From Niabella yanshanensis (GTDB lineage: Bacteria > Bacteroidota > Bacteroidia > Chitinophagales > Chitinophagaceae), in assembly GCF_034424215.1 (NCBI RefSeq), contig NZ_CP139960.1, positions 2,418,001-2,482,000 on the forward strand: a stretch of DNA of 64,000 nt. Reading direction: 5' to 3'. The first letter of the stretch is position 1; each line of letters begins with the position of its first letter. Of the stretch, positions 1-64,000 are shown piece by piece. The position numbers and the translations under genes are program-made. The notes beneath the pieces are model-generated. The model was not told the origin of the DNA, made no database searches, and saw nothing but the letters and a program-made list of their open reading frames with translations.

Positions 1-2038
1 AAAGTCGGGCCTCGTTCAAAATAAAAATATCTCCAACATTGCACCCCATCATATGGAATACAGGATATTTACCCTGGTTCAAATACCCGGTTGGGTCATC
101 AAGTTTAAAGACAAGCCCTTCGGTACTTGAATGACCGAAGTAGGATACCAGGTTCACTCCGCTATTCATTAGCGATCTGAATGCTTCAGCTGCTTTTTGT
201 TGTTCACCTGCGTTGGTGCTTTTCAGGAAATCAATAACATTAGCACCATATAAAGTATCGGTAGCAATATTTTTAGCGAAGTTCAATGCTGCATATAATT
301 GACTGATTTCACCCGGAACGTCAGAACCGACTATATGAGCAATATTTTTTTTCCAGCTATTGGCTAGCGGATTCGGTTGGGGCAGCAATTTTTCTTCATA
401 CTGTTTCACTTTTTCAAGGTAAATTGCAAATTCGTTGCCGTTTACTACAGGTACCCGGCCAATTGGAGTTAGGGGAATAGAACTTGCGCCCTCAGCAGCC
501 AATAGCTTATCTGATGCAGGCTCTCCAAAGGTAGGAATGAGATTCAACCTGCCTGTTACCGGATTAGACTCATTATATCGGGCCGCAGTATACTTTACAC
601 CCTTACCAACAATAAACACACTTTTGGGAGCAGTAGAAAAATGGCTCCGGGCAAACCTCAGAAAATTCCTTACACTCAAAGGGCTTCCTTTAATACCATA
701 AGCAAATTGATCCGTTAACTGATCAATCAGGTATATCTTAGCATTATAACCTCCACCAGCCTGAGAGCTTCTATAGGCACGATATTCCTCAACAGGTTGA
801 GATCCGCCCGATCCGTTCAATATGGCTTGATGTGTGATCATTAAATAATTCCCCTGATTGGCCGGAGCGGAATAATCAATAAAACTCCTTGTTTCGAAAT
901 TGTTGATCGTTTTAACAGTGGCAGTATTTACTAATACTACCTCCGCATTGGCTATAGAAGGCAATACATATATTTTTACAAGGGAGGGATTAGAGGCATC
1001 GGCGTCATATCTCTTTCCACTGCTGAGGTCATATAAAACAGGAGCACCTGAAGTGTTAAAGCCGGCAATTTCCATGTACTTGCCGGTAGCAGTTGCGCCC
1101 GGTAGTTTAAAACGGAAATTACCCGAACCTCCAAAATTGAAAATGCGGGGATAGACAATTTCAATGGCGCCAATTTTAATACGATTATTGGCAACCGCAG
1201 ATATATTTGATACCTGAATGCTTTCTGAAGCACCGGTTAAAGCAGTAACAGGCAGGGTGCCGGATAATCTGGAATAATTGAATTGGTTTAAGGTTGTATT
1301 GAATACTTCATTATTATTCAATTTCATTTGTACCACCCGGCTATTGTCACTGTTGCCCACAACGCGCATATTAAGTTGCATTGGAGGAGCGCCAGAACCA
1401 GTGAACGGGAATAATCCGGATTGTGGAATTGTTCTTGTTTGATTTTGATTTATTTCATTCGAGGTCCAGCCTTCGCCTCCTTCAAAAGAAGCCGAAATTG
1501 CCGGAGTTGACACAGCACCTTCATAAGGCCCTAAATGTATGCTCTCATTGAGATAAATACCTGCAGTATGCATGAAATAAGGCTCCGCAACCGCACCTGC
1601 AGGTATGGTGTTAGCTGTGGGTATAAGTCTTTTGTTACTGCCGGCTGCATTTACAGTAAGGAAATAAGCGGCTGTGTCGGTAAACAAGCTTTTGCTGTTG
1701 TTAATCTGGTCCAGCGGATTACGATATAGTACCTGATCCGCCTTACCATCGTTGACCTCACCCCAGAACTCTATGAACCCGCCAGCAGCCAAAGCACCGG
1801 TTTGACCGGAAGTGTAAATGGGCACTTCTACCCCGTTACGCCAGAGCTGAAAAGCCGAAACATCGGTATTAGCCTGATTGATGGCCACCAATGCCGATTG
1901 CGGGATCCTGTAAAGCCCGTTGGATCCCACTTTAAATTTGTAATAGGTTTTGCTATAATCGATCCACTCATTATTAAATGATTGCGCCAGGGCAGTCATT
2001 GTATGCAACAGGAAAAGTATAGTCAGCAGCTTCTTCAT
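1..2038 (-). CDS. C25 (gingipain-family) cysteine peptidase, PorU/PorU2-like, 3' part outside window
   Basis: The frame is open from the ATG at 2038 to the window edge (679 residues seen; the C-terminus is missing). It starts with a Sec signal peptide (MKKLLTILFLL, Ala-Gln near residue 18), then a long beta-rich N-terminal region. The catalytic region comes last: a strand ending SYFGHSS gives the likely catalytic His at about residue 636, and MMGCNVGD gives the Cys about 30 residues later (666). This matches the gingipain clan-CD arrangement. In type IX secretion PorU is the sortase that removes the C-terminal signal of cargo and attaches it to the surface. The gene starts 15 bp after a PorV/PorQ-family gene, so the two are probably one operon. 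The GHSS/GCN signature and this gene order suggest the PorU2-type paralogue rather than classical PorU (inference). Confidence 0.8.
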   Translation of the reverse strand, partial: MKKLLTILFLLHTMTALAQSFNNEWIDYSKTYYKFKVGSNGLYRIPQSALVAINQANTDVSAFQLWRNGVEVPIYTSGQTGALAAGGFIEFWGEVNDGKADQVLYRNPLDQINNSKSLFTDTAAYFLTVNAAGSNKRLIPTANTIPAGAVAEPYFMHTAGIYLNESIHLGPYEGAVSTPAISASFEGGEGWTSNEINQNQTRTIPQSGLFPFTGSGAPPMQLNMRVVGNSDNSRVVQMKLNNNEVFNTTLNQFNYSRLSGTLPVTALTGASESIQVSNISAVANNRIKIGAIEIVYPRIFNFGGSGNFRFKLPGATATGKYMEIAGFNTSGAPVLYDLSSGKRYDADASNPSLVKIYVLPSIANAEVVLVNTATVKTINNFETRSFIDYSAPANQGNYLMITHQAILNGSGGSQPVEEYRAYRSSQAGGGYNAKIYLIDQLTDQFAYGIKGSPLSVRNFLRFARSHFSTAPKSVFIVGKGVKYTAARYNESNPVTGRLNLIPTFGEPASDKLLAAEGASSIPLTPIGRVPVVNGNEFAIYLEKVKQYEEKLLPQPNPLANSWKKNIAHIVGSDVPGEISQLYAALNFAKNIATDTLYGANVIDFLKSTNAGEQQKAAEAFRSLMNSGVNLVSYFGHSSTEGLVFKLDDPTGYLNQGKYPVFHMMGCNVGDIFILNEARL

Positions 2039-2053
2039 CGGGTGCTCATTAAT

Positions 2054-3181
2054 TTAAAATACCGAGGATTTCTTTTCGCGGTTCAAATCTAATCTAAGCG
2101 AGAATACGTGGGTAAATAATGGATTAGACTGATTGGCCAGGTTGGCAAATGCGTAGTCAATTACAACAGACCTAACCCTGAAACCTACACCCACACTGGG
2201 CTGATAGATCCAAACCTTTTTCTGGTTCAGTGTGTCTCCATCGGCTAATCCCTGTTGAAAATTATTAATGCCTCCTCTCACGAAAAAGATATTTTTGTAT
2301 CCATATTCCAGTCCTACTTTAGGATCAATACTTACGGCATCACTGCTCACAACCGTATTGCGCTTACCATCAAAAGTCAGGTCAAAATCAGTTTCTGCGA
2401 GAACGGTAGAGGTTTTACCAATGGTGAATAAGCGTGATGCCGCTAACGTCAATCTTGGTGCGGTAAGCTCTGACGATTTTACCGGGATATCGTTATTGGT
2501 GAGATATAATACTTCTTTTTCTTTTTCAGTAAAATTAAAGGTCCAGGTATTAAAGGTACTGGTGATGTCCTTCGCCACTATGCCAAATCTCCATTTATCT
2601 TTAAACACCTGTAAACCGGCATCCAGACCAAAGCCCCAGGCCTGCGCAAATTTTCCCACATTCCGATAGATCACCTTGGCATTGGCGCCAAAATTCACCA
2701 TACTATTCTCAGTCTTTTTGAGGTTTTGTCCATACGATAAAAGAAACGCATAGTCGGCCGAAGAAAAAGTCTGGATATTATTATAATTGAGCGACCCGTC
2801 GGGGTTTACCAGGAAAAGCGTATTAGGTATATCATCCACGGCAAACCTCATAGCAGAAAGCCCCAATACCCTTTTTTCATTGGTAGTAGGTATGGCTACA
2901 TTGGCAAAATCATATTTACCGATGCCTGCAAAGTACTCGGAGTGCATCAAATTTACTTCGGTTCGGCCCTGCACATTCACTAATCCCGCCGGGTTCCAGT
3001 AACCGGCCGTTCCATCAGCTACTGACGCAGCCTGGGCTCCCCCCATCGCCAGTCCACGGGCTCCGGCGCCAATATTCAAAAACTCGTTGGAATATTTTCT
3101 AAACTGCGCGACAACCGGCTGGTAGCAGATTTGAATTGCCAGAAATATGCTTACAAAGGGTATAAATTTTCTTATAGTCAC
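2054..3181 (-). CDS. PorV/PorQ-family outer-membrane beta-barrel protein
   Basis: 375 aa, beginning with a signal peptide ending near PVVAQ. The conserved start of the mature protein reads FLNIGAGARGLAMGGA followed by YWNPAGL, the signature of the PorV/PorQ family (FadL-like barrels). In type IX secretion PorV carries cargo from the translocon to the PorU sortase at the cell surface. The C-terminus ends in alternating hydrophobic strands (VFSLRLDLN), as in outer-membrane barrels. The start is GTG at 3181; no ATG precedes the signal peptide. It lies 15 bp upstream of the C25 peptidase gene and is probably cotranscribed with it. A paralogue of the main PorV is possible. Confidence 0.85.
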   Translation of the reverse strand: MTIRKFIPFVSIFLAIQICYQPVVAQFRKYSNEFLNIGAGARGLAMGGAQAASVADGTAGYWNPAGLVNVQGRTEVNLMHSEYFAGIGKYDFANVAIPTTNEKRVLGLSAMRFAVDDIPNTLFLVNPDGSLNYNNIQTFSSADYAFLLSYGQNLKKTENSMVNFGANAKVIYRNVGKFAQAWGFGLDAGLQVFKDKWRFGIVAKDITSTFNTWTFNFTEKEKEVLYLTNNDIPVKSSELTAPRLTLAASRLFTIGKTSTVLAETDFDLTFDGKRNTVVSSDAVSIDPKVGLEYGYKNIFFVRGGINNFQQGLADGDTLNQKKVWIYQPSVGVGFRVRSVVIDYAFANLANQSNPLFTHVFSLRLDLNREKKSSVF

Positions 3182-3390
3182 TAAACAGTTATTAATAATT
3201 ACCGGTCAGCTCCAGACTGCACATACTTGAATGGCCTGTTTCTTCATCAAACGACCCACAATGGCAGTACCTGTCAACTTTCTCGCATGTGATCAAAATT
3301 AAAGGGCTTATGCGAAATTAACATTATCATACAAATCAGCAGCAGAATTAGTTAAATGCTTAATAATATTCGCCCAACAGGGTAAAAACG

Positions 3391-3398
3391 TACTTTTG
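3391..3398 (+). promoter_or_regulatory. -7 promoter element of tyrS
   Basis: TACTTTTG matches the Bacteroidota -7 consensus TAnnTTTG. Only 5 nt separate its last G from the tyrS ATG at 3404, so transcription should start at or next to the start codon. Confidence 0.65.
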
Positions 3399-3403
3399 CG
3401 CCC

Positions 3404-4684
3404 ATGGATTTAATAAAAGAGCTGAAATGGCGAGGAATGGTGCAGGATATGATTCCTGGTACCGATGAACAACTGAAAAAAGAAATTACAACTGGTTATA
3501 TCGGGTTTGATCCAACAGCCACCAGTCTGCATATTGGCAGCCTGGTACCTATCCTGCTTTTGGTACATATGCAAAAAGCAGGACACAAACCTATCGCCCT
3601 TGTGGGTGGCGCTACGGGTATGATCGGCGATCCCAGCGGTAAAAGTGAGGAACGAAACCTGTTGAATGAAGCACAATTGGCTGAAAATGTAGCGGGCATT
3701 AAAGCTCAGCTGGAAAAATACCTGGATTTTGATGCATCAAAGCCTAATGCGGCCCTGATGGTTAACAACTACGATTGGTTTAAAACCATTTCGTTTATAG
3801 ATTTTCTACGGGATGCCGGAAAACACATCACGGTAAACTACATGATGGCGAAGGACAGCGTGAAAAAGCGCTTTGAGGGAGAAGTTGGCATCAGCTACAC
3901 AGAATTCGCTTATCAGATGATGCAGGGATACGACTTTTACCATCTGTTTAAAGAAAACAACTGTAAACTGCAAATGGGCGGCAGCGATCAATGGGGTAAT
4001 ATTACCACCGGTACCGAGTTTGTACGCCGGAAGGTTCAGGGAGAAGCTTTTGCATTTACCTGCCCGCTGATCAGAAAAGCCGACGGTACTAAATTCGGCA
4101 AAACAGAAAGCGGCAATGTTTGGTTAGACCCTGAACGTACTACTCCCTACCAGTTTTACCAGTTTTGGCTAAACGCCAGCGACGCTGATGCAGAGAACTG
4201 GATCAAAATATTTACCTTTTTAGATGAGCCAACCATCAATCAGCTCATCGAAGAACATAAAAAAGACGCTGCAAAACGCCTGCTACAAAAGGTTTTAGCC
4301 AAAGAGGTGACAACTTTCGTACATGGATCCGAAGCTTATGATCAGGCAATTGCTACTACAGAAAAGCTTTTTGCGGATCAAAACAAACCTGCCGAAGAAA
4401 TGAGCATTGAAGACCTGGAAGGTATGGCCGGGATTGTGAAATCTACTATCGGCAAAGATGTTATCGCCAAGGGAATCGATATTGTAAGCCTTTTAGCTGA
4501 TGCAAAAATTACCACCAGCAAAGGAGAAGCCCGCAAACTGGTTCAGGGAGGTGGCGTACAGCTCAATCGCAGGAAAGTAGAGGATGCTCAGCTATCGGTA
4601 AGCAACGACAACCTGTTGCACAACAAGTACCTGTTACTTCAGAAAGGAAAGAAAAATTACTACCTGGTTGAGATTATTGGATAA
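3404..4684 (+). CDS. tyrS: Tyrosine--tRNA ligase
   Basis: 426 aa, normal length for bacterial TyrRS. It charges tRNA-Tyr with tyrosine in the cytoplasm. The class I signature is present: HIGS (the HIGH equivalent) within DPTATSLHIGSL near residue 40, and KFGKTESGN (the KMSKS equivalent) near residue 230, with the tyrosine-pocket segment QMMQGYDF and GGSDQWGN between them. The C-terminal ~75 residues form the S4-like RNA-binding domain (ARKLVQGGGVQLNRRKV). The -7 box is 5 nt before the ATG. A strong hairpin terminator follows directly. Confidence 0.97.
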   Translation: MDLIKELKWRGMVQDMIPGTDEQLKKEITTGYIGFDPTATSLHIGSLVPILLLVHMQKAGHKPIALVGGATGMIGDPSGKSEERNLLNEAQLAENVAGIKAQLEKYLDFDASKPNAALMVNNYDWFKTISFIDFLRDAGKHITVNYMMAKDSVKKRFEGEVGISYTEFAYQMMQGYDFYHLFKENNCKLQMGGSDQWGNITTGTEFVRRKVQGEAFAFTCPLIRKADGTKFGKTESGNVWLDPERTTPYQFYQFWLNASDADAENWIKIFTFLDEPTINQLIEEHKKDAAKRLLQKVLAKEVTTFVHGSEAYDQAIATTEKLFADQNKPAEEMSIEDLEGMAGIVKSTIGKDVIAKGIDIVSLLADAKITTSKGEARKLVQGGGVQLNRRKVEDAQLSVSNDNLLHNKYLLLQKGKKNYYLVEIIG

Positions 4685-4690
4685 AAAGTT

Positions 4691-4715
4691 AAGGGAGCTG
4701 TCGCTCCCTTTTTTT
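4691..4715 (+). terminator. Rho-independent terminator of tyrS
   Basis: Perfect 8-bp stem AAGGGAGC/GCTCCCTT with loop TGTC, followed by a run of T. It lies between convergent tyrS and the TSUP gene and has an A-run on its left, so it could serve both strands. Confidence 0.85.
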
Positions 4716-4722
4716 AACAGTT

Positions 4723-5478
4723 TTATTTCTTCAGAAAAATAAAAATAGCGCCTATAAAGGTGAGCACAATAATCAATCGCCGGTAGCTGGTATCTTTTAT
4801 TAATGAAACAATTTTAATACCTAATAGAAAACCAACTAACAGAGCAGGCAAGAGCAAAGCATCGGTCTTCAAACTATCTACCGTTACATTTTTCCAGACG
4901 AATACCTGGAAGGGAAGCTTAAAAAAATTAATGGCCAGGAACACCCATGCAGCCGTACCGATAAAATTGTTCTTGGGCATGCGCATCGCTAAAAAATAAA
5001 TATTAGCGAAAGCACCGGCAAGGTTGCCGATCATGGTGGTAAAACCTGAAATCAATCCCATGCCGGACACAAAGAATTTATTAGACGGAACGATCATTGT
5101 TTTCCTGACTTCCAGGTACAACATAATGATCACGGTTATCACAATAATCGTAGCCATTATTTTCCTGAATACTGCTTCGTTCATGTGCTGACCAGCAAAA
5201 ACACCTACCAGCACCCCAACCACCATCCAGGGAATCAGTTTCCAGAAATGCTTCCATTCTGCATGGCGGTGATAATACTTTACCGCCATCAGATCGGCTG
5301 CGCATAATAAAGGAAGTACCACACCTGTCGATGCCTTGCCGCCCAGCACTATCGCCATCAGGGTTACATTCAGCATATCGATCCCTTTTAACCCGGCTTT
5401 AGCCAGCCCTATAAAAAAGGCGGATAATGCGAGCAGCACCCAGTTAGTTAAGGAGTAATCATTAAATAACGCTTGCAA
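4723..5478 (-). CDS. TSUP-family (TauE/SafE) membrane transporter
   Basis: 251 aa, almost wholly hydrophobic, with about seven or eight predicted membrane segments. The repeated half-domain pattern typical of the sulfite exporter TauE/SafE family is visible: FIGLAKAGLKGIDMLNV in the first half and SGFTTMIGNLAGAFANIYFL in the second. Members move organosulfur or sulfite anions, or other small anions, across the inner membrane; substrate cannot be deduced here. It is a single gene convergent with tyrS, and no sulfur-metabolism genes lie nearby. Confidence 0.85.
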   Translation of the reverse strand: MQALFNDYSLTNWVLLALSAFFIGLAKAGLKGIDMLNVTLMAIVLGGKASTGVVLPLLCAADLMAVKYYHRHAEWKHFWKLIPWMVVGVLVGVFAGQHMNEAVFRKIMATIIVITVIIMLYLEVRKTMIVPSNKFFVSGMGLISGFTTMIGNLAGAFANIYFLAMRMPKNNFIGTAAWVFLAINFFKLPFQVFVWKNVTVDSLKTDALLLPALLVGFLLGIKIVSLIKDTSYRRLIIVLTFIGAIFIFLKK

Positions 5479-5521
5479 AAATATCTTTTTGAATATTAAG
5501 TCACAGGATCTGAAATCCTTG

Positions 5522-6187
5522 TTATTTTAAAGGCTTCACCGCTTTCCACATTTCCTGCGCTACCAATAGATTACCGGCGCCGTTAAGATGTACCCGATCG
5601 GTGGTTAATATCCCCTTTTCTTCATTGGCCGGATTATTCTTATCCAGGTAACTCATAAACGATTGACGAAGATCTACCAACGGTATATTATTTTTCGCTG
5701 CATATTCCCGGATCCATTTGGCATAAAAATTCAGGTCGCCATCCTGCAAATTAGAGTCATCGTTTCTTTCGCCGATTACAGATGGCGTACACATAATTGG
5801 CTGTATACCTGCCTGCTTCATTTTATTGATCATCTTATCATAAAAAGCGCCAAATTTGCTGAGCTCAGTTCCCGTACCGCTTGTTGTTTTATGCCATACA
5901 TCATTGATGCCGATATACACCACAACAATATCCGGTTTCTGATCGAGTACATCTTCCTGGAAGCGATAGAACAGATCGTATACCCGGTTACCGCCTATCC
6001 CTTTGCCTACAAACTCAAAGTTCTCTGCCAGCTTATCCTGCCTGCAAAGACTATCTACCTTCGGTATATATCCATTGGGACCGGCTCCCTGCTGTGTAAT
6101 AGAATCTCCAAAAAATATTACTTTTTTCTTTTTAACGGGCTGGAAAGCAATAAGCGCAATGGCGGCAAGCGTCAGTAGATACTTCAT
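5522..6187 (-). CDS. Secreted SGNH/GDSL-family hydrolase (lipase/esterase type)
   Basis: The start chosen is the ATG at 6187, which begins a signal peptide (MKYLLTLAAIALIAFQP); longer frames reach upstream to 6277 but add no hydrophobic leader. The 221-aa protein carries all four SGNH blocks: FFGDSITQQG with the nucleophile Ser near residue 27, GIGGNRVYDL (Gly), YIGINDVWH (Asn), and DRVHLNGAGN with the catalytic Asp-x-x-His. Such proteins are periplasmic or surface esterases, often deacetylating carbohydrates. Substrate is unknown. It follows the exonuclease gene by about 86 bp on the same strand. Confidence 0.88.
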   Translation of the reverse strand: MKYLLTLAAIALIAFQPVKKKKVIFFGDSITQQGAGPNGYIPKVDSLCRQDKLAENFEFVGKGIGGNRVYDLFYRFQEDVLDQKPDIVVVYIGINDVWHKTTSGTGTELSKFGAFYDKMINKMKQAGIQPIMCTPSVIGERNDDSNLQDGDLNFYAKWIREYAAKNNIPLVDLRQSFMSYLDKNNPANEEKGILTTDRVHLNGAGNLLVAQEMWKAVKPLK

Positions 6188-6273
6188 GTGTTGATACTTT
6201 TTTATAGTAAAAATTTTATACTGTTCAGAGAATTTCGTTCTCAAATTAACGGGTACAAGTTTAAACAAAAACA

Positions 6274-7647
6274 TCAAATAACACTATTAAATGTTTTTAC
6301 TTTAGCCGGATATCTTTTGGCATAGCTGAAAAGCATGTTGGTAATGATGCTATTTTCTTTATAGGGTGTAACCAGGTCTTTCAACCTTTCCGGCTCTTCC
6401 ACAACGGTATCGTTAGGTATAAATCCCATGCCATAAAACTTGCCCTGCCATACCAATATACAGGAGTTTTGGTCGCGGGTAATACCTTCATCAATGATAA
6501 CAAAAGACGGCAGACCTTTTAATTTATCGATGGCCGACTCAACCCGGCAATTATAATCGACCACTGTTTCTCGCTTTTCACAAGCTCCTTTGCACAAGAC
6601 GGCATGCTTGGCTTCATCGTAAAGATTTTTGCTGATGAAGCAGAGATGCGGGCAGAGATTGAAATCCTGAACAAGCTGTCTCAAGGCTGCACCTGCGTTT
6701 TCTAGATGATGATAAGAGCTGATGACCTCGTAACGGCTATTCACCTTATCTATAGCCAGCCTTATATATCCATTCTGATCATAATAGCGAATGATGCCAT
6801 ACATATCTTCCCGCTTTTTTTGAGCCGCATTAAAACGGGGCCACAATCGTTTTATTTCAGATGATTCTTTAACAGCAGCCATTAGCTCCGTACCACACTC
6901 CTCGAAACTGATGCGGTATACTTCCCTCATAAAGTTTTGCTTTTGCCGGGAGGTAGCGTTATTGCTAAAATGACTGCTTACCCTGTAACGTATATTTTTC
7001 GCCTTTCCTACGTAAACCACCTTTCCTTTTTCATCATGAAAATAATAGACCCCTGCAGTATAAGGCAGGTTTTCAAAATCAGTTTTGGGCACATTGGGCG
7101 GTAATACATGTTCCTTAGATGTACGCTTTAAGCTTTTAATGATATGCCCCTCGGTGTCATGCTCCAACAGCATCCTGAACAATGCTACAGTAGCGTCTGT
7201 GTCACCGCCGGCTCTATGATGATTTACATGAGTTATACCCAAAGCATTGCACAGTTTACCGAGGCTGTACGACTGGTAGCCTGGTAGTATTTTACGGCTC
7301 ATTCTAACCGTACACAGCTTGTTCGCATCATAAGCATATCCGCAAACCTGTAGCTGGTTACGTACAAAAGAATAATCGAAGTTTACGCTGTGCGCCACAA
7401 ATACTTTTCCGTTCAGCAGTTCATAAATACGTTCGGCTACCTCTTCAAAAACAGGTGCTCCGGCTACCATAGCATTGCTGATACCTGTCAATGCTTCGAT
7501 ATAAGGAGGTATACGATGAACCGGGTTAATCAGAGTTTCATATCGTTCCACTACCTCAATTCCATCAAAAATGACAATGCAGATTTCTGTGATACCATTG
7601 GCATCGGCATAACCACCCGTGGTTTCTATATCAACAATTGCATACAT
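6274..7647 (-). CDS. DnaQ-like 3'-5' exonuclease fused to a UvrC-type GIY-YIG nuclease domain
   Basis: 457 aa in two catalytic modules. Residues 1-165 form a DEDD exonuclease: IVDIETTG with the metal-binding Asp6/Glu8 at the N-terminus, and the HRAGGDTDAT motif near residue 143. From about residue 195 comes a GIY-YIG module: TAGVYYFHDEKG then VVYVGKAKNIRYRVSSHF. The remaining ~180 residues have no domain I can name. DnaQ-UvrC-like fusions occur in Bacteroidota and Actinobacteria and are thought to act in DNA repair; the reaction of this one is inferred. It is divergent from the lipoprotein gene at 7757. Confidence 0.9.
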   Translation of the reverse strand: MYAIVDIETTGGYADANGITEICIVIFDGIEVVERYETLINPVHRIPPYIEALTGISNAMVAGAPVFEEVAERIYELLNGKVFVAHSVNFDYSFVRNQLQVCGYAYDANKLCTVRMSRKILPGYQSYSLGKLCNALGITHVNHHRAGGDTDATVALFRMLLEHDTEGHIIKSLKRTSKEHVLPPNVPKTDFENLPYTAGVYYFHDEKGKVVYVGKAKNIRYRVSSHFSNNATSRQKQNFMREVYRISFEECGTELMAAVKESSEIKRLWPRFNAAQKKREDMYGIIRYYDQNGYIRLAIDKVNSRYEVISSYHHLENAGAALRQLVQDFNLCPHLCFISKNLYDEAKHAVLCKGACEKRETVVDYNCRVESAIDKLKGLPSFVIIDEGITRDQNSCILVWQGKFYGMGFIPNDTVVEEPERLKDLVTPYKENSIITNMLFSYAKRYPAKVKTFNSVI

Positions 7648-7756
7648 GTGCGACCCGCTAATTTCGGAAAATTATTTGTCTTTTTCCTATGCAAAATTCG
7701 GGATACGGCGTCATAGATTTTGATTAATCTGTTTGTGACAAAACAAAGCTTGGGAT

Positions 7757-8590
7757 ATGCACCTTTCAGTTAAATGCTTTTTCCTTTTATCTTTTATATA
7801 TATCATTGGTTGCCATGCCACTCCGTCGGGAGAAAGGGAGATAGTTACACCCGATGCGCCCACTGCAACTGAGCCCGGATATGACACTACACAAAAAAAT
7901 GTCCATGTATTGGTAGCTTTATGCGATAATAAATACCAGGGGATTGTTCCTGTTCCCGCAAAAATCGGGAACGGACAAGATCCCGACAATAACCTGTACT
8001 GGGGTTGCGGCTACGGCGTACGAACCTATTTTAAGAAAAGCAGCCACTGGACATTTATCAAAAGCATAAAGCGGGATGGCATCAAAATGCAAAGACTGGT
8101 GTTTAAACACAAGCGAAAGAACAGCTACCTTATTGCCGATGCTTATAATGGTATGTACATTAAGGACTGTACTGTGGATTTTTTCCAAAGCTGCTCCGGC
8201 CGGTTAAAGGATGTTCTGGATATTAATGGTAAGCGTATCGGTATTAATGGGAATGCTTCATTAATAGCTTATATAGGCCATGACGGACTGATGGACTTTA
8301 ACCTGAACGAATCTTTTCAGAATACGGATGGCAAAAAGCGGGATGCGATTATACTGGCATGCATCAGTAAAAAATATTTTACGCCTTATTTATCGCAGAC
8401 CCAGGCCAGACCTCTGGTTTGGAGCACGGGGCTTATGAGCCCCGAAGCCTATACCCTGCACGACGCCTTGAACGCATATCTAAGCAATCAATCGCCGGAA
8501 GCCATGAGGTCTGCCGCTGCAAAGGCTTACGCTAAATATCAAAAATGTAGTGAAAAAGCGGCCAGGAATTTGTTAGTGACCGGATTTTAG
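7757..8590 (+). CDS. Lipoprotein of unknown function, candidate caspase-fold protein
   Basis: 277 aa. The N-terminus is a lipoprotein signal with lipobox IIGC (Cys19). Two blocks stand out. The first, near residues 50-92, runs from ALCDNKYQGIVPVPAKIGNG to GCGYGVRTYFKK. The second is a strand followed by GHDGLMDF (His175), then a hydrophobic strand ending IILACISKKYF (Cys202). A His at the end of one strand and a Cys after the next, 27 residues apart, is the layout of clan-CD peptidases; this assignment is my inference. The C-terminal 60 residues look helical. I do not recognise a named family. It is divergent from the exonuclease gene; no partner gene is evident. Confidence 0.8.
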   Translation: MHLSVKCFFLLSFIYIIGCHATPSGEREIVTPDAPTATEPGYDTTQKNVHVLVALCDNKYQGIVPVPAKIGNGQDPDNNLYWGCGYGVRTYFKKSSHWTFIKSIKRDGIKMQRLVFKHKRKNSYLIADAYNGMYIKDCTVDFFQSCSGRLKDVLDINGKRIGINGNASLIAYIGHDGLMDFNLNESFQNTDGKKRDAIILACISKKYFTPYLSQTQARPLVWSTGLMSPEAYTLHDALNAYLSNQSPEAMRSAAAKAYAKYQKCSEKAARNLLVTGF

Positions 8591-8754
8591 AACGCGTGTA
8601 ACACTTTTGCTATTACCAGGTCTTAATATTTGAACGTTTTCATCGAAAAAACATGAAGGAGTTAAGGATAGTTAGGGCTAATCACTTAAATCCATATTTT
8701 ACCCTTAATGATTCTTAATTTCTAAATGGTTTAATTTTACGGAAATTTATATTG

Positions 8755-9705
8755 ATGAGCGGAACTGATAAATTCGGGATGTTTAAAAACCGGTTGACCA
8801 AGGTTTACAGGCATTTACAAAAAATAGCCAAAAGGCAAAATATATCCTGTTACCGGGTTTACGATCATGATCTGCCCGAATTCCCATTTATGGTGGAGAA
8901 ATATGGTGACAACCTTTATGTATCTGAATATAAACGGAACCATAGTCTCAATGAAGACGCTCATCAATTCTGGATGATGCAGAGCATACAGGTCATTTCG
9001 GAAGTGCTGGAAATACCTCAGGAAAATGTATTTACTAAATTAAGACAGCGTAAAGCAGGGCGCGAGGGCCAATATCAAAAAACAGCTGAGACGAAAAGCG
9101 AATTTATTGTTGAAGAAAATGGATTGAAGTTTATAATCAACCTGGCCGATTACCTCGATACCGGCCTGTTCCTGGATCACAGAATCACCCGTAAAATGGT
9201 GCAGGATCAATCAGCTGGTAAGCGGGTATTAAATCTATTTGCTTACACCGGCTCTTTTTCGGTATACGCAGCGGCCGGTAATGCCGCACAGGTAACTACG
9301 GTAGACCTATCGAACACTTATACAAACTGGGCTAAAAGAAATATCGAACTGAATGGCTTTACAGATGACAGCAGGTATCAGTTTATCGCTGCAGATGTTA
9401 TACAATTCCTGCAAACGTTAACACCGGCATCTTTCGACATTATTGTGATGGACCCTCCCACTTTTAGTAACAGTAAAAAAATGGATGGCATTTTAGACAT
9501 TCAAAGAGATCATGTATCGCTGGTTAACAATTGCCTGCATGCACTTTCTCCCGGAGGACTGCTTTATTTCAGTAATAATTATACCAGGTTCCAACTGGAT
9601 GAGAACGCTATCAACGCCTCCGCTATCAAAGATATTACCAAAGCAACTACTCCCTTTGACTTTGAAGGCAAACTAAAAAGATGCTGCTTCCTGATCACCA
9701 AATAG
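8755..9705 (+). CDS. Class I SAM-dependent methyltransferase, RlmK/RlmI-like (probable 23S rRNA methyltransferase)
   Basis: 316 aa from the ATG at 8755 (a TTG one codon earlier is in frame). SAM-binding motif I is VLNLFAYTGSFSVYAAAGNA near residue 160, motif II has TTVDLSNTY, and motif IV is IVMDPPTFSNSKKM near residue 230. DPPTFSNSKKM is characteristic of the C-terminal half of RlmL (RlmK), which makes m7G2069 in 23S rRNA. The THUMP-containing N-terminal half of RlmL is absent. Target is inferred by family. The preceding 160 bp show no clear element. Confidence 0.85.
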   Translation: MSGTDKFGMFKNRLTKVYRHLQKIAKRQNISCYRVYDHDLPEFPFMVEKYGDNLYVSEYKRNHSLNEDAHQFWMMQSIQVISEVLEIPQENVFTKLRQRKAGREGQYQKTAETKSEFIVEENGLKFIINLADYLDTGLFLDHRITRKMVQDQSAGKRVLNLFAYTGSFSVYAAAGNAAQVTTVDLSNTYTNWAKRNIELNGFTDDSRYQFIAADVIQFLQTLTPASFDIIVMDPPTFSNSKKMDGILDIQRDHVSLVNNCLHALSPGGLLYFSNNYTRFQLDENAINASAIKDITKATTPFDFEGKLKRCCFLITK

Positions 9706-9722
9706 ATTTTAGCTGAATCATT

Positions 9723-9730
9723 TACTTTTG
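9723..9730 (+). promoter_or_regulatory. -7 promoter element before the 114-aa gene
   Basis: TACTTTTG lies 4 nt before the ATG at 9735, so the transcript should be leaderless. Confidence 0.55.
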
Positions 9731-9734
9731 TGGC

Positions 9735-10079
9735 ATGTTTAACAATGATGATTTACAGGTGCGGTGGTGGACACTGGAAGCTAAACTCGTGGAGCGGTTT
9801 GGTAAAAAACCCGATATGGAAACCATCCTTTTTTTAATAGGAATACAGGAATTAGGTACCGTTGCAGAAAGATTTACCAAAGAGCAGAAGCAAGACCTGA
9901 TGCATATAGCAGTGTGCCGCTTATTGGTACCCAGTGGTTATTATGAATTAACCGACACTGACCCTGATGGCTGGCCTCATTATAAGCAATTAAAGCCCAT
10001 GCCCGATTTAAATCCCTTTGAACAGGAGGCGTTTTTAAAAGATCATGTATTGCTTTATTTTGAAGAAAACGAAATATGA
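9735..10079 (+). CDS. Conserved hypothetical protein
   Basis: 114 aa, acidic, with no signal peptide or membrane segment, so probably cytoplasmic. Helical N-terminus (RWWTLEAKLVERFGKKPDMETILFLIGI is its core, residues 9-36), then a basic helix and a tail with WPHYKQLKPMP. The pattern suggests a small Bacteroidota-specific family but I cannot name it. Its stop overlaps the start of the cyclophilin gene (ATGA), so translation of the two is probably coupled. A -7 box lies 4 nt before the ATG. Confidence 0.75.
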   Translation: MFNNDDLQVRWWTLEAKLVERFGKKPDMETILFLIGIQELGTVAERFTKEQKQDLMHIAVCRLLVPSGYYELTDTDPDGWPHYKQLKPMPDLNPFEQEAFLKDHVLLYFEENEI

Positions 10080-10771
10080 TTCCTAGAATTCCCCTTATTA
10101 TATTTTCTTTATTCGTTTTCAGCTGTACTTCACAACAAAAACTCCGCAAGGCCGATCTTAAAAAAGATATTGCACTAGAAACCAATTATGGTACCATTCG
10201 GGTTCGCTTAAGCGATCAGACACCACTTCACCGCGGTAATTTTCTAAAACTTGCTAAAAGCAAATATTACGATGGTGTGTTATTCCATCGTGTTATCCAT
10301 ACATTCATGATACAAGGCGGCGATCCGGATAGCCATAAAGCAGCGCCAGGCAAGGCTTTGGGAGAAGGCGGTCCGGGATATACCATCCCTGCTGAATTCA
10401 GAGCGGCTCTTTTTCATAAAAAAGGAGTGATTGCCGCGGCGCGCGAGGGCGATGATGTGAACCCCCAAAAAGCCAGCAGCGGCAGCCAGTTTTATATTGT
10501 ACAAGGTAAGGTATGGACTGATGGCGGATTGGATACACTTGAAATAAAAAGACTCAATGGCAGAAAAATTCCTTCAGAGCAGCGCGATGCCTATAAAACA
10601 GTTGGGGGCACACCTCACCTGGATCAGAATTATACCGTATTCGGGGAAGTAATAGAGGGATTGAACGTTATAGATACAATAGCAGCAGTTGCTACAAGCA
10701 AAGGGAAGGATAAAGACCGCCCGTTAAAAGATGTGGTGATCAAAAAAGCCCGGCTGGTTAAACGCAGGTAA
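10076..10771 (+). CDS. Cyclophilin-type peptidyl-prolyl cis-trans isomerase, lipoprotein
   Basis: 231 aa with a type II signal peptide (lipobox VFSC, Cys17), so probably anchored in the envelope. The cyclophilin core is clear: LETNYGTIRVRL, FHRVIHTFMIQGGDP (the FxxxxxxFMIQGGD core), SSGSQFYIV and NYTVFGEVIEG. It catalyses proline isomerisation during folding of exported proteins. There is an insertion in the second half (residues ~145-180, with WTDGGLDTLEIKRLNGRK), common in Bacteroidota homologues. It overlaps the upstream gene by 4 bp and is convergent with the sugar isomerase gene, with no terminator seen between them. Confidence 0.93.
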   Translation: MIPRIPLIIFSLFVFSCTSQQKLRKADLKKDIALETNYGTIRVRLSDQTPLHRGNFLKLAKSKYYDGVLFHRVIHTFMIQGGDPDSHKAAPGKALGEGGPGYTIPAEFRAALFHKKGVIAAAREGDDVNPQKASSGSQFYIVQGKVWTDGGLDTLEIKRLNGRKIPSEQRDAYKTVGGTPHLDQNYTVFGEVIEGLNVIDTIAAVATSKGKDKDRPLKDVVIKKARLVKRR

Positions 10772-10775
10772 TCGT

Positions 10776-11537
10776 TTAAAACCAACACTCTATGATCTTA
10801 TGGCTGCTCAGTATTTCGCCAAGTGGATCCACGACATCCGAAGCCATTTCAACTATCGCATATTCAAGTCCGGCTAATTCCCTGTTGGCAATAGCTGACT
10901 TAAAGTCAATCGTCCCTCTACCTACTGCCGTCGTTTTTCTGGTTTCAGCATCGATATCCCTTAAATGCCAGAGCGGAAAACGCCCGGGATATTTTTCAAA
11001 AAGTTGCACCGGGTCGTGGCCGGCATAACCCAGCCATCCCAGGTCGGGCTGGAAAACCACCAGCTCAGGGTCGGTATGCGCTAATAAAATATCAAATAAT
11101 AACACACCGTTTACCAACTCAAATTCGTGCGCGTGGTTGTGATAGGCCAGCTGCAATCCAAAGGATTTTGCGGTAGCGCCCATTTGATTTAGGGCTTCAG
11201 CGGCTCTTTTATATGCCTCTGAATTTTGCTCTATTTCGTTGCTGAAAAAAGACCGGATTATATATTTAATGCCGATTGAAGCAGCGCAGTCACAGGCTGT
11301 CAATGCGTCTTCCGTACTAAACTGAAAATGAGCACTCACCATCTGTAACCCCTGATCGTTTGCGAGGCTCTTGAGCTCTTCCGGCTTAAAACCCTGGATC
11401 GTAAGGTCACTAATATTGAACCCCGCCGGCTCTGCCACGGTATAACCAGCTTTAGCCAGCTTTTCGAATGTGGCTTCCGGCTCCTCCCGCAACACATTTC
11501 TTAAAGACCATAACTGCGCGCCTGTTGCAGGTTTCAT
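10776..11537 (-). CDS. Sugar phosphate isomerase/epimerase (AP-endonuclease-2 fold TIM barrel)
   Basis: 253 aa. The start GAQLWSLRNVLREEPEATFEKLAKAGY and the metal-site segments LAYHNHAHEFE, FQPDLGWLGYAG and PLWHLRDID are those of the xylose-isomerase-like TIM-barrel family. Such enzymes isomerise or epimerise sugars or inositols with a divalent metal bound by Glu/His/Asp. No secretion signal is present, although many Bacteroidota relatives are exported. Substrate is unknown and the neighbours give no clue. Confidence 0.85.
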   Translation of the reverse strand: MKPATGAQLWSLRNVLREEPEATFEKLAKAGYTVAEPAGFNISDLTIQGFKPEELKSLANDQGLQMVSAHFQFSTEDALTACDCAASIGIKYIIRSFFSNEIEQNSEAYKRAAEALNQMGATAKSFGLQLAYHNHAHEFELVNGVLLFDILLAHTDPELVVFQPDLGWLGYAGHDPVQLFEKYPGRFPLWHLRDIDAETRKTTAVGRGTIDFKSAIANRELAGLEYAIVEMASDVVDPLGEILSSHKIIECWF

Positions 11538-11591
11538 TAAATGTATATTGAATGTAGTGGCTTAAGCAGCTTTGCTGAATAAATTGTAATT

Positions 11592-12635
11592 CTATTCTAT
11601 CGTTGGCTTTAACTGTAATATCAGCTGCTCCAGCTCTTTAATACGTCTTTCCAGATCGGGCAGCTTACGGCTTAATGCCTGGCTTCTTAAAGCAGACGTA
11701 TATTCATGTGCCGGAGAACCGGTAACTGCCTTGCCCGGCTCCAGGTTTTTACTAACCCCGCTTTGCGCATTTATTTTCGCTCCATCGCCAATTTGTAAAT
11801 GGCCTACAATACCTGCCTGACCACCAATCATAACCCCCTTGCCAATCTTGGTACTACCGCTAATGCCCGCCTGAGCAGCAACTACCGTGCTATTACCTAT
11901 TTCTACGTTGTGTGCGATCTGAATCAGGTTATCCAGCTTGGCACCTTTCCTGATAATAGTCGAGCCAATAGTGGCCCGGTCTATGGTGCTGTTAGCGCCT
12001 ATCTCTACGTCATCTTCTACTATTACATTACCAATTTGAGGTACTTTAGAAAAACTGCCGTCCGCCTGCGGCGCAAAGCCAAAGCCGTCGCTACCAATTA
12101 CAGTTCCCGCATGCACCGTAACGTTGTTACCAATCTGACAGCTATGTAACACTTTCACACCCGGGTGCAATGTAACATTATTACCTATTGTTACATTATC
12201 GCCCAAATAAACGCCAGGGTAAATTTTAGAGCCATTGCCGATTTTAACCTGTTCTCCCACATAAGCAAATGCTCCCAGGTAAATATCATCGGCATAACTC
12301 GCGGTTGCCGCTATAAATACCGGTTGTTGAATACCTTTCAACTGTTGCTGGCGAAACTCCTGGTACTTTCCCAACAAAGTAGCAAAAGCGCTATACGCGT
12401 CTTTTACTTTTATGAGGGTTGCAGTAACGGCTTGTTTCAACTCCAGTGAGTCGTTAACAATAACAATTGTAGCTTTCGTGCTATATAAATATTCTTCATA
12501 TTTGGGATTAGCCAGAAAACTCAGTTGCCCCTCTCCTGCTTCTTCTATTTTACCAAAGGATTGAACAGCGGCCTCAGGATTGCCGTCTACATTACCATTT
12601 ATGAGCAGTGCGATTTGCGAAGCAGAAAAAACCAT
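11592..12635 (-). CDS. lpxD: UDP-3-O-acylglucosamine N-acyltransferase
   Basis: 347 aa. LpxD adds the N-linked 3-hydroxyacyl chain in lipid A synthesis in the cytoplasm. The N-terminal ~100 residues are the uridine-binding domain ([20 protein letters not shown]). Next comes a long left-handed beta-helix of hexapeptide repeats (residues ~110-290), including [10 protein letters not shown] and the catalytic-region [19 protein letters not shown] short C-terminal helix ([13 protein letters not shown]) completes it. The -7 box TACTTTCG lies at 12667-12674, giving a leader of about 27 nt. Confidence 0.95.
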
Positions 12636-12666
12636 TCGTGGATTTTTAATATATTTTTATTGGAGT

Positions 12667-12674
12667 CGAAAGTA
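12667..12674 (-). promoter_or_regulatory. -7 promoter element of lpxD
   Basis: On the minus strand the box reads TACTTTCG, a close match to TAnnTTTG, 32 bp upstream of the lpxD start. Confidence 0.5.
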
Positions 12675-12712
12675 GGCAAGTAAATAATTATTAAACGTTA
12701 AAACTCGTACCA

Positions 12713-13930
12713 TTAAACTCTCAGGTAGCAAAAGTAGTATTTTTTAACAGGCTCGCTTATTTTTACGTCAATCAATGGATCATCCACCTGCGAAATATCT
12801 TTTAAAGAGCCATCTTTATATAGGATATTGATACTTTCATTATCAGCATTGTATAACCGGTTAGTAGCGTCTCCCCCAAAAGCGAAATAGTCCATATCCT
12901 TTTCATCAAGGCCGGTAGCCAGGGTTACTTCTTTTATTTTATCCTGCTGAAACGATTCCTCTATGGGGGTTGACTGCAGCCTGATACGCATTATTTTACG
13001 CTGAATGATCGCCTTGCAGAGAAGAGACAATATCTTGTCATCATGGCTGCACCAGTTTTTCACCGTGGCCATAATATCATGATCATCCATCTGGCAAAAG
13101 TCTTCCAGCAATGATTCGATAGCTCCGTTACTGTGGCTGCCCTGCAGAAAACGGTTGAAGGCCGGTGTAGCGGCTGTAGTTGCAGTTCCCGCTGCAATCA
13201 ATGCCTTCGCCCTGCGAATGATCATGATCAGCATTTTCTCGGCGGCAACCACCGTTTTATGCAGGTATACCTGCCAGTACATCAGCCTCCGGCTTAATAA
13301 AAATTTCTCAATAGAATAAACTGCCTTTTCCTCTACTACCAGGTTGCCGTCTTTTACAGCCAGCATTTTGATAATGCGGTCATACCCGATCACACCCTCG
13401 GCTACACCGGTAAAAAAACTGTCCCTGTTCAGGTAGTCCATTCTGTCCACATCCAGCTGGCCTGAAACCAGCTGGTGTAAAAATTTTTTAGGATATTGAT
13501 CCGTAAAAATGTCGATTCCGGTTTGCAACTGTCCACCAAACTCTTCGTTCAGTTTTTGCATAATCAATAACGACAGCCGCTCATGGTGGGCACCTTTAAT
13601 CAATTCCTGCTCCAGGGCATGAGAAAAAGGGCCGTGTCCTATGTCGTGTAACAAAATGGCCAGCTTGGCTCCCAGCTCTTCCTCTTCCGTTATTTCAGCT
13701 CCCTTGCCCTTAAGCTCGCGCAAAGCGGTACACATCAGGTGATAGGCACCTAAGGAATGATGCAGGCGGCTATGTACGGCACCGGGGTACACCAGGTGTG
13801 CAAAAGCCATCTGGTGAATATTACGCAGCCTTTGATAGTAAGAGTGGGAAATGATCTGCAGTAACAGCGGATGATCGACAGTAATAAAGCCGTATACCGG
13901 GTCGTTGATAATTTTTCGAGCCTGGGCCAT
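12713..13930 (-). CDS. HD-domain phosphohydrolase
   Basis: 405 aa, cytoplasmic. The HD signature is intact: metal-binding His in HSRLHHSLGAYHL near residue 57, the HD pair in LLHDIGHGPFSHALE near residue 95, and the later Asp in DVDRMDYLNRDSFFTG near residue 160. This is the dGTPase-like HD family, common across Bacteroidota near lpxD. Members hydrolyse nucleotides or phosphoesters; substrate is not deducible. It lies upstream of lpxD on the same strand and is divergent from the 94-aa gene at 14047. A -7 box (TAAATTTG) lies at 13946-13953. Confidence 0.88.
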   Translation of the reverse strand: MAQARKIINDPVYGFITVDHPLLLQIISHSYYQRLRNIHQMAFAHLVYPGAVHSRLHHSLGAYHLMCTALRELKGKGAEITEEEELGAKLAILLHDIGHGPFSHALEQELIKGAHHERLSLLIMQKLNEEFGGQLQTGIDIFTDQYPKKFLHQLVSGQLDVDRMDYLNRDSFFTGVAEGVIGYDRIIKMLAVKDGNLVVEEKAVYSIEKFLLSRRLMYWQVYLHKTVVAAEKMLIMIIRRAKALIAAGTATTAATPAFNRFLQGSHSNGAIESLLEDFCQMDDHDIMATVKNWCSHDDKILSLLCKAIIQRKIMRIRLQSTPIEESFQQDKIKEVTLATGLDEKDMDYFAFGGDATNRLYNADNESINILYKDGSLKDISQVDDPLIDVKISEPVKKYYFCYLRV

Positions 13931-13945
13931 AATATATTAAAAACA

Positions 13946-13953
13946 CAAATTTA
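13946..13953 (-). promoter_or_regulatory. -7 promoter element of the HD phosphohydrolase gene
   Basis: The minus strand reads TAAATTTG, an exact TAnnTTTG match, 16 bp before the ATG at 13930. Confidence 0.55.
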
Positions 13954-14022
13954 GCGTCTGCCTGCCTATTTTTCACATTCCCCATAATATTAACATGCCT
14001 TCCCTGCCTTTTTCCAAACCGT

Positions 14023-14030
14023 TATCTTTG
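14023..14030 (+). promoter_or_regulatory. -7 promoter element of the 94-aa gene
   Basis: TATCTTTG is an exact TAnnTTTG match, 16 nt upstream of the ATG at 14047, and forms a divergent promoter pair with the box at 13946. Confidence 0.6.
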
Positions 14031-14046
14031 CACATTAACTAAAAAC

Positions 14047-14331
14047 ATGATCAAGTACACTCAAAATACATTAGACAAGCTGGAAGCAATACCAGAACAG
14101 TGCGGGTATATTTTAAGGTATGAAAGAGGCAATTTTCAAAGTGGCTATTGTATTTTAGATAATAAAAAGGTTGTGGTACTGAATAAATTTCTTCAAACAG
14201 AAGGCCGTATTAATGCGCTTATTGAGATCATTCCGCAATTGAACATTGATACGGAAATGTTGGATGATAACGCTAAAAAGCTTTTCACCGAAATATCGGA
14301 AAAGGCCGATGCCGGCGAAGACGAAGCATAG
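14047..14331 (+). CDS. Conserved hypothetical protein
   Basis: 94 aa, no signal or membrane segment. It is probably a small alpha/beta protein: strands around CGYILRYERGNFQSGYCIL and KKVVVLNKFL, then a helix INALIEIIPQL and an acidic tail. I do not recognise the family. A good -7 promoter element precedes it. A heptad repeat array starts about 13 bp after its stop codon. Confidence 0.7.
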   Translation: MIKYTQNTLDKLEAIPEQCGYILRYERGNFQSGYCILDNKKVVVLNKFLQTEGRINALIEIIPQLNIDTEMLDDNAKKLFTEISEKADAGEDEA

Positions 14332-14343
14332 TCTTCCTCTTTT

Positions 14344-14399
14344 ATCCATTTTCAATTGCTCATTATTTACGACTCATTACTGATCACTCATTACTCATC
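14344..14399. repeat. Heptad repeat array (8 units) between the 94-aa gene and the MBL hydrolase gene
   Basis: Eight consecutive 7-bp units in perfect register. ACTCATT occurs twice exactly (14372, 14386) with one- or two-base variants such as GCTCATT and ACTCATC. The array fills the whole intergenic gap and ends 3 bp before the TTG start of the next gene. Confidence 0.85.
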
Positions 14400-14402
14400 A
14401 TC

Positions 14403-15185
14403 TTGCCTTATACTCCATTACAAATAACTTTTTTAGGTACCGGTACCAGCTCAGGAGTACCTATGGTAGGATGCCATTGTGAGGTATGTACTTCTGCAAA
14501 CTCCAAAGATAAAAGGCTTAGATCGAGCATCCTTGTTCAATCTCCTACTACAACCCTTGTGATAGATTCCGGCCCCGATTTCAGACAGCAGATGCTTACC
14601 CACCGGGTAGACCAACTGGATGCAATACTGTTCACTCATTCCCATAAAGATCATATCGCCGGGCTCGATGATGTGCGGGCTTATAATTATTTTCAACAAA
14701 AGCCCATGGATGTTTATGCCACCGAGGCTACGCTTAACCGGGTAAAAGTTGAGTTTGATTACGCTTTTGCTGATGTTAAATATGCCGGCGTGCCTTCTAT
14801 CCAACTACATCGCCTTAATAACAACGATGCTTTTATAGTTGGAGATATGGAAATACAGGTGATACCCGTATGGCATATGTTTATGCCGGTTATTGGCTTC
14901 AGGATGGGGGATTTTACTTATATCACCGATGCCAATCGCATCGAAGATAGCGCTAAAGAAAAAATAAAAGGCTCCCGGATATTGGTTTTAAATGCCCTCA
15001 GGCAAGAAAAGCATATTTCTCATTTCTCATTGCAGGAAGCGCTTGACCTGGCCAATGAACTACAGATCCCGGAAGTCTATTTCATTCATCTTTCTCATCA
15101 GATGGGCCTGCATGAAACTGTTTCACAGGAACTTCCATCCGGCAGGTTTTTAGCATACGATGGGTTAAAAATTCAAATACACTAA
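14403..15185 (+). CDS. MBL-fold metallohydrolase (PhnP / RNase Z-like)
   Basis: 260 aa. The zinc motif HSHKDHIAGLDD (HxHxDH) is near residue 80, preceded by the family's N-terminal ITFLGTGTSSGVPMVGC and Cys-rich CHCEVCTS. Later ligands appear in IPVWHMFM and VYFIHLSHQMG. These resemble PhnP-type phosphodiesterases (5-phosphoribosyl 1,2-cyclic phosphate), but no phn genes are near, so the substrate is open. The start must be TTG at 14403: no ATG lies upstream in frame, and the first internal ATG would delete the GTGTSSG strand. It lies directly behind a heptad array. Confidence 0.88.
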   Translation: MPYTPLQITFLGTGTSSGVPMVGCHCEVCTSANSKDKRLRSSILVQSPTTTLVIDSGPDFRQQMLTHRVDQLDAILFTHSHKDHIAGLDDVRAYNYFQQKPMDVYATEATLNRVKVEFDYAFADVKYAGVPSIQLHRLNNNDAFIVGDMEIQVIPVWHMFMPVIGFRMGDFTYITDANRIEDSAKEKIKGSRILVLNALRQEKHISHFSLQEALDLANELQIPEVYFIHLSHQMGLHETVSQELPSGRFLAYDGLKIQIH

Positions 15186-15203
15186 CATTTGTTAGTGTAT
15201 TTG
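15174..15203 (+). terminator. Perfect 13-bp hairpin spanning the stop codon of the MBL gene
   Basis: CAAATACACTAAC is followed by loop ATTT and the exact reverse complement. The gene's TAA stop lies inside the left arm. No T-run follows, so it is not a standard terminator; it could be an mRNA-stabilising hairpin, a protein-binding site or a partial terminator. Confidence 0.6.
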
Positions 15204-15215
15204 AAATAGAAATAT

Positions 15216-15296
15216 TATATTTACAGGGACCTCTTTAGCTTGTCAGGATAGTCTCAAAGTTTTACCGTCGTGTATCATAACATGACGGTTTTTTTA
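15216..15296 (+). ncRNA. Possible short transcript (leader or small RNA) ending in a terminator
   Basis: A weak -7-like element (TATATTTA, 15216-15223) is followed by about 40 nt and then a good intrinsic terminator: ACCGTC (15264-15269) pairing with GACGGT (15284-15289) plus a T7 run. The terminator stands 55 bp before the DUF2089 gene and 80 bp after the MBL gene. It may be a small RNA, an attenuated leader, or simply the delayed terminator of the MBL gene. Confidence 0.3.
15264..15296 (+). terminator. Intrinsic terminator before the DUF2089 gene
   Basis: Stem ACCGTC/GACGGT extended by TGT/ACA around a short loop, followed by seven T. Confidence 0.75.
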
Positions 15297-15351
15297 TTGC
15301 ATAAAGTAAAATATTACTTTAATTTTATTAAAAATAAATTTAACTTTATTA

Positions 15352-15618
15352 ATGAAGCTTCCCGTTTTTTGTCCCAGTTGTGAAAATACGCTCAATGTGA
15401 GCCAAATGAAATGTAATGATTGCGGAACGGAGGTAAGCGGCAATTACGAAATGCCCCTGTTCTTAAAACTGAACTGGGAGGAGCAGCAATTCATTATGGA
15501 TTTTTTCTTAGCCAGCGGCAGCATTAAAGAAATGGCCAAACAGGCCGGAAACAGTTATCCAACCATGCGTAATAAAATGGATGACATGATTGAGAAGATA
15601 AAAAACCTAAAATGCTGA
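15352..15618 (+). CDS. DUF2089-family zinc-ribbon / helix-turn-helix protein
   Basis: 88 aa. The N-terminus has a four-Cys zinc ribbon (CPSCENTL then CNDCGTEVSG), followed by a helical domain (FIMDFFLASGSIKEMAKQAGNSYPTMRNKMDDMI) with an HTH look. This is the DUF2089 pattern, thought to be regulatory. Upstream DNA is very A/T-rich and contains AAAGTAA-aata-TTACTTT (15304-15321), a possible operator. Its stop overlaps the start of the broken membrane-protein gene (ATG at 15612), so the two were once translationally coupled. Confidence 0.85.
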   Translation: MKLPVFCPSCENTLNVSQMKCNDCGTEVSGNYEMPLFLKLNWEEQQFIMDFFLASGSIKEMAKQAGNSYPTMRNKMDDMIEKIKNLKC

Positions 15619-16224
15619 TAAATATGAATTTCAAACTTCTTTTTAACCCCTTCGAAAAATTTTCCGAAGTGGGTCTTGCTGTTACGGGACTATCGGTTCT
15701 GCTTTTTTCTATTATCCTGTTTTGGGTCACCGGCCAAACCAACGACGGTATTTACCACGTTATCGTATCAATCTGGGATACCATTAGCACAGGCCGTTAT
15801 TGAAGCACTGATCTATACTTTTTCTCCTTTTTTTTATTGATCGTTATTGGGCAAAGCAGTAAATCCTAAAACAGGGCTGACAGATATTTTAACTGTCACT
15901 ATTGTTCATCGCATTCCGATGACGATAGGCATGCTTATGATGCAGCTACCTTTTTTAAAAAACGTGACAGATGCAATTATTAATGCTATTCAAACCAATA
16001 CCTTACAACGGCTATTCCTGACTACGCTATGGATCTCAACAATTGTAAGCCTGGTAATGCTTGCGCTGTTTATTTACTCAATAATATGACTGATTAATGG
16101 TTTTAAAACGGCCTCGCATGGCAAAAAGCCCTGGCATTTTATCTTATTTGCATTGTCTGTTATTTCTTCAGAAGCTGTCTACAGGCTTTTGATCCATCCA
16201 TTGCTATTAAAACATTTCTGTTAA
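15612..16224 (+). pseudogene. Broken membrane-protein gene (YIP1-like, DUF2089 partner) with a frameshift and two in-frame UGA
   Basis: The gene starts MNFKLLFNPFEKFSEVG (ATG at 15612 or 15624) and reads in frame to about SIWDT (15780). The continuation PLAQAVIEALIYTFSPF is in the +1 frame, so about one extra base lies near 15780. In that frame a TGA sits at 15838-15840 (before LLGKAVNPKTGLTDIL) and a second at 16087-16089. The latter is where relatives appear to have Trp, before LINGFKTASHGKK. The frame finally ends at TAA 16222-16224, after a membrane segment. The assembled product (~200 aa) would have four or five membrane helices. Sequencing error would have to occur three times, so decay is more likely. 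Confidence 0.75.
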
Positions 16225-16277
16225 AGTAACTCGTCGCCTGTCTTAATGTTTCTGCGTCAGCTTCCGGGCGATATTAT

Positions 16278-16301
16278 AAAAAAGCGGCCTAAGCCGCCTT
16301 T
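16278..16301 (-). terminator. Terminator of the 63-aa gene
   Basis: GCGGC/GCCGC stem with loop CTAA; on the minus strand it is followed by a run of six T. Confidence 0.75.
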
Positions 16302-16493
16302 CTATATACTTTGTTGCGTTTTTTGCGGACTTACCGCTTCCTTAACGCCCTGAGGAACTTTATCCCAAAGATTTTTGCCGGCATCACTCACCTTGTTTTT
16401 AAGGTTTTGTTTCTGTTCGGGAGTCATTTTGTATTTCCAGTAAGCAAAAGCTGCTAAACCCAGCGCAATTAATCCGCTTGTTTTATTTTTCAT
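16302..16493 (-). CDS. Small YtxH-like membrane-anchored protein
   Basis: 63 aa: one N-terminal membrane segment (SGLIALGLAAFAYWKY) followed by a basic amphipathic region (MTPEQKQNLKNKVSDAGKNLWDKV) and a polar tail. This resembles small YtxH-type stress-associated proteins; the role is unknown. It has its own terminator and stands alone between the pseudogene and the S9 peptidase gene. Confidence 0.7.
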   Translation of the reverse strand: MKNKTSGLIALGLAAFAYWKYKMTPEQKQNLKNKVSDAGKNLWDKVPQGVKEAVSPQKTQQSI

Positions 16494-16578
16494 AATTATT
16501 GGTTTTAAATTTTATTAAATCGAAATAATAACAGACTAAAAGTGTGCCATTGATTTGCTTAAATCTTAAAATATGGTC

Positions 16579-16610
16579 AAAAAAAATCCCGGGGTTGATT
16601 CCCGGGATTT
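16579..16610 (-). terminator. Terminator of the S9 peptidase gene
   Basis: 10-bp perfect stem AAATCCCGGG/CCCGGGATTT with a 7-nt loop; the minus strand continues with eight T. Confidence 0.9.
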
Positions 16611-16630
16611 GATATTCAAACTATGAGTAG

Positions 16631-18901
16631 CTATTTAAGGTATTGTGCAAAAAAGCCCAACATGGTTTTATAAAACTCAATCCGGTTATCTTCTCTCTGA
16701 AAACCATGCCCCTCATTGTATTTTACGATGTAAGGTACATTAAATCCTTTAGCACGCAAGGCTTTTACAATCTGGTCAGACTCGTTGATATTAACACGCG
16801 GATCGTTAGCGCCCTGAACGACTAACAACGGTTTACGAATTTTATCTAACTGATAAAACGGTGATACCTCTTTCGCAATTTTTGCTTCTTCCTGGTTATC
16901 CAGGTCGTACCAGATCTGTTTTACCATCTCCTTATAAGGCTTCCAATACTCGGGGAAGGAGGCGAAGAAGGTTTCGATATTCGACACCCCTACATAGTCA
17001 ACACCACAGGTATATAAATCAGGAGTTTTTACCAGTCCCATTAAGGTAGCATAACCACCGTGACTCCCTCCGTAAATGGCGGTTTTGCTTTTATCCACCC
17101 AACCCTGCGCAATGGCGTATGCCACTCCATCTTCAATATCATCCATTAGCTTCCGGCCAATTTGTTTGAAACCGGCTCTTAAAAACTCCTTTCCATAGCC
17201 GCCACTGATCCTGAAATTTACCTGCAGGGTAGCATAGCCCCGGCTGGCCAAAAGCTGGGTTTCCGGATTGAAGCCCCAGCTATCCCTGATGCCTTGCGGA
17301 CCTCCATGCGGATTTACCACCAACGGCACTTTCTTGCCTTCCAAAGCAGCTTTAGGTAAAGTGATATAGCCGTGAATGGTTTTGCCATCGCGGCTTTTGA
17401 AAGAAACAGGCTTCATGATTGCCATATCGGCTTCCTTCAATTGTGGCATTAGGTCGTACAGGAAGGTTGTTTTACCGCTGGCTGCATCATAAATATAATA
17501 TTTACCTACCAACCTGTCGCTCGTTACATACACCAGGTATTTGCTTTCATCATCTGTTTTACCGGTTAACCCAAACTGGTAGCCTTTGAACTCTTTAGAT
17601 AGATTCTCGTAGATCTTTTTGAAAGTAGCGCTAACCGGTATGATCTCGTCCTTTTCACCTTCATAATTGAAATAGTCTACCTCGTAATTTCTTTTACGGG
17701 AAAGGCCAATTCCCGAAACATCGAAATCTTTATTGGCAAAAACTTCCTTGATCTTTTCTTTTTTCTTAAAGTCATACAAAATGATGCGGGCCTTATCAGA
17801 ATCGAGGTTGGTTACCACGTAGGCTTCATCCGGGTTGGAGGGATTGTAGCTGAAAGATTGTATGTTGAAGTTATCATCCCAGTTATTGGTGAAATACAAT
17901 TCAAACTCTTTACCTCCCGCAGGTTTGTAAAAATACTGCGATTTAATGCCCTGAAACATCCGCCCGAACCCTCTCAGGTTGCCGTCTTTGTCAAAGTCAT
18001 AACCTACGATGGGGTTAGCTACATCTTTATTTTCATATAGCTTTTCAAGAGATCCGGTTACCACGTTTACCTTGTAAGGTTCAAAGACCTGCTTATTGTC
18101 TTTGTTCATGGTAATGATCATATAGTTCTTCTGATCTTTCAGAATGCGTTCGATGCCGGCCTGCACACCATCAAAAGGGGTCAGGTCCAGTACATTGCTC
18201 CCGTCAACATTAGCTGCATAAATATGGAAGTTTTCATTGCCACCATTATCCATTACATACACCAGGCGTTCATCATTGATCCAGCCATAGCCTTTGATCA
18301 GTTCATCCTTCTCCTCAATAGCCCTGGCTACTTTACCACTGGCAATATCTTTCACATATACATGCCTTTTACCGTTTTCTTCTTTCTCCATATAAGAAAG
18401 GTATTTCCCTCCGGGAGATAACTGGAATTGTGACGACTTAGGCCGCGCGAAATAGTCTTCTACTTTGTAGTGATAATCACCTTTATCCTGCGCAATGATC
18501 TTTTGAATTTCCGCATCACCGGAAGGCAATGTGGTATCGCCTGGTTTGGTTACCACTGTTTTGGTAAGAACGAGCGGCAGGTTCATGCCTGCCTGTTTGA
18601 ACTCACCCGTAATCGTTTTATCTGCTAAGGTTCCGGTGTAGCTTAACCCTGCAGCTTTTACGCTCAGGGATAACTTATTATCTGCAAAAGCAGTACTATC
18701 CACCGGAATGCCTGTGGCGCCCTGGGCCGGACTGTCCATGGTAGTTACCCATTTGTCGCTATCTTTTTTTATATGAAATACCAGTGGAATCTGAGTGCCC
18801 TGCACTTCCAGGGTTCCTTTCCAGGAGCCTGCAATATCCTGCGCTTTTATTAATGTCATAGAAACAATAGAAACAATAAATGTGAGAAAGAGTTTTTTCA
18901 T
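16631..18901 (-). CDS. S9-family serine peptidase (prolyl oligopeptidase / acylaminoacyl peptidase type), exported
   Basis: 756 aa from the ATG at 18901, which opens a signal peptide (MKKLFLTFIVSIVSMTLIKA); an upstream in-frame start at 18937 would bury it. Three parts: a ~95-residue N-terminal beta domain (IAGSWKGTLEVQGTQIPL), a beta-propeller (residues ~135-490), and the C-terminal alpha/beta hydrolase. The hydrolase has the nucleophile Ser in GGSHGGYATL, the Asp in QGANDPRVN and the His in EGHGFQRE. It should cleave peptides in the periplasm. The N-terminal domain resembles one attached to other Bacteroidota hydrolases. It lies downstream of glyS but is separated from it by a terminator. 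Confidence 0.93.
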   Translation of the reverse strand: MKKLFLTFIVSIVSMTLIKAQDIAGSWKGTLEVQGTQIPLVFHIKKDSDKWVTTMDSPAQGATGIPVDSTAFADNKLSLSVKAAGLSYTGTLADKTITGEFKQAGMNLPLVLTKTVVTKPGDTTLPSGDAEIQKIIAQDKGDYHYKVEDYFARPKSSQFQLSPGGKYLSYMEKEENGKRHVYVKDIASGKVARAIEEKDELIKGYGWINDERLVYVMDNGGNENFHIYAANVDGSNVLDLTPFDGVQAGIERILKDQKNYMIITMNKDNKQVFEPYKVNVVTGSLEKLYENKDVANPIVGYDFDKDGNLRGFGRMFQGIKSQYFYKPAGGKEFELYFTNNWDDNFNIQSFSYNPSNPDEAYVVTNLDSDKARIILYDFKKKEKIKEVFANKDFDVSGIGLSRKRNYEVDYFNYEGEKDEIIPVSATFKKIYENLSKEFKGYQFGLTGKTDDESKYLVYVTSDRLVGKYYIYDAASGKTTFLYDLMPQLKEADMAIMKPVSFKSRDGKTIHGYITLPKAALEGKKVPLVVNPHGGPQGIRDSWGFNPETQLLASRGYATLQVNFRISGGYGKEFLRAGFKQIGRKLMDDIEDGVAYAIAQGWVDKSKTAIYGGSHGGYATLMGLVKTPDLYTCGVDYVGVSNIETFFASFPEYWKPYKEMVKQIWYDLDNQEEAKIAKEVSPFYQLDKIRKPLLVVQGANDPRVNINESDQIVKALRAKGFNVPYIVKYNEGHGFQREDNRIEFYKTMLGFFAQYLK

Positions 18902-18927
18902 CGTACAAATTTTGGTAGGGTATTTAA

Positions 18928-18956
18928 GAAAAAACACATCCCGTGAGATGTGTTTT
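18928..18956 (-). terminator. Terminator of glyS
   Basis: 10-bp stem AAAACACATC/GATGTGTTTT with loop CCGTGA; on the minus strand it runs into TTTTTTCTTA. Confidence 0.85.
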
Positions 18957-18964
18957 GTGTGTTA

Positions 18965-20455
18965 TTAGCTAATAGCCTGGGAAACGATATTCCCTATTTT
19001 TTCTATGGATATTCTCTCCTGCTCCATACTATCGCGATGCCGTATGGTTACGGTACCATCTTCTTTCGTCTGGTGGTCGATGGTTACACAGAACGGCACA
19101 CCTAAAGCATCCATTCTTCTGTAACGTTTACCAATAGCATCCTTCTCTTCGTAGAAACATTTAAACTCGCCACGGTATTGCGCCATGATCTCCTGCGCAA
19201 TTTCCGGTAATCCGTCTTTTTTCAACAATGGGAATACGGCCAGTTTGATAGGGGCCAGCTTAGCAGGAAATTTCAGTACTACGCGATTGTCCTGCTTTTC
19301 AGGTGTGCTCAGATCTTCTTCAGTGTAAGCTGCACAAACCATCGACAGGAACATACGATCTAAACCGATGGAAGTTTCAATTACATAAGGGATATAATTA
19401 CCATAAGGTTTTCCTGTTTCAGGATTCACATCATTATCGAAGTACTGCATTTTCTTCCTGCTGAACTCCTGGTGCCTTGATAAATCATAGTCAGTACGGC
19501 TATGGATACCTTCCAGCTCTTTAAACCCAATAGGGAAGTTGAATTCGATATCGCAAGCAGCATCGGCATAATGCGCCAGCTTTACGTGATCGTGGAAGCG
19601 GTACTCCGTATCGGGCACGCCCAATTCCAGGTGCCATTTTAAGCGAGCCTGTTTCCAGTACTCATACCACTCTTTCTGGGTGCCAGGTCTGATGAAGAAC
19701 TGCATTTCCATTTGCTCAAACTCACGCATACGGAAAATAAACTGGCGCGCTACGATCTCGTTACGGAAGGCTTTGCCTATCTGCGCAATACCGAAGGGTA
19801 TTTTCATACGACCGGTTTTCTGCACGTTGAGGAAGTTTACAAAAATACCCTGTGCTGTTTCAGGACGCAGATACACTTTGCTGTTTTCATCTTCAGAAGA
19901 TACGGTAGATCCAAATTCTGTAGAGAACATCAGGTTGAACTGACGAATATCCGTCCAGTTGCTGGTGCCGCTAACGGGGCACTTTATTTTATTATCATCA
20001 ATGATCTTTTTCAGTGCGGTAAGATCGCCTGCCGCATCTGCTTTTTCCATTTCACTGATGATAGCAGCAACTTCCGCTTCTTTGCCTTCAGTTTTTAACT
20101 GGTCAGTATAAGATTCTATCAAATGATCTACACGGTAACGTTTCTTACTGTCTTTATTATCGATCATAGGATCATTAAACCCATCCACGTGGCCGCTGGC
20201 CTTCCAGGTAGTTGGGTGCATAAAAATAGCTGCATCAATACCCACGATATTGTCCTGTAACTGGGTCATCCATTTCCACCAATAATCCTTAATATTTTTC
20301 TTTAACTCGGCGCCCCACTGACCGTAGTCGTAAACCGCCTGTAAGCCATCGTATATTTCGCTGCTTGGGAAAATAAAACCGTACTCTTTACAGTGCGATA
20401 TAATCGCCTGAAACCTGCCTGCCGGCAAGGTTTGTTTATTTGTCTCTGTTGCCAT
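18965..20455 (-). CDS. glyS: Glycine--tRNA ligase (alpha2, eukaryote-like type)
   Basis: 496 aa class II synthetase charging tRNA-Gly. Motif 2 region FRNEIVARQFIFRMREFEQMEMQFF near residue 240, the glycine-site LRPETAQGIFVNF near residue 200 and motif 3 IETSIGLDRMF near residue 390 are clear. The C-terminal anticodon-binding domain begins near LAPIKLAVFPLLKK. This is the single-chain type, not the alpha/beta GlyQS type. The -7 box TATTTTTG at 20463-20470 is 7 nt from the ATG. Confidence 0.96.
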   Translation of the reverse strand: MATETNKQTLPAGRFQAIISHCKEYGFIFPSSEIYDGLQAVYDYGQWGAELKKNIKDYWWKWMTQLQDNIVGIDAAIFMHPTTWKASGHVDGFNDPMIDNKDSKKRYRVDHLIESYTDQLKTEGKEAEVAAIISEMEKADAAGDLTALKKIIDDNKIKCPVSGTSNWTDIRQFNLMFSTEFGSTVSSEDENSKVYLRPETAQGIFVNFLNVQKTGRMKIPFGIAQIGKAFRNEIVARQFIFRMREFEQMEMQFFIRPGTQKEWYEYWKQARLKWHLELGVPDTEYRFHDHVKLAHYADAACDIEFNFPIGFKELEGIHSRTDYDLSRHQEFSRKKMQYFDNDVNPETGKPYGNYIPYVIETSIGLDRMFLSMVCAAYTEEDLSTPEKQDNRVVLKFPAKLAPIKLAVFPLLKKDGLPEIAQEIMAQYRGEFKCFYEEKDAIGKRYRRMDALGVPFCVTIDHQTKEDGTVTIRHRDSMEQERISIEKIGNIVSQAIS

Positions 20456-20462
20456 AAGGCTG

Positions 20463-20470
20463 CAAAAATA
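20463..20470 (-). promoter_or_regulatory. -7 promoter element of glyS
   Basis: The minus strand reads TATTTTTG; 7 nt separate the final G from the ATG at 20455, giving an almost leaderless transcript. Confidence 0.6.
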
Positions 20471-20482
20471 AGGGCGTTTTTT

Positions 20483-20517
20483 GATTTATTACCGGTGATT
20501 TGAGATTTAGGATTTGT
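20483..20517. repeat. Heptad repeat array (5 units) at the 3' end of the DUF1905 gene
   Basis: Units GATTTAT, TACCGGT, GATTTGA, GATTTAG and GATTTGT follow in exact 7-bp register. The last two cover the stop codon and final codons of the gene ending at 20507. Confidence 0.65.
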
Positions 20518-21025
20518 CCCGGTGATAACGGATCATTTGTCCATAATCCATTTTATTAGTTAAGCCGAAAATAGCCTGTGCTATCCGTTTCGTCCTGGTA
20601 GCATCAGTTTTAGCTTCGTCTATCCATTTGCTGAAATAGTTTTGATGAGAAGGTGCCAGGGTCTCAAAAAACGCCTTTGCGGACGGGTCATCATCCAGGC
20701 ATGCTACCAAATCGGTATTGAGCTCGTATTTTTTCTCGTCCAGCTCCAGGCTGGCGGTTACCATTGCACCCTGTCTTTTGGCAATACCTTTTCGCATCGT
20801 GGCATTAATGGCCATTATATAATTGCCGCCGCCGGCGGGTAAAAGCGTTACACCTGAAATGGGATATTGATCTAAATGGCCTTTTACACGAAATGCTTTC
20901 CTGCTATCGGCTTTCAATTGCTTCGCCAGCTCCGCTGGTATTTCAATATAGGTCCAGCCGGTTTTATCACCGTTCTCTGCAAATTTTTGAAGCGCTGTAG
21001 TAAAATGAATGCTGTCGGGTCCCAT
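20507..21025 (-). CDS. DUF1905 / YdeI-OmdA domain protein
   Basis: 172 aa from the ATG at 21025; a GTG at 21037 would add four residues. Residues ~1-90 match DUF1905 (GWTYIEIPAELAKQLK, AFRVKGHLDQYPISGVTLLPAGGG, INATMRKGIAK). Residues ~110-170 match the YdeI/OmdA-type bacteriocin-protection domain (FFETLAPSHQNYFSKWIDEAKTDATRTKRI). Probably cytoplasmic; the biochemical role of the family is not established. Both ends of the gene are flanked by heptad repeat arrays. Confidence 0.85.
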   Translation of the reverse strand: MGPDSIHFTTALQKFAENGDKTGWTYIEIPAELAKQLKADSRKAFRVKGHLDQYPISGVTLLPAGGGNYIMAINATMRKGIAKRQGAMVTASLELDEKKYELNTDLVACLDDDPSAKAFFETLAPSHQNYFSKWIDEAKTDATRTKRIAQAIFGLTNKMDYGQMIRYHRDKS

Positions 21026-21042
21026 GCCTATCTGCACGTCTT

Positions 21043-21084
21043 ATATGTTATATCATAAATCATACATCGTATATCGTACATATA
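21043..21084. repeat. Heptad repeat array (6 units) between the DUF1905 gene and the OM barrel gene
   Basis: Six units in 7-bp register, e.g. ATATCAT, AAATCAT, ACATCGT and ATATCGT. It starts about 5 bp from the GTG at 21037 and ends exactly at the stop codon of the next gene (21085). The ACATCGT unit recurs in the array at 50822-50877. Confidence 0.85.
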
Positions 21085-21954
21085 CTAATTGGTTTGTACC
21101 TTCCCGAACAATTCAACAGGTTTGATCCGTACACCAAAATTATACGGAGTAATGTCCAGGCCGCGCAAATACATACTTTTAAAGGCATAGGAGCCGTACA
21201 ATCTGATAATACCCAGGTTTACTTCAGCAATATAAGATAGCTTCCAGGGACGTAAATCAAAATCGCCACGGGATTTGGCCTTTCCCTCATCAGAGTTGAT
21301 GAATTTATTTCTTGCCGAGTACAGGTAACCCACGCTTACGCCTGCGCTTACTTCAAAAGCATATAAGTTATGCGGCGTTAAATTGAAATTGAGCATCAAT
21401 GGTACGGTGAGGTAATCGGCAGCCAGTTTATTCTTTTTATAAGTTCTTCCGGGAGTACCGTCAAAGCTGATAGCCGGGGCATTTTCCACCATTGCTGTTT
21501 GCACCTGGTAACGGATGGGTTGCTTATAATGATAATTATTTAATTCCAGCCCGATCCCATAATTAAAATTTACATAGTTATTAATAAGACTCACCTGTTG
21601 TGTAACTACCCATATATTCACGTTACGTGATTTAAAAGGTCTCAGGCCCATCCAGTCACTATTAACATCACTTGTTGCGTACTGTTGTGCTTCAACACTG
21701 GTATAATCTGTATTATCTACAAAGTTGGAAAATCCCAGGTCAACAATGCCCCATTGCGTGCGTAATTTTTTGGGATGGGTACGACTGCTTAACTGCTTCA
21801 GAAAACCTTTCTTTGGTGGTGCGGCAAAAGCACCGGGATCATTATCCCTGATGATTGTAACACCGCCTATTTCGAGCGTATCGGGTTTCGGTTGGTCCTG
21901 TGCTATACCAGAGATAGCCAATGATAAACCAAGTACGGAAAGCAAAAATCTCAT
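21085..21954 (-). CDS. Outer-membrane beta-barrel protein (paralogue 1)
   Basis: 289 aa from the ATG at 21954, the start of a signal peptide (MRFLLSVLGLSLAISGIAQ); an in-frame start at 22014 would put 20 residues before it. It shares its whole length with the next gene: VDLGFSNFVDNT, the NVNIWV/NIWLISQ strand, KNKLAADYLTVPLMLNF, GYLYSARNKFINSDEGK, and WKLSYIAEVNLGIIRLYGSYA. The pattern is a PorT-like outer-membrane barrel with unknown cargo. Two barrels after a sigma/anti-sigma pair suggest control by that system. Confidence 0.82.
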   Translation of the reverse strand: MRFLLSVLGLSLAISGIAQDQPKPDTLEIGGVTIIRDNDPGAFAAPPKKGFLKQLSSRTHPKKLRTQWGIVDLGFSNFVDNTDYTSVEAQQYATSDVNSDWMGLRPFKSRNVNIWVVTQQVSLINNYVNFNYGIGLELNNYHYKQPIRYQVQTAMVENAPAISFDGTPGRTYKKNKLAADYLTVPLMLNFNLTPHNLYAFEVSAGVSVGYLYSARNKFINSDEGKAKSRGDFDLRPWKLSYIAEVNLGIIRLYGSYAFKSMYLRGLDITPYNFGVRIKPVELFGKVQTN

Positions 21955-22030
21955 AATTCCGTAAAGATACATTTTACCAACAACCGAAAAGTTAAAATTC
22001 ATGCGCGTAGTCAATTGTTAGCGGTTGTTA

Positions 22031-22885
22031 TTAAAACCTGATTCCCACGTTGTAAGGAGTGATATCCAAACCATCTTTAAACATGCCTTTCATAGCATAA
22101 GACCCGTAAAGACTGATGACTCCTAAATTCACCTCGGCTACATAAGATAATTTCCACGGGTTCAAATTAAGGTTATCCTTCAGCTTTTGCTTGCCCTCAT
22201 CTGACGTGATGGTTTTATTGCGGGCGCTGTATAAATAGCCTGCGCTGATACCGGCGCTAAAGCCCCATTCTTTAGTCTTTTTAGCAGATATTTCCAGTCC
22301 CTTTTTGTGCTTTTTAGTAACGGAGTATCCACCGGTATGTTTTCCGAAATCAAAGTTCAGCATCAAAGGGAAGGTCACATAATCTGCCGCCAGTTTATTT
22401 TTTGAATAACTACGCCCTTCCGTGTTATCCCATTCAACATAAGGGAGATTGCTGTTAAAACGGATAGGATTCTTAAACCTGTAATTATTCAACTCCAACC
22501 CTAATGCGTACTTCAGGTTCACATTATGATTGATCAGGTTTACTTTCTGACTTATCAGCCAAATATTTACATTCACTGACTTCCCGTTTCGAAGGTCAAA
22601 CCAGGATGCATTTGCATTGGGCGCAAAAGCCTGTGCGCCTGCCGATGCATAATTAGTATTATCTACAAAATTCGAGAAACCGAGGTCGACACCGCCAAAC
22701 CAGCTGGTCGTAATATTTTTACGGCGGGTGGTTTTTTGCCATACTTCGCCATCCTTGTCTACAATTACTTTTTTATTATCCTTATCGGTGATTACCTGCA
22801 CCGTTACAGAAGAAGTATCTTTTTGAGCATAAGCTGCAGCCGACATCAACACACACAGGGCCGTGGGTAAAATTTTGCGTACCAT
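22031..22885 (-). CDS. Outer-membrane beta-barrel protein (paralogue 2)
   Basis: 284 aa with signal peptide (LCVLMSAAAYAQ). A tandem duplicate of the neighbouring barrel: VDLGFSNFVDNTNYASAG, YSKNKLAADYVTFPLMLNF and WKLSYVAEVNLGVISLYGSYA align throughout. It carries a Lys-rich insert (HKKGLEISAKKTKEWG, residues ~185-205) that the other lacks. It lies about 120 bp downstream of the anti-sigma gene. Confidence 0.82.
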   Translation of the reverse strand: MVRKILPTALCVLMSAAAYAQKDTSSVTVQVITDKDNKKVIVDKDGEVWQKTTRRKNITTSWFGGVDLGFSNFVDNTNYASAGAQAFAPNANASWFDLRNGKSVNVNIWLISQKVNLINHNVNLKYALGLELNNYRFKNPIRFNSNLPYVEWDNTEGRSYSKNKLAADYVTFPLMLNFDFGKHTGGYSVTKKHKKGLEISAKKTKEWGFSAGISAGYLYSARNKTITSDEGKQKLKDNLNLNPWKLSYVAEVNLGVISLYGSYAMKGMFKDGLDITPYNVGIRF

Positions 22886-23003
22886 ATATTTTTATTTTTC
22901 TTATAAATTTTTGTATTACCTTAGTAAAGAGTAATCTTTGATGTAATTTTTCTTTCTGTGTTGTGTAATTTGGAAAAGAAAAATCACCTACCGGTCCTGA
23001 ATA

Positions 23004-24005
23004 TTATTTTTCTACACGAATGGCAAATCCTGCCACATTGATATTATCACCTCCATCAGATAAAATATCCAACGCGCGGTCGCTGATCTGTTTTCCTATC
23101 TTTTTAAACAGGGATTTCTTTTCTTTAACCGGCTCGTTAACAGCAGCCACAGGAGTTAAAGGCGCTGCTGATGGTGATTTCTTTATTGTCTCTCCCATAT
23201 CTATAGGAAGCTCTGGTGATTGGGTTGGCGGGTGCTCTTTATTATTGTTTTCTGCTAAAACCTCAGTGGCACGGGTTACTTCGTTGCTGCCTGTTACTGA
23301 TTTTGATGCGGCCACATGTTCGGCTACGTACTGATCTGTTCTGCCCGATGGTTTATGCCGCTTTTCAATACTACGCTCCCTGCCATCAGAATAGACGGGC
23401 TGCTCCGGAATGGCAACAGGTTCCTGGCGGTTATTGGTATCAACCACAGTAGGCGCAGGCCCGGCGGGTTGGCCAACAGGTGGTGTATTAACAGCTACCG
23501 GAGCATCATTTGATTCATCCTGCTCTGACTGGTTTAAAACCAACCAGGTGCTTACACACAATAATAAAGAGGCGGCTATAGCCAGTTTGCGCCAGTCCAT
23601 ACTCCGTACAGCGCCTCTTTTGTATAATTTTTCCTTAGAGGGATATTGAATGGAAAGATCGGCTTTAAAATAAAGTCGGCCCAGATTTTCTAACTTCAGT
23701 TTTAAGGCATCGTTGCTCTGCATCCCCTGCTCTACCTTGCCGGCCAGTTCTTTTCCGGCTTCGCCATCCAGGTATACCAGCAAATCTTCTTCGGTCAACT
23801 CCGCTCGTTTAATTAGTTTTTCCTTGCCGGCAAAATCAACTGATTCGTCGATATCCAAAACCGTTTGTTTCAATAATTCCAATTCACCAGCCAGATGTGG
23901 GCTTTGTTTAACAAAAGCCTCCACTATTTCTTTTTCCTGTACAGACAATTCATTGTCTACGTACAATAAAAAAAACTCTTCGTAATTATGTTGGTTAATT
24001 TGCAT
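23004..24005 (-). CDS. Membrane-bound anti-sigma factor (candidate)
   Basis: 333 aa. Residues 1-120 hold two similar acidic modules: LLYVDNELSVQEKEIVEAFV and LLVYLDGEAGKELAGKVEQ, as in cytoplasmic sigma-binding regions of Bacteroidota anti-sigma factors. One membrane segment follows (LAIAASLLLCVSTWLVL, residues ~145-160), then a long Pro/Ser/Thr-rich periplasmic part and a C-terminal basic segment with KKIGKQISDRALDILSDGG. It starts 17 bp after the ECF sigma gene, which supports the role. The signal sensed is unknown. Confidence 0.75.
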   Translation of the reverse strand: MQINQHNYEEFFLLYVDNELSVQEKEIVEAFVKQSPHLAGELELLKQTVLDIDESVDFAGKEKLIKRAELTEEDLLVYLDGEAGKELAGKVEQGMQSNDALKLKLENLGRLYFKADLSIQYPSKEKLYKRGAVRSMDWRKLAIAASLLLCVSTWLVLNQSEQDESNDAPVAVNTPPVGQPAGPAPTVVDTNNRQEPVAIPEQPVYSDGRERSIEKRHKPSGRTDQYVAEHVAASKSVTGSNEVTRATEVLAENNNKEHPPTQSPELPIDMGETIKKSPSAAPLTPVAAVNEPVKEKKSLFKKIGKQISDRALDILSDGGDNINVAGFAIRVEK

Positions 24006-24022
24006 TACTAACTTCTTTGTTG

Positions 24023-24508
24023 TTAAACCAGATTATTCACATTTACCAGGTACGATTTTAATTGTAACCTGGATCGATGCAGGTAGACTTTTACCTGCGA
24101 TGCATTCAACCCGGTGATTTCCCCTATTTCTTCGTAGCTATAGCCTTCATAATCTTTTAAGAGAACTAACGACCGGTTTTGTTCTGACAGACGGGATAAA
24201 GCCTGTTCTAACACTGCTTTTAAATTATTGCGCTTCTCTTCTACCCCTCTATCCAGGTTTTCAAAGGAGTCCTGTAAATCCATCCGGCTGCTCTTTCTAT
24301 AATGATCTACCATTTTATTATAAGCCACTCTAAACAGGTAAGCTTTTGCTGTGTCGGTGTGAATGTCCGTCCGGTTTTGCCATAACACTTCGTATGCATT
24401 CTGCACCATATCCTCCGCGTCAGCCCTATGCCGCATGGTCTTTAGCATAAAGCGGTATAAAGCATCTGAATAATTTGTTACACAATCATTATAGTCTTTC
24501 TCAGTCAT
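24023..24508 (-). CDS. ECF (sigma-70 family) RNA polymerase sigma factor
   Basis: 161 aa. Region 2 is seen at residues ~5-75 (DALYRFMLKTMRHRADAEDMVQNAYEVLWQNR); region 4 at ~105-155 (LSEQNRSLVLLKDYEGYSYEEIGEITGLNASQVKVYLHRSR). It should direct RNA polymerase to envelope genes when released by the anti-sigma factor encoded 17 bp downstream. The two outer-membrane barrels that follow are likely in the same transcription unit. First of three ECF genes in the window. Confidence 0.93.
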   Translation of the reverse strand: MTEKDYNDCVTNYSDALYRFMLKTMRHRADAEDMVQNAYEVLWQNRTDIHTDTAKAYLFRVAYNKMVDHYRKSSRMDLQDSFENLDRGVEEKRNNLKAVLEQALSRLSEQNRSLVLLKDYEGYSYEEIGEITGLNASQVKVYLHRSRLQLKSYLVNVNNLV

Positions 24509-24647
24509 AAAACAGCCAGAACCTTAATTATCAATTACTTTTACTATCATTCTACTCCCGATTGCAGTAAAAAACTATTTAGTTACCCCGCGCTCGTATT
24601 TATTATACGGGCAGGAAAACCAAAAGTTACAAAAAAATAAAAAAAAG

Positions 24648-25988
24648 TTAACGGAGCACCATTTGCCGGTCTGCATCCAGCCTGATCAAAATAAAAAGCA
24701 TTATGGAAAAGGTAAGTAAAGATGTTCCTCCATAGCTGATCAATGGAAGTGGGATGCCGATTACAGGCGCCAGACCAATGGTCATGCCCAGGTTAATAGC
24801 AATATGAAAAAAGAAAACTGACGCAACACCGTAAGCATAACAGCGGCTAAAAACACTTCTTTGCCGCTCTGCGATGGTTACAATTCTAAATAAAAGCAAC
24901 AAATAAAGCCCCAGCAGCACCACGCTTCCAGCAAAGCCGAAGCCCTCTCCTATGGTATCAAATATAAAATCGGTACGTTGTTCAGGAACAAACCCGTACC
25001 TGGTTTGAGTGCCACTTAAAAGCCCTTTGCCTACTAATCCACCGCTACCAATTGCTATTTTAGACTGCTTTACGTTATAATCCGCTGTATTTTTTTGTTT
25101 ACCGGTTTTGGCATCTACTTTCACTTCGCCCTTAATATACTCCTCCGGTATATCCCTGCCGATAGTACTGAAAATACGCTCCACCTGGTGTTTCTCAAAT
25201 ACATGGGTGAATAGAAATGGGACCCCAAATCGCTGCACGCCTATACAGAGCAGTCCAATCAGCAGAATTTTCACTAAAACACCTTTATCCCTTTTGATCT
25301 GTCGCTGGTTCAGTAACACCACGATACCAATAATTACCGCTAATATAATCGCGAGCAGATCTTTATCGAGCAACAAGGTAGCTACTACCAGCGCTGCGGC
25401 GGCAAAACCAATTATAATATACATTGGGGGAAGTCCTTCCCTGAACATCACCAGGAAAAAAGCAAAAAAAACCAGGGCCAAACCTGTTTCCTTTTGCAGA
25501 ATGGTTAATACCGCCGGGGCCAGCGTCAAACCAGCCGCAATTAACTGGGACTTGGGTCTGCTAAAATCCATCTCAGGCAGCGAAAGGTATTTGGCCAAAG
25601 CCAATGCTACGGTTATCTTACAAAACTCCGCCGGCTGAAACTGGAAACCTCCTATACGGATAATAGACTCTGTTCCTTTTACCGATGAGTGAAAAGGAAA
25701 TACCAGCAGTAGCAGCAATATTCCCCCCGCATACCAGAGATTAGCTGTGGCAGGGAAAAACTTACTATCCGTTAATAAAATAAACAACCCCAGCGCCATT
25801 GCTACACAGGCATAATAGAACTGTTTACTATAGTCCGTTTTGTAGCCCAGGAAGCTCTGCAGCACCGGATCCCCATCTTTGTAGGTTACTGCGAAAATGG
25901 CCAGCAAGCCAATAGTCAGTAAAATAAGGTAAATAATGATTAACGAGTAATCTATGCCCTTCGATATCTCTGATTTACGCTGTGTCAT
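24648..25988 (-). CDS. rodA: Peptidoglycan glycosyltransferase RodA
   Basis: 446 aa SEDS-family membrane protein with about ten membrane segments. It polymerises glycan strands for cell elongation. Family marks are FQPAEFCKITVALALAKYL (the catalytic-region Glu/Asp area), GKGLLSGTQTRYGFVPEQRTDFIF and GIPLPLISYGGTSLL near the C-terminus. An insertion of ~90 residues between these (hydrophobic, then VKVDAKTGKQKNTADYN) is usual for Bacteroidota. Its start is 1 bp from the stop of mrdA, its partner transpeptidase. Confidence 0.95.
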   Translation of the reverse strand: MTQRKSEISKGIDYSLIIIYLILLTIGLLAIFAVTYKDGDPVLQSFLGYKTDYSKQFYYACVAMALGLFILLTDSKFFPATANLWYAGGILLLLLVFPFHSSVKGTESIIRIGGFQFQPAEFCKITVALALAKYLSLPEMDFSRPKSQLIAAGLTLAPAVLTILQKETGLALVFFAFFLVMFREGLPPMYIIIGFAAAALVVATLLLDKDLLAIILAVIIGIVVLLNQRQIKRDKGVLVKILLIGLLCIGVQRFGVPFLFTHVFEKHQVERIFSTIGRDIPEEYIKGEVKVDAKTGKQKNTADYNVKQSKIAIGSGGLVGKGLLSGTQTRYGFVPEQRTDFIFDTIGEGFGFAGSVVLLGLYLLLLFRIVTIAERQRSVFSRCYAYGVASVFFFHIAINLGMTIGLAPVIGIPLPLISYGGTSLLTFSIMLFILIRLDADRQMVLR

Positions 25989-25989
25989 G

Positions 25990-28125
25990 CTATGCCGTAT
26001 ATGTAGCTTTGGAAGGTTGGGAATTTTTCTTTGGCTCGGTTAAAATTGCTACCGCTGCTGCTATTCTTTGATTTGCTTTTTTCTGCTGCTCTTCTTTTTT
26101 CCTTTCCTCATCGAGTTTTTTACGTTTTGCTGCACTGTCGGCAGTGGCTCTGCCACGGCCGCGGAATTTCAGGATCATGCTGCTATCCTTGTAATCCTTC
26201 AACCACTGGTAGGCCCGCGCAGAGTCTGTTAAATATTGCAGGCGGGGCAAATAAGGAGGCATCAGGTTTACATTCGCTGTTCTTTCTGCATCGGCCAGGC
26301 TTTTCGTGCTTAAGGTATCAAATAAATATTTTTCCATCATCAACCGGGCTATGGGACCAGCAGATGAACCACCATAACCGCCACTTTCTACCACTACAGC
26401 AACACAAATTTTAGGATCTTCTTTGGGAGCAAAACAAACGAACATGGCATTATGCGGCAGATCCCATTTCTTACCCCCAATGATCCGGGAGTTTTGAGCC
26501 GTACCGGTTTTTGCACAAACATTGATACCCGGTATTCTTACATTACGGGCTGTACCATGAGTAACCACATCCTGCATACCATTGATGGTGGCGCTAAAGG
26601 CAGTATCAGAAATATGCGTCAACGCATCATGACGGGTACGATATTTATTCATAAATGCCGAATCGGCAATAGTTTCATTCTCCAGGCTGTCAACAAAATG
26701 GGGCGTATAATAATAGCCCCGGTTGGCAATAATGCACATGGCATTGGCCAGCTGTAAAGGGGTAGCCAGCATTTTGTCCTGCCCAATGCCCAGTGTCAGG
26801 TTAGTACAGGAGTTCCAGGAACCCCGGTATTCTTTGTCGTAAACAGCTACTGTCGGGATATTCCCCATGTTTTCACTAGGTACATCTACACCCAGGCGAA
26901 CCCCCAAACCAAACAAATTCATATAATCTTCCCAAACCTCGTATCCCTTTTTGGTGTTGCCGTATTTGCGGTTGTCCACCACCTTCCGGTATACATCTAC
27001 AAAATAAGAGTTGCAGGAATTAGCGATGGCGGCTCTGAGATTAGCTGCGTGCCCTCCACCGGCATGGGTACAGGCGGGCTTTCCCGCACCGCAGGAAAAA
27101 TAACGCCCCCCGCAAGGATAGCCAAAGGCGGGAGTGATCACGCCTTCATCCAAAGCTACCAGGCCGCCCAGGGGCTTGAATGTAGAACCAGGAGGATAGC
27201 GCCCCTGTATGCCCCTGTTTAACAAAGGCGACGCTACATCCAGGTTCATCTTCTGGTAATTCTTTTTGAACTCAGGCCCAGTAAGGTCATTAGGATTGAA
27301 TGTAGGCCCTGAAGCCATGGCCAGGATGCCACCCGTTTTAGGGTCGATGGCTACCGCCGCACCTACTTTATTGCTGATCAACTTTTCGGCAAGTGCCTGT
27401 AATTCTACATCAATATGCGTTTTTAATCCACGACCTGCAACCGCCATGGTGTCAAAATCTCCGTTTTCGAAGTGACCTACCAGCCGGTTCTTGTTATCCT
27501 TTATCATGTATTCAATACCCCGCTGGCCCATCAGCACTTTTTCATAAGTATATTCCAACCCATTTTTACCGCGGTAATCGCCCATACGGTAAAATCCGCC
27601 CGAACGTTCAATATCCCGCTGATCAGCTTCACTGATATATCCTAGGATATGTGCGCCCACATTAAAGGGGTAAGATCTTACCGGGCGGGCTACCAGGTTA
27701 AAGCCGGAAAACCGCCAGCCATTCTCTTCGAACCGCGCCTGCATTTCAGGGGTCAGCAGCGACATAAATATGGATGGTCTTACCCGCGTATTCTTAACCA
27801 CTGCCTCTACGATCTTTTGTCTGAATTCAGCCGTATCTATATTCATTAGCCTGCAAAAAGCTGATGTATCAATATTCTTGACCTCGGCAGGCGTTACCAT
27901 CAGGTCAAACATGATTACATTGTTCAGGATGGGCTTCCCTTTACGATCGAAGATGATACCACGCTCGGGGTATACGATCTTCGCGAAAACAGCATTATCC
28001 CGGGCCAGCTGATGATATTTCCGGCCAAAGATCTGGAGGTTAACTAACTGAGCAAGGATAACAATAAAAACGGCCAGGAAAATGGCGCGTATGATATAAC
28101 TCCTCGATTGATTGAATACGGACAT
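25990..28125 (-). CDS. mrdA: Penicillin-binding protein 2 (elongation transpeptidase)
   Basis: 711 aa from the ATG at 28125 (MSVFNQSRSYIIRAIFL, directly before the membrane anchor); an earlier start at 28167 would overlap the promoter. The N-terminal membrane helix is followed by the pedestal domain (YPERGIIFDRKGKPIL). The transpeptidase has active-site Ser in GSTFKPLGG near residue 315, SNSC, and KTGTA near residue 550. PBP2 crosslinks peptidoglycan on the periplasmic side with RodA. A ~65-residue Lys/Glu-rich tail (KRKKLDEERKKEEQQKKA) is an extension. The -7 box TACTTTTG lies at 28165-28172. Confidence 0.95.
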   Translation of the reverse strand: MSVFNQSRSYIIRAIFLAVFIVILAQLVNLQIFGRKYHQLARDNAVFAKIVYPERGIIFDRKGKPILNNVIMFDLMVTPAEVKNIDTSAFCRLMNIDTAEFRQKIVEAVVKNTRVRPSIFMSLLTPEMQARFEENGWRFSGFNLVARPVRSYPFNVGAHILGYISEADQRDIERSGGFYRMGDYRGKNGLEYTYEKVLMGQRGIEYMIKDNKNRLVGHFENGDFDTMAVAGRGLKTHIDVELQALAEKLISNKVGAAVAIDPKTGGILAMASGPTFNPNDLTGPEFKKNYQKMNLDVASPLLNRGIQGRYPPGSTFKPLGGLVALDEGVITPAFGYPCGGRYFSCGAGKPACTHAGGGHAANLRAAIANSCNSYFVDVYRKVVDNRKYGNTKKGYEVWEDYMNLFGLGVRLGVDVPSENMGNIPTVAVYDKEYRGSWNSCTNLTLGIGQDKMLATPLQLANAMCIIANRGYYYTPHFVDSLENETIADSAFMNKYRTRHDALTHISDTAFSATINGMQDVVTHGTARNVRIPGINVCAKTGTAQNSRIIGGKKWDLPHNAMFVCFAPKEDPKICVAVVVESGGYGGSSAGPIARLMMEKYLFDTLSTKSLADAERTANVNLMPPYLPRLQYLTDSARAYQWLKDYKDSSMILKFRGRGRATADSAAKRKKLDEERKKEEQQKKANQRIAAAVAILTEPKKNSQPSKATYTA

Positions 28126-28164
28126 GTAAAAAGGAAAACTTTTGCAGGATAACAATAATAGCTG

Positions 28165-28172
28165 CAAAAGTA
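28165..28172 (-). promoter_or_regulatory. -7 promoter element of mrdA
   Basis: The minus strand reads TACTTTTG, about 40 bp upstream of the mrdA ATG. It suggests mrdA-rodA can be transcribed apart from mreBCD, as does the 222-bp mreD-mrdA gap. Confidence 0.55.
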
Positions 28173-28389
28173 CATAGAGAGCGTGGTTGCTTTAACTATT
28201 TCTACTTAAAAAATTTATAACACTTGTATACTTTAAGAGACCTGCAAATTCCCGCGACGGATCACTTTTTTATGTATCCATAAGTGAGTACGCTCCGGTA
28301 CCTGTATTCACATCTTTGAAGTCGTTTTTGTTACACCGTCAACGAATGAAGCGGCGGCAAAGGCAATCAAACAGCAAATTGTGCAGCCC

Positions 28390-28923
28390 CTATGCTGTAT
28401 TGGACCTGAACTTCAGCTTTCGTGGGAAGATCAGTTCAGCAATAACTATCATCAGCATACTGATGGCAGAAGTGGTCACTACCTTCATTAAAAAATGAAT
28501 GAAAGAGCCAAACGAAAGCCACTCCAGGAATAATAAGTAAAAATTGTGGCAAAAAGTTAAGATCAACGCATACAATAAATAGGCGTTCCAACCCATTGCT
28601 TTGGGAGAGGGTTCTTTATAGCTAAACTCGGTTGCGTCTTTAGGTGCAAACAGATTGATAATGAAGGGTCGTAAAAAGGCGATCAGCACACTGGCCGCCG
28701 CATGTAAACCAGGGCTCATTGTATAGTAATCCACGCTAATACCTAATAAGAATCCCAGTATCAGTACCCAGCCTTTTTTCATATAAAAGGGCAGCCATAG
28801 AATAAAAAGAAAATAAATGTAAGGTGTGATCAATTGGTGCAAATGCGGCATTACATTTAATACATATACCTGCAGGAAAACAAACAGTATAAAGCGGATG
28901 GTATTTCTTACAAGATCACTCAT
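28390..28923 (-). CDS. mreD: Rod shape-determining protein MreD
   Basis: 177 aa, nearly all hydrophobic, five or six membrane segments. MreD sequences are poorly conserved; the call rests on length, topology (FILFVFLQVYVLNVMPHL at the N-terminus; GFLLGISVDYYTMSPGLHAAASVLIAF in the middle) and position between mreC and mrdA. It overlaps mreC by 4 bp (ATGA-type junction). Confidence 0.88.
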   Translation of the reverse strand: MSDLVRNTIRFILFVFLQVYVLNVMPHLHQLITPYIYFLFILWLPFYMKKGWVLILGFLLGISVDYYTMSPGLHAAASVLIAFLRPFIINLFAPKDATEFSYKEPSPKAMGWNAYLLYALILTFCHNFYLLFLEWLSFGSFIHFLMKVVTTSAISMLMIVIAELIFPRKLKFRSNTA

Positions 28924-29795
28924 TTGTTACCTCCCTTTCGTTCAACCATATTATGTGTTGCTTTATCCAGCTGTTCCAGCTCGTTATAGTTAAGGTTTTC
29001 TACTACAAATACCTGCTGCAGGCTGGTTAAATTGGCTGCCGGCTTTACTTTAAGTACAAAGAAATTACTTGACTTATCAACTAAAACCCTGGACACCACT
29101 CCTACCATGCGCCCCGGTGGATAACTCCTGGAGTAGGTGCCGGTTAAAATGGTGTCCCCACTTCGTACCGAATCTGTTTTAGGAATATTATTAAGTGTTA
29201 GCTCCTGTGGTGATTTCCCATCCCAGCTCAACATACCTGCGCTACCGGTTCTTTTTAGCTGTACACTAAATTTGTTCACTACATTTAGTAAGCTCATTAC
29301 CTCGCTAAAATTCTTTCCGGTATTAATCACTTTTCCGACTAATCCACCGTTAGAACTAAAAACCCCCATATCATCACCGATGCCGTTACTGCTTCCCCGG
29401 TTGATCTGCAGATAATTCTTATCACTACCCGAAGTGCTGTATAATACCTGGGCGCTTCTCCATATAAAATGACGATTACTACCTAAAGTATCCCGGTAAG
29501 TGGAATCCCGCAAAACGGTTGTTCCCGAATCTGCCACAACAAAGTTGGCGTTCAATAAATTCATGAGGGAATCGTTCAGCCGGTGCACCCGCCTGTTTTC
29601 TTCCTGCATGGTAAAAAAGTCTTCTAATGAATTGTATTTCCCGTTAAAGTAGGACGTAACACCTCCTGCCAACCCGAGCCCTTTAGCCCGGTGCGAGCCG
29701 TTATAGGTAAACAAAAAATACAGCGCAATGATCTGTAAGACCAGGAACAGTACGAAAACTGAATAACGCCGGATGAATAAAAAGATATTACGCAT
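28920..29795 (-). CDS. mreC: Rod shape-determining protein MreC
   Basis: 291 aa. One N-terminal membrane segment (RYSVFVLFLVLQIIALYFLF), a coiled-coil stretch (LEDFFTMQEENRRVHRLNDSLMNLL) and a periplasmic double beta-barrel region (LQINRGSSNGIGDDMGVFSSNGGLVGKVI). MreC links MreB inside to PBP2/RodA outside. It precedes mreD with a 4-bp overlap. A pair of inverted octad arrays lies in the 134-bp gap to mreB. Confidence 0.92.
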   Translation of the reverse strand: MRNIFLFIRRYSVFVLFLVLQIIALYFLFTYNGSHRAKGLGLAGGVTSYFNGKYNSLEDFFTMQEENRRVHRLNDSLMNLLNANFVVADSGTTVLRDSTYRDTLGSNRHFIWRSAQVLYSTSGSDKNYLQINRGSSNGIGDDMGVFSSNGGLVGKVINTGKNFSEVMSLLNVVNKFSVQLKRTGSAGMLSWDGKSPQELTLNNIPKTDSVRSGDTILTGTYSRSYPPGRMVGVVSRVLVDKSSNFFVLKVKPAANLTSLQQVFVVENLNYNELEQLDKATHNMVERKGGNK

Positions 29796-29809
29796 GGCTC
29801 CTTCGGATG

Positions 29810-29841
29810 TTGATCAGTTAACAGGTTGATAAGTTGATAAG
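29810..29841. repeat. Octad repeat array (left arm), mreC-mreB gap
   Basis: Four 8-bp units: TTGATCAG, TTAACAGG, then TTGATAAG twice. Its inverted counterpart lies at 29899-29922, 57 bp away. Confidence 0.75.
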
Positions 29842-29898
29842 AAGAACAAACAGATGCATTTACATATAAATTCTGCTACTACTTGCTTAACCGGCAAA

Positions 29899-29922
29899 TC
29901 TTTAAACTTGTAAACCTATCAA
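29899..29922. repeat. Octad repeat array (right arm, inverted), mreC-mreB gap
   Basis: On the minus strand three 8-bp units read TTGATAGG, TTTACAAG and TTTAAAGA, similar to the left arm in opposite orientation. It ends 7 bp before the mreB stop codon. Confidence 0.65.
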
Positions 29923-29929
29923 CTCAAAA

Positions 29930-30955
29930 TTACCTCATTACAAATGGGTACCTGTCATAGTTTTGCAGCGCAATGCCTGTACCTCTTACCACACTTTTAA
30001 GCGGATCGTCAGCTATATGTACCGGCAGCTTAATTTTCTGGCTTAATCTTTTATCCAACCCTCTTAATAAAGCTCCACCGCCGGTAAGGTATAAACCGCG
30101 GCGGTAAATATCGCTGGCCAACTCTGGGGGTGTTTGCTCCAGCGCTTTTAAGATGGCCTCTTCAATTTTAAAAATGCTTTTATCCAAAGCTTCGGCTACT
30201 TCCTGGTAGCTCACCATGATTTGCTTGGGAATACCGGTTACCAGGTCACGGCCATTTACCGGGATGTCATCCGGGGGATTGTCCAGATCCTTCATGGCGG
30301 CGCCGATCTGGATCTTTATTTGTTCTGCCGTGCGCTCTCCAATTAGAAGACTATGGTATCTTCTTAAAGCCTCCATAATATCAGCCGTAAATTCATCACC
30401 CGCAATACGTATACTTTGATCACAAACAATACCAGCCAATGCTATTACCGTGATCCCTGTAGTTCCACCACCGATATCGATAATCATATTACCCACCGGC
30501 TCTTCTACATCAATACCAATACCTAAAGCGGCAGCCATGGGCTCATGAATCAGGTATACTTCTTTGGCCCCAGCCTGTTCAGCGCTATCTCTAACCGCAC
30601 GTTTCTCTACCTCGGTAATGGAAGAAGGAATACAGATCATCATTCTCCAGCTCGGCGGGAATAAGGGCTTTTTCGGATACACCAGCTTTATCAGCTCGCG
30701 TATCATTAATTCAGCCGCATTAAAGTCAGCAATTACACCGTCTTTTAACGGACGGACGGTTCTGATGCTTTCATGTGTTTTCTCGTGCATCATTAATGCA
30801 CGCTTACCAACCGCTAAAACCTCTTTTGGATTATTACGGTTTAATGCTACAATACTTGGCTCATTTACAGCCACTTCTTCGTTATGTATAATGAGGGTAT
30901 TTGCGGTACCCAAATCCATTGCTATTTCCTGAGTAAACCAGTTGAAAAGTCCCAT
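29930..30955 (-). CDS. mreB: Rod shape-determining protein MreB (actin homologue)
   Basis: 341 aa. Actin-fold nucleotide-binding motifs are clear: IAMDLGTANTLI (phosphate 1), IDIGGGTTGITVIALAG (phosphate 2) and LYLTGGGALLRGLDKRL (adenosine). The segment KEVYLIHEPMAAALGIGIDV is diagnostic. MreB filaments under the inner membrane guide the elongasome. It is the first gene of the mreBCD cluster. A likely -7 box (TACTTTCG on the minus strand) is at 31002-31009. Confidence 0.97.
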   Translation of the reverse strand: MGLFNWFTQEIAMDLGTANTLIIHNEEVAVNEPSIVALNRNNPKEVLAVGKRALMMHEKTHESIRTVRPLKDGVIADFNAAELMIRELIKLVYPKKPLFPPSWRMMICIPSSITEVEKRAVRDSAEQAGAKEVYLIHEPMAAALGIGIDVEEPVGNMIIDIGGGTTGITVIALAGIVCDQSIRIAGDEFTADIMEALRRYHSLLIGERTAEQIKIQIGAAMKDLDNPPDDIPVNGRDLVTGIPKQIMVSYQEVAEALDKSIFKIEEAILKALEQTPPELASDIYRRGLYLTGGGALLRGLDKRLSQKIKLPVHIADDPLKSVVRGTGIALQNYDRYPFVMR

Positions 30956-31194
30956 TCTGCTATATATTCAAAATTGTGTTGGCAAAGGTGAAGTAATTTC
31001 CCGAAAGTAACAAAGCAAAAGAACAAAACGCTTTATTTTTCGGCATTTGCACATTATTAACAGAATTTTTAATTCGTTTGTTTAATCCGGCTATTTACCT
31101 CAAAACAGAACCTCGACCCTTCGCTTAGAACCCGACAGGTTTATCACTTTGGAGCTTTATCAATCGTTAACCGAAAGGAATGGTTTTTTTTCAG

Positions 31195-31202
31195 TACGTT
31201 TG
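31195..31202 (+). promoter_or_regulatory. -7 promoter element of the transketolase C-terminal gene
   Basis: TACGTTTG, an exact TAnnTTTG match, 29 nt upstream of the ATG at 31232. Confidence 0.6.
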
Positions 31203-31231
31203 CCGGATAACTAAAGTTAAAACCAAAAGAG

Positions 31232-32194
31232 ATGGCTTTAAAAGACATTCAATCAACAGGAAGTAAAGATACGCGCAGCGGCTTCGGCGATGGTATTGTA
31301 GAAGCAGCACGTAAAAACGAAAATATTGTTGCCCTCACAGCCGATTTGTTAGGCTCGATGAAACTAAACCAGTTTGTTAAAGAGTTTCCCGAAAGATTTG
31401 TGCAGTGCGGTATTGGTGAAGCCAATATGATCGGCGTTGCATCAGGACTTTCCATTGGAGGAAAAATTCCTTTTACCACCACTTTCGCCAACTTTAGTAC
31501 GGGCCGGGTATATGACCAGATCCGCCAGTCCGTTGCTTACAGCGGCAAAAATGTAAAGATTTGTGCTTCGCATGCGGGTGTAACCTTAGGCGAAGATGGC
31601 GCCACGCACCAGATACTGGAAGATATCGGGTTAATGAAAATGCTACCGGGTATGACCGTAGTAGTACCTTGTGATTATACACAAACCAAAGCGGCTACAC
31701 AGGCTATTGCTGAATATGAAGGACCGGTTTACCTGCGTTTTGGTCGCCCCAGCTGGCCTATTTTCACCAAAGAAGAAGATTTTCAGATCGGTAAAGCCCA
31801 ATATTTCTCCGAAGGCACTGATGTTACCATTTTCGCTTGCGGTCATCTGGTATGGAATGCCATTCAGGCAGGAGCAGAATTAGAAGAAAAAGGAATTAGC
31901 GTGGAGGTAATTAACATACACACCATCAAACCTTTAGACGAAGAAGCGGTGATCAAATCGTTGAAAAAAACCAAATGTGCGGTTACTGCAGAAGAGCACA
32001 ATATTATTGGCGGACTGGGCGATGCGATTGGGCAGTGTGCGGCTAAAAACTTCCCGGTTCCTATTGAATATGTGGGTACGAAGGACACTTTTGGCGAAAG
32101 CGGTACTCCTAAAGAGCTGCTGAAAAAGTATGGCATGGACGTTTCAGATATCGTTGCCGCTGCCGAAAAGGTAATGGCCCGCAAAAATGCATAA
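31232..32194 (+). CDS. Transketolase, C-terminal (pyrimidine-binding plus C-terminal) subunit
   Basis: 320 aa. It corresponds to the second half of transketolase: pyrimidine domain with FVQCGIGEANMIGVASGLSIGGKIPF (including the catalytic Glu that activates thiamine diphosphate) and the C-terminal domain with VINIHTIKPLDEEAVI and EEHNIIGGLGDAIG. The N-terminal diphosphate-binding subunit is required for activity but is not adjacent here: upstream is divergent mreB. It has its own promoter and terminator, so it is monocistronic. The pentose-phosphate enzyme RpiA is encoded 11 kb away. Confidence 0.92.
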   Translation: MALKDIQSTGSKDTRSGFGDGIVEAARKNENIVALTADLLGSMKLNQFVKEFPERFVQCGIGEANMIGVASGLSIGGKIPFTTTFANFSTGRVYDQIRQSVAYSGKNVKICASHAGVTLGEDGATHQILEDIGLMKMLPGMTVVVPCDYTQTKAATQAIAEYEGPVYLRFGRPSWPIFTKEEDFQIGKAQYFSEGTDVTIFACGHLVWNAIQAGAELEEKGISVEVINIHTIKPLDEEAVIKSLKKTKCAVTAEEHNIIGGLGDAIGQCAAKNFPVPIEYVGTKDTFGESGTPKELLKKYGMDVSDIVAAAEKVMARKNA

Positions 32195-32215
32195 CATTAT
32201 TGAATGATAGTAGTC

Positions 32216-32243
32216 AACCCGCGCATGTCGCGGGTTTCTTTTT
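32216..32243 (+). terminator. Terminator of the transketolase gene
   Basis: 8-bp stem AACCCGCG/CGCGGGTT with loop CATGT, then a T-rich run. Confidence 0.88.
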
Positions 32244-32287
32244 GGAGTTAAACCTTTCTCTGTTTTGAAAGTCTTATATATTCTTTA

Positions 32288-32854
32288 ATGGAGCGCTCCT
32301 TTCTTTCTGATGATGAACTTTTACTTCTGTTTCGTGACCCGGTTACGAAACAGAAGGCGTTTTCACAGATTATTGAAAAATACAAGGAGAAACTTTACTG
32401 GCATATACGACGGATGGTATTAATACATGAGGATGCCGACGATGTATTGCAAAACGTTTTCATCAAAATGTGGAAGGGGCTTGAGCAATTCAGGGAAGAG
32501 AGTAAATTATATAGCTGGCTTTACCGCATCGCCTCCAACGAGAGTATTACTCATTTGAACCGAATCAAAAAGCAACTACAGGTAGAAACAGACCAGGCAA
32601 CTCATAGCTACCTCGAGGAGCAGGTAAAGGCCGACTCCTATTTTGATTCGTCCAAAGTAGAATGGAAGCTGCAACTGGCTATTCAAACCCTGCCCGAACA
32701 GCAGAAGCTTGTTTTTAATTTGCGGTATTTTGATGAAATGACCTATCAGGAAATTAGCGAAGTACTGGGTGTAACAGTAGGCGCATTAAAAGCCAGCTAT
32801 CACCATGCGGCAAAAAAAATACAGGATTACCTGGTAAACGAATTAAACTTTTAA
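32288..32854 (+). CDS. ECF RNA polymerase sigma factor
   Basis: 188 aa. Region 2: LYWHIRRMVLIHEDADDVLQNVFIKMWKGL (residues ~38-67), then YSWLYRIASNESITHLNR. Region 4: LPEQQKLVFNLRYFDEMTYQEISEVLGVTVGALKASYHHAAKK. It is the first gene of a three-gene unit with a membrane-anchored protein and a small exported protein, the usual arrangement for an envelope-stress ECF system. Confidence 0.93.
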   Translation: MERSFLSDDELLLLFRDPVTKQKAFSQIIEKYKEKLYWHIRRMVLIHEDADDVLQNVFIKMWKGLEQFREESKLYSWLYRIASNESITHLNRIKKQLQVETDQATHSYLEEQVKADSYFDSSKVEWKLQLAIQTLPEQQKLVFNLRYFDEMTYQEISEVLGVTVGALKASYHHAAKKIQDYLVNELNF

Positions 32855-32881
32855 TACCCGTCGGGGTCTATTTTATAAGAA

Positions 32882-33460
32882 ATGAATGAACACAATGACA
32901 TATTAAAAGCATTGCGTCAGCAAATGAAAGAGAATAATAACTCAGAAGGGCATCCGCTCCGCACCCCACAGGATTATTTCCCTGGCCTGGAGAACAGCAT
33001 CCTGTCAAAAGTTTTGGAAGAGGACACCTCACTAACCCTGCCTGACGATGGTAAAGAGCCAACATTCACGGTCCCCACCGGCTATTTTGAGGGCCTGGAG
33101 AAAGAAATCCTTAAAAAAACCGCTTCACCTGCACCAGTCAGGAAGCTATTTTCTCACAGATGGAGGTCAATAGCGGCTGCGGCGGTTATTGGAGTGCTTA
33201 TAGGGGGAGGTATTTATTACCGGGAAGCATCTAATTCTCAACAAATTGCTATTCAAAACGGGGCAGGCAGCACCGCGGTAATCCATAATATCAGCAGTAA
33301 CGAGCTAACAGATTTTGTGGAAGATGGAGCTGCGGTCAATGGTAATAGCAGCGACAAGAAAAAACCAGTTGACATTAATCAACTTTTTCAACAGGTCAGC
33401 AGCCAGGATCTGGAAAGTTTTTTGAATGAAACCGCAGTTAATAATACCGAATTATTTTAG
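32882..33460 (+). CDS. Single-pass membrane protein, putative anti-sigma factor
   Basis: 192 aa. The cytoplasmic half contains an internal duplication: TPQDYFPGLENSILSKV (residues ~26-42) and VPTGYFEGLEKEILKKT (~65-81). One membrane segment follows (SIAAAAVIGVLIGGGIYY, residues ~98-115) and then an acidic periplasmic tail. Its place 27 bp after the ECF gene makes it the likely anti-sigma factor, although it lacks a recognisable zinc anti-sigma motif. The PxxYFxGLE motif recurs in Bacteroidota proteins next to sigma genes. Confidence 0.7.
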   Translation: MNEHNDILKALRQQMKENNNSEGHPLRTPQDYFPGLENSILSKVLEEDTSLTLPDDGKEPTFTVPTGYFEGLEKEILKKTASPAPVRKLFSHRWRSIAAAAVIGVLIGGGIYYREASNSQQIAIQNGAGSTAVIHNISSNELTDFVEDGAAVNGNSSDKKKPVDINQLFQQVSSQDLESFLNETAVNNTELF

Positions 33461-33466
33461 ACAACC

Positions 33467-33856
33467 ATGAGCATATGTAGCCGCATACTATTTGTTTTTG
33501 CAATGCTTTTCGTGTCACATTTTGGCACCTATGGCCAGCAAAAGCACCCATCGAAACTTAACGATGTCTTTTTTGAATATGTTTCAAAAACCCTGGAGCT
33601 AAAACCCTCAGATGCAGCACAGATGCGGCCTGTGATCAAAAAGTATCTTGATGAAAGAAAGAAGGTTTATGGCAAATTTTCGGATCCGTTAGAGCGGGAG
33701 CAGAAAATATTGAACATAAAAATGAGCTCCCGGAAAGAAATGGCTGCTATTGTTGGCATGCAAAAAGCCAACGCTTTTTTTTCGAGCGAGCAGGCCTTCC
33801 GCCGCAAAGTGAGGGAAGAGCTGAAACAGCGGAATGAGGAGCGGAAAAAAAATTAA
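33467..33856 (+). CDS. Small exported helical protein (Spy/CpxP-like)
   Basis: 129 aa with a signal peptide (ILFVFAMLFVSHFGTYGQQ). The mature part is highly charged and helical (QMRPVIKKYLDERKKVYGKF, REQKILNIKMSSRKEM, REELKQRNEERKKN), like periplasmic Spy/CpxP chaperones or metal sensors, but no LTxxQ motif is seen. It starts 6 bp after the putative anti-sigma gene and could be its periplasmic partner. Function inferred from shape and context only. Confidence 0.7.
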   Translation: MSICSRILFVFAMLFVSHFGTYGQQKHPSKLNDVFFEYVSKTLELKPSDAAQMRPVIKKYLDERKKVYGKFSDPLEREQKILNIKMSSRKEMAAIVGMQKANAFFSSEQAFRRKVREELKQRNEERKKN

Positions 33857-33904
33857 TGTTTAAACTTTTTTCTTAATAAATTTTTTTTGTCTGAATCTAT
33901 TTCC

Positions 33905-33972
33905 TATTTTTGCAACTGGTGTTTTTCATAGGTTAGCAACGGCCAGCTCTTTTTAGGGCAGGCCTTTTTTTT
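33905..33972 (+). ncRNA. Possible ~55-nt small RNA between convergent genes
   Basis: A clean -7 element TATTTTTG (33905-33912) lies downstream of the exported-protein gene; no plus-strand gene follows for nearly 1 kb. About 30 nt later comes a hairpin (33941-33964, GGCC/GGCC outer stem with a GCTC/GGGC inner stem) and eight T. Alternatively this is just the terminator of the ECF operon with a chance promoter match. Confidence 0.35.
33941..33972 (+). terminator. Intrinsic terminator downstream of the ECF operon
   Basis: Hairpin of about 8 bp with GGCC at both ends and one internal mismatch, then T8. Confidence 0.8.
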
Positions 33973-33987
33973 ATTCTTTGCTTTTTA

Positions 33988-34719
33988 TTATTCAAAACGT
34001 TTTACAGGTGTTTGAATATCGTGATAGAATAAAAACTGCCACTCTGTACCTTCCAGCAACCATTTCTCCCGCAATTGCATAGCTTTTTTTCCATCATAGT
34101 CGTACTTAGCCGCAAACCTGGTTTTCATTTGTGAGAGCTGAGGCGCGTCATCTGCACCAAAGAAAATCGTCTCTTCGCCCTCCCTTAGCCAAATTACGCG
34201 ATGATATTTTGAATGAGCGCCTGTTACCTCGTAGCTGATCCCATCGGCTATAAAGCCGGTTTCTGCCTCTGTGAGCACGAGGGCATCGCTATTTTGTAAC
34301 AGCTCCAATAAATCGGTATTGTACGATGCCGACCCAATTTCCGTAGCATATTCCAGCTCCTGCTTTTGAATATGATAAGTGGCATTTTCAAACGCCAGCT
34401 GCCGGGTATAGGGGTTGATCAGCCCGCCCGCGTGGTCTTTATGTAAATGGCTCATGATCACCATTGTGATATCGCCGGCATTAATACCCTGATCGCGCAG
34501 GTTTTTATATAATTGAAACTGCCCGTCTTCACCGGTAAGCCCTAAGCCGGTATCAAGCAATATAATATCGCTGCCGGTTATCACAACAAAAGGCTGAATT
34601 TCCACTAAAAGACTGCCCCGGTTACGGTCAGCCATTTCATCTTCATTGAATTTAAAGGGAATAAATTGCTTCGACGCATCTACGGTAAATGCGCCTTCTG
34701 AAAGGGGTATAATCTTCAT
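33988..34719 (-). CDS. MBL-fold metallohydrolase
   Basis: 243 aa, cytoplasmic. Zinc motif MSHLHKDHAGGLINP (HxHxDH) near residue 92; further ligands in VTGAHSKYHRVI and FFGADDAPQ. The N-terminal IILLDTGLGL strand is typical of the quorum-lactonase / glyoxalase II branch. Substrate unknown. A -7 box 4 nt upstream of the ATG suggests a leaderless mRNA. Confidence 0.87.
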   Translation of the reverse strand: MKIIPLSEGAFTVDASKQFIPFKFNEDEMADRNRGSLLVEIQPFVVITGSDIILLDTGLGLTGEDGQFQLYKNLRDQGINAGDITMVIMSHLHKDHAGGLINPYTRQLAFENATYHIQKQELEYATEIGSASYNTDLLELLQNSDALVLTEAETGFIADGISYEVTGAHSKYHRVIWLREGEETIFFGADDAPQLSQMKTRFAAKYDYDGKKAMQLREKWLLEGTEWQFLFYHDIQTPVKRFE

Positions 34720-34723
34720 CAGG

Positions 34724-34731
34724 CAAAAGTA
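34724..34731 (-). promoter_or_regulatory. -7 promoter element of the MBL gene at 34719
   Basis: The minus strand reads TACTTTTG; only 4 nt lie between it and the ATG. Confidence 0.6.
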
Positions 34732-34812
34732 GTTGTTATTAAGTAGTAGCGGACTGTATGCGGCGTCTTAGGGTGCCATTCAAATTTTGCGTTAAGCGTA
34801 ACTTCTTTTATA

Positions 34813-34905
34813 GAGTCATTTCGAACCTGTCGCCAAACCCGCCTGACCGGCCGGCAGATCTCCTGTATTTTGGCGGATGTCTCCATTCCCAGGTCTGCAT
34901 GACGC
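34813..34905. repeat. Degraded GC-rich interspersed repeat
   Basis: Starts AGTCATTTCGAACC and ends GCATGACGC, with internal GC-rich palindromic parts (CCGCCTGACCGGCCGGCAG). Elements with GTCATTTCGA at one end and inverted TGACG at the other are common non-coding repeats in Bacteroidota. The open frame running through this stretch before 34899 is therefore probably not coding. Confidence 0.4.
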
Positions 34906-35132
34906 TGGCGAAAATTGGAAAATTAATATTTCACAGGAAAGCCATATTAATGATCGCATTATGCCTTTTCCTAAATGGGATTATCATTGGATTGATGGCC
35001 GCAGGTAATGATAAAGACAATTTCTTGTTTTATTATATTTCGATCTCTATTCCTTATATATTCTTCTTTAGAACAATAAGAAATAATATAACCGAAGTTA
35101 AGCAAGCTATACCGGGAGCAATGTTTGAATGA
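34899..35132 (+). CDS. Small hypothetical membrane protein
   Basis: 77 aa from the ATG at 34899; the longer frame from 34758 would read through a degraded repeat. Two membrane segments (ILMIALCLFLNGIIIGLMAA and FLFYYISISIPYIFFF) flanked by basic residues, then a polar tail. I recognise no family and see no clear promoter. It is convergent with icmF. It may be a real small gene or a remnant. Confidence 0.4.
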   Translation: MTLAKIGKLIFHRKAILMIALCLFLNGIIIGLMAAGNDKDNFLFYYISISIPYIFFFRTIRNNITEVKQAIPGAMFE

Positions 35133-35228
35133 GAATTTCCTCCATTCTTAGCAAATACCGAACGGGATTTTGAAAGATACTGGAATCCGGTAGCAACCCC
35201 GGTTTACAAATGGTATCATTTCCTTTCC

Positions 35229-38200
35229 TTACATATTCCTTCTGTACTGACCTCCTACTTCGTATAAAGCATGAGTAATCTCTCCCAGCGAGCAATACTT
35301 CACGCAGTCCATTAATTCCGAAAAAAGATTACCACTCTCCAGTGCAACCTGTTTGAGTTTTTTTAAAGCCTCCGCATTCTTTCCCTCATTTCTTTGCTGA
35401 AAGGCCTGCAGGTTTTTAATCTGAAGCTCCTTTTCTTCAGTTGTGCTCCTTATCACTTCCTGTGGCAGTATTGTCGGGCTACCTTTTTTGCTTAAAAAAG
35501 TATTGACGCCTACCAGCGGTAAGTCCCCGTTGCTTTTCTGCATTTCATAATGCATGCTTTCTTCCTGTATTTTGTTGCGCTGGTACATTCTTTCCATCGC
35601 TCCTAATACACCGCCTCTCTCGCTGATGCGTTCAAATTCAGCCAACACAGCGACTTCCACCAGGTCAGTCAATTCTTCCAGGGCAAAACTTCCCTGCAGG
35701 AAATTCTCTGATTTAGCAGTTCCTAATTCCCGGTTAATGATCAACTGGATAGCCATGGCCCTGCGCACACTCTCCTCCGTAGGTGTGGTGATTGCTTCGT
35801 CGTAGGCGTTCGTATGTAAAGAATTGCAGTTATCATAAATAGCATATAGTGCCTGTAAAGTAGTGCGGATATCATTAAAGTCGATCTCCTGTGCATGCAG
35901 GCTCCTACCGGATGTCTGTATATGATACTTCAGTTTTTGTGACCGTTCATTAGCGCCATATTTCTGCTTCATCGCCTTGGCCCATATACGACGCGCTACA
36001 CGCCCTATTACACTATACTCAGGATCCATGCCATTACTGAAAAAGAACGAAAGATTAGGTGCAAAATCATCGATATGCATCCCCCGGCTCAGGTAATACT
36101 CCACATAAGTAAACCCATTCGCCAACGTAAAGGCCAGCTGAGTAACAGGGTTGGCACCGGCCTCAGCAATATGATAACCGCTGATACTTACGCTATAAAA
36201 ATTCCGAACCTTATTATCGATAAAATATTCCTGTACATCACCCATTAGCTTCAGCGCAAACTCGGTAGAAAAAATACAGGTGTTCTGCGCCTGGTCTTCT
36301 TTTAAGATATCTGCCTGCACCGTTCCCCGCACCTGCTGCAAGGTGGCCGCTTTTATTTGTTCGTAAACATCAGCAGGCAATACTTCATCTCCACTTAATC
36401 CTAATAGTTTTAAGCCAAGACCGTTATGACCTTTTGGAAGATCACCTGTGTAAACAGGAGGGTTATTCCCCTCAAACTTCGTCTCCAATCGGCTATTGAC
36501 CATTAACCATTGACTATTCTCTTCCACCCACTTTTCACATTGCTGATCTATAGCCGCGTTTAAAAAGAAAGCCAGCAACACAGGCGCGGGTCCGTTAATC
36601 GTCATTGATACAGAAGTGGTGGCATCGCAGAGATCAAACCCGCTGTACAATTTCTTGGCATCATCTACCGTAGCAACGCTTACGCCGCTATTCCCCACTT
36701 TTCCAAAAATATCAGCGCGATGCGCCGGATCTTCGCCATAAAGGGTAACGCTATCAAAGGCAGTGCTCAGGCGCTTTGCAGGCTGATCAAGGCTTACATA
36801 ATGAAAACGCTTATTGGTTCGTTCAGGTCCGCCCTCACCTGCAAACATCCGTGTAGGATCTTCGCCTTGGCGCTTTAACTCAAACACACCTGCAGTGAAA
36901 GGGAATTTACCGGGTAGATTCTCCTGCAACTGCCATTTTAAAATATCACCCCAGTCTTTATACTGCGGTAATGTTATCTTTTTGCTTTTTGAACCGCTTA
37001 ACGACACGTTAATTAATGGTTGCCTGATTATTTTATCCCGCACTTTATATTCAAAATAATCCTGGCTATAAGCATTGATAATTGCCGGCCATTTATCTAT
37101 CAGCTCTTTATTTCCCGGATCCAGATTGAGCAACAGCTGTTGTTTCTTTTCTTCAATCATTGCAGCAACGTCCTTCATCAGTTTTTGAACCCCCTCAAGC
37201 TGGTATAACTGTGAAGCCAGGGTAGATTGTGTGTCGACCCATTGATCGTACATCTTTATAGCTTCGGTTATCTCAGAAAGATAGCGGACTTGCTTCGTCG
37301 GAATGATCCTCGTTTTACTGGTAGTATCATTCGTATGCGCATGAAGTACCACAGGCCCACCCCATGTGATCTTAGTTTTTATTTCGATGGCCTTAACAAT
37401 CCGATCAAACAATTCATTCACGCCGGAGTCATTGAACTGTGCGGCAATAGTGCCGATAACCGGAATCTCCTCTTCTTTCGCAGTCCATAACTGGTGATTC
37501 CGCCGGTATTGTTTTTTTACATCCTGCAAGGCATCCAGAGCGCCGGGCTTATCGAATTTGTTAATACAGATCCAATCGGCATAATCCAGCATATTGATCT
37601 TTTCCAATTGAGAAGCCGCCCCATACTCGGGGGTCATCACATACAAGCTTAAATCACAGTAATCTACAATGGAAGCATCGCTTTGACCCACACCCGCACT
37701 TTCCAGTATCACCAGGTTAAAACCGGCTGCTTTACAGATATCAATTGCTTCCCGAGCCGTTTGGGTCAGGGCAAGGTGATCATTCCGGGTTGCCATTGAG
37801 CGCATATAAGCTCTGGGATGAGATATTGCGTTCATGCGAATCCGGTCACCCAACAAAGCCCCACCCGTCTTTTTCCTGGAAGGATCAACAGATACAACTG
37901 CAATAGTTTTACCCGGAAACTGATGTAAAAAACGACGCACTATCTCATCTGTAACGGATGATTTACCTGCACCACCGGTGCCTGTAATGCCCAATACAGC
38001 AGCGTCCTCCAAAGGAGCTCTTGCGAACTGGTCTTCCCCGGGAACGGAGAGGCCTTCAGCCGGTAAACCCAGTTCTGCATGGGTAATAGCTCTTGCTATG
38101 CGGCGGATGTCTTTGCTTTCGCCTAAAGGTGGCCTGTCATCCCAACTTTTTTCGGCCTCAAAATAGGCCGACTCTCCTGCCCGGCTCAACAGGTCTTCGA

Positions 38201-38594
38201 TCATGCCCTCCAGTCCCATTCTTCTACCATCATCAGGCGAATAAATATGTTCAATACCATACTCATGCAGTTCGTCGATCTCTGCCGGTAAAATGGTACC
38301 GCCACCGCCACCGAATATTTTGATATGACCACAACCAGCTTCCCGCAACATATCGAATATATATTTAAAGAACTCAATATGCCCGCCCTGGTAACTCGTA
38401 ATAGCAATGGCATGCGCATCTTCTTCAATCGCACATTCTACTATTTCATGCACACTCCTGTTATGCCCCAGGTGAATAATCTCGGCGCCCTTACTTTGAA
38501 GAATGCGGCGCATGATGTTAATAGCGGCATCATGCCCGTCAAATAAAGACGCGGCGGTAACAATGCGTATCGTGGTTGCTTGTGTTTTGTTCAT
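35229..38594 (-). CDS. icmF: Fused isobutyryl-CoA mutase (IcmF), with a heptad-array insertion
   Basis: 1121 aa. Three parts in order: B12-binding domain (residues ~8-135, [11 protein letters not shown] and the GGGGT loop), MeaB-like GTPase (~200-420, P-loop [10 protein letters not shown]) and the mutase TIM barrel (~560-1121). The barrel has the family's [20 protein letters not shown] and [20 protein letters not shown]. It interconverts isobutyryl-CoA and n-butyryl-CoA with adenosylcobalamin, the G domain acting as built-in chaperone. Around residue 693 the codons come from a 7-bp repeat array (36485-36519) and encode [11 protein letters not shown] where orthologues have ordinary helix. The frame is intact. 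Confidence 0.93.
36485..36519. repeat. Heptad repeat array inside icmF
   Basis: Five units in 7-bp register: CCAATCG, GCTATTG, ACCATTA, ACCATTG, ACTATTC. They are translated as part of icmF on the minus strand. Confidence 0.75.
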
Positions 38595-38900
38595 ATAGCG
38601 GGTACTGTCAACAAATTTAAAGATTATTGTGTAGCAAATGCAATGACGGCAATAAGGTCAAATGTGGGTAGCTCAACGGAGAAAAAGACGAAAGCGTAAA
38701 AAAAATGGAGCACCTTTTACAGGAAACTCCATTACTGGTCATGCAAATTATTTTCCTACTTTAACCGCAATGACGCTAAGTCGCCAGGAAACAGGCAACC
38801 TAAATAACATCGCGTCTTTGCGCCTTTGTTCGAAGAATTCCGTTGGAGCGGTCGAGCCTTTTCCTTCAGGTAACTTCAGTGCGATACACGCGACGCAGCT
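38595..38900. other. 306-bp gap between icmF and the TonB receptor gene, holding a paired octad element
   Basis: No gene is seen. The icmF end has a plausible -7 element on the minus strand (TAAATTTG near 38615). The centre holds the octad element at 38765-38827. No strong terminator for the TonB receptor was found. Confidence 0.5.
38765..38827. repeat. Inverted pair of octad repeats
   Basis: Left arm CCGCAATG, ACGCTAAG, TCGCCAGG (38765-38788); right arm GCGTCTTT, GCGCCTTT (38812-38827). The right arm reversed (AAAGGCGC, AAAGACGC) resembles the left. The spacer is 23 bp. Confidence 0.6.
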
Positions 38901-41369
38901 CTAAAACTTCAACGTAATACTGGCCATTGCCGATCTCGGCATTTGAGGCGCTAGTACACCTTGTCCTGCAAAGTATAACTCATCCGTTAAATTATCCAGT
39001 TTTAATCCCAACCTGAAAGATTTGGTTTCATAGAAAACAGTAGCATTCAATAAGGTGTAGGAAGGTATCGTGAAAACACCTGTCGCAGCCGAATTAGCGG
39101 TTTCAAAATCGCCAACATAATTACCTCCAAAACCTGCCCCTAATCCTTTCAATTTACCACCAGGTATGCCGTAACTGATCCAAAGATTAGCCAGGTCTGC
39201 CGGACCTGCACTTGGAGGCCGTCTACCCTGCGTAGCAGCTACCGCCGATTTGGTAAGCTTGCTGTTATTATGTGAATAACCTGCTACCAGGTTCAAGCCG
39301 CTGAAAGGATTGGCGATCAGTTCCAGCTCATATCCTTTGCTGAACTGGGTACCATCCTGAACCTTTATAATATAGTTTACATTTTCCCATACCAATTGCC
39401 CATCCCGTACCAATTGTTCTTCCCGTGTAAATTGCTCATCCCGCACCACATTGCTCACTTCAATTTCGTAATAGCTGGCAGTAAGGTTTAACCGGCCGCT
39501 AAACAGATCCAGCTTCACACCCGTTTCCCATTGATTGGCCTGCTGCGGTTTCAACACGCCTGAAATATCCAGCACAGGCTGGGTAACGGGAGCCACATTG
39601 GAGAAGCCATTCATATAATTACCAAATACTGAAATACGGTCTTTTATTACCTGGTACACTAGTCCCAGCTTGGGAGACAGGGCGGTTTGACCATATTTTG
39701 AATTAGCCAGAATTGTATCGGTAGCCAGGTCGTAAGTACCATTGCCTTCAAAGCGATCCAACCTCAGGCTCACCATGGCCAAAAGGTTGTCGGTAATATT
39801 TAACACATTGGAGGCATACGCACTGTAAATATTCGTACGTGTATTATTTCTTACACCACGGGCCGTGCTGGCCGCCAGCCGCGCATCTACCAACGCCCGG
39901 TTAAGCTTTGAATAATTAGGATCAGTCGGATTTAATGCGTTTACAAAGTCCAAAACAATGTAAGGGGAATTATCATTTTTGATGCGCTGGTTTACATAAT
40001 CAAGCCCTACCAATAGCCTGTTGCGCATCTTCCCTATCTTAAAATCTCCCACAAAATTCTGCTGCACATCCAGGTTCGCATTCATCGTATTCTGGTAAGA
40101 GATATTTCTCTCCAGGCTGTCGTCTGTTGCTTTCCGGATAAACTGGTATTGGTAATATCCTTCAGACTGACGGGTATTGTTGGAGAGAATCGTTTGTGAA
40201 GTCCATTGATTGGAGATCTGGTAATTGAATACAGCCCTGAGATTAGCTGTAGGATTTTTCATAGAGAGATCATTATTGGTATACGACCTCTTGAAATTAA
40301 AGCCCAGCTCTTGGGGTGTATGCGCGACAAACTGCCTGGTCCGGTTTAAGAAGATAGCTGATGGAGTGGTAAACTCCGAGGTATAGAGTTCAGCGTTCAG
40401 GTTAATCTTCAACCTTTCATTTACCCTGTACTCCAGTGCAGGTGCTATAAAAAAAGATTTCCTGAAACCGGCATCCTGCCAGCTGTTCTGATTTTGATAG
40501 GCAATGTTTACCCGCCCCAGTAAGTTCTTTTCTTTATTAATAGGTCCGTACACATCAGCCGTCAGCCTGTTTAAGTTAAAGCTGCCATGTATAAAAGATA
40601 CTTCGCCACCAAAATTCTCCTGGGGCTTGCGTGTAATCAGGTTGATCACGCCACCATAAGTGGCCACGGCCCCTCCGTACAAGGTAGCAGACGGCCCACG
40701 CAGCACTTCTACTTTTTCTACATTGGCGGGGTCTATTTCTCCATTGGTTTGTGTAGGCACGCCGTCTACCATCGACACTTCAGTTCTGAAACCACGAAGA
40801 CTGTAATAAGTCGCGCCATCGGTATTGATACCCCGGTTGGCAGACACTTTAAAAACACCCGGTGCATTTTTCAGCAGGTTACTAAAATCGGTAGTGATCT
40901 GTTCTTTGATCAACTCTTTTGATATACTGCTGTATGCCTGGGGATTTTCCAGGTTGCTTAAAGGCATTTTGGCTACCGTCTGGCTTTTCTTCACTAAAAA
41001 CTTATTCTTTCCCGCGGTTATGATTACGGTTTCTAACTCAGCGCTATTAACCTGCAAGGCAAATACCGGGTTAACTGTTTGCCCGGCTGGTACAGTCACC
41101 TCCTGTTCTTTACTTTCATACCCCAATAAAGTCACCTGCAAGGTATAGGTTCCGGGTTTCAGCCTTGCAAATTCAAAGCCCCCTTCGTTATCGGTTGCAG
41201 TACCCTGCTTTGTATTTTTGATCACTACACTTACGTTGGCGGCAGGCTGATCGTCGGAAGTTTTAACCATACCTGCAATAGCCCCAAATTTATCCTGGGC
41301 CAATATACTCATGCAAAACATGGTGCAGACAATAACAGCTAAAGCGCGGAATACCATCAATCTTTTCAT
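38901..41369 (-). CDS. TonB-dependent siderophore-type receptor
   Basis: 822 aa. Signal peptide (residues 1-24), a carboxypeptidase-regulatory-like domain (~28-110, AGMVKTSDDQPAANVSVV), plug (~130-260, with the plug signature DPANVEKVEVLRGPSATLYGG) and a 22-strand barrel ending MASITLKF. The FhuA/FecA-like plug and short loops suggest ferric siderophore uptake; the ligand is inferred. Residues ~642-663 contain an unusual hexapeptide repeat (VRDEQF/TREEQL/VRDGQL) from an 18-bp minisatellite. It has its own -7 box (TACTTTTG on the minus strand, 41389-41396). No transporter genes are adjacent. Confidence 0.92.
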   Translation of the reverse strand: MKRLMVFRALAVIVCTMFCMSILAQDKFGAIAGMVKTSDDQPAANVSVVIKNTKQGTATDNEGGFEFARLKPGTYTLQVTLLGYESKEQEVTVPAGQTVNPVFALQVNSAELETVIITAGKNKFLVKKSQTVAKMPLSNLENPQAYSSISKELIKEQITTDFSNLLKNAPGVFKVSANRGINTDGATYYSLRGFRTEVSMVDGVPTQTNGEIDPANVEKVEVLRGPSATLYGGAVATYGGVINLITRKPQENFGGEVSFIHGSFNLNRLTADVYGPINKEKNLLGRVNIAYQNQNSWQDAGFRKSFFIAPALEYRVNERLKINLNAELYTSEFTTPSAIFLNRTRQFVAHTPQELGFNFKRSYTNNDLSMKNPTANLRAVFNYQISNQWTSQTILSNNTRQSEGYYQYQFIRKATDDSLERNISYQNTMNANLDVQQNFVGDFKIGKMRNRLLVGLDYVNQRIKNDNSPYIVLDFVNALNPTDPNYSKLNRALVDARLAASTARGVRNNTRTNIYSAYASNVLNITDNLLAMVSLRLDRFEGNGTYDLATDTILANSKYGQTALSPKLGLVYQVIKDRISVFGNYMNGFSNVAPVTQPVLDISGVLKPQQANQWETGVKLDLFSGRLNLTASYYEIEVSNVVRDEQFTREEQLVRDGQLVWENVNYIIKVQDGTQFSKGYELELIANPFSGLNLVAGYSHNNSKLTKSAVAATQGRRPPSAGPADLANLWISYGIPGGKLKGLGAGFGGNYVGDFETANSAATGVFTIPSYTLLNATVFYETKSFRLGLKLDNLTDELYFAGQGVLAPQMPRSAMASITLKF
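39391..39444. repeat. 18-bp in-frame minisatellite inside the TonB receptor gene
   Basis: Three adjacent 18-bp units at 39391, 39409 and 39427 differ at only a few positions (ACCAATTG then a CCCGT end), with degenerate flanking copies. They encode the hexapeptide (V/T)R(D/E)xQ(L/F). Confidence 0.85.
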
Positions 41370-41388
41370 TCATTTGGTTTTGTGGCCG

Positions 41389-41396
41389 CAAAAGTA
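41389..41396 (-). promoter_or_regulatory. -7 promoter element of the TonB receptor gene
   Basis: The minus strand reads TACTTTTG, 19 bp before the ATG at 41369. Confidence 0.55.
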
Positions 41397-41486
41397 GGTC
41401 CCGGTTTAGTCTGGGGTGTTACGAGATGCGGAAAATTAGTGCCGGCTGGTTTCGATTTCAGGAAAACTTTCAGTGCAAGTCTGGAG

Positions 41487-41925
41487 CTTCCCGAAGAAAC
41501 GAGCTCTCACCGATCACCCAGCATACACACAGGCCATACTACCTTACCATAGAACTTTCTGTGCTGCTCCGTGACTTCCGTGAGAGATGACTTCTCACAG
41601 ATCGCTCAGAATACACAGACAATACCACGTTGCCATAGTACCGATAAAATAGAAACTTTTCTGTGTAGCTCCGGGGCTTCCGTGAGAGATTACTTCTCCC
41701 AGATCACTCAGAAATACACAGACAATACCACGTTACCATAGTACCGATAAAATAGAAACTTTCTGTGTAACTCCGGGGCTTCCGTGAGAGATTACTTCTC
41801 CCAGATCACTCAGAAATACACAGACAATACCACGTTACCATAGTACCGATAAAATAGAAACTTTCTGTGTAACTCCGGGGCTTCCGTGAGAGACTACTAC
41901 TCGCAGATCGCTCAGAATTACCCTA
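41487..41925. repeat. 102-bp tandem repeat, about four copies
   Basis: CTTCCGTGAGAG begins units at 41575, 41677, 41779 and 41881, exactly 102 bp apart; a diverged, shorter copy starts at 41487. The copies from 41677 and 41779 are nearly identical. Each unit has inverted arms built around TACACAGA and TCTGTGTA with degenerate 7-bp units. It fills most of the 568-bp gap between the TonB receptor and aminotransferase genes; no gene is seen there. Confidence 0.93.
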
Positions 41926-41931
41926 CCTTCG
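41924..41931 (+). promoter_or_regulatory. -7 promoter element of the aminotransferase gene
   Basis: TACCTTCG, a near match to TAnnTTTG, directly after the 102-bp array and 6 nt before the ATG at 41938. Confidence 0.45.
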
Positions 41932-41937
41932 CCCCGC

Positions 41938-43119
41938 ATGAATCAACGGGAACTATTTTTACGCCATGTAGCGCAAACATCAACTGCGCCATTGGCATTG
42001 GAAATTACAAAGGCAGAAGGCGCTGTCCTGCGCGATGTTAACGGGAAAGAATATATCGACCTGATAGGCGGCATTAGTGTAGCCAATGTAGGGCACCGTC
42101 ACCCTAAAGTAATTGACGCCATCCATCAGCAGCTGGATAGCTATATGCACATTATGGTGTACGGAGAATTTGTGGAAGCGCCGCAGGTGCAATATGCCTA
42201 TTACCTGGCACAGCATTTACCTGAAAGCCTGAACTCCGTTTACTTTACCAACTCCGGCGCAGAAGCGGTAGAGGGCGCTATGAAGCTGGCGAAACGGGCT
42301 ACTAACCGCACCCGGATCATTGCCTGCGAAAGTTCTTATCACGGTTCTACCCAGGGCGCTTTAAGTATCATCGGTAGCGAGTATTGGCGTAATGCCTACC
42401 GGCCGCTTTTACCGGGCATCCTGCATCTGCAATATAACAGCCAGGAATTAATTGATTCTATTGATAACCATACCGCTTGTGTGATACTGGAAACCGTACA
42501 GGCAGAAGCTGGTATTATAATACCCGACACGAACTGGTTGCAGGCTGTCAGAAAAAAGTGCACTGAAACACGAACGCTGTTAATACTCGATGAAATCCAG
42601 GCTGGCTTTGGCAGAACCGGTAAACTCTGGGGTTTCGAACATTTTGGTGTAATACCTGATATTGTGCTGTTGGGAAAAGCATTAGGCGGCGGTATGCCCC
42701 TGGGCGCCTTTGTAGCAGATAAGGAATTGATGATGCAACTGGCAGACAACCCGGTGTTGGGGCATATCACCACTTTTGGTGGCCACCCCGTTTGCTGCGC
42801 GGCTGGATTGGCAGCTATGCAGACATTGATCGATGAAGCCATGGCAAACGAAGTGACCGAAAAAGGCAACCTGTTTACATCCCTGCTGCAACATGACCAA
42901 ATAAAAGCAGTACGCCATATCGGCTTATTAATGGCGGTAGAATTCGATAGCTTTGAAACCAATAAAAAAGTGATCGATGCTGTGATTGAAACCGGCGCCT
43001 TAACCGACTGGTTTTTGTTTGCGTCTAACTGCCTGCGTATTTGTCCGCCATTAACCATCAGCGAAGCAGAAATAAGAAAAGCCTGTAGCATCATCATTGA
43101 CGTACTCAACAAAAATTAA
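41938..43119 (+). CDS. Class III aminotransferase
   Basis: 393 aa PLP enzyme of the ornithine/acetylornithine/GABA aminotransferase group. Visible: YFTNSGAEAVEGAMKLAKRATNR (cofactor phosphate site), SSYHGSTQGALS, ILDEIQAGFGRTGKLWGFEHF with the PLP-binding Asp, and the Schiff-base Lys in LLGKALGGGMPLGAF. The amino donor cannot be fixed from sequence alone. rpiA starts 38 bp downstream and may be cotranscribed. The promoter abuts a 102-bp tandem array. Confidence 0.9.
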   Translation: MNQRELFLRHVAQTSTAPLALEITKAEGAVLRDVNGKEYIDLIGGISVANVGHRHPKVIDAIHQQLDSYMHIMVYGEFVEAPQVQYAYYLAQHLPESLNSVYFTNSGAEAVEGAMKLAKRATNRTRIIACESSYHGSTQGALSIIGSEYWRNAYRPLLPGILHLQYNSQELIDSIDNHTACVILETVQAEAGIIIPDTNWLQAVRKKCTETRTLLILDEIQAGFGRTGKLWGFEHFGVIPDIVLLGKALGGGMPLGAFVADKELMMQLADNPVLGHITTFGGHPVCCAAGLAAMQTLIDEAMANEVTEKGNLFTSLLQHDQIKAVRHIGLLMAVEFDSFETNKKVIDAVIETGALTDWFLFASNCLRICPPLTISEAEIRKACSIIIDVLNKN

Positions 43120-43156
43120 GACATTTATAGCAATCGCAATTACATAAAAGAATACA

Positions 43157-43834
43157 ATGGATACCGCAAACAACGAAAAAAAAATGGCAGCGCTGGAAGC
43201 TGTAAAAGAAATTAAAGACGGCATGACTGTAGGGCTGGGAACTGGTTCTACCGCTTATTATGCTATACATGCTGTGGCAGAGCTGATTGGGCAGGGTATG
43301 AATCTGAAAACTGTTCCCACTTCTGAACAAACCAAACAAATGTCGATAGAGCTAGGCATTCCTATGGTAGATATAAACAGCATCGATTCGCTTGATGTAA
43401 CTATTGATGGCGCCGATGAGTTCACCCAAAACCTGGAGCTGATCAAAGGTGGGGGTGGTGCGCTATTAAGAGAGAAGATCGTTGCGTCGATCACTAAAAA
43501 ACAAATCATCATCACGGATAGTTCTAAAATGGTGCACCAGCTAGGTAAATTCAAAGTGCCTATTGAAGTAATTCCTATGGCTTGCAGCTATGTAATGCGT
43601 CAACTACCTGCCATTGGCGGAATCGGCCTGGTTCGCAAGAAAAAAGATAAAGATTATATTACCGACCAGGGCAACCTGATCATTGATGCAGACTTTGGAT
43701 TGATTGAACATCCTGCGGTATTAGATGAACAACTGAACAAAATTGTAGGTGTAGTAGAACATGGCTTGTTCATCGGACTGGCTCACAAAGTAATTATGAT
43801 AAAGGATGGCGAGGCGATCACGTTCTCTGCTTAA
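43157..43834 (+). CDS. rpiA: Ribose-5-phosphate isomerase A
   Basis: 225 aa. Interconverts ribose 5-phosphate and ribulose 5-phosphate in the pentose phosphate pathway. All signatures are present: GLGTGSTAYYAI (substrate loop), TSEQT, TIDGADEF (catalytic Asp pair) and KGGGGALLREKIVA (Lys and Glu of the active site). It follows the aminotransferase by 38 bp and ends at a strong bidirectional terminator. Confidence 0.97.
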   Translation: MDTANNEKKMAALEAVKEIKDGMTVGLGTGSTAYYAIHAVAELIGQGMNLKTVPTSEQTKQMSIELGIPMVDINSIDSLDVTIDGADEFTQNLELIKGGGGALLREKIVASITKKQIIITDSSKMVHQLGKFKVPIEVIPMACSYVMRQLPAIGGIGLVRKKKDKDYITDQGNLIIDADFGLIEHPAVLDEQLNKIVGVVEHGLFIGLAHKVIMIKDGEAITFSA

Positions 43835-43856
43835 ACATAAACATAGGATCAATGAT

Positions 43857-43899
43857 AAAAAAGGCTGTACCAAGCTTAACGCTTTGTACAGCCTTTTTA
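43857..43899. terminator. Bidirectional terminator between rpiA and the 68-aa gene
   Basis: 13-bp stem AAAAAGGCTGTAC/GTACAGCCTTTTT, with more pairing inside; A-run and T-run on the two sides serve both strands. Confidence 0.9.
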
Positions 43900-43916
43900 T
43901 TTAACAGCAGTCAATA

Positions 43917-44123
43917 CTATTGCGCGGCTTCACTTTTCAAAGCAGGCCGCTCTCCTTCCTGATACCAGTCCTCAGCATGCATTTGCTTGCCGTGTCGTTC
44001 ATTACAAAACCTACCATTGTGGCGTTTTGCAAAATATTGCTCACCGGCAAAAGCATACAAACTTCCAAAGGTTACTACCGCTGCTAATAATCCTACCAGT
44101 AGATGTTGTCTTCTTTGTTTCAT
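43917..44123 (-). CDS. Small membrane-anchored or exported protein in the third ECF locus
   Basis: 68 aa: a membrane or signal segment (LLVGLLAAVVTFGSLYAFAG) followed by a His-rich, charged domain (KRHNGRFCNERHGKQMHAED). I recognise no family. The His/Cys content could bind a metal ion (inference). It is the last gene of a minus-strand run that starts with an ECF sigma gene. Confidence 0.6.
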   Translation of the reverse strand: MKQRRQHLLVGLLAAVVTFGSLYAFAGEQYFAKRHNGRFCNERHGKQMHAEDWYQEGERPALKSEAAQ

Positions 44124-44150
44124 TGGTACTTCATTTAAAAATTAATAGAT

Positions 44151-44438
44151 TTATTGGGCCATAGTTGTCTTATGATGCTGCCCTCCGCAACCATATTGAA
44201 AGCGTTCTTTGAACTGGGCATACTCTTCATCTGTCATGTTCCTAACCTTATCAGCAAAGCGGGTAAAACGCTCCTGGCGCCTGCTTCCCGGCCCCCATGA
44301 CCGGCGTCCAAACAAGCGAAATAATAATCCTACGATAAGGACAAACACAGCTACCCGCAATACGAAAAAGGGTATGAAGAATAAAGCAGCGCCGATAAGA
44401 GCGCCGGCTATAACGGGTTTTAAAATGGATCTGTTCAT
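44151..44438 (-). CDS. Small membrane protein in the third ECF locus
   Basis: 95 aa. Two closely spaced membrane segments (AGALIGAALFFIPFFVLRVAVFVLIVGLLF) then a basic cytosolic part. The end carries RNMTDEEYAQFKERFQYGCGG, which matches the end of the 107-aa gene upstream (RNMSEEDRQKFKEAWKRRCG); the two may be diverged copies. Function unknown; probably part of the envelope-stress unit. Confidence 0.65.
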   Translation of the reverse strand: MNRSILKPVIAGALIGAALFFIPFFVLRVAVFVLIVGLLFRLFGRRSWGPGSRRQERFTRFADKVRNMTDEEYAQFKERFQYGCGGQHHKTTMAQ

Positions 44439-44669
44439 AACTATTATTTTAATTTGTTACCTATAGAATAACGTCGGGTAATTGTAAATTACTTTATAGG
44501 AAATCGTTTTCCCCACGGTTTGGAGCTTTTTGCCGGTGAAAGCACCCGCAGCGCCGGTAAACAACGATTGCATATTATTAAGGTGCAGCAATGCAGGTTT
44601 TGACCTGTCACCTCAAAAAAAAATGCGAAGGGAATTACCTCTTCGCATTTCAACTATTTCGCTTCATTA
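44439..44669. other. Gap inside the third ECF locus
   Basis: No gene is seen. It holds the terminator at 44615-44650 and, close to the 95-aa gene, the palindrome GTAATT-GTA-AATTAC, a possible operator. The 95-aa and 68-aa genes may thus have their own promoter. Confidence 0.4.
44615..44650 (-). terminator. Terminator after the 107-aa gene
   Basis: 10-bp stem AAATGCGAAG/CTTCGCATTT with a 10-nt loop; on the minus strand it continues with nine T. Confidence 0.88.
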
Positions 44670-44993
44670 TTAAGAATGCATCCCGCAACGACGCTTCCAT
44701 GCTTCTTTAAACTTTTGCCTATCCTCCTCGCTCATATTGCGGTACTTGTCTCTTAGCTCGCCTCTCGATCCAAACTTCTTATGCCCCTTGCCACCAAAAC
44801 CACTGAATAATATTTTACTTAGCACCAGTATGCCCATGGCTTGCCAGTAGCTCACCGGCTTCACAGGCAAAACATCTGGTAATACCGCATTCCAAAGCAA
44901 CATTACAATGGCGCTAAATAAAAAGACAGCGGCTATGCCACACAGTATCATCAGTATAACCGGCGGTCGCCCACATTTTCTTCTCATGCTCAT
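44670..44993 (-). CDS. Small membrane protein in the third ECF locus, paralogue of the 95-aa protein
   Basis: 107 aa. Two membrane segments (VILMILCGIAAVFLFSAIVMLLW; YWQAMGILVLSKILFSGFGG) then a basic C-terminus RDKYRNMSEEDRQKFKEAWKRRCGMHS. The final motif (RNM-x-x-E-x3-FKE-x5-CG) is shared with the 95-aa protein. It starts 13 bp after the ECF sigma gene, so it may act as its membrane regulator, but no known anti-sigma domain is visible. Confidence 0.7.
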   Translation of the reverse strand: MSMRRKCGRPPVILMILCGIAAVFLFSAIVMLLWNAVLPDVLPVKPVSYWQAMGILVLSKILFSGFGGKGHKKFGSRGELRDKYRNMSEEDRQKFKEAWKRRCGMHS

Positions 44994-45006
44994 AAAATAC
45001 CTTTTT

Positions 45007-45558
45007 TTAAAAATTACTTAACTCGTTGTACAAATATTGCAAACGCTTACGCAAATGCTGTACCGCATACCGTTTCCGGCTAATAACAGTTTTAATGCTT
45101 TCACCACTTCTATTGGCTATTTCCTGCAGTGTCATATCTTCCAGCTCATTCAAAATAAAAGCTTCCCGTTGGGCTACCGGAAGCTCTTCCAGTGCATCAA
45201 ATAAGGATTCCCAAAAAAGTTCCTTAAAGTCTTCCAACTCGGGATTATCATTGATAGCCAGTAAAATATCCTTAAAATAAACGTCGCCGTCTTCGCCCTC
45301 GTACTGGTAATCCTCAATCAGATCTGGCTTCTTTTTACGATATTTATCGGTGATCTTATTGCGGGCTACAGCAAATAACCAGCCGCTTACTTCTTCAATA
45401 GTTTGAGTGGCAGATGTGTTGGAAAACTGGTACCATACATCCTGCAAAATATCTTCAGCATCGGCATCGGTATTTACCTTCCCGCGTATAAAGCCAAAAA
45501 GCCGCTTACTGTAATTCTTTACAGTATCAACAATGTTCTGCTTTTTGTCTTCGGCCAT
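45007..45558 (-). CDS. ECF RNA polymerase sigma factor
   Basis: 183 aa from the ATG at 45558 (an in-frame start seven codons earlier is possible). Region 2 runs from residue ~9 (IVDTVKNYSKRLFGFIRGKV, then DAEDILQDVWYQF); region 4 is LPVAQREAFILNELEDMTLQEIANRSGESIKTVISRKRYAVQHLR. It heads a minus-strand run of small membrane proteins. The 14-bp spacing to the next gene suggests cotranscription. Confidence 0.92.
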   Translation of the reverse strand: MAEDKKQNIVDTVKNYSKRLFGFIRGKVNTDADAEDILQDVWYQFSNTSATQTIEEVSGWLFAVARNKITDKYRKKKPDLIEDYQYEGEDGDVYFKDILLAINDNPELEDFKELFWESLFDALEELPVAQREAFILNELEDMTLQEIANRSGESIKTVISRKRYAVQHLRKRLQYLYNELSNF

Positions 45559-45890
45559 TATCGCTATTCCGTCCGCCATTAAAATAGTAAACGGACGATG
45601 GAGGAAATTACTTTAAAAATCTGGAATTATCGTTTGGGAATTGATTTTGAGCAGATAAACATTGGACACCTCCTTTTCAACACTATAAAACGGCTCTCAT
45701 ACCGCAGCGAAAATGTGATGCAGTAATGCAAATAAATCATTAACAAAGATACCAGCAATAGAACAGATGGCAGCTTCGTTGCCTGCCCGTTCTGGTCGGG
45801 CGGGCATCGCAATCACTTTAACTGAAGTACACAGAACATCAGTGGTTTCCATCAACTACAACAATCTTATACCTACCCCTATGCGTTCAA
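45559..45890. other. 332-bp gap between the ECF sigma gene and hisS
   Basis: No convincing gene. A 42-codon frame (45598-45726, plus strand) has no promoter or family signature. The GC-rich palindrome at 45788-45812 is described separately. The rest is A/T-rich. Confidence 0.4.
45788..45812. repeat. GC-rich palindrome
   Basis: GCCTGCCCG pairs with CGGGCGGGC across a 7-bp loop TTCTGGT, with one mismatch. Similar GCCCGCCCG blocks occur at 47927 and in the degraded repeat at 34813-34905. Confidence 0.6.
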
Positions 45891-47255
45891 TTATTGCCAG
45901 TTAAAATCCACCAGGTTTTCAAACACCACTTGCTGCTGCGTTCCCGTTGCCAGGTTTTTCAAATTCACCACCCCGGCTTCCAGCTCCTTGCTCCCCAGCA
46001 CGGCTATAAATGGAATGGACTTTTTTTCGGCATATTTAAACTGCTTATCAAATTTGCTGTTCTCATGGAATACTTCACAGGCAATCCCCTGGCTACGCAA
46101 TGTTTGAGCCAGTTCCATGGCTTTGGCTACTTCGGCTTCACCTAAATTAAAAAACAGGAGTTTCGTTCCCGAAACTACTTCCGTTGGAAAAACATCCAGT
46201 TCACTCATCACATCATAAATGCGATCTACACCAAATGAAATACCTACACCCGGAATATTAGGCACGCCGAATAAACCGGTCAGATCATCATAACGGCCGC
46301 CTCCACCAATGCTGCCTATTTGCACACCCTTGGCTTTTACTTCGAAAATAGTTCCGGTATAATAATTCAGACCGCGGGCGAGTGTGAGATCAATTAAAGG
46401 TGAATAGGGAATAGTGAGGGGTGAATGGGCAATCAAATACATTAACTCTTCAATACCTTTTAAGCCGGTTTCATTCCCGGCGAAGATGGTTTTTAGTTGT
46501 TGTAATTTTTCTTCGTTACTGCCGCTGATATTTAAAAAGGATTCAATGGTCTGAACCTGTGCTTCATTCAAACCTCTGCCCAACAGTTCCTCTTTTACTT
46601 TTTCAATCCCGATCTTATCCAGTTTATCAATGGCGATAGTAATGTCGATCATTTTTTCAGCACCGCCGCAGATATCGGCAAGCGCAGCCAGAACTTTGCG
46701 GTTATTGATGCGGATTTCTACATCCACTTTCAATTTCTGGAAAACAGTTGCATATATATTTACCAATTCCAGTTCGTTCAGCAAAGACTTGCTGCCTACC
46801 ACGTCCGCATCACACTGGTAAAACTCACGGTAACGTCCTTTCTGGGGGCGGTCTGCCCGCCATACCGGCTGCATCTGGTAGCGTTTAAACGGCATGGGCA
46901 GCTGCTGGTGATTCATAGCCACATAACGCGCGAAAGGGATGGTCAAATCATAACGTAATGCCCTTTCCGTTATATCCTTACTGGACTTACCTTCAGTAAT
47001 TTTGGCAAACCCTTCCCGGATCTTTCCGGCCTTGGCTTCATTATCCAGGCCGTTATTTAATATTTTAAAGATCAGCTTGTCGCCTTCTTCTCCATATTTG
47101 CCCATTAAGGTTTCCAGGTTTTCCATGGCAGGCGTTTCCAGCGGCTGAAAGCCATATAATTCAAAAACAGCCTGGATGGTACTGAAAATATAATTGCGTT
47201 TTCTTACTGTATCCGCTCCAAAATCACGGGTTCCCTGTGGTATTGTTGGTTTCAT
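45891..47255 (-). CDS. hisS: Histidine--tRNA ligase, with a heptad-array insertion
   Basis: 454 aa class II synthetase. Motifs: QGTRDF at the N-terminus, ALRYDLTIPFARYVAMN (motif 2 region with the ATP-contacting residues), MQPVWRADRPQKGRYREFYQCDADVVG, LARGLNYYTGTIFEV (histidine site), and GSIGGGGRYDDL. The anticodon-binding domain starts near KLLFFNLGEAEVAKA. Residues ~275-288 come from a 42-bp array of 7-bp units (46392-46433) encoding IAHSPLT and IPYSPLI, replacing ordinary sequence just before the histidine-site segment. The frame is intact, so the enzyme should work. Confidence 0.96.
   Translation of the reverse strand: MKPTIPQGTRDFGADTVRKRNYIFSTIQAVFELYGFQPLETPAMENLETLMGKYGEEGDKLIFKILNNGLDNEAKAGKIREGFAKITEGKSSKDITERALRYDLTIPFARYVAMNHQQLPMPFKRYQMQPVWRADRPQKGRYREFYQCDADVVGSKSLLNELELVNIYATVFQKLKVDVEIRINNRKVLAALADICGGAEKMIDITIAIDKLDKIGIEKVKEELLGRGLNEAQVQTIESFLNISGSNEEKLQQLKTIFAGNETGLKGIEELMYLIAHSPLTIPYSPLIDLTLARGLNYYTGTIFEVKAKGVQIGSIGGGGRYDDLTGLFGVPNIPGVGISFGVDRIYDVMSELDVFPTEVVSGTKLLFFNLGEAEVAKAMELAQTLRSQGIACEVFHENSKFDKQFKYAEKKSIPFIAVLGSKELEAGVVNLKNLATGTQQQVVFENLVDFNWQ
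46392..46433. repeat. Heptad repeat array (6 units, 42 bp) inside hisS
   Basis: Units in exact register: AATTAAA, GGTGAAT, AGGGAAT, AGTGAGG, GGTGAAT, GGGCAAT. 42 bp is 14 codons, so the array is an in-frame insertion in the coding sequence. Confidence 0.9.
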
Positions 47256-47264
47256 TTTTATTTA

Positions 47265-47349
47265 GTTCATGGTTCATAGGGTATGGTTCATAGTATTGCC
47301 GATTAACATTGCTTTCCATGAACTATGATCCATTATCTATGAACCTATT
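47265..47349. repeat. Inverted pair of heptad arrays between hisS and the phosphatase gene
   Basis: Left arm 47265-47292 (GTTCATG, GTTCATA, GGGTATG, GTTCATA); right arm 47315-47349 (TCCATGA, ACTATGA, TCCATTA, TCTATGA, then ACCTATT). The arms are related as inverted copies of GTTCATA around a 22-bp spacer. The left arm starts 9 bp from the hisS ATG and the right arm runs over the phosphatase stop codon. Confidence 0.88.
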
Positions 47350-47800
47350 TATATTTCTCTATTATTGCCTCGCAGGCACTGTCGATCATATCATATACAT
47401 CATGGTAGCCCGGCTCCGGGCCATACCAGGGATCCGGCACATCCCTGTTCTCACCGGGATAGATCTCGTTCATCAATAATTCTACTTTTGACGGATCGAA
47501 TTTGCCTTTTGCGATCCATTTTATTTCATCCACTACATCCCGGGCCATTGCGTAGATCTTGTCATATTTTTCAAAATCGGCTGCAATAAACCGGCGGGAA
47601 CATTGTCCGCTAATATCCAGCCCCCTGGCCTTTGCCACTTTTTGAGAAAGCTGGTGCGGCGCTTCTCCTGTATGATAACCATTAGTGCCGGCGCTGTCCA
47701 CCCTCCAGTTTAAACCTGCCTGATTTACCCGATGCTGCAAAATACCTTCAGCCAAAGGGCTGCGACAGATATTACCCAGGCATACCATCAAAATATTCAT
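47345..47800 (-). CDS. Low-molecular-weight protein-tyrosine phosphatase
   Basis: 151 aa. The catalytic P-loop is at the N-terminus: CLGNICRSPLAEG (CxxxxxRS, Cys7). The general acid Asp sits in DVPDPWYGPEPGYHDVYDMI near residue 125. It removes phosphate from phosphotyrosine in proteins in the cytoplasm. Its stop codon lies at the edge of a heptad array; it is upstream of hisS on the same strand. Confidence 0.95.
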   Translation of the reverse strand: MNILMVCLGNICRSPLAEGILQHRVNQAGLNWRVDSAGTNGYHTGEAPHQLSQKVAKARGLDISGQCSRRFIAADFEKYDKIYAMARDVVDEIKWIAKGKFDPSKVELLMNEIYPGENRDVPDPWYGPEPGYHDVYDMIDSACEAIIEKYK

Positions 47801-47897
47801 CTCTCGTATGTTATTACGTTTATTCTATATAAATAGCCCATTATCTGTTATACCACTGATAACCGGGTCCATTTCAAGTGCGCAAAGATAGAAAAAT

Positions 47898-47925
47898 AGA
47901 CTGTAGTCTATCATTCATGGTCTAT
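47898..47925. repeat. Heptad repeat array (4 units) before rlmN
   Basis: AGACTGT, AGTCTAT, CATTCAT, GGTCTAT in 7-bp register. An in-frame ATG at 47924 lies inside this array and is unlikely to be the true rlmN start. Confidence 0.7.
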
Positions 47926-47938
47926 GGCCCGCCCGCCG

Positions 47939-47946
47939 TATCTTTG
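47939..47946 (+). promoter_or_regulatory. -7 promoter element of rlmN
   Basis: TATCTTTG, an exact TAnnTTTG match, 4 nt before the ATG at 47951. A transcript starting at that ATG would be leaderless and excludes the ATG at 47924. Confidence 0.65.
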
Positions 47947-47950
47947 CAAA

Positions 47951-48991
47951 ATGGCAGGAAAACAAAACATCAGGCATCTGACGCTCGCAGAGCTTGAGCA
48001 GTACCTATTATCTATTGGCGAAAAGAAATTCAGGGCAAAGCAGGTTTATGACTGGCTTTGGCTGAAACCGGTGCAGCATTTTGATGCAATGACGAACATT
48101 AGCAAGGATTTACGTGAAAAATTAGCCAATAACTTTTCCTTTCCTTCCATTACGGTTGATACGGTTCAGCATTCGGAAGATGGCACCATTAAATCGAGGT
48201 TTAAGACGATTGAAGGCCACCTGACCGAAGGCGTTTTGATACCTACCGAGGAGCGCAAAACAGCTTGTGTAAGCTCCCAGATCGGTTGCAGCCTTAGTTG
48301 TAAATTCTGTGCTACGGGTTATATCGACCGCAAACGCAACCTGAATTTTGACGAGATCTTTGATGAAGTAGCACTGATCAATAAGCAATCTTTAGAAGTA
48401 TACGATAAAAAGCTCACCAATATTGTTTTTATGGGTATGGGTGAGCCTTTACTGAATTATAAGAACGTATTGAAAGCAATCGAAAAGATCACTTCACCTG
48501 AAGGGCTGGGTATGAGCCCCAGGCGAATCACCGTTTCTACGGCGGGGGTTGCCAAACAAATCAAGCAATTGGGCGACGATAAGGTAAGATTTAAACTGGC
48601 TTTATCATTACATGCACCTACCGACAAGAAGCGGCACGAGATCATGCCGATCAATGATAGTAATAATATCAAATCGCTGATAGAAGCACTGAATTATTTC
48701 TACCAGCAAACCAAGAACGAAATTACTTTCGAGTATATACTGTTTAACAATTTCAACGACTCGTTACAGGATGCAGACGACCTGATCAAGATCTATCGCC
48801 AGGTACCCTCCGATCTAATCAACCTGATAGAATATAACCCGATCGAGTTTGCCCAGTTCACCAAACCTTCTGAAGAAAAGGTGGAAGCCTTTATGAAACA
48901 TCTTGAAAAGAACCGGGTAAATGTGCGCCTGCGGCGTAGTCGGGGAAAGGATATTGATGCAGCGTGTGGACAGCTGGCGAATAAAGGATAG
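47951..48991 (+). CDS. rlmN: 23S rRNA (adenine2503-C2)-methyltransferase / tRNA methyltransferase RlmN
   Basis: 346 aa from the ATG at 47951. The radical-SAM cluster motif CxxxCxxC is CSLSCKFC near residue 112, with FMGMGEPLLNYKNVLKAI (GEP motif) and SLHAPTDKKRHEIMPIN after it. The terminal Cys for methyl transfer is in DIDAACGQLA. The N-terminal domain (LEQYLLSIGEKKFRAKQVYDWL) is the RNA-binding part. It modifies A2503 of 23S rRNA and A37 of some tRNAs. Confidence 0.96.
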   Translation: MAGKQNIRHLTLAELEQYLLSIGEKKFRAKQVYDWLWLKPVQHFDAMTNISKDLREKLANNFSFPSITVDTVQHSEDGTIKSRFKTIEGHLTEGVLIPTEERKTACVSSQIGCSLSCKFCATGYIDRKRNLNFDEIFDEVALINKQSLEVYDKKLTNIVFMGMGEPLLNYKNVLKAIEKITSPEGLGMSPRRITVSTAGVAKQIKQLGDDKVRFKLALSLHAPTDKKRHEIMPINDSNNIKSLIEALNYFYQQTKNEITFEYILFNNFNDSLQDADDLIKIYRQVPSDLINLIEYNPIEFAQFTKPSEEKVEAFMKHLEKNRVNVRLRRSRGKDIDAACGQLANKG

Positions 48992-49046
48992 GAATAAGAA
49001 ATATACCATGTTAGAGGTGTGATGTACGGACACCTCACCACCGCTG

Positions 49047-50021
49047 TTATTTCAGGTCGCTTTTCTTCAACGATGGCAACATGGCAAACTGTTGATTCTT
49101 TGTATCGAGTATCAAAACATGATGTAAAAACAATTTATTCCCCGTCATACCGCCTATCCCGGCTTTTAACATGCGCTCCACCTGTGAGGTACTGGAGCCT
49201 TCTATATAAGTTACAGACTGCAGGGAAAGCTTCGTATTGGCTATATTGATACTGGCCGAAGATGCATAGGTATTTGCGGTTAAAGTTCTGTCCCACGATT
49301 TCACCTGATGTTGCGCTGGTTTTGCTCCGGTTGTGGCCAGTTGCAAACAAGTGACTTTGTTAGTGAGCAGTTCAAACATACTGGAACCCGTATCAAAAAA
49401 CAAGAGGGTTTCTTTCCCATTGATGATTGCCGGTAACAATACACTGTTATTAACATAAGTAAAATTTGAAAAAGATCGCTTTTGTTTTAGCTCCCGGGAT
49501 ACGGTTGGTAAAATATGTATCTTCTTACCCGGGTAATCAAGCGCTACACCCCTATGATCTATCAGGTCGGCCCCAATGGTTCCGATTATTTCTCTACCCT
49601 CCTTCCAATCGATAACGGAGCTATCAAATTGTTTTACCAGTATTTCATGGGCTAGAACCGGTGTTCCATCTACCCAAAAATGATACGCACTGATCCTGCT
49701 GCCCTTATCTATCAAAGGGATTGCGCCGGGGTATTTAGCCCGGATGGCATCGAGTTTATTTTTATAAAAAAGCGAAGAAGGCGCGCCCAGGTCGAATTGC
49801 ATATAAAAAGTACGGGGACAGTCTTTTAGTTTTACCGGGATGACCATAGCTGCATGGGCTTCCCATTTAGATAGAACGGAATCGCCCTGCCACTCAAAAG
49901 AAATAACAGATTTTTTCAAAGGCAATACTAATGGGGTAACAGCTGCCGGTTGGGCTAAAAGGCCGTTGACAGGAAAAACAAAAAAAGAGATAGCGATGAG
50001 TAGTGTGCTTAAAAACTTCAT
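49047..50021 (-). CDS. Exported retropepsin-like aspartic protease-like protein
   Basis: 324 aa from the ATG at 50021, the start of a signal peptide (MKFLSTLLIAISFFVFPVNG). Two retropepsin-like half-sites appear: FYMQFDLGAPSSLFY near residue 80 and LLFFDTGSSMFELLT near residue 210, the second with the canonical D-T-G. IGADLIDHRGVALDYPGKKI follows the family pattern. In the first half-site the loop is DLG, so catalysis there may be lost (inference). Substrate unknown. Confidence 0.8.
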   Translation of the reverse strand: MKFLSTLLIAISFFVFPVNGLLAQPAAVTPLVLPLKKSVISFEWQGDSVLSKWEAHAAMVIPVKLKDCPRTFYMQFDLGAPSSLFYKNKLDAIRAKYPGAIPLIDKGSRISAYHFWVDGTPVLAHEILVKQFDSSVIDWKEGREIIGTIGADLIDHRGVALDYPGKKIHILPTVSRELKQKRSFSNFTYVNNSVLLPAIINGKETLLFFDTGSSMFELLTNKVTCLQLATTGAKPAQHQVKSWDRTLTANTYASSASINIANTKLSLQSVTYIEGSSTSQVERMLKAGIGGMTGNKLFLHHVLILDTKNQQFAMLPSLKKSDLK

Positions 50022-50115
50022 TATAGCGGGTATCATTTTTTACATGCAAACCTAACATGAAGTGATGGGCATTAGCCCGGCATTTACCCGACGTTTGCCC
50101 GACGTTAAATGATAA

Positions 50116-50721
50116 TCAATTACTTACAGTAACCCATTTCAATTGATCCACACGTCGGAAAGTTGCGATAATCATAAAGGCATTGGCCAGGTACATAGCA
50201 AAGAACGGTACTAAATAGCTAATCAAATACGCTTTATTGAAGTAGGCGGCCATAATCAGATTATAACCCAGGGTTAGCAACATTAAAGCATGGAGGACGA
50301 TGATCCAGTAAATCTGTTGCCGGATAATGGCTCGTGCCATTGCCACAGTTTCAGGATGACTGTGCGCCTGCTTCCTCAAAAGATAAACAGGAATTAAAAA
50401 ATGTACGAAGGGAATAACCAGGTAACTGAAGCAGGATAAGCAAAGGGTTTGCAAAAAATGTTTTTCGTTCCCAGGGTCGTTGCCGATTGGAGACAAGTCC
50501 GGTTGATTTCCCAACCCCTCAGGTCCCATTTCATTAGCGAGCTCTTCAAAGTTTGTTTCCAGTGCGCGGGCCAAAGCTTTTATCGTAAATGCTCTGGGAA
50601 CGCTTTCACCGCTCTCTATTCGTTGAATGGTGCGAACTGTTACATGGGCCAGGCTGGCTAATTCCTCCTGGGTAAGCCCTTGCTTTTTTCTCGCCAGTAC
50701 TATTTTTTTTGACAACTCCAT
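50116..50721 (-). CDS. XRE-family regulator with a membrane domain
   Basis: 201 aa. Residues ~5-62 are a helix-turn-helix (LARKKQGLTQEELASLAHVTVRTIQRIESGESVPR). Residues ~90-190 form three or four membrane segments (LCLSCFSYLVIPFVHFLIPVYLL, YWIIVLHALMLLTLGYNLIMAAY, FFAMYLANAFMIIATF). A membrane-bound DNA-binding regulator of this kind is common in Bacteroidota; the signal and targets are unknown. Confidence 0.87.
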   Translation of the reverse strand: MELSKKIVLARKKQGLTQEELASLAHVTVRTIQRIESGESVPRAFTIKALARALETNFEELANEMGPEGLGNQPDLSPIGNDPGNEKHFLQTLCLSCFSYLVIPFVHFLIPVYLLRKQAHSHPETVAMARAIIRQQIYWIIVLHALMLLTLGYNLIMAAYFNKAYLISYLVPFFAMYLANAFMIIATFRRVDQLKWVTVSN

Positions 50722-50821
50722 GCAGTAAACTACTGCGGTAAAGATAGTTATTGTGACTACATTTCAGTTTCTTATCACCAAACCGAGACATTAGCTGGCA
50801 TTTGAATATACATAGAAAAGA

Positions 50822-50877
50822 TTGTATAGTCCGTACATCGTACACCCTTCATCGAACATCGCACATTCCTAATCCTT
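50822..50877. repeat. Heptad repeat array (8 units) at the 3' end of the histidine kinase gene
   Basis: Units in register from 50822, e.g. GTCCGTA, CATCGTA, CATCGAA, CATCGCA and CATTCCT. It covers the stop codon (50869-50871) of the histidine kinase gene. In a shifted register the ACATCGT core matches the array at 21043. Confidence 0.85.
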
Positions 50878-51915
50878 CTTCGCTCTTAAAGTAAACCCGA
50901 TGGTGGTACCGACATCCTGTGTGCTGCGGATATGTATCGTTTGGTTATGAGCCTCGATAATATGTTTGCAAATGGCTAACCCGAGGCCGCTGCCGGTGGC
51001 ATCCATACTGCGACCGATATCCGTTCTGTAAAACCGTTCAAATATGCGTGGGAGGTTCTTTTCAGCAATGCCAACACCATCATCACTGATCTCGATCAGA
51101 ATCCGTTTATCATCGGTTCGATAAATACCAGCTTTTATAGACCCGTTGTGCTTACCATATTTAATGGCATTTTCAAAAAGATTTAAAACGATCTGCCGTA
51201 TTTTTTCTTTGTCGGCATGTACCACTATCGGAGCCTCACACCCCTTTTTTATACTAAACCGAATGCTCTTAGGTTCTGCTTTAATAGAAATGCTTTCGAA
51301 GGTATCTTTGAGCAAATCCTGGATCACGAAATTGGTTTTTACCAATACGAGCTCGCCGCGCTCCAGGCTGGAAATTTCATCCAGATCAGCCAGCAGGTTG
51401 GTAAGGCGATCTACATTCCTTGCGGTCTTCTCTAAAAATTTTCTGCGCAGGGCCGGGTTCTCCGGCTCATCCTGTAGCAAGGTATCTACGTAACTTTGTA
51501 TGGTGAAGATGGGCGTTTTGAATTCGTGCGATAGGTTCTGCAGAAATTCGCGGCGAAACTGTTCATTGGCTTTTAATTGCTCTACCTGTTTTTGATTCTC
51601 CTGCGCCCAGGCTTCTACGTCTTCTGTAACCTCTCCTATACTTTTCTTCGGTAAAATATATTTATAATAGGTTTCTTCCCGTTTGGTAGCTTTTGTTTGA
51701 TAAATAAACTTATAGATCAGCTTTATCTTACGGTAAATAAAGTTATCCAGCACAAAGGATATCAGCACATATGCCCCGGTAAGTAGTATCACAAAAGAGA
51801 TAACTGCAAATAACCAGCGCTTTTCTACCGCGTACAGTAAAATACTTACCGGCACTGCCAGGGCCAGCGCCGTGTAAAAAGATAATTGCTTCGGTGACAG
51901 ATTCTTTGGGTTCAT
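50869..51915 (-). CDS. Membrane sensor histidine kinase (PhoR-like)
   Basis: 348 aa. Two membrane segments near the N-terminus (residues ~12-55) with almost no periplasmic loop, a linker helix, then the dimerisation domain with the phospho-accepting His in FLQNLSHEFKTPIFTIQSYVD near residue 131. The ATPase has N box FENAIKYGKHNG, G1 ISDDGVGIAEKNLPRIFERFYR and G2 GSGLGLAICKHIIEAH. With the response regulator 27 bp upstream it forms a two-component pair; the very small extracellular loop suggests membrane or cytoplasmic signals. Confidence 0.93.
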   Translation of the reverse strand: MNPKNLSPKQLSFYTALALAVPVSILLYAVEKRWLFAVISFVILLTGAYVLISFVLDNFIYRKIKLIYKFIYQTKATKREETYYKYILPKKSIGEVTEDVEAWAQENQKQVEQLKANEQFRREFLQNLSHEFKTPIFTIQSYVDTLLQDEPENPALRRKFLEKTARNVDRLTNLLADLDEISSLERGELVLVKTNFVIQDLLKDTFESISIKAEPKSIRFSIKKGCEAPIVVHADKEKIRQIVLNLFENAIKYGKHNGSIKAGIYRTDDKRILIEISDDGVGIAEKNLPRIFERFYRTDIGRSMDATGSGLGLAICKHIIEAHNQTIHIRSTQDVGTTIGFTLRAKKD

Positions 51916-51942
51916 CCTATTCTAAGTTCAGCCCTTACAGTC

Positions 51943-52617
51943 TTAAATTTCAAACTTATAGCCCACTCCCTTCACAGTAGTGATACAATCCATATCCAGT
52001 TTCTGGCGTATTTTACGTATGTGAACATCAATGGTTCGGTCGCCTACGATCACGTCGTTACCCCAAATCGCATTTAATATCTCGTTTCTTAAAAATACAC
52101 GTCCAGGCTTGAGGGCCAGCAGGTATAGCAATTCAAATTCTTTTTTGGCGAGTACAATTTCCTTGTCTTCTATCTGAACCAGGAATTTTTCAGGGTCGAT
52201 GCTGATATTACCTACTTTCACCGCTTTTGAGTGGTCCTTTTGCACACGCCTCAAAAGTGCCGCAACCCTGCTCAACAATACTTTAGGACTTACCGGTTTG
52301 CTTACATAGTCGTCAGCACCTGTTTCCAAACCGCGCACCTGGGTCACTTCGTCGTTTAAGGCGGTTAAAAACATAATCAGTGTGTCCTTAAAAGCCGTTT
52401 GTCCGCGTAACACCTGGCAAACCTGAACACCGGTTTTTTTGGGCATCATCATATCCAATATTATCAAATTGGGTTTATGCTGATAAGCTTTGTCTATTGC
52501 CTCATCACCATCTTTTGCCGTGATTACTGTATATCCCTCTTTTTCAAGATTATAGGACAGGATTTCTAAAATGTCTGGCTCATCATCAGCAATTAGAATT
52601 TTATAGCCTTTCTCCAT
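51943..52617 (-). CDS. PhoB/OmpR-family response regulator
   Basis: 224 aa. The receiver has the acidic pocket DDEPDILE, phospho-acceptor Asp55 in LIILDMMMPKKTG, and the Lys in VSKPVSPKVL. The C-terminal winged helix is OmpR/PhoB-type (ILNAIWGNDVIVGDRTIDVHIRKIRQKL). It partners the kinase gene 27 bp downstream. The -7 box TACGTTTG (minus strand) is at 52636-52643. Confidence 0.95.
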   Translation of the reverse strand: MEKGYKILIADDEPDILEILSYNLEKEGYTVITAKDGDEAIDKAYQHKPNLIILDMMMPKKTGVQVCQVLRGQTAFKDTLIMFLTALNDEVTQVRGLETGADDYVSKPVSPKVLLSRVAALLRRVQKDHSKAVKVGNISIDPEKFLVQIEDKEIVLAKKEFELLYLLALKPGRVFLRNEILNAIWGNDVIVGDRTIDVHIRKIRQKLDMDCITTVKGVGYKFEI

Positions 52618-52635
52618 TTTAATAATAATTTAAAG

Positions 52636-52643
52636 CAAACGTA
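52636..52643 (-). promoter_or_regulatory. -7 promoter element of the response regulator gene
   Basis: The minus strand reads TACGTTTG, 18 bp before the ATG at 52617. Confidence 0.6.
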
Positions 52644-52803
52644 ACAGTAATTTGTTTTATACGGAAATAACCGGCTTTTGTTAAGCGTATCTTAATATAA
52701 AGATAATATAGTAACGGCGACCATCGGGTTGCTCAATGAAGTTAAATATGGCAAAACCGGCTCAATTATTGCTGCAAACTGGTTGATTTTTTATAAATAC
52801 CAA

Positions 52804-52811
52804 TAAATTTG
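52804..52811 (+). promoter_or_regulatory. -7 promoter element of the 753-aa gene
   Basis: TAAATTTG, an exact match, 18 nt before the ATG at 52830. A TTG in GGTTGATT lies about 20 bp upstream as a candidate -33 element. Confidence 0.6.
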
Positions 52812-52829
52812 CTGTTACCTTATCATACT

Positions 52830-55091
52830 ATGAATTCTTTATTGATAACGATCCTGAGAAGCATGTTACCCTTTATGGCATTGCTGCTTTTCACGGTTCA
52901 TGCCGATGCCCAGAGACGAAAAAAAAAGAAACAGGTAATAGCGCCTGTGGTCGTTGTTGATACCATACCGGCTTATAAAATTGCCATCAACAGGCAGATC
53001 ATGCATGAAAAAGTAGAGAAAGAGCAGGCTTCGCTACTTTCTATTGATGGCAAGGCCGATAAAATTTTAACTATTTCGGGCGATAAACAGTTAAATGAAG
53101 CAGTGACTGATGCAGCTACCAAAAGAGTTGACTGGCTTCAATACGAGATAGAAACCAATCCCTCTATCGATGCCCGCTTAAAAGCTAATTACCTTGACGG
53201 ATTAGCTACTATTCTTAAGTATGTTAAAACTTATAGTCGCAGCAGGCAATCAGCCCTTAATTACCTGCCACAGGTTATTGCCACCTATAAGCAACTCATT
53301 GAAGCTAACACAGCACAAAAATCCATCGCGCCCATTATTCAGCCTCTTTCATTTGAAATAGCCAATGCAGCGCTTCAACCCGAAGTGTTTAAAGACAATG
53401 CCGGTTATAACGACGTGAGGGACCAAATGATCCTTAAAACGGCTGACCGCTACCCCGAAAAAGCATTTTCCGCCCTGAAAGCATATCCCGAATCTCCGGT
53501 AGCAGATAGCCTCATCAGAGCCATAGGGCACAAATATCCTTACCTGGTTTACGATTACGCACAGGCCAACAATAAATTCAGCTACCGTATTCAGAATATA
53601 GAAGATGACTCCCTGATCGTACATATCGTAGCAATGGCCCGTAATCCTAATAAAAGCGGGCAGTTCTATTTTCCTTTCCTTGATAATATTGTGAAAGGGA
53701 AAATAACCATGGAAGATATTGACAAGGCTAAAACTGATCCTGTAAGATATTTCCGGCTGCTGGTACAAACACAAATTGATTATACACAGCGCGCATTAAA
53801 TGGCGATACAGCAATGGGACATACCGCCCTTTTAAAAAAGCTGGAGCAGAAAGCGAAAGATGATTTTGTAGCAAAAATTAATGGGTTGCACGAAATGTCG
53901 GACGGCGTTCGTTTCCGATGCCTGCAGCCTTTAACGGCCGAGGAGCTGTACTATGTAGCGGTGCTCACTAACGGCCTTATTTATACCAGCAGCTATACCA
54001 GTGGCGTTTACCCGTTGATGATGCGCAAGGCCAATCAAAAAGGAGACGAATTACTGAAAAAGATCAACTTCGACCATTACCGCAAATTTTTGAGCCAGGC
54101 GGCATCTTATAACACTTTAAAGAATTTCCTGGGCAGCTTCTCAAACAATACAGATGCTACAGACCTGATGAAGGCATTTGTAACAGGGCTCGAAAAAAGC
54201 AACGGCCTGGAAGATGGTGTGGATGTTGCCGACTCTTACGCCAGCATTTCAGAAACTTTGCCGGACCTGGCCAAAGGGATGCTTGAAAACGTGAAAGTAA
54301 ACCTGGACCGAAATCATAGCGAAAACAATGAAAAGGGTACCGCCATCTATGACATATTGTATAACCTGTTTTTGTCAGCAGATTCATCTAACCATATAGA
54401 CCTGACGAGTAAACTTGAAATACCTCCTGTATATAATGTTCCGTTCTCCACCCTTACTAATGAAAATGGAGAAGTGATTTCACAGGTATTCTTTTATGGG
54501 GATCAGGATGGCCGCAATATATTCAACGGATTCCTGAATATGTTTGGTGGCGGTAACTGGAAAGTAGACGGCAGCAATAAACAGTGGGTGGTGATTAAAT
54601 CTACCAAAGGCAAACCGGTATCTATTTATGCTAATCGCCCGCTGGATGAAAACAAAGGGCTGGATGATAAAGCGCAAAGAGCCCTGAATGATTACCTGGA
54701 TGAGCACAATTTGCATCCTACTGTTACCATCCATCGGGGTCATAGCTATTATGCCGAAGCCACTATTGGCCATATGGCTCCAACTTCTAAAATTGTATTT
54801 ATGGGATCCTGCGGTGGTTTTAACCTGATCGATTCCATTCTGAAAAAATCAGAAGATGCTCATATCATAGCTTCCAAACAAATCGGTCGAACTTCCATCA
54901 ATAAACCTTTCTTTTACTTATTGACTGAGAAACTGCGTACCGGCAAGGATATTGACTGGATCCCTTTCTGGAGAGAGTTTAAAGGAAGGGCTAACGTAGC
55001 CGGCTTTGAAGACTATATTCCACCTTACAAAAATCTCGGCGCTATTTTCATAAAAGCCTACAAAAAAGAAACCGGTGAGACTGATGTATAA
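52830..55091 (+). CDS. Large exported protein with a C-terminal caspase-like (clan CD) domain, candidate
   Basis: 753 aa from the ATG at 52830 (a TTG seven codons earlier is in frame). The signal peptide ends near VHADAQ and is followed by a Lys/Arg-rich stretch. Residues ~50-520 are helical with no domain I can name. The last ~200 residues alternate strands and helices. After VFFYGDQDGRNIFNGF come TVTIHRGHSYY with His638 and KIVFMGSCGGFNLI with Cys661, then IIASKQIGRT and FFYLLTEKL. The strand-His and strand-Cys order, 23 residues apart, is that of caspase/CHAT/gingipain peptidases. The gene is transcribed alone and ends at a perfect terminator. Confidence 0.85.
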   Translation: MNSLLITILRSMLPFMALLLFTVHADAQRRKKKKQVIAPVVVVDTIPAYKIAINRQIMHEKVEKEQASLLSIDGKADKILTISGDKQLNEAVTDAATKRVDWLQYEIETNPSIDARLKANYLDGLATILKYVKTYSRSRQSALNYLPQVIATYKQLIEANTAQKSIAPIIQPLSFEIANAALQPEVFKDNAGYNDVRDQMILKTADRYPEKAFSALKAYPESPVADSLIRAIGHKYPYLVYDYAQANNKFSYRIQNIEDDSLIVHIVAMARNPNKSGQFYFPFLDNIVKGKITMEDIDKAKTDPVRYFRLLVQTQIDYTQRALNGDTAMGHTALLKKLEQKAKDDFVAKINGLHEMSDGVRFRCLQPLTAEELYYVAVLTNGLIYTSSYTSGVYPLMMRKANQKGDELLKKINFDHYRKFLSQAASYNTLKNFLGSFSNNTDATDLMKAFVTGLEKSNGLEDGVDVADSYASISETLPDLAKGMLENVKVNLDRNHSENNEKGTAIYDILYNLFLSADSSNHIDLTSKLEIPPVYNVPFSTLTNENGEVISQVFFYGDQDGRNIFNGFLNMFGGGNWKVDGSNKQWVVIKSTKGKPVSIYANRPLDENKGLDDKAQRALNDYLDEHNLHPTVTIHRGHSYYAEATIGHMAPTSKIVFMGSCGGFNLIDSILKKSEDAHIIASKQIGRTSINKPFFYLLTEKLRTGKDIDWIPFWREFKGRANVAGFEDYIPPYKNLGAIFIKAYKKETGETDV

Positions 55092-55094
55092 AAG

Positions 55095-55132
55095 AAAGAA
55101 GCTGTTTCCTTATTCGAAACAGCTTCTTTTTT
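55095..55132 (+). terminator. Terminator of the 753-aa gene
   Basis: Perfect 14-bp stem AAAGAAGCTGTTTC/GAAACAGCTTCTTT with a 7-nt loop and T6. Confidence 0.95.
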
Positions 55133-55154
55133 ATCTGCTTTAAGCGAAGCCTGG

Positions 55155-55505
55155 CTACACCGTAGCGAATACCTGTACCTCTACTTTCCATTCTGGCCTG
55201 GCCAAACGTACGACCTGCATGGTTGCACGTGAAGGTGTCTGGCCCTGGTCGGCGGCTACCCATCCTTCCCATACCTTATTCAGCTCATCAAAATCATTAA
55301 TATCGGTTAGATAAATATTAGCGAAAAGAATATTGGCTTTGTTAGTGCCTGCTTTTTCCAGTAAGGCATCTATACTATCGAAAATGCTTTGTGCCTGGCT
55401 GGCAACCGTTTCACCATCGGCAACCTGTCCTGCTAAAATCACCAGGTTTCCGGCTTTCGATGCTTCACTCATACGAGGGTTTTGTTCGATTCTTTGAACA
55501 CTCAT
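55155..55505 (-). CDS. RidA/YjgF-family protein
   Basis: 116 aa. RidA-type enamine/imine deaminases clear reactive intermediates of PLP enzymes. Conserved pieces: LVILAGQVADGETVASQAQSIF, the helix EKAGTNKANILFANIYLTDI, and TPSRATMQVVRLARPEWKVEVQVFATV with the arginine that binds substrate carboxylate. Cytoplasmic. No cognate pathway gene is adjacent. Confidence 0.9.
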   Translation of the reverse strand: MSVQRIEQNPRMSEASKAGNLVILAGQVADGETVASQAQSIFDSIDALLEKAGTNKANILFANIYLTDINDFDELNKVWEGWVAADQGQTPSRATMQVVRLARPEWKVEVQVFATV

Positions 55506-55684
55506 TTCTTTTTGGTTTTAATTTAAAAAATCAACTCACGATCAGTCATGACCGCATAAATATAGAGATAAAAAATTATTGGCTCGCCATGCAGTTGAAA
55601 ACAGGCTCATTGTACTACATCAAACAAATAGCCGCCTGCAAAATATCTTTGAAGACGTCTATTATTTTATCGCATCGACATCTG

Positions 55685-56659
55685 TTATTGCTGCTGCTGT
55701 TGCTGCATCTGCTCCATATAAAAACGGTAAGAGTTTGTTTTGGTAGACGGAACCGGCTTATCTGATTTATAACTGAAAGCAGGCTGACTCACCGTTTCTT
55801 CAATAGGAACAACCGTTCTGTTATCAATTGAAACCAATACTTCCAATACGTGATGTGAAGAACCTTTGTAAGTGCCTTTTACGGGTGTTACGTCCGAAAA
55901 GTTTCTTCCTACGGCTAACCTGATATGCCGGTCGCTTGCAATGCAATTATTAGTAGGATCTAAACCGATCCATCCATAATCAGGTAAATAAGCTTCTACC
56001 CAGGCATGCGTGGCTCCCTCGCCTCTGAACTCGTGATTCTTGGGGCAGATATAGCCACTGACATAGCGTGCCGGAACCCCTACCCTTCTTAACATCAATA
56101 ATAAAACATGAGCAAAATCCTGGCATACGCCCGCTTTCAATTTCCATATTTCGTCCACCTTGGTTTCTACACTGGTAATCCCTTGTTTATACTCGAAGTT
56201 TTTATAAATAAACTCAGAGAATCTTTGCGCATTTTCAAAAGGAGTTTTGCTACTATCAAACGTTGCTTCTAAAAACAATTGGAGCTCGTCGGCGCTTTCA
56301 AAAGCCTCCTGCTGCATAAAATCGATATAGGGGAACTGTTCCTGCATCGTTAATAAACGTTGCCACTGATCACCGGCAGGTAACTCATTTTGTGGCGCCT
56401 GAATCTCCTGGGTCACCACCTCTGCTTCGGACGAGATCAATAATTCGGTATGAGGTTCCACGATAGAAAACATACCCAGTGTGTTACCAAAATAGTCTAC
56501 AAAAATTTCTACGCCGGGATTTTTGGTAATAGTAATTTTATGACTTACCAGGTTCTGCAGGGCATCCTGTATAGGATACAACATGATCTGGTTGGTGCAT
56601 TCAACTGCCGGACTACTATAAGAATAGCGTGTAATATGTTTGATCTTAAATGATGGCAT
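55685..56659 (-). CDS. Transglutaminase-like protein with bacterial N-terminal domain
   Basis: 324 aa. N-terminal beta domain (FKIKHITRYSYSSPAVECTNQIMLYP), then the transglutaminase core: catalytic Cys in KAGVCQDFAHVLLLMLRRVGVPARYVSGYI near residue 178, His in ATHAWVEAYLPDYGWIGLDPTNN near residue 218, and the Asp after it. Downstream in the cluster after the alpha-E and ATP-grasp genes. The C-terminus ends in a poly-Gln tract (seven of the last eight residues; CAG/CAA repeats), possibly a replication-slippage site. It would cleave or crosslink amides in a product of the neighbouring ATP-grasp (inference). Confidence 0.92.
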   Translation of the reverse strand: MPSFKIKHITRYSYSSPAVECTNQIMLYPIQDALQNLVSHKITITKNPGVEIFVDYFGNTLGMFSIVEPHTELLISSEAEVVTQEIQAPQNELPAGDQWQRLLTMQEQFPYIDFMQQEAFESADELQLFLEATFDSSKTPFENAQRFSEFIYKNFEYKQGITSVETKVDEIWKLKAGVCQDFAHVLLLMLRRVGVPARYVSGYICPKNHEFRGEGATHAWVEAYLPDYGWIGLDPTNNCIASDRHIRLAVGRNFSDVTPVKGTYKGSSHHVLEVLVSIDNRTVVPIEETVSQPAFSYKSDKPVPSTKTNSYRFYMEQMQQQQQQ

Positions 56660-56746
56660 CTGTAATATTTGAAAGGTTTGGGTACCGCAATGCTACTATC
56701 AAAATTCTATTCAGTCAAAATTGAAGGTTAAGCAGGTAATGCAGGA

Positions 56747-57682
56747 TTAACTATACCCGAAATAATGCTTATTAAATGCACGGGCTATATTATGTAAATC
56801 AGCACGGGTTTGGGCCAGCAGACTCCTGATACTCTGACCGTCTTTCAGATCGCAGCTACTGTACTTCAGATTATTTAAGCCTTTGCCGATCAGGAAGTCC
56901 ACATTCTCGTAGCTTTCCGGTATACTTTGTCCATACAGCCTTTTAAAATAGCGACTGATATGCGAAGTGCAGTATAAAATGGAGTGTACAAAATCTTCGT
57001 CGTATAATATCTGTTTGATAATGGTATCTGCTTCTACAATACCGCGGGATGACTTTAAGTAGGCCTCATACCCGGAAAGCGAATACAGGAGGTATCTCAG
57101 CGAGGGTGTTGCAGTTTCGTGTGCCAGATCATAGCCGATCTCTTTCAATTTAATATCTGTTACATCTGTTGTAATAATCGCTCTTTCCACATAAAGCCCT
57201 ACATTTAAGAAATTGTAGGCTTCACCACGCGACATGGTGACATTAATCGTTCCATACAAAAAAAGCCCATGTTTAATCAATGCATCCAAAGCTGTTATAG
57301 GATCGCCATATCTAATAGTACGTTGAATACCGGCTTCCCTGATCAGTAAATAATACCCATTCAGTGCATGCCACATCTCCTTGGTGATATGATCCTGTAC
57401 TGCTTTGGCATTTTCCCGCGCGCGGGTAATATTATTAATGAGCGATGCATCGTTATCCCGCTCCAGCATCACATAGTTTAATACCGCACGTGCATTATTT
57501 TGAACAGGCTCTATCTCAGCAGCATCCAGGTATCCATAAGTTTGCAATACCGTCTTCCAATTGTATGCCTTCATTTCATCCTGAGATGCGATATAATTGG
57601 TTCGCAATACTCTCAGTAACCCATTGGTTCTTTCCATATAGCGCGCCAACCAAAACACAGATTCTGCAACACGACTTAACAT
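56747..57682 (-). CDS. Alpha-E domain protein (DUF403)
   Basis: 311 aa, mostly helical. The N-terminus MLSRVAESVFWLARYMERTNGLLRVLRTNY and the PSLRYLLYSLSGYEAYLKSSRG segment are diagnostic of the alpha-E family. Function unknown; it is always found with circularly permuted ATP-grasp and transglutaminase genes, as here, and is thought to help make or process amide-linked peptides. A heptad array starts directly upstream of its ATG. Confidence 0.9.
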   Translation of the reverse strand: MLSRVAESVFWLARYMERTNGLLRVLRTNYIASQDEMKAYNWKTVLQTYGYLDAAEIEPVQNNARAVLNYVMLERDNDASLINNITRARENAKAVQDHITKEMWHALNGYYLLIREAGIQRTIRYGDPITALDALIKHGLFLYGTINVTMSRGEAYNFLNVGLYVERAIITTDVTDIKLKEIGYDLAHETATPSLRYLLYSLSGYEAYLKSSRGIVEADTIIKQILYDEDFVHSILYCTSHISRYFKRLYGQSIPESYENVDFLIGKGLNNLKYSSCDLKDGQSIRSLLAQTRADLHNIARAFNKHYFGYS

Positions 57683-57724
57683 CTTAAATTCTAAATTTTA
57701 AACTCTAAATATTAAACTTCAAAT
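57683..57724. repeat. Heptad repeat array (6 units) before the alpha-E gene
   Basis: Units CTTAAAT, TCTAAAT, TTTAAAC, TCTAAAT, ATTAAAC, TTCAAAT in exact register, starting at the base next to the alpha-E start codon. Confidence 0.88.
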
Positions 57725-57735
57725 GACCATTCTCC

Positions 57736-57759
57736 CGGTCAACCGATCAACAGTAAACC
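57736..57759. repeat. Octad array (3 units) next to the ATP-grasp gene end
   Basis: CGGTCAAC, CGATCAAC, AGTAAACC in 8-bp register, directly after the heptad array and 11 bp before the ATP-grasp stop codon. Confidence 0.5.
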
Positions 57760-57770
57760 ATTCATCCGCT

Positions 57771-59219
57771 CTAATCTCCCAGCACCCAGGTATCCTTACT
57801 ACCCCCACCCTGAGAAGAGTTCACTACCAGCGATCCCTCTCTCAGGGCAACGCGTGTTAACCCGCCGGGAACGATATTGATCCCATCCGGCCCATATAGC
57901 GCGAAAGGTCTCAGGTCCACTCTCCTTGGCTGCAGCTTACCATCGATATAGCAGGGCGATGAAGACAAATTGATAATGGGTTGGGCAATAAAATTCCTGG
58001 GATCCTCCAATATAGCTTTTTTGTATTCCTCCATTTCTTCCTCAGTAGCTTTATTTCCCATCAGCATCCCATAGCCACCTGATTCGTTCGTTTTCTTAAT
58101 CACCATATTACCCATATTAGCAAAAACCATCGAACGGTTCTCCGGTACATTTAACTCATAAGTAGGTACATTTTTGAGGATCGGCTCCTCGTTCAGGTAA
58201 TAGCGTATCATATCCGGCACATAAGAATAAACCGCCTTATCGTCGGCCACGCCATTACCCATTGCATTTACAATAGCCACATTCCCTTTCCGGTAAGCCC
58301 AGTAAATACCCGGTACGCCTAATATGCTGTCCGGACGAAAGGTAAGCGGGTCAATAAATTCATCGTCTACCCGGCGATAAATAACATCTACCTTTTGTAA
58401 CCCACTAGTGGTTTTCATGTACACATGATGGTTCTCCACCACTAAATCCCGTCCTTCCACCAATTCAATACCCATCAGGCGTGCCAATGTCGTATGCTCA
58501 AAATAAGCCGAATTGTACACGCCTGGGGTTAGTAAAACAACGGTGGGGTTACTGGTTTGCCGGTTAGCCAGGCCCAGCAAATTCTTCAGCAATAAGGAGG
58601 GGTACTCTATTACCCGGCGTACATTATTGCTGGGTATTAAATCAGGAAATATTCTGAAAGTAATGCTTCGGTTCTCCAGCATATAAGATACACCCGAAGG
58701 TGTTCTTAAATTGTCCTCCAATACATAAAAACTACCATCCGCATCCCTGATCAGGTCGATACCCGATATATGAGAATAGATATCGAAAGGCACATTTACG
58801 TTCATCATTTCCCTCAGGAACAGAGGGCAGGAATAAATGAGCTTAGCCGGAACAATTCCATCTTTTATGATAAACTGCTGATGGTATACATCTTTCAGGA
58901 AGATATTTAATGCCCTGAGCCGCTGCTTTACACCTGCCTCAATAATGGCCCACTCTTTGGCTTCTATGATACGCGGGATAATATCGAAAGGAAATATTTT
59001 CTCCACACCTTCGTTATCGCTGTACACGGTAAAGGTAATTCCCTGCGTCATAAAGAGTTTCTTGGCCAGCTCATCCTTGTTACCCATTTCTTCAGCAGAA
59101 AGTCCCTCCAGTGTTTTAACCAGTTGAAGATAACTCTCCCTAACGCCAGTCTGGCTCATGAGCTCATCCCAAACCTTGGATTGAGTATGATAAGATTCTA
59201 ATATTTTCGGTAGGGTCAT
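57771..59219 (-). CDS. Circularly permuted type-2 ATP-grasp protein
   Basis: 482 aa. Features of the circularly permuted ATP-grasp group: SGIDLIRDADGSFYVLEDNLRTPSGVSYMLENR near residue 145, the Lys-Gly-rich VIKKTNESGGYGMLMG and DLRPFALYGPDGINIVPGGLTRVALREG near the end. It activates carboxylates with ATP to form amide bonds, probably making a small peptide acted on by the transglutaminase. First gene of the triad; alpha-E follows. Confidence 0.9.
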   Translation of the reverse strand: MTLPKILESYHTQSKVWDELMSQTGVRESYLQLVKTLEGLSAEEMGNKDELAKKLFMTQGITFTVYSDNEGVEKIFPFDIIPRIIEAKEWAIIEAGVKQRLRALNIFLKDVYHQQFIIKDGIVPAKLIYSCPLFLREMMNVNVPFDIYSHISGIDLIRDADGSFYVLEDNLRTPSGVSYMLENRSITFRIFPDLIPSNNVRRVIEYPSLLLKNLLGLANRQTSNPTVVLLTPGVYNSAYFEHTTLARLMGIELVEGRDLVVENHHVYMKTTSGLQKVDVIYRRVDDEFIDPLTFRPDSILGVPGIYWAYRKGNVAIVNAMGNGVADDKAVYSYVPDMIRYYLNEEPILKNVPTYELNVPENRSMVFANMGNMVIKKTNESGGYGMLMGNKATEEEMEEYKKAILEDPRNFIAQPIINLSSSPCYIDGKLQPRRVDLRPFALYGPDGINIVPGGLTRVALREGSLVVNSSQGGGSKDTWVLGD

Positions 59220-59521
59220 AATCCAGACTTAGTTGCTTTAAAATTGGAATATATATAAAAAAATGCTAAAAAACAAATAATAAAATTTAAATAAAAAATT
59301 ACCATATATGTTAATATTAAATAATTAATACACTAAAAGCGAATAAAAAACGATAATATAACACATAATAAAATTAATATAAATGAAAAATATTTGCCTT
59401 ATTGACACTTATTTAAATTAATTCAATTTTATATATTAAATTTAACTAAAGCTTGTTTTTGGTGTTCAAATCCCTTTATCTTCGCTATGCTAATGAATCA
59501 GTATTACCGAAAACCAAATCA
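59220..59521. other. 302-bp extremely A/T-rich gap before a tiny basic gene
   Basis: Mostly A and T (roughly 85% or more by eye). No repeat with a fixed period was found. On the right it carries a -7-like element TATCTTCG (59477-59484). It could be a DNA-bending or nucleoid-protein binding region upstream of the 47-aa frame. Confidence 0.4.
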
Positions 59522-59665
59522 ATGAAAAAACACAGTACTCAAAAAAACAGGCAGGTTTTGAGGATTATAAAATTTAAGAAGCATATTAAAAAGCGCATTT
59601 CTAAAAAAAGGGAGTTATTCAAAGTGCTTTACTGGAATTACTATGCCCTTACTTTCTTGTCTTAG
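59522..59665 (+). CDS. Candidate 47-aa highly basic protein
   Basis: 47 aa from the ATG at 59522: KKHSTQKNRQVLRIIKFKKH then IKKRISKKRELFKVLYWN. About a third of residues are Lys or Arg; no signal peptide. A -7-like element (TATCTTCG, 59477-59484) lies 38 bp upstream. The protein resembles small nucleic-acid-binding or ribosome-associated proteins by composition only; I recognise no family. Codon use is A/T-rich and it may be a chance frame. Confidence 0.35.
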   Translation: MKKHSTQKNRQVLRIIKFKKHIKKRISKKRELFKVLYWNYYALTFLS

Positions 59666-59706
59666 CAAATGAAAGGAGCGGTTGTTTCGCAAGTGAAATA
59701 TTTCCG

Positions 59707-59714
59707 TAGGTTTG
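59707..59714 (+). promoter_or_regulatory. -7 promoter element of the PaaK-like ligase gene
   Basis: TAGGTTTG, an exact TAnnTTTG match, 4 nt before the ATG at 59719, with a TTG 22 bp upstream as -33 candidate. Confidence 0.65.
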
Positions 59715-59718
59715 GCGC

Positions 59719-61014
59719 ATGAACGAATTACCGTCTATTTCTTTTCAAAAAGCGTCGGCCATTACCAGTTACCAGGAGAAAAAACTGGCAGACCTCTTAA
59801 TGTACCTGCAAACCCATTCGGCCTATTACCGGGAACTATTTCATATACATGGTATAGAAATTCAGGATATAAAAAGCATCAACCAACTGGCTTTGATACC
59901 ACCTACGGAAAAAGAACACCTGCAAATGAGGAATAGGGAGTTCTTATGTGTAGCTAAAAACAAGATCATTGAATATACGGCTACTTCCGGCACAGTGGGT
60001 AGTCCGGTAACTATTGCGCTGACAGAAAATGATCTGCAAAGGCTGGCTTATAATGAATACAGCTCGTTTGCCTGCGCCAATGGTACTTCGGAAGATATTT
60101 ACCAGTTGATGCTTACACTCGACCGGCAATTTATGGCAGGAATGGCCTATTATAGCGGTATCCGTAAACTAGGGGCTGGTGTGGTACGCGTGGGACCTGG
60201 CGTGCCCTCCCTGCAATGGGAAACTATCGATCGTCTCAAACCAACAGCCATTGTAGCAGTACCGTCTTTTATTATCAAGCTGATACAATATGCAGAAGAT
60301 AACGGTATTGACATCAACGCCTCCTCTGTAAAAAAAGCAGTATGTATAGGAGAGAATATAAGAACCGAGCAACTGGAGCCTAATATACTGGCACAAAAAA
60401 TAACAGATAAATGGAATATACAGCTTTTCTCTACCTACGCCTCTACTGAAATGCAGACAGCCTTTACCGAATGCGAAGCAGGAAACGGCGGACACCTTAA
60501 CCCTGAACTACTGATTGTAGAACTGATTGATGACAATGGACAGCCCGTTGCTGAAGGAGAACCCGGCGAAGTAACCATTACCACCCTGGGTGTAGAGGGG
60601 ATGCCACTATTAAGATATAAAACCGGTGATATTTGCAGGGCTTATACCAAACCCTGCAGCTGCGGCCGGCATACTTTACGCCTCTCTCCTGTTATTGGCC
60701 GAAAAAAACAAATGATCAAGTATAAAGGCACCACACTGTTCGCTCCTGCCCTATTCGAGATCATTCATCGCATTGACGCGATAAAGGAATATGTGGTAGA
60801 AGTATACAGCAATGAAATAGGAACAGATGAAGTGTTGCTGCACCTGACAGCCACAAACGACCAGGAAGAAACCCAGAACAAGATCAAAGCTTATTTACAG
60901 GCCAGGTTACGTGTGACCCCCCATATTAAATATGTTGAGACCGACATTATGCAAAAGCTACAGTTCCCCGATGGAGTAAGAAAACCCGTTAAGTTTATTG
61001 ACCGGAGGAAGTAA
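59719..61014 (+). CDS. PaaK-family AMP-forming acyl-CoA ligase
   Basis: 431 aa. AMP-binding loop YTATSGTVGSPVTIALT near residue 95, central STYASTEMQTAFTECE near residue 240, LLRYKTGDICRAYTKPCSCGRH with a Cys/His-rich zinc-like element near residue 305, and a C-terminal domain (VTPHIKYVETDIMQKL). It resembles phenylacetate-CoA ligase, but no phenylacetate-pathway genes are near, so the acid it activates is open. A -7 box 4 nt from the ATG suggests leaderless translation. The gene ends where the convergent lipoprotein gene ends. Confidence 0.87.
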   Translation: MNELPSISFQKASAITSYQEKKLADLLMYLQTHSAYYRELFHIHGIEIQDIKSINQLALIPPTEKEHLQMRNREFLCVAKNKIIEYTATSGTVGSPVTIALTENDLQRLAYNEYSSFACANGTSEDIYQLMLTLDRQFMAGMAYYSGIRKLGAGVVRVGPGVPSLQWETIDRLKPTAIVAVPSFIIKLIQYAEDNGIDINASSVKKAVCIGENIRTEQLEPNILAQKITDKWNIQLFSTYASTEMQTAFTECEAGNGGHLNPELLIVELIDDNGQPVAEGEPGEVTITTLGVEGMPLLRYKTGDICRAYTKPCSCGRHTLRLSPVIGRKKQMIKYKGTTLFAPALFEIIHRIDAIKEYVVEVYSNEIGTDEVLLHLTATNDQEETQNKIKAYLQARLRVTPHIKYVETDIMQKLQFPDGVRKPVKFIDRRK

Positions 61015-61476
61015 CTAATATTTATACTCCAATGTTTTATAATATCCTTGCTGCCCCGAAATACTGACAGATATTTTATTGGTGTTTTTTTGCCTGATCG
61101 GGTAAAGATCGAAATGATAGGTTCGCGTACCTGGCATAGCGCACCCGACTCCATACGTTAATGCAATTTTTAGAGCATGTTGTTGCGGGTAAACGGTAGC
61201 AACAGAAACTCCATGCAGCACATCAAGACTTGCAGGGTCTGTGCAACCGCTGGCCAGGCCTAATTTTAATGTCAGGCAATCACCGGATATGGAAGCTTCC
61301 ATAATCGTGAAAGCATCTGAAGTTACAGTAGCAAAGTTGGATGCATTAGCCACAACCGCTTTTCCACATGACTGGCTTTTCCGGGCATCCTCCACATTTT
61401 CTTCTACAGGTGAAGAGCGCTTACAGGAAAAACCCATAATGATTAGCAATAGAATTGGCAGGGAAGTTAGTTTCAT
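61015..61476 (-). CDS. Hypothetical lipoprotein
   Basis: 153 aa. Lipobox MGFSC (Cys18) after a hydrophobic signal (LTSLPILLLIIMG). The mature part is a small beta-rich domain with Cys pairs (SQSCGK, SGDCL, ASGCTD, GVGCAMPGTRTYHFDLYPI). I do not recognise a family. Its stop is contiguous with the end of the PaaK-like gene (0-bp gap), with no terminator seen between them. Confidence 0.75.
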   Translation of the reverse strand: MKLTSLPILLLIIMGFSCKRSSPVEENVEDARKSQSCGKAVVANASNFATVTSDAFTIMEASISGDCLTLKLGLASGCTDPASLDVLHGVSVATVYPQQHALKIALTYGVGCAMPGTRTYHFDLYPIRQKNTNKISVSISGQQGYYKTLEYKY

Positions 61477-61598
61477 AGTATCATTTTATGTAATGACGTA
61501 AGACATCGTTGAAACGCAACTTTATAAAAATATGCAATTGCCCGGGCATTCCCAGTAATGTTTCCATAATCCTTTGGCAGGCAAACGTAAAATTTCCC

Positions 61599-61617
61599 AA
61601 TTTCGTAAACTGAAATT
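61599..61617. promoter_or_regulatory. Inverted repeat upstream of the TonB receptor gene
   Basis: AATTTC / GAAATT with a 7-bp loop, flanked by CCC on both sides, about 65 bp before the receptor ATG. It could be an operator; no regulator is identified. Confidence 0.3.
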
Positions 61618-61680
61618 CCCGATCTCACAAATGATTGCCTGAACTTATCAAGAGTTTTGCGTTCTTATTAAGAAGGGAAG

Positions 61681-63735
61681 ATGAATGTACTCAAAAAATA
61701 TTTACTGATCACCTTAACAGCTTTATCGGCGAATCAATATTTACAGGCGCAAACGGATACCACCTACAGGTCATTAGATTCCATCCAGGTAATAACTGGC
61801 CAGTATGCGCCTAAATCTCTAGCCAGGTCTTTGTATAAGGTTCGACTTATCAGCAATGAGCAAATAAAAATGCGGGGAGCCACAGATCTTTTGGGTGTAT
61901 TAAATACAGAACTAGGAATCAGATTCGGCACTGATTATATTTTAGGAGAAACAGACATTCAGATTATGGGAATGGGAGGCCCGAATGTCAAGATATTACT
62001 GGATGGTGTACCGCTGGTAGACAGAGGTGAGACCCGCCAATCGCTTACTCAGATCAACATAAACGAAGTTGAAAAAATAGAAATCGTAGAAGGCCCAATG
62101 AGCGTGGTTTATGGTACTGATGCATTAGCCGGCGTAATTAACATAATCACCAAAAAAAGCGCCTCTGGCTTAAAAAATAAATGGTCAGTTGGTTTAGGTG
62201 TGTTAGAGGAAACTGTTCCCAAAGAGTATCAAGCTTTTAATGGAGAAGGTATCCATAATCAAAACATACGGATAGGCTACAATCATAAAACCGGCATTAG
62301 CGCCAGTGGAAATTATGCACGTAATCAATTTGGAGGTTGGACCGGTACCGTTGCCGATAACAGCAGAACAAAGGAAGTTAAGCCGAAAAAGCAGGATTTA
62401 TTTGGAGGCGAAATTGGCTACCGGAAAAATGGTCTCAATATTTGGTACAGACTCAACTATTTGTATGAAGATATTAATAGCGAAGGGGTTCCAAGTATTT
62501 CCGAACCCATTATAGCCCGTCAATCGTATATTACAGACCGATATACCCATACCACGCAAGCAGATTGGAACATTTCAAAAAAGTGGCTGTTAAATGCATC
62601 TGCATCTTATCAAAATTATCGTAGACGCACCAAGAATACAACCTATAATACCCAAACTGGTGAAGAGTATCTTAACCCTAATAGCACTCAGGATACCTCT
62701 ACATTTAAAACGGCCTTCTTCAGAGCGACGGCCGTATATAAATGGTCGGAGAAAGTACAAATACAACCGGGTATTGAGATTAAATCAGATAACAGTTCCG
62801 GACAACGGATTTATGTAAATGACGGCATTACGGATTATTCGTTTTTTCTATCAGGTGAAATAGCTCCTGTAAGCAGATTAAGTATCCGTCCCGGATTGCG
62901 CTTTGCAAAAAATTCAGCATACGATGCACCTCCCGTAATCCCCTCACTGAATCTAAAATACGACCTAACCCACAACTGGAACCTCCGGGCCAGTTATGGC
63001 AGAGGCTTCAGAGCTCCTGCTTTAAGAGAATTATATTTCACATTCCATGATGCAAGCCATGATATCGAAGGCAATCCTGATTTGAAGGCTGAATACTCAA
63101 ATAGTTATGCTATTTCTATCTCTCAAAATAAATTTTTCCTGGGTAACATCTCAGCATCAGCAGACTTAAGTACATTTTATAGTGATTTTCGGAATCGGAT
63201 AAGTTATGCTCAGGATCCCGGCAACCCTTTATGGAGCACCCTAATTAATATAGATAAATATAAAACAACGGGTGGTACGGCGACAGCTAGTTTAGCTTAC
63301 TCAAATTTACAGGGAACGGTAGGAATGTCATATATCGGTCGCTATAATAGTTATGCTGAGGCCTACAGCAATACGAAAAAATTTGCCTGGTCACCCGAAA
63401 TTAATAGTAACATAAGATATAGCATTAATAAAATTAAAGCCAATATCGCCTTGTTCTATAAATACACCGGCAAGCAACCTGGCTTCCAGGAGCAGGTTGA
63501 AAATGGAGTAACTAAAATTATCGCAACAGAAATACAAGATTTTCATTTACTAGATCTTACCGCCAATAAGTTACTATTTAAATACATTACCATAAACGCA
63601 GGTGTAAAAAATTTACTTGACGTAACAAGGCTAACAAGCACCAATACATCGGGTGGCGCTCATAGCAGTAGCGGCCCCATTCTAAAAAGTTATGGACGTT
63701 CTTTCTTTTTAGGGTTTTTATTCAACTGGAACTAG
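61681..63735 (+). CDS. TonB-dependent receptor (vitamin/heme-type)
   Basis: 684 aa with signal peptide (residues 1-23). No carboxypeptidase-like N-terminal domain. The plug carries KMRGATDLLGVLNTELGIRF and GETDIQIMGMGGPNVKILLDGVPLVDRG, then VEKIEIVEGPMSVVYGTDALAGVINIITKK. The barrel ends with a terminal aromatic residue pattern (FFLGFLFNW). Length and plug place it with BtuB/heme-type receptors. A lipoprotein gene starts 30 bp downstream, a common pairing for surface-exposed substrate-binding lipoproteins. Ligand unknown. Confidence 0.92.
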   Translation: MNVLKKYLLITLTALSANQYLQAQTDTTYRSLDSIQVITGQYAPKSLARSLYKVRLISNEQIKMRGATDLLGVLNTELGIRFGTDYILGETDIQIMGMGGPNVKILLDGVPLVDRGETRQSLTQININEVEKIEIVEGPMSVVYGTDALAGVINIITKKSASGLKNKWSVGLGVLEETVPKEYQAFNGEGIHNQNIRIGYNHKTGISASGNYARNQFGGWTGTVADNSRTKEVKPKKQDLFGGEIGYRKNGLNIWYRLNYLYEDINSEGVPSISEPIIARQSYITDRYTHTTQADWNISKKWLLNASASYQNYRRRTKNTTYNTQTGEEYLNPNSTQDTSTFKTAFFRATAVYKWSEKVQIQPGIEIKSDNSSGQRIYVNDGITDYSFFLSGEIAPVSRLSIRPGLRFAKNSAYDAPPVIPSLNLKYDLTHNWNLRASYGRGFRAPALRELYFTFHDASHDIEGNPDLKAEYSNSYAISISQNKFFLGNISASADLSTFYSDFRNRISYAQDPGNPLWSTLINIDKYKTTGGTATASLAYSNLQGTVGMSYIGRYNSYAEAYSNTKKFAWSPEINSNIRYSINKIKANIALFYKYTGKQPGFQEQVENGVTKIIATEIQDFHLLDLTANKLLFKYITINAGVKNLLDVTRLTSTNTSGGAHSSSGPILKSYGRSFFLGFLFNWN

Positions 63736-63765
63736 CAATTAATTTTTAAATAAAAATAACAGACA

Positions 63766-64000
63766 ATGAACATGAGAGCAGGATTACTATTCCTCCTAAC
63801 CGCATTAGGATTTATTTTTTCAAATTGTTCCAAGAGCGACCCGCCTTTGGCTCCTATTCAGGTTAACTTTTCAGCCAATGAATTAGGATTTGATGCCACA
63901 ACTAATGATTTGACAGTAACTATTGAAACCAGCAGAGCACAGTCTACACCGTTACCAATTACAATTAATGTAACGTCTAATGGACTTGCCACCGGAGCTG
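63766..64000 (+). CDS. Lipoprotein paired with the TonB receptor (5' part only)
   Basis: 78 residues are seen before the window edge. Signal peptide with lipobox FSNC (Cys21), then a beta-rich start (VNFSANELGFDATTNDLTVTIETSRAQ). It starts 30 bp after the receptor stop, so the two are probably cotranscribed; a surface lipoprotein partner of the receptor is likely. The family cannot be fixed from this fragment. Confidence 0.75.
   Translation, partial: MNMRAGLLFLLTALGFIFSNCSKSDPPLAPIQVNFSANELGFDATTNDLTVTIETSRAQSTPLPITINVTSNGLATGA

Follow-up and report, generated by a model that had tools for sequence, protein, structure and literature searches.

The window analysed here is the whole 64,000-nucleotide stretch of Niabella yanshanensis DNA (NCBI RefSeq assembly GCF_034424215.1, contig NZ_CP139960.1, positions 2,418,001 to 2,482,000 of the forward strand), and coordinates are counted from its first letter. 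The locus under study consists of a gene for a 753-aa exported protein and a divergently transcribed two-component pair, with the features listed below; the basis of each assignment is given in parentheses where one was recorded.

50869..51915, minus strand: histidine kinase, N-terminus hydrophobic, periplasmic loop nearly absent (Pfam; hydropathy; conserved neighbour)
51943..52617, minus strand: OmpR/PhoB-type response regulator, divergent neighbour (Pfam; conserved neighbour)
52636..52643, minus strand: TACGTTTG, the -7 element in the promoter of the response regulator
52681..52707, plus strand: candidate response-regulator box, TTAAG-N6-TTAAT-N6-ATAAT, three half-sites with an 11-bp period (sequence; homologous regions)
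52783..52811, plus strand: Bacteroidota-type promoter of the caspase-fold CDS, TTG at 52783 and TAAATTTG at 52804-52811 (sequence)
52830..55091, plus strand: CDS of the 753-aa exported helical-solenoid/caspase-fold protein (ORF from ATG; 104 homologues)
52830..52910, plus strand: Sec/SPase I signal peptide, MNSLLITILRSMLPFMALLLFTVHADA then Q (sequence and homologue conservation)
52986..54419, plus strand: all-helical solenoid, residues ~53-530 (AlphaFold2 model; conservation)
54465..55073, plus strand: caspase-like alpha/beta domain, residues ~546-748 (AlphaFold2 models of the whole protein and the domain; VIA-align)
54741..54743, plus strand: His638 codon, motif HRGHS; the residue follows strand 3 and is the putative catalytic His (invariant in 104/104)
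54810..54812, plus strand: Cys661 codon, motif GSCGG; the residue follows strand 4 and is the putative nucleophile (invariant in 104/104)
55092..55132, plus strand: intrinsic terminator, 17-bp stem and T run, after the stop codon

ATG 52830 was preferred as the likely start because the longer alternative listed, TTG at 52809, falls within the promoter element TAAATTTG. An earlier note on this DNA had claimed an own promoter and a perfect terminator for the gene, and both were located, the former as the TTG and TAAATTTG pair and the latter as a 17-pair stem with a T run. TAnnTTTG was found in 102 of 127 homologous intergenic regions, a raw count taken without a shuffle control for this motif. 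The terminator is probably bidirectional, serving both the caspase-fold CDS and a RidA-like gene. Downstream, on the minus strand at 55685-59219, lie a gene for a transglutaminase-like protein and then two genes which resemble its usual partners, presumably alpha-E and circularly permuted ATP-grasp.

The protein carries a signal peptide, as the earlier note had claimed, which ends between ADA and Q; the N-terminus was hydrophobic in 96 of 98 homologues and an AxA-Q-type cleavage site was present in 72 of the 98, none of which had a further transmembrane segment. The site agrees with the Bacteroidetes Q-rule (PMC5837995). The C-terminal sorting domain of T9SS cargo was absent, the sequence stopping with the putative catalytic domain and giving no NCBIfam match. 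Export would proceed via Sec, with signal peptidase I leaving an N-terminal Gln. As the catalytic domain has no secretion tail behind it, the mature protein would be kept in the envelope, most likely in the periplasm.

Structure prediction with AlphaFold2 gave confident models of the whole protein (98 sequences; pLDDT 94.2, pTM 0.87) and of the C-terminal domain alone (122 sequences; pLDDT 95.4, pTM 0.92). The whole model agrees with the earlier description of a helical first ~500 residues and an alpha/beta last ~200. In the latter, a strand, a helix, a short strand with a hairpin, a helix and the strand leading to His are predicted, followed by a helix, the strand leading to Cys, a helix, a strand and helices. 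Within the solenoid, residues H354, R361, T386 and S387 were invariant. The first 500 residues had been called unrecognised. When the protein sequence was searched against Pfam, NCBIfam, PADLOC and the PDB, no significant match was returned; a Pfam ATP-synthase match (E 0.34) and PDB matches to designed helical repeats (E >= 0.026) were set aside as composition noise.

Single-sequence searches found the gene in 96 of 99 sampled Chitinophagaceae genomes. Across a phylum sample of 296 genomes it was present in 11, all Chitinophagaceae, with the same 11 recovered by profile search, and it was absent from all 285 sampled Bacteroidota genomes outside that family. Profile search within the order also detected it in sister families of Chitinophagaceae, where it usually occurs as a tandem pair, a long gene (about 1000-1150 aa) directly preceding and nearly overlapping a short one (about 710 aa). 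The long protein has a duplicated solenoid, seen as a second hit, N-terminal, with the profile's solenoid section (down to E 9e-23). A search of the 296 phylum genomes with the C-terminal domain yielded family members and two fragments only (E ~0.002-0.003, one with two internal stops), the latter taken as chance matches. A weak match in genome G477 (E 5e-5), from a further family within the order, covered the solenoid part only and was left out of the counts. Among named records the closest to the window were from Niabella, at protein identities of up to 90%. The window genome also encodes a paralogue of 55% identity 140 kb away (G000:C1:2611040-2613151; loci L002/L099), which adjoins an ABC transporter gene here and in related genomes.

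The earlier note had pointed to GHS (His638) and GSCGG (Cys661), each after a strand, and had proposed checking whether the two residues are invariant. Both motifs are where it placed them, and H638 and C661 were invariant in 104 of 104 Chitinophagaceae homologues at identities down to about 21-25%, together with the nearby R636, G637, S639, G659 and G662. Their spacing was 23 residues in 97 of 98 homologues. In the sister families, the short proteins kept the equivalents of both residues in 17 of 17 cases; the long proteins kept Cys in 15 of 15 and His in 13 of 15, the other two carrying Leu or Tyr, so that the Cys661 equivalent was conserved in all 32. The two long paralogues with a replaced His (HRGLS and HRGYS, at loci L225 and L230) each adjoin an intact short paralogue and are possibly inactive, pseudo-enzyme partners. 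In clan CD proteases each residue of the dyad sits at the C-terminal end of one of two consecutive core strands (PMC4357240), and the positions of His638 and Cys661 in the AlphaFold2 models match this rule. His638 lies at the end of the strand at residues 632-636 and Cys661 lies just past the strand at 655-658 (strands numbered by element order). The canonical clan CD motif is His-Gly; here the invariant G637 precedes His638, and the pair is His-Ser where clan CD has His-Gly.

The proposed fold search against clan CD gave its best structural matches within that clan. With the whole model, VIA-align placed human separase first (9hm7, Z 10.7, rmsd 3.6 over 159 residues), with further matches to separase 5u1t (Z 9.0) and TPR-CHAT 7y85 (Z 8.2); with the domain alone, SAVED-CHAT 8tl0 came first (Z 9.9) and the C11 proteases 6nag (Z 8.7, 186 residues) and 6n9j (Z 8.5) were also found. 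Small GTPases were matched at Z 7-9.0. Foldseek returned no PDB match at E <= 0.001 for either the whole model or the domain, and GTPases headed its PDB and viral matches for the domain, all of them weak. By itself the comparison of predicted folds is suggestive of clan CD, and since Foldseek alone found nothing at that threshold the assignment rests on VIA-align together with the dyad. Could the C-terminal domain instead be small-GTPase-like, or of another Rossmann type? The first Foldseek matches and VIA-align scores of up to Z 9.0 speak for this; against it, GTPases aligned over about 125-153 residues versus 159-186 for separase, SAVED-CHAT and C11, strand 1 is followed by a conserved GDxDG and the P-loop GxxxxGK[ST] is absent, and an exported protein would not meet GTP. 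Clan CD was chosen because the P-loop is absent, the His-then-Cys dyad is invariant and an export signal is present, and we regard the GTPase-like alternative as very unlikely. The earlier note had named a predicted fold unlike caspase-hemoglobinase, or a non-conserved His/Cys, as grounds for rejecting its proposal; neither was observed.

At the level of sequence, the protein stands apart from the named clan CD families. Pfam listed 25 families for the 122 members and CHAT (PF12770) was not one of them; hhalign against 17 CHAT domains gave a probability of 2.3%, aligning only the strand and Cys motif (MGSCG/LSACQ), with the Cys motif in the right place at no significance. The Peptidase C11 profile (PF03415) gave no match by Pfam or by hhalign with a small C11 set, the Pfam separase profile (Peptidase_C50) did not match the window protein, and PADLOC anti-phage defence models were likewise unmatched. 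Of the CHAT/gingipain-type clan CD likeness noted earlier, therefore, clan CD stands as the best structural fit, whereas membership in CHAT or the gingipains was rejected (no Pfam match; hhalign 2.3% against CHAT). Given the insignificant CHAT alignment, the protein is treated as its own family.

Its nearest architecture is that of separase or TPR-CHAT, a helical repeat joined to a protease domain, here in an exported protein. Separase (C50, clan CD) shares a long helical N-terminal part, a C-terminal caspase-like domain and a His followed at short distance by a Cys, a likeness of architecture and not of membership; separase is eukaryotic, intracellular and much longer, without detectable sequence similarity, while the window protein is bacterial and exported and has Gly-His-Ser in place of His-Gly. 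The TPR-CHAT protein Csx29 of Craspase, along with other CHAT proteins, offers a bacterial version of the helical-repeat and caspase-fold plan (Z 8.2). Csx29 acts with Cas7-11 on Csx30, its TPR part relaying activation to its CHAT domain (PMC10028731). The window protein differs in having neither a CHAT profile match nor a defence-family match. Clostripain-type C11 proteases (PF03415; Bacteroides 6n9j and 6nag) are secreted clan CD enzymes of Bacteroidota and gave the longest alignment (186 residues), but they have no helical solenoid and no profile match to the window protein. Gingipains (C25) are also exported clan CD proteases of Bacteroidota; they exit through the T9SS with a C-terminal domain, whereas in the window protein the catalytic domain is itself the C-terminus and no gingipain profile matched. 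Neither the fold class nor the joining of a helical repeat to a protease is new. The family itself is undescribed in the databases and literature searched, as are its export, the tandem of long and short genes and the link to a two-component system, and we know of no described group of exported helical-repeat caspase-fold proteins.

An orthologue of this response regulator adjoined the gene in 113 of 142 Chitinophagaceae loci and one of this kinase in 110 of the 142, counts that include some contigs fetched twice and are not fully independent. The pair was nearly always divergent from the gene and within 600 bp. In six sister-family genomes the best regulator orthologue was located: it adjoined the gene in five (G432, G394, G475, G450 and G490), in several of them on the same strand as the gene, and lay ~15 kb away in the sixth. 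Several sister-family genomes carry response regulator, kinase, long gene and short gene in that order on a single strand. In one Chitinophagaceae clade the gene has another location, often close to glyA, and the two-component pair is found in different parts of the genome. Three Chitinophagaceae genomes that lack the gene retain the kinase, and genomes outside the order that have no copy of the gene also carry kinase orthologues. The tie is thus strong, though not obligatory. We take RprXY as a candidate name for the adjacent pair; the kinase has one best orthologue in many Bacteroidia. Beyond the kinase, at 49047-50036 on the minus strand, the window encodes a 329-aa exported-looking protein with the pepsin-like half motifs FDLGAPSS and FFDTGSS and no Pfam match at E <= 0.001, which is possibly a divergent aspartic protease.

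The intergenic box resembles those of other OmpR/PhoB-type pairs in being a direct repeat with an 11-bp period. TTAAT-N6-TTAAT was present in 33 of 123 homologous intergenic regions, compared with 0.3 expected by shuffling, and the TTAAT pair occurred in none of the 123 at spacings of 4, 5, 7, 8 or 9. The box lies 56 bp from the response regulator -7 element in the window and mostly 55-57 bp from it across genera, while its distance to the caspase-fold gene promoter varies widely. On account of that variable distance it points to autoregulation of the regulator and not to control of the caspase-fold gene, for which a role as operator is unsupported. It looks like a PhoB-type autoregulatory site, and the 11-bp repeat is probably where the regulator acts on its own operon.

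We give about an even chance to the reading that the protein is a clan-CD-like, separase-like exported cysteine endopeptidase, absent from the databases searched, which acts in an envelope signalling circuit. His638 and Cys661 would form the catalytic dyad and cut a specific envelope protein. By analogy with separase and TPR-CHAT, the solenoid may serve as a scaffold on which a partner or substrate docks and through which the C-terminal domain is controlled. As part of the neighbouring two-component circuit, the protease would either execute the envelope response or exert feedback on it. Counting against this reading are the Foldseek result and the GTPase scores given above, the constant Gly-His-Ser with His lost in two of 15 long paralogues, the variable distance of the box from the promoter of the caspase-fold gene, the clade in which gene and kinase are apart, and the three genomes that have the kinase alone.

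Some of these points favour a caspase fold without proteolysis, that is, ligand binding, other Cys/His chemistry or a structural part of the envelope. The His-Ser replacement, the two His-less long paralogues and the further invariant residues of the solenoid fit such a protein; the full conservation of both dyad residues at a fixed spacing across 104 diverse homologues and the active proteases among its structural neighbours do not, and we consider it unlikely. Alternatively, the protein might be an accessory sensor of the kinase, its solenoid sensing an envelope signal and handing it on, with cleavage perhaps joining in the switch. The hydrophobic N-terminus and near-absent sensor loop of the kinase, as well as the one-strand order of all four genes in several sister-family genomes, are consistent with this, but the kinase occurs without the protein in three genomes and its orthologues outside the order are in genomes that lack it; we judge this role rather unlikely. 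The adjacency could also reflect a gene order that was simply inherited, without any functional connection, a view with an appreciable though less than even chance. It is favoured by the clade that keeps the gene elsewhere and by the placing of the box for the regulator's own promoter, and is opposed by the persistence of the adjacency, in two orientations, between families whose regulators share 52-57% identity, something that inertia rarely achieves.

Taken further, the endopeptidase reading would make site-specific cleavage of an envelope protein, outside the cytoplasm, a step of two-component signalling, long and short solenoid proteins working with a loop-poor kinase in a separase-like proteolytic circuit of the envelope; we offer this as an improbable proposal. 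The family itself is near-universal in Chitinophagaceae, Bacteroidota of soil and water, and bears the marks of a clan CD protease while having no name, Pfam model or function. If it is active, the bacterial envelope would become another site of regulated proteolysis of the separase/TPR-CHAT kind, a possibility for which the linked two-component system offers a direct genetic handle.
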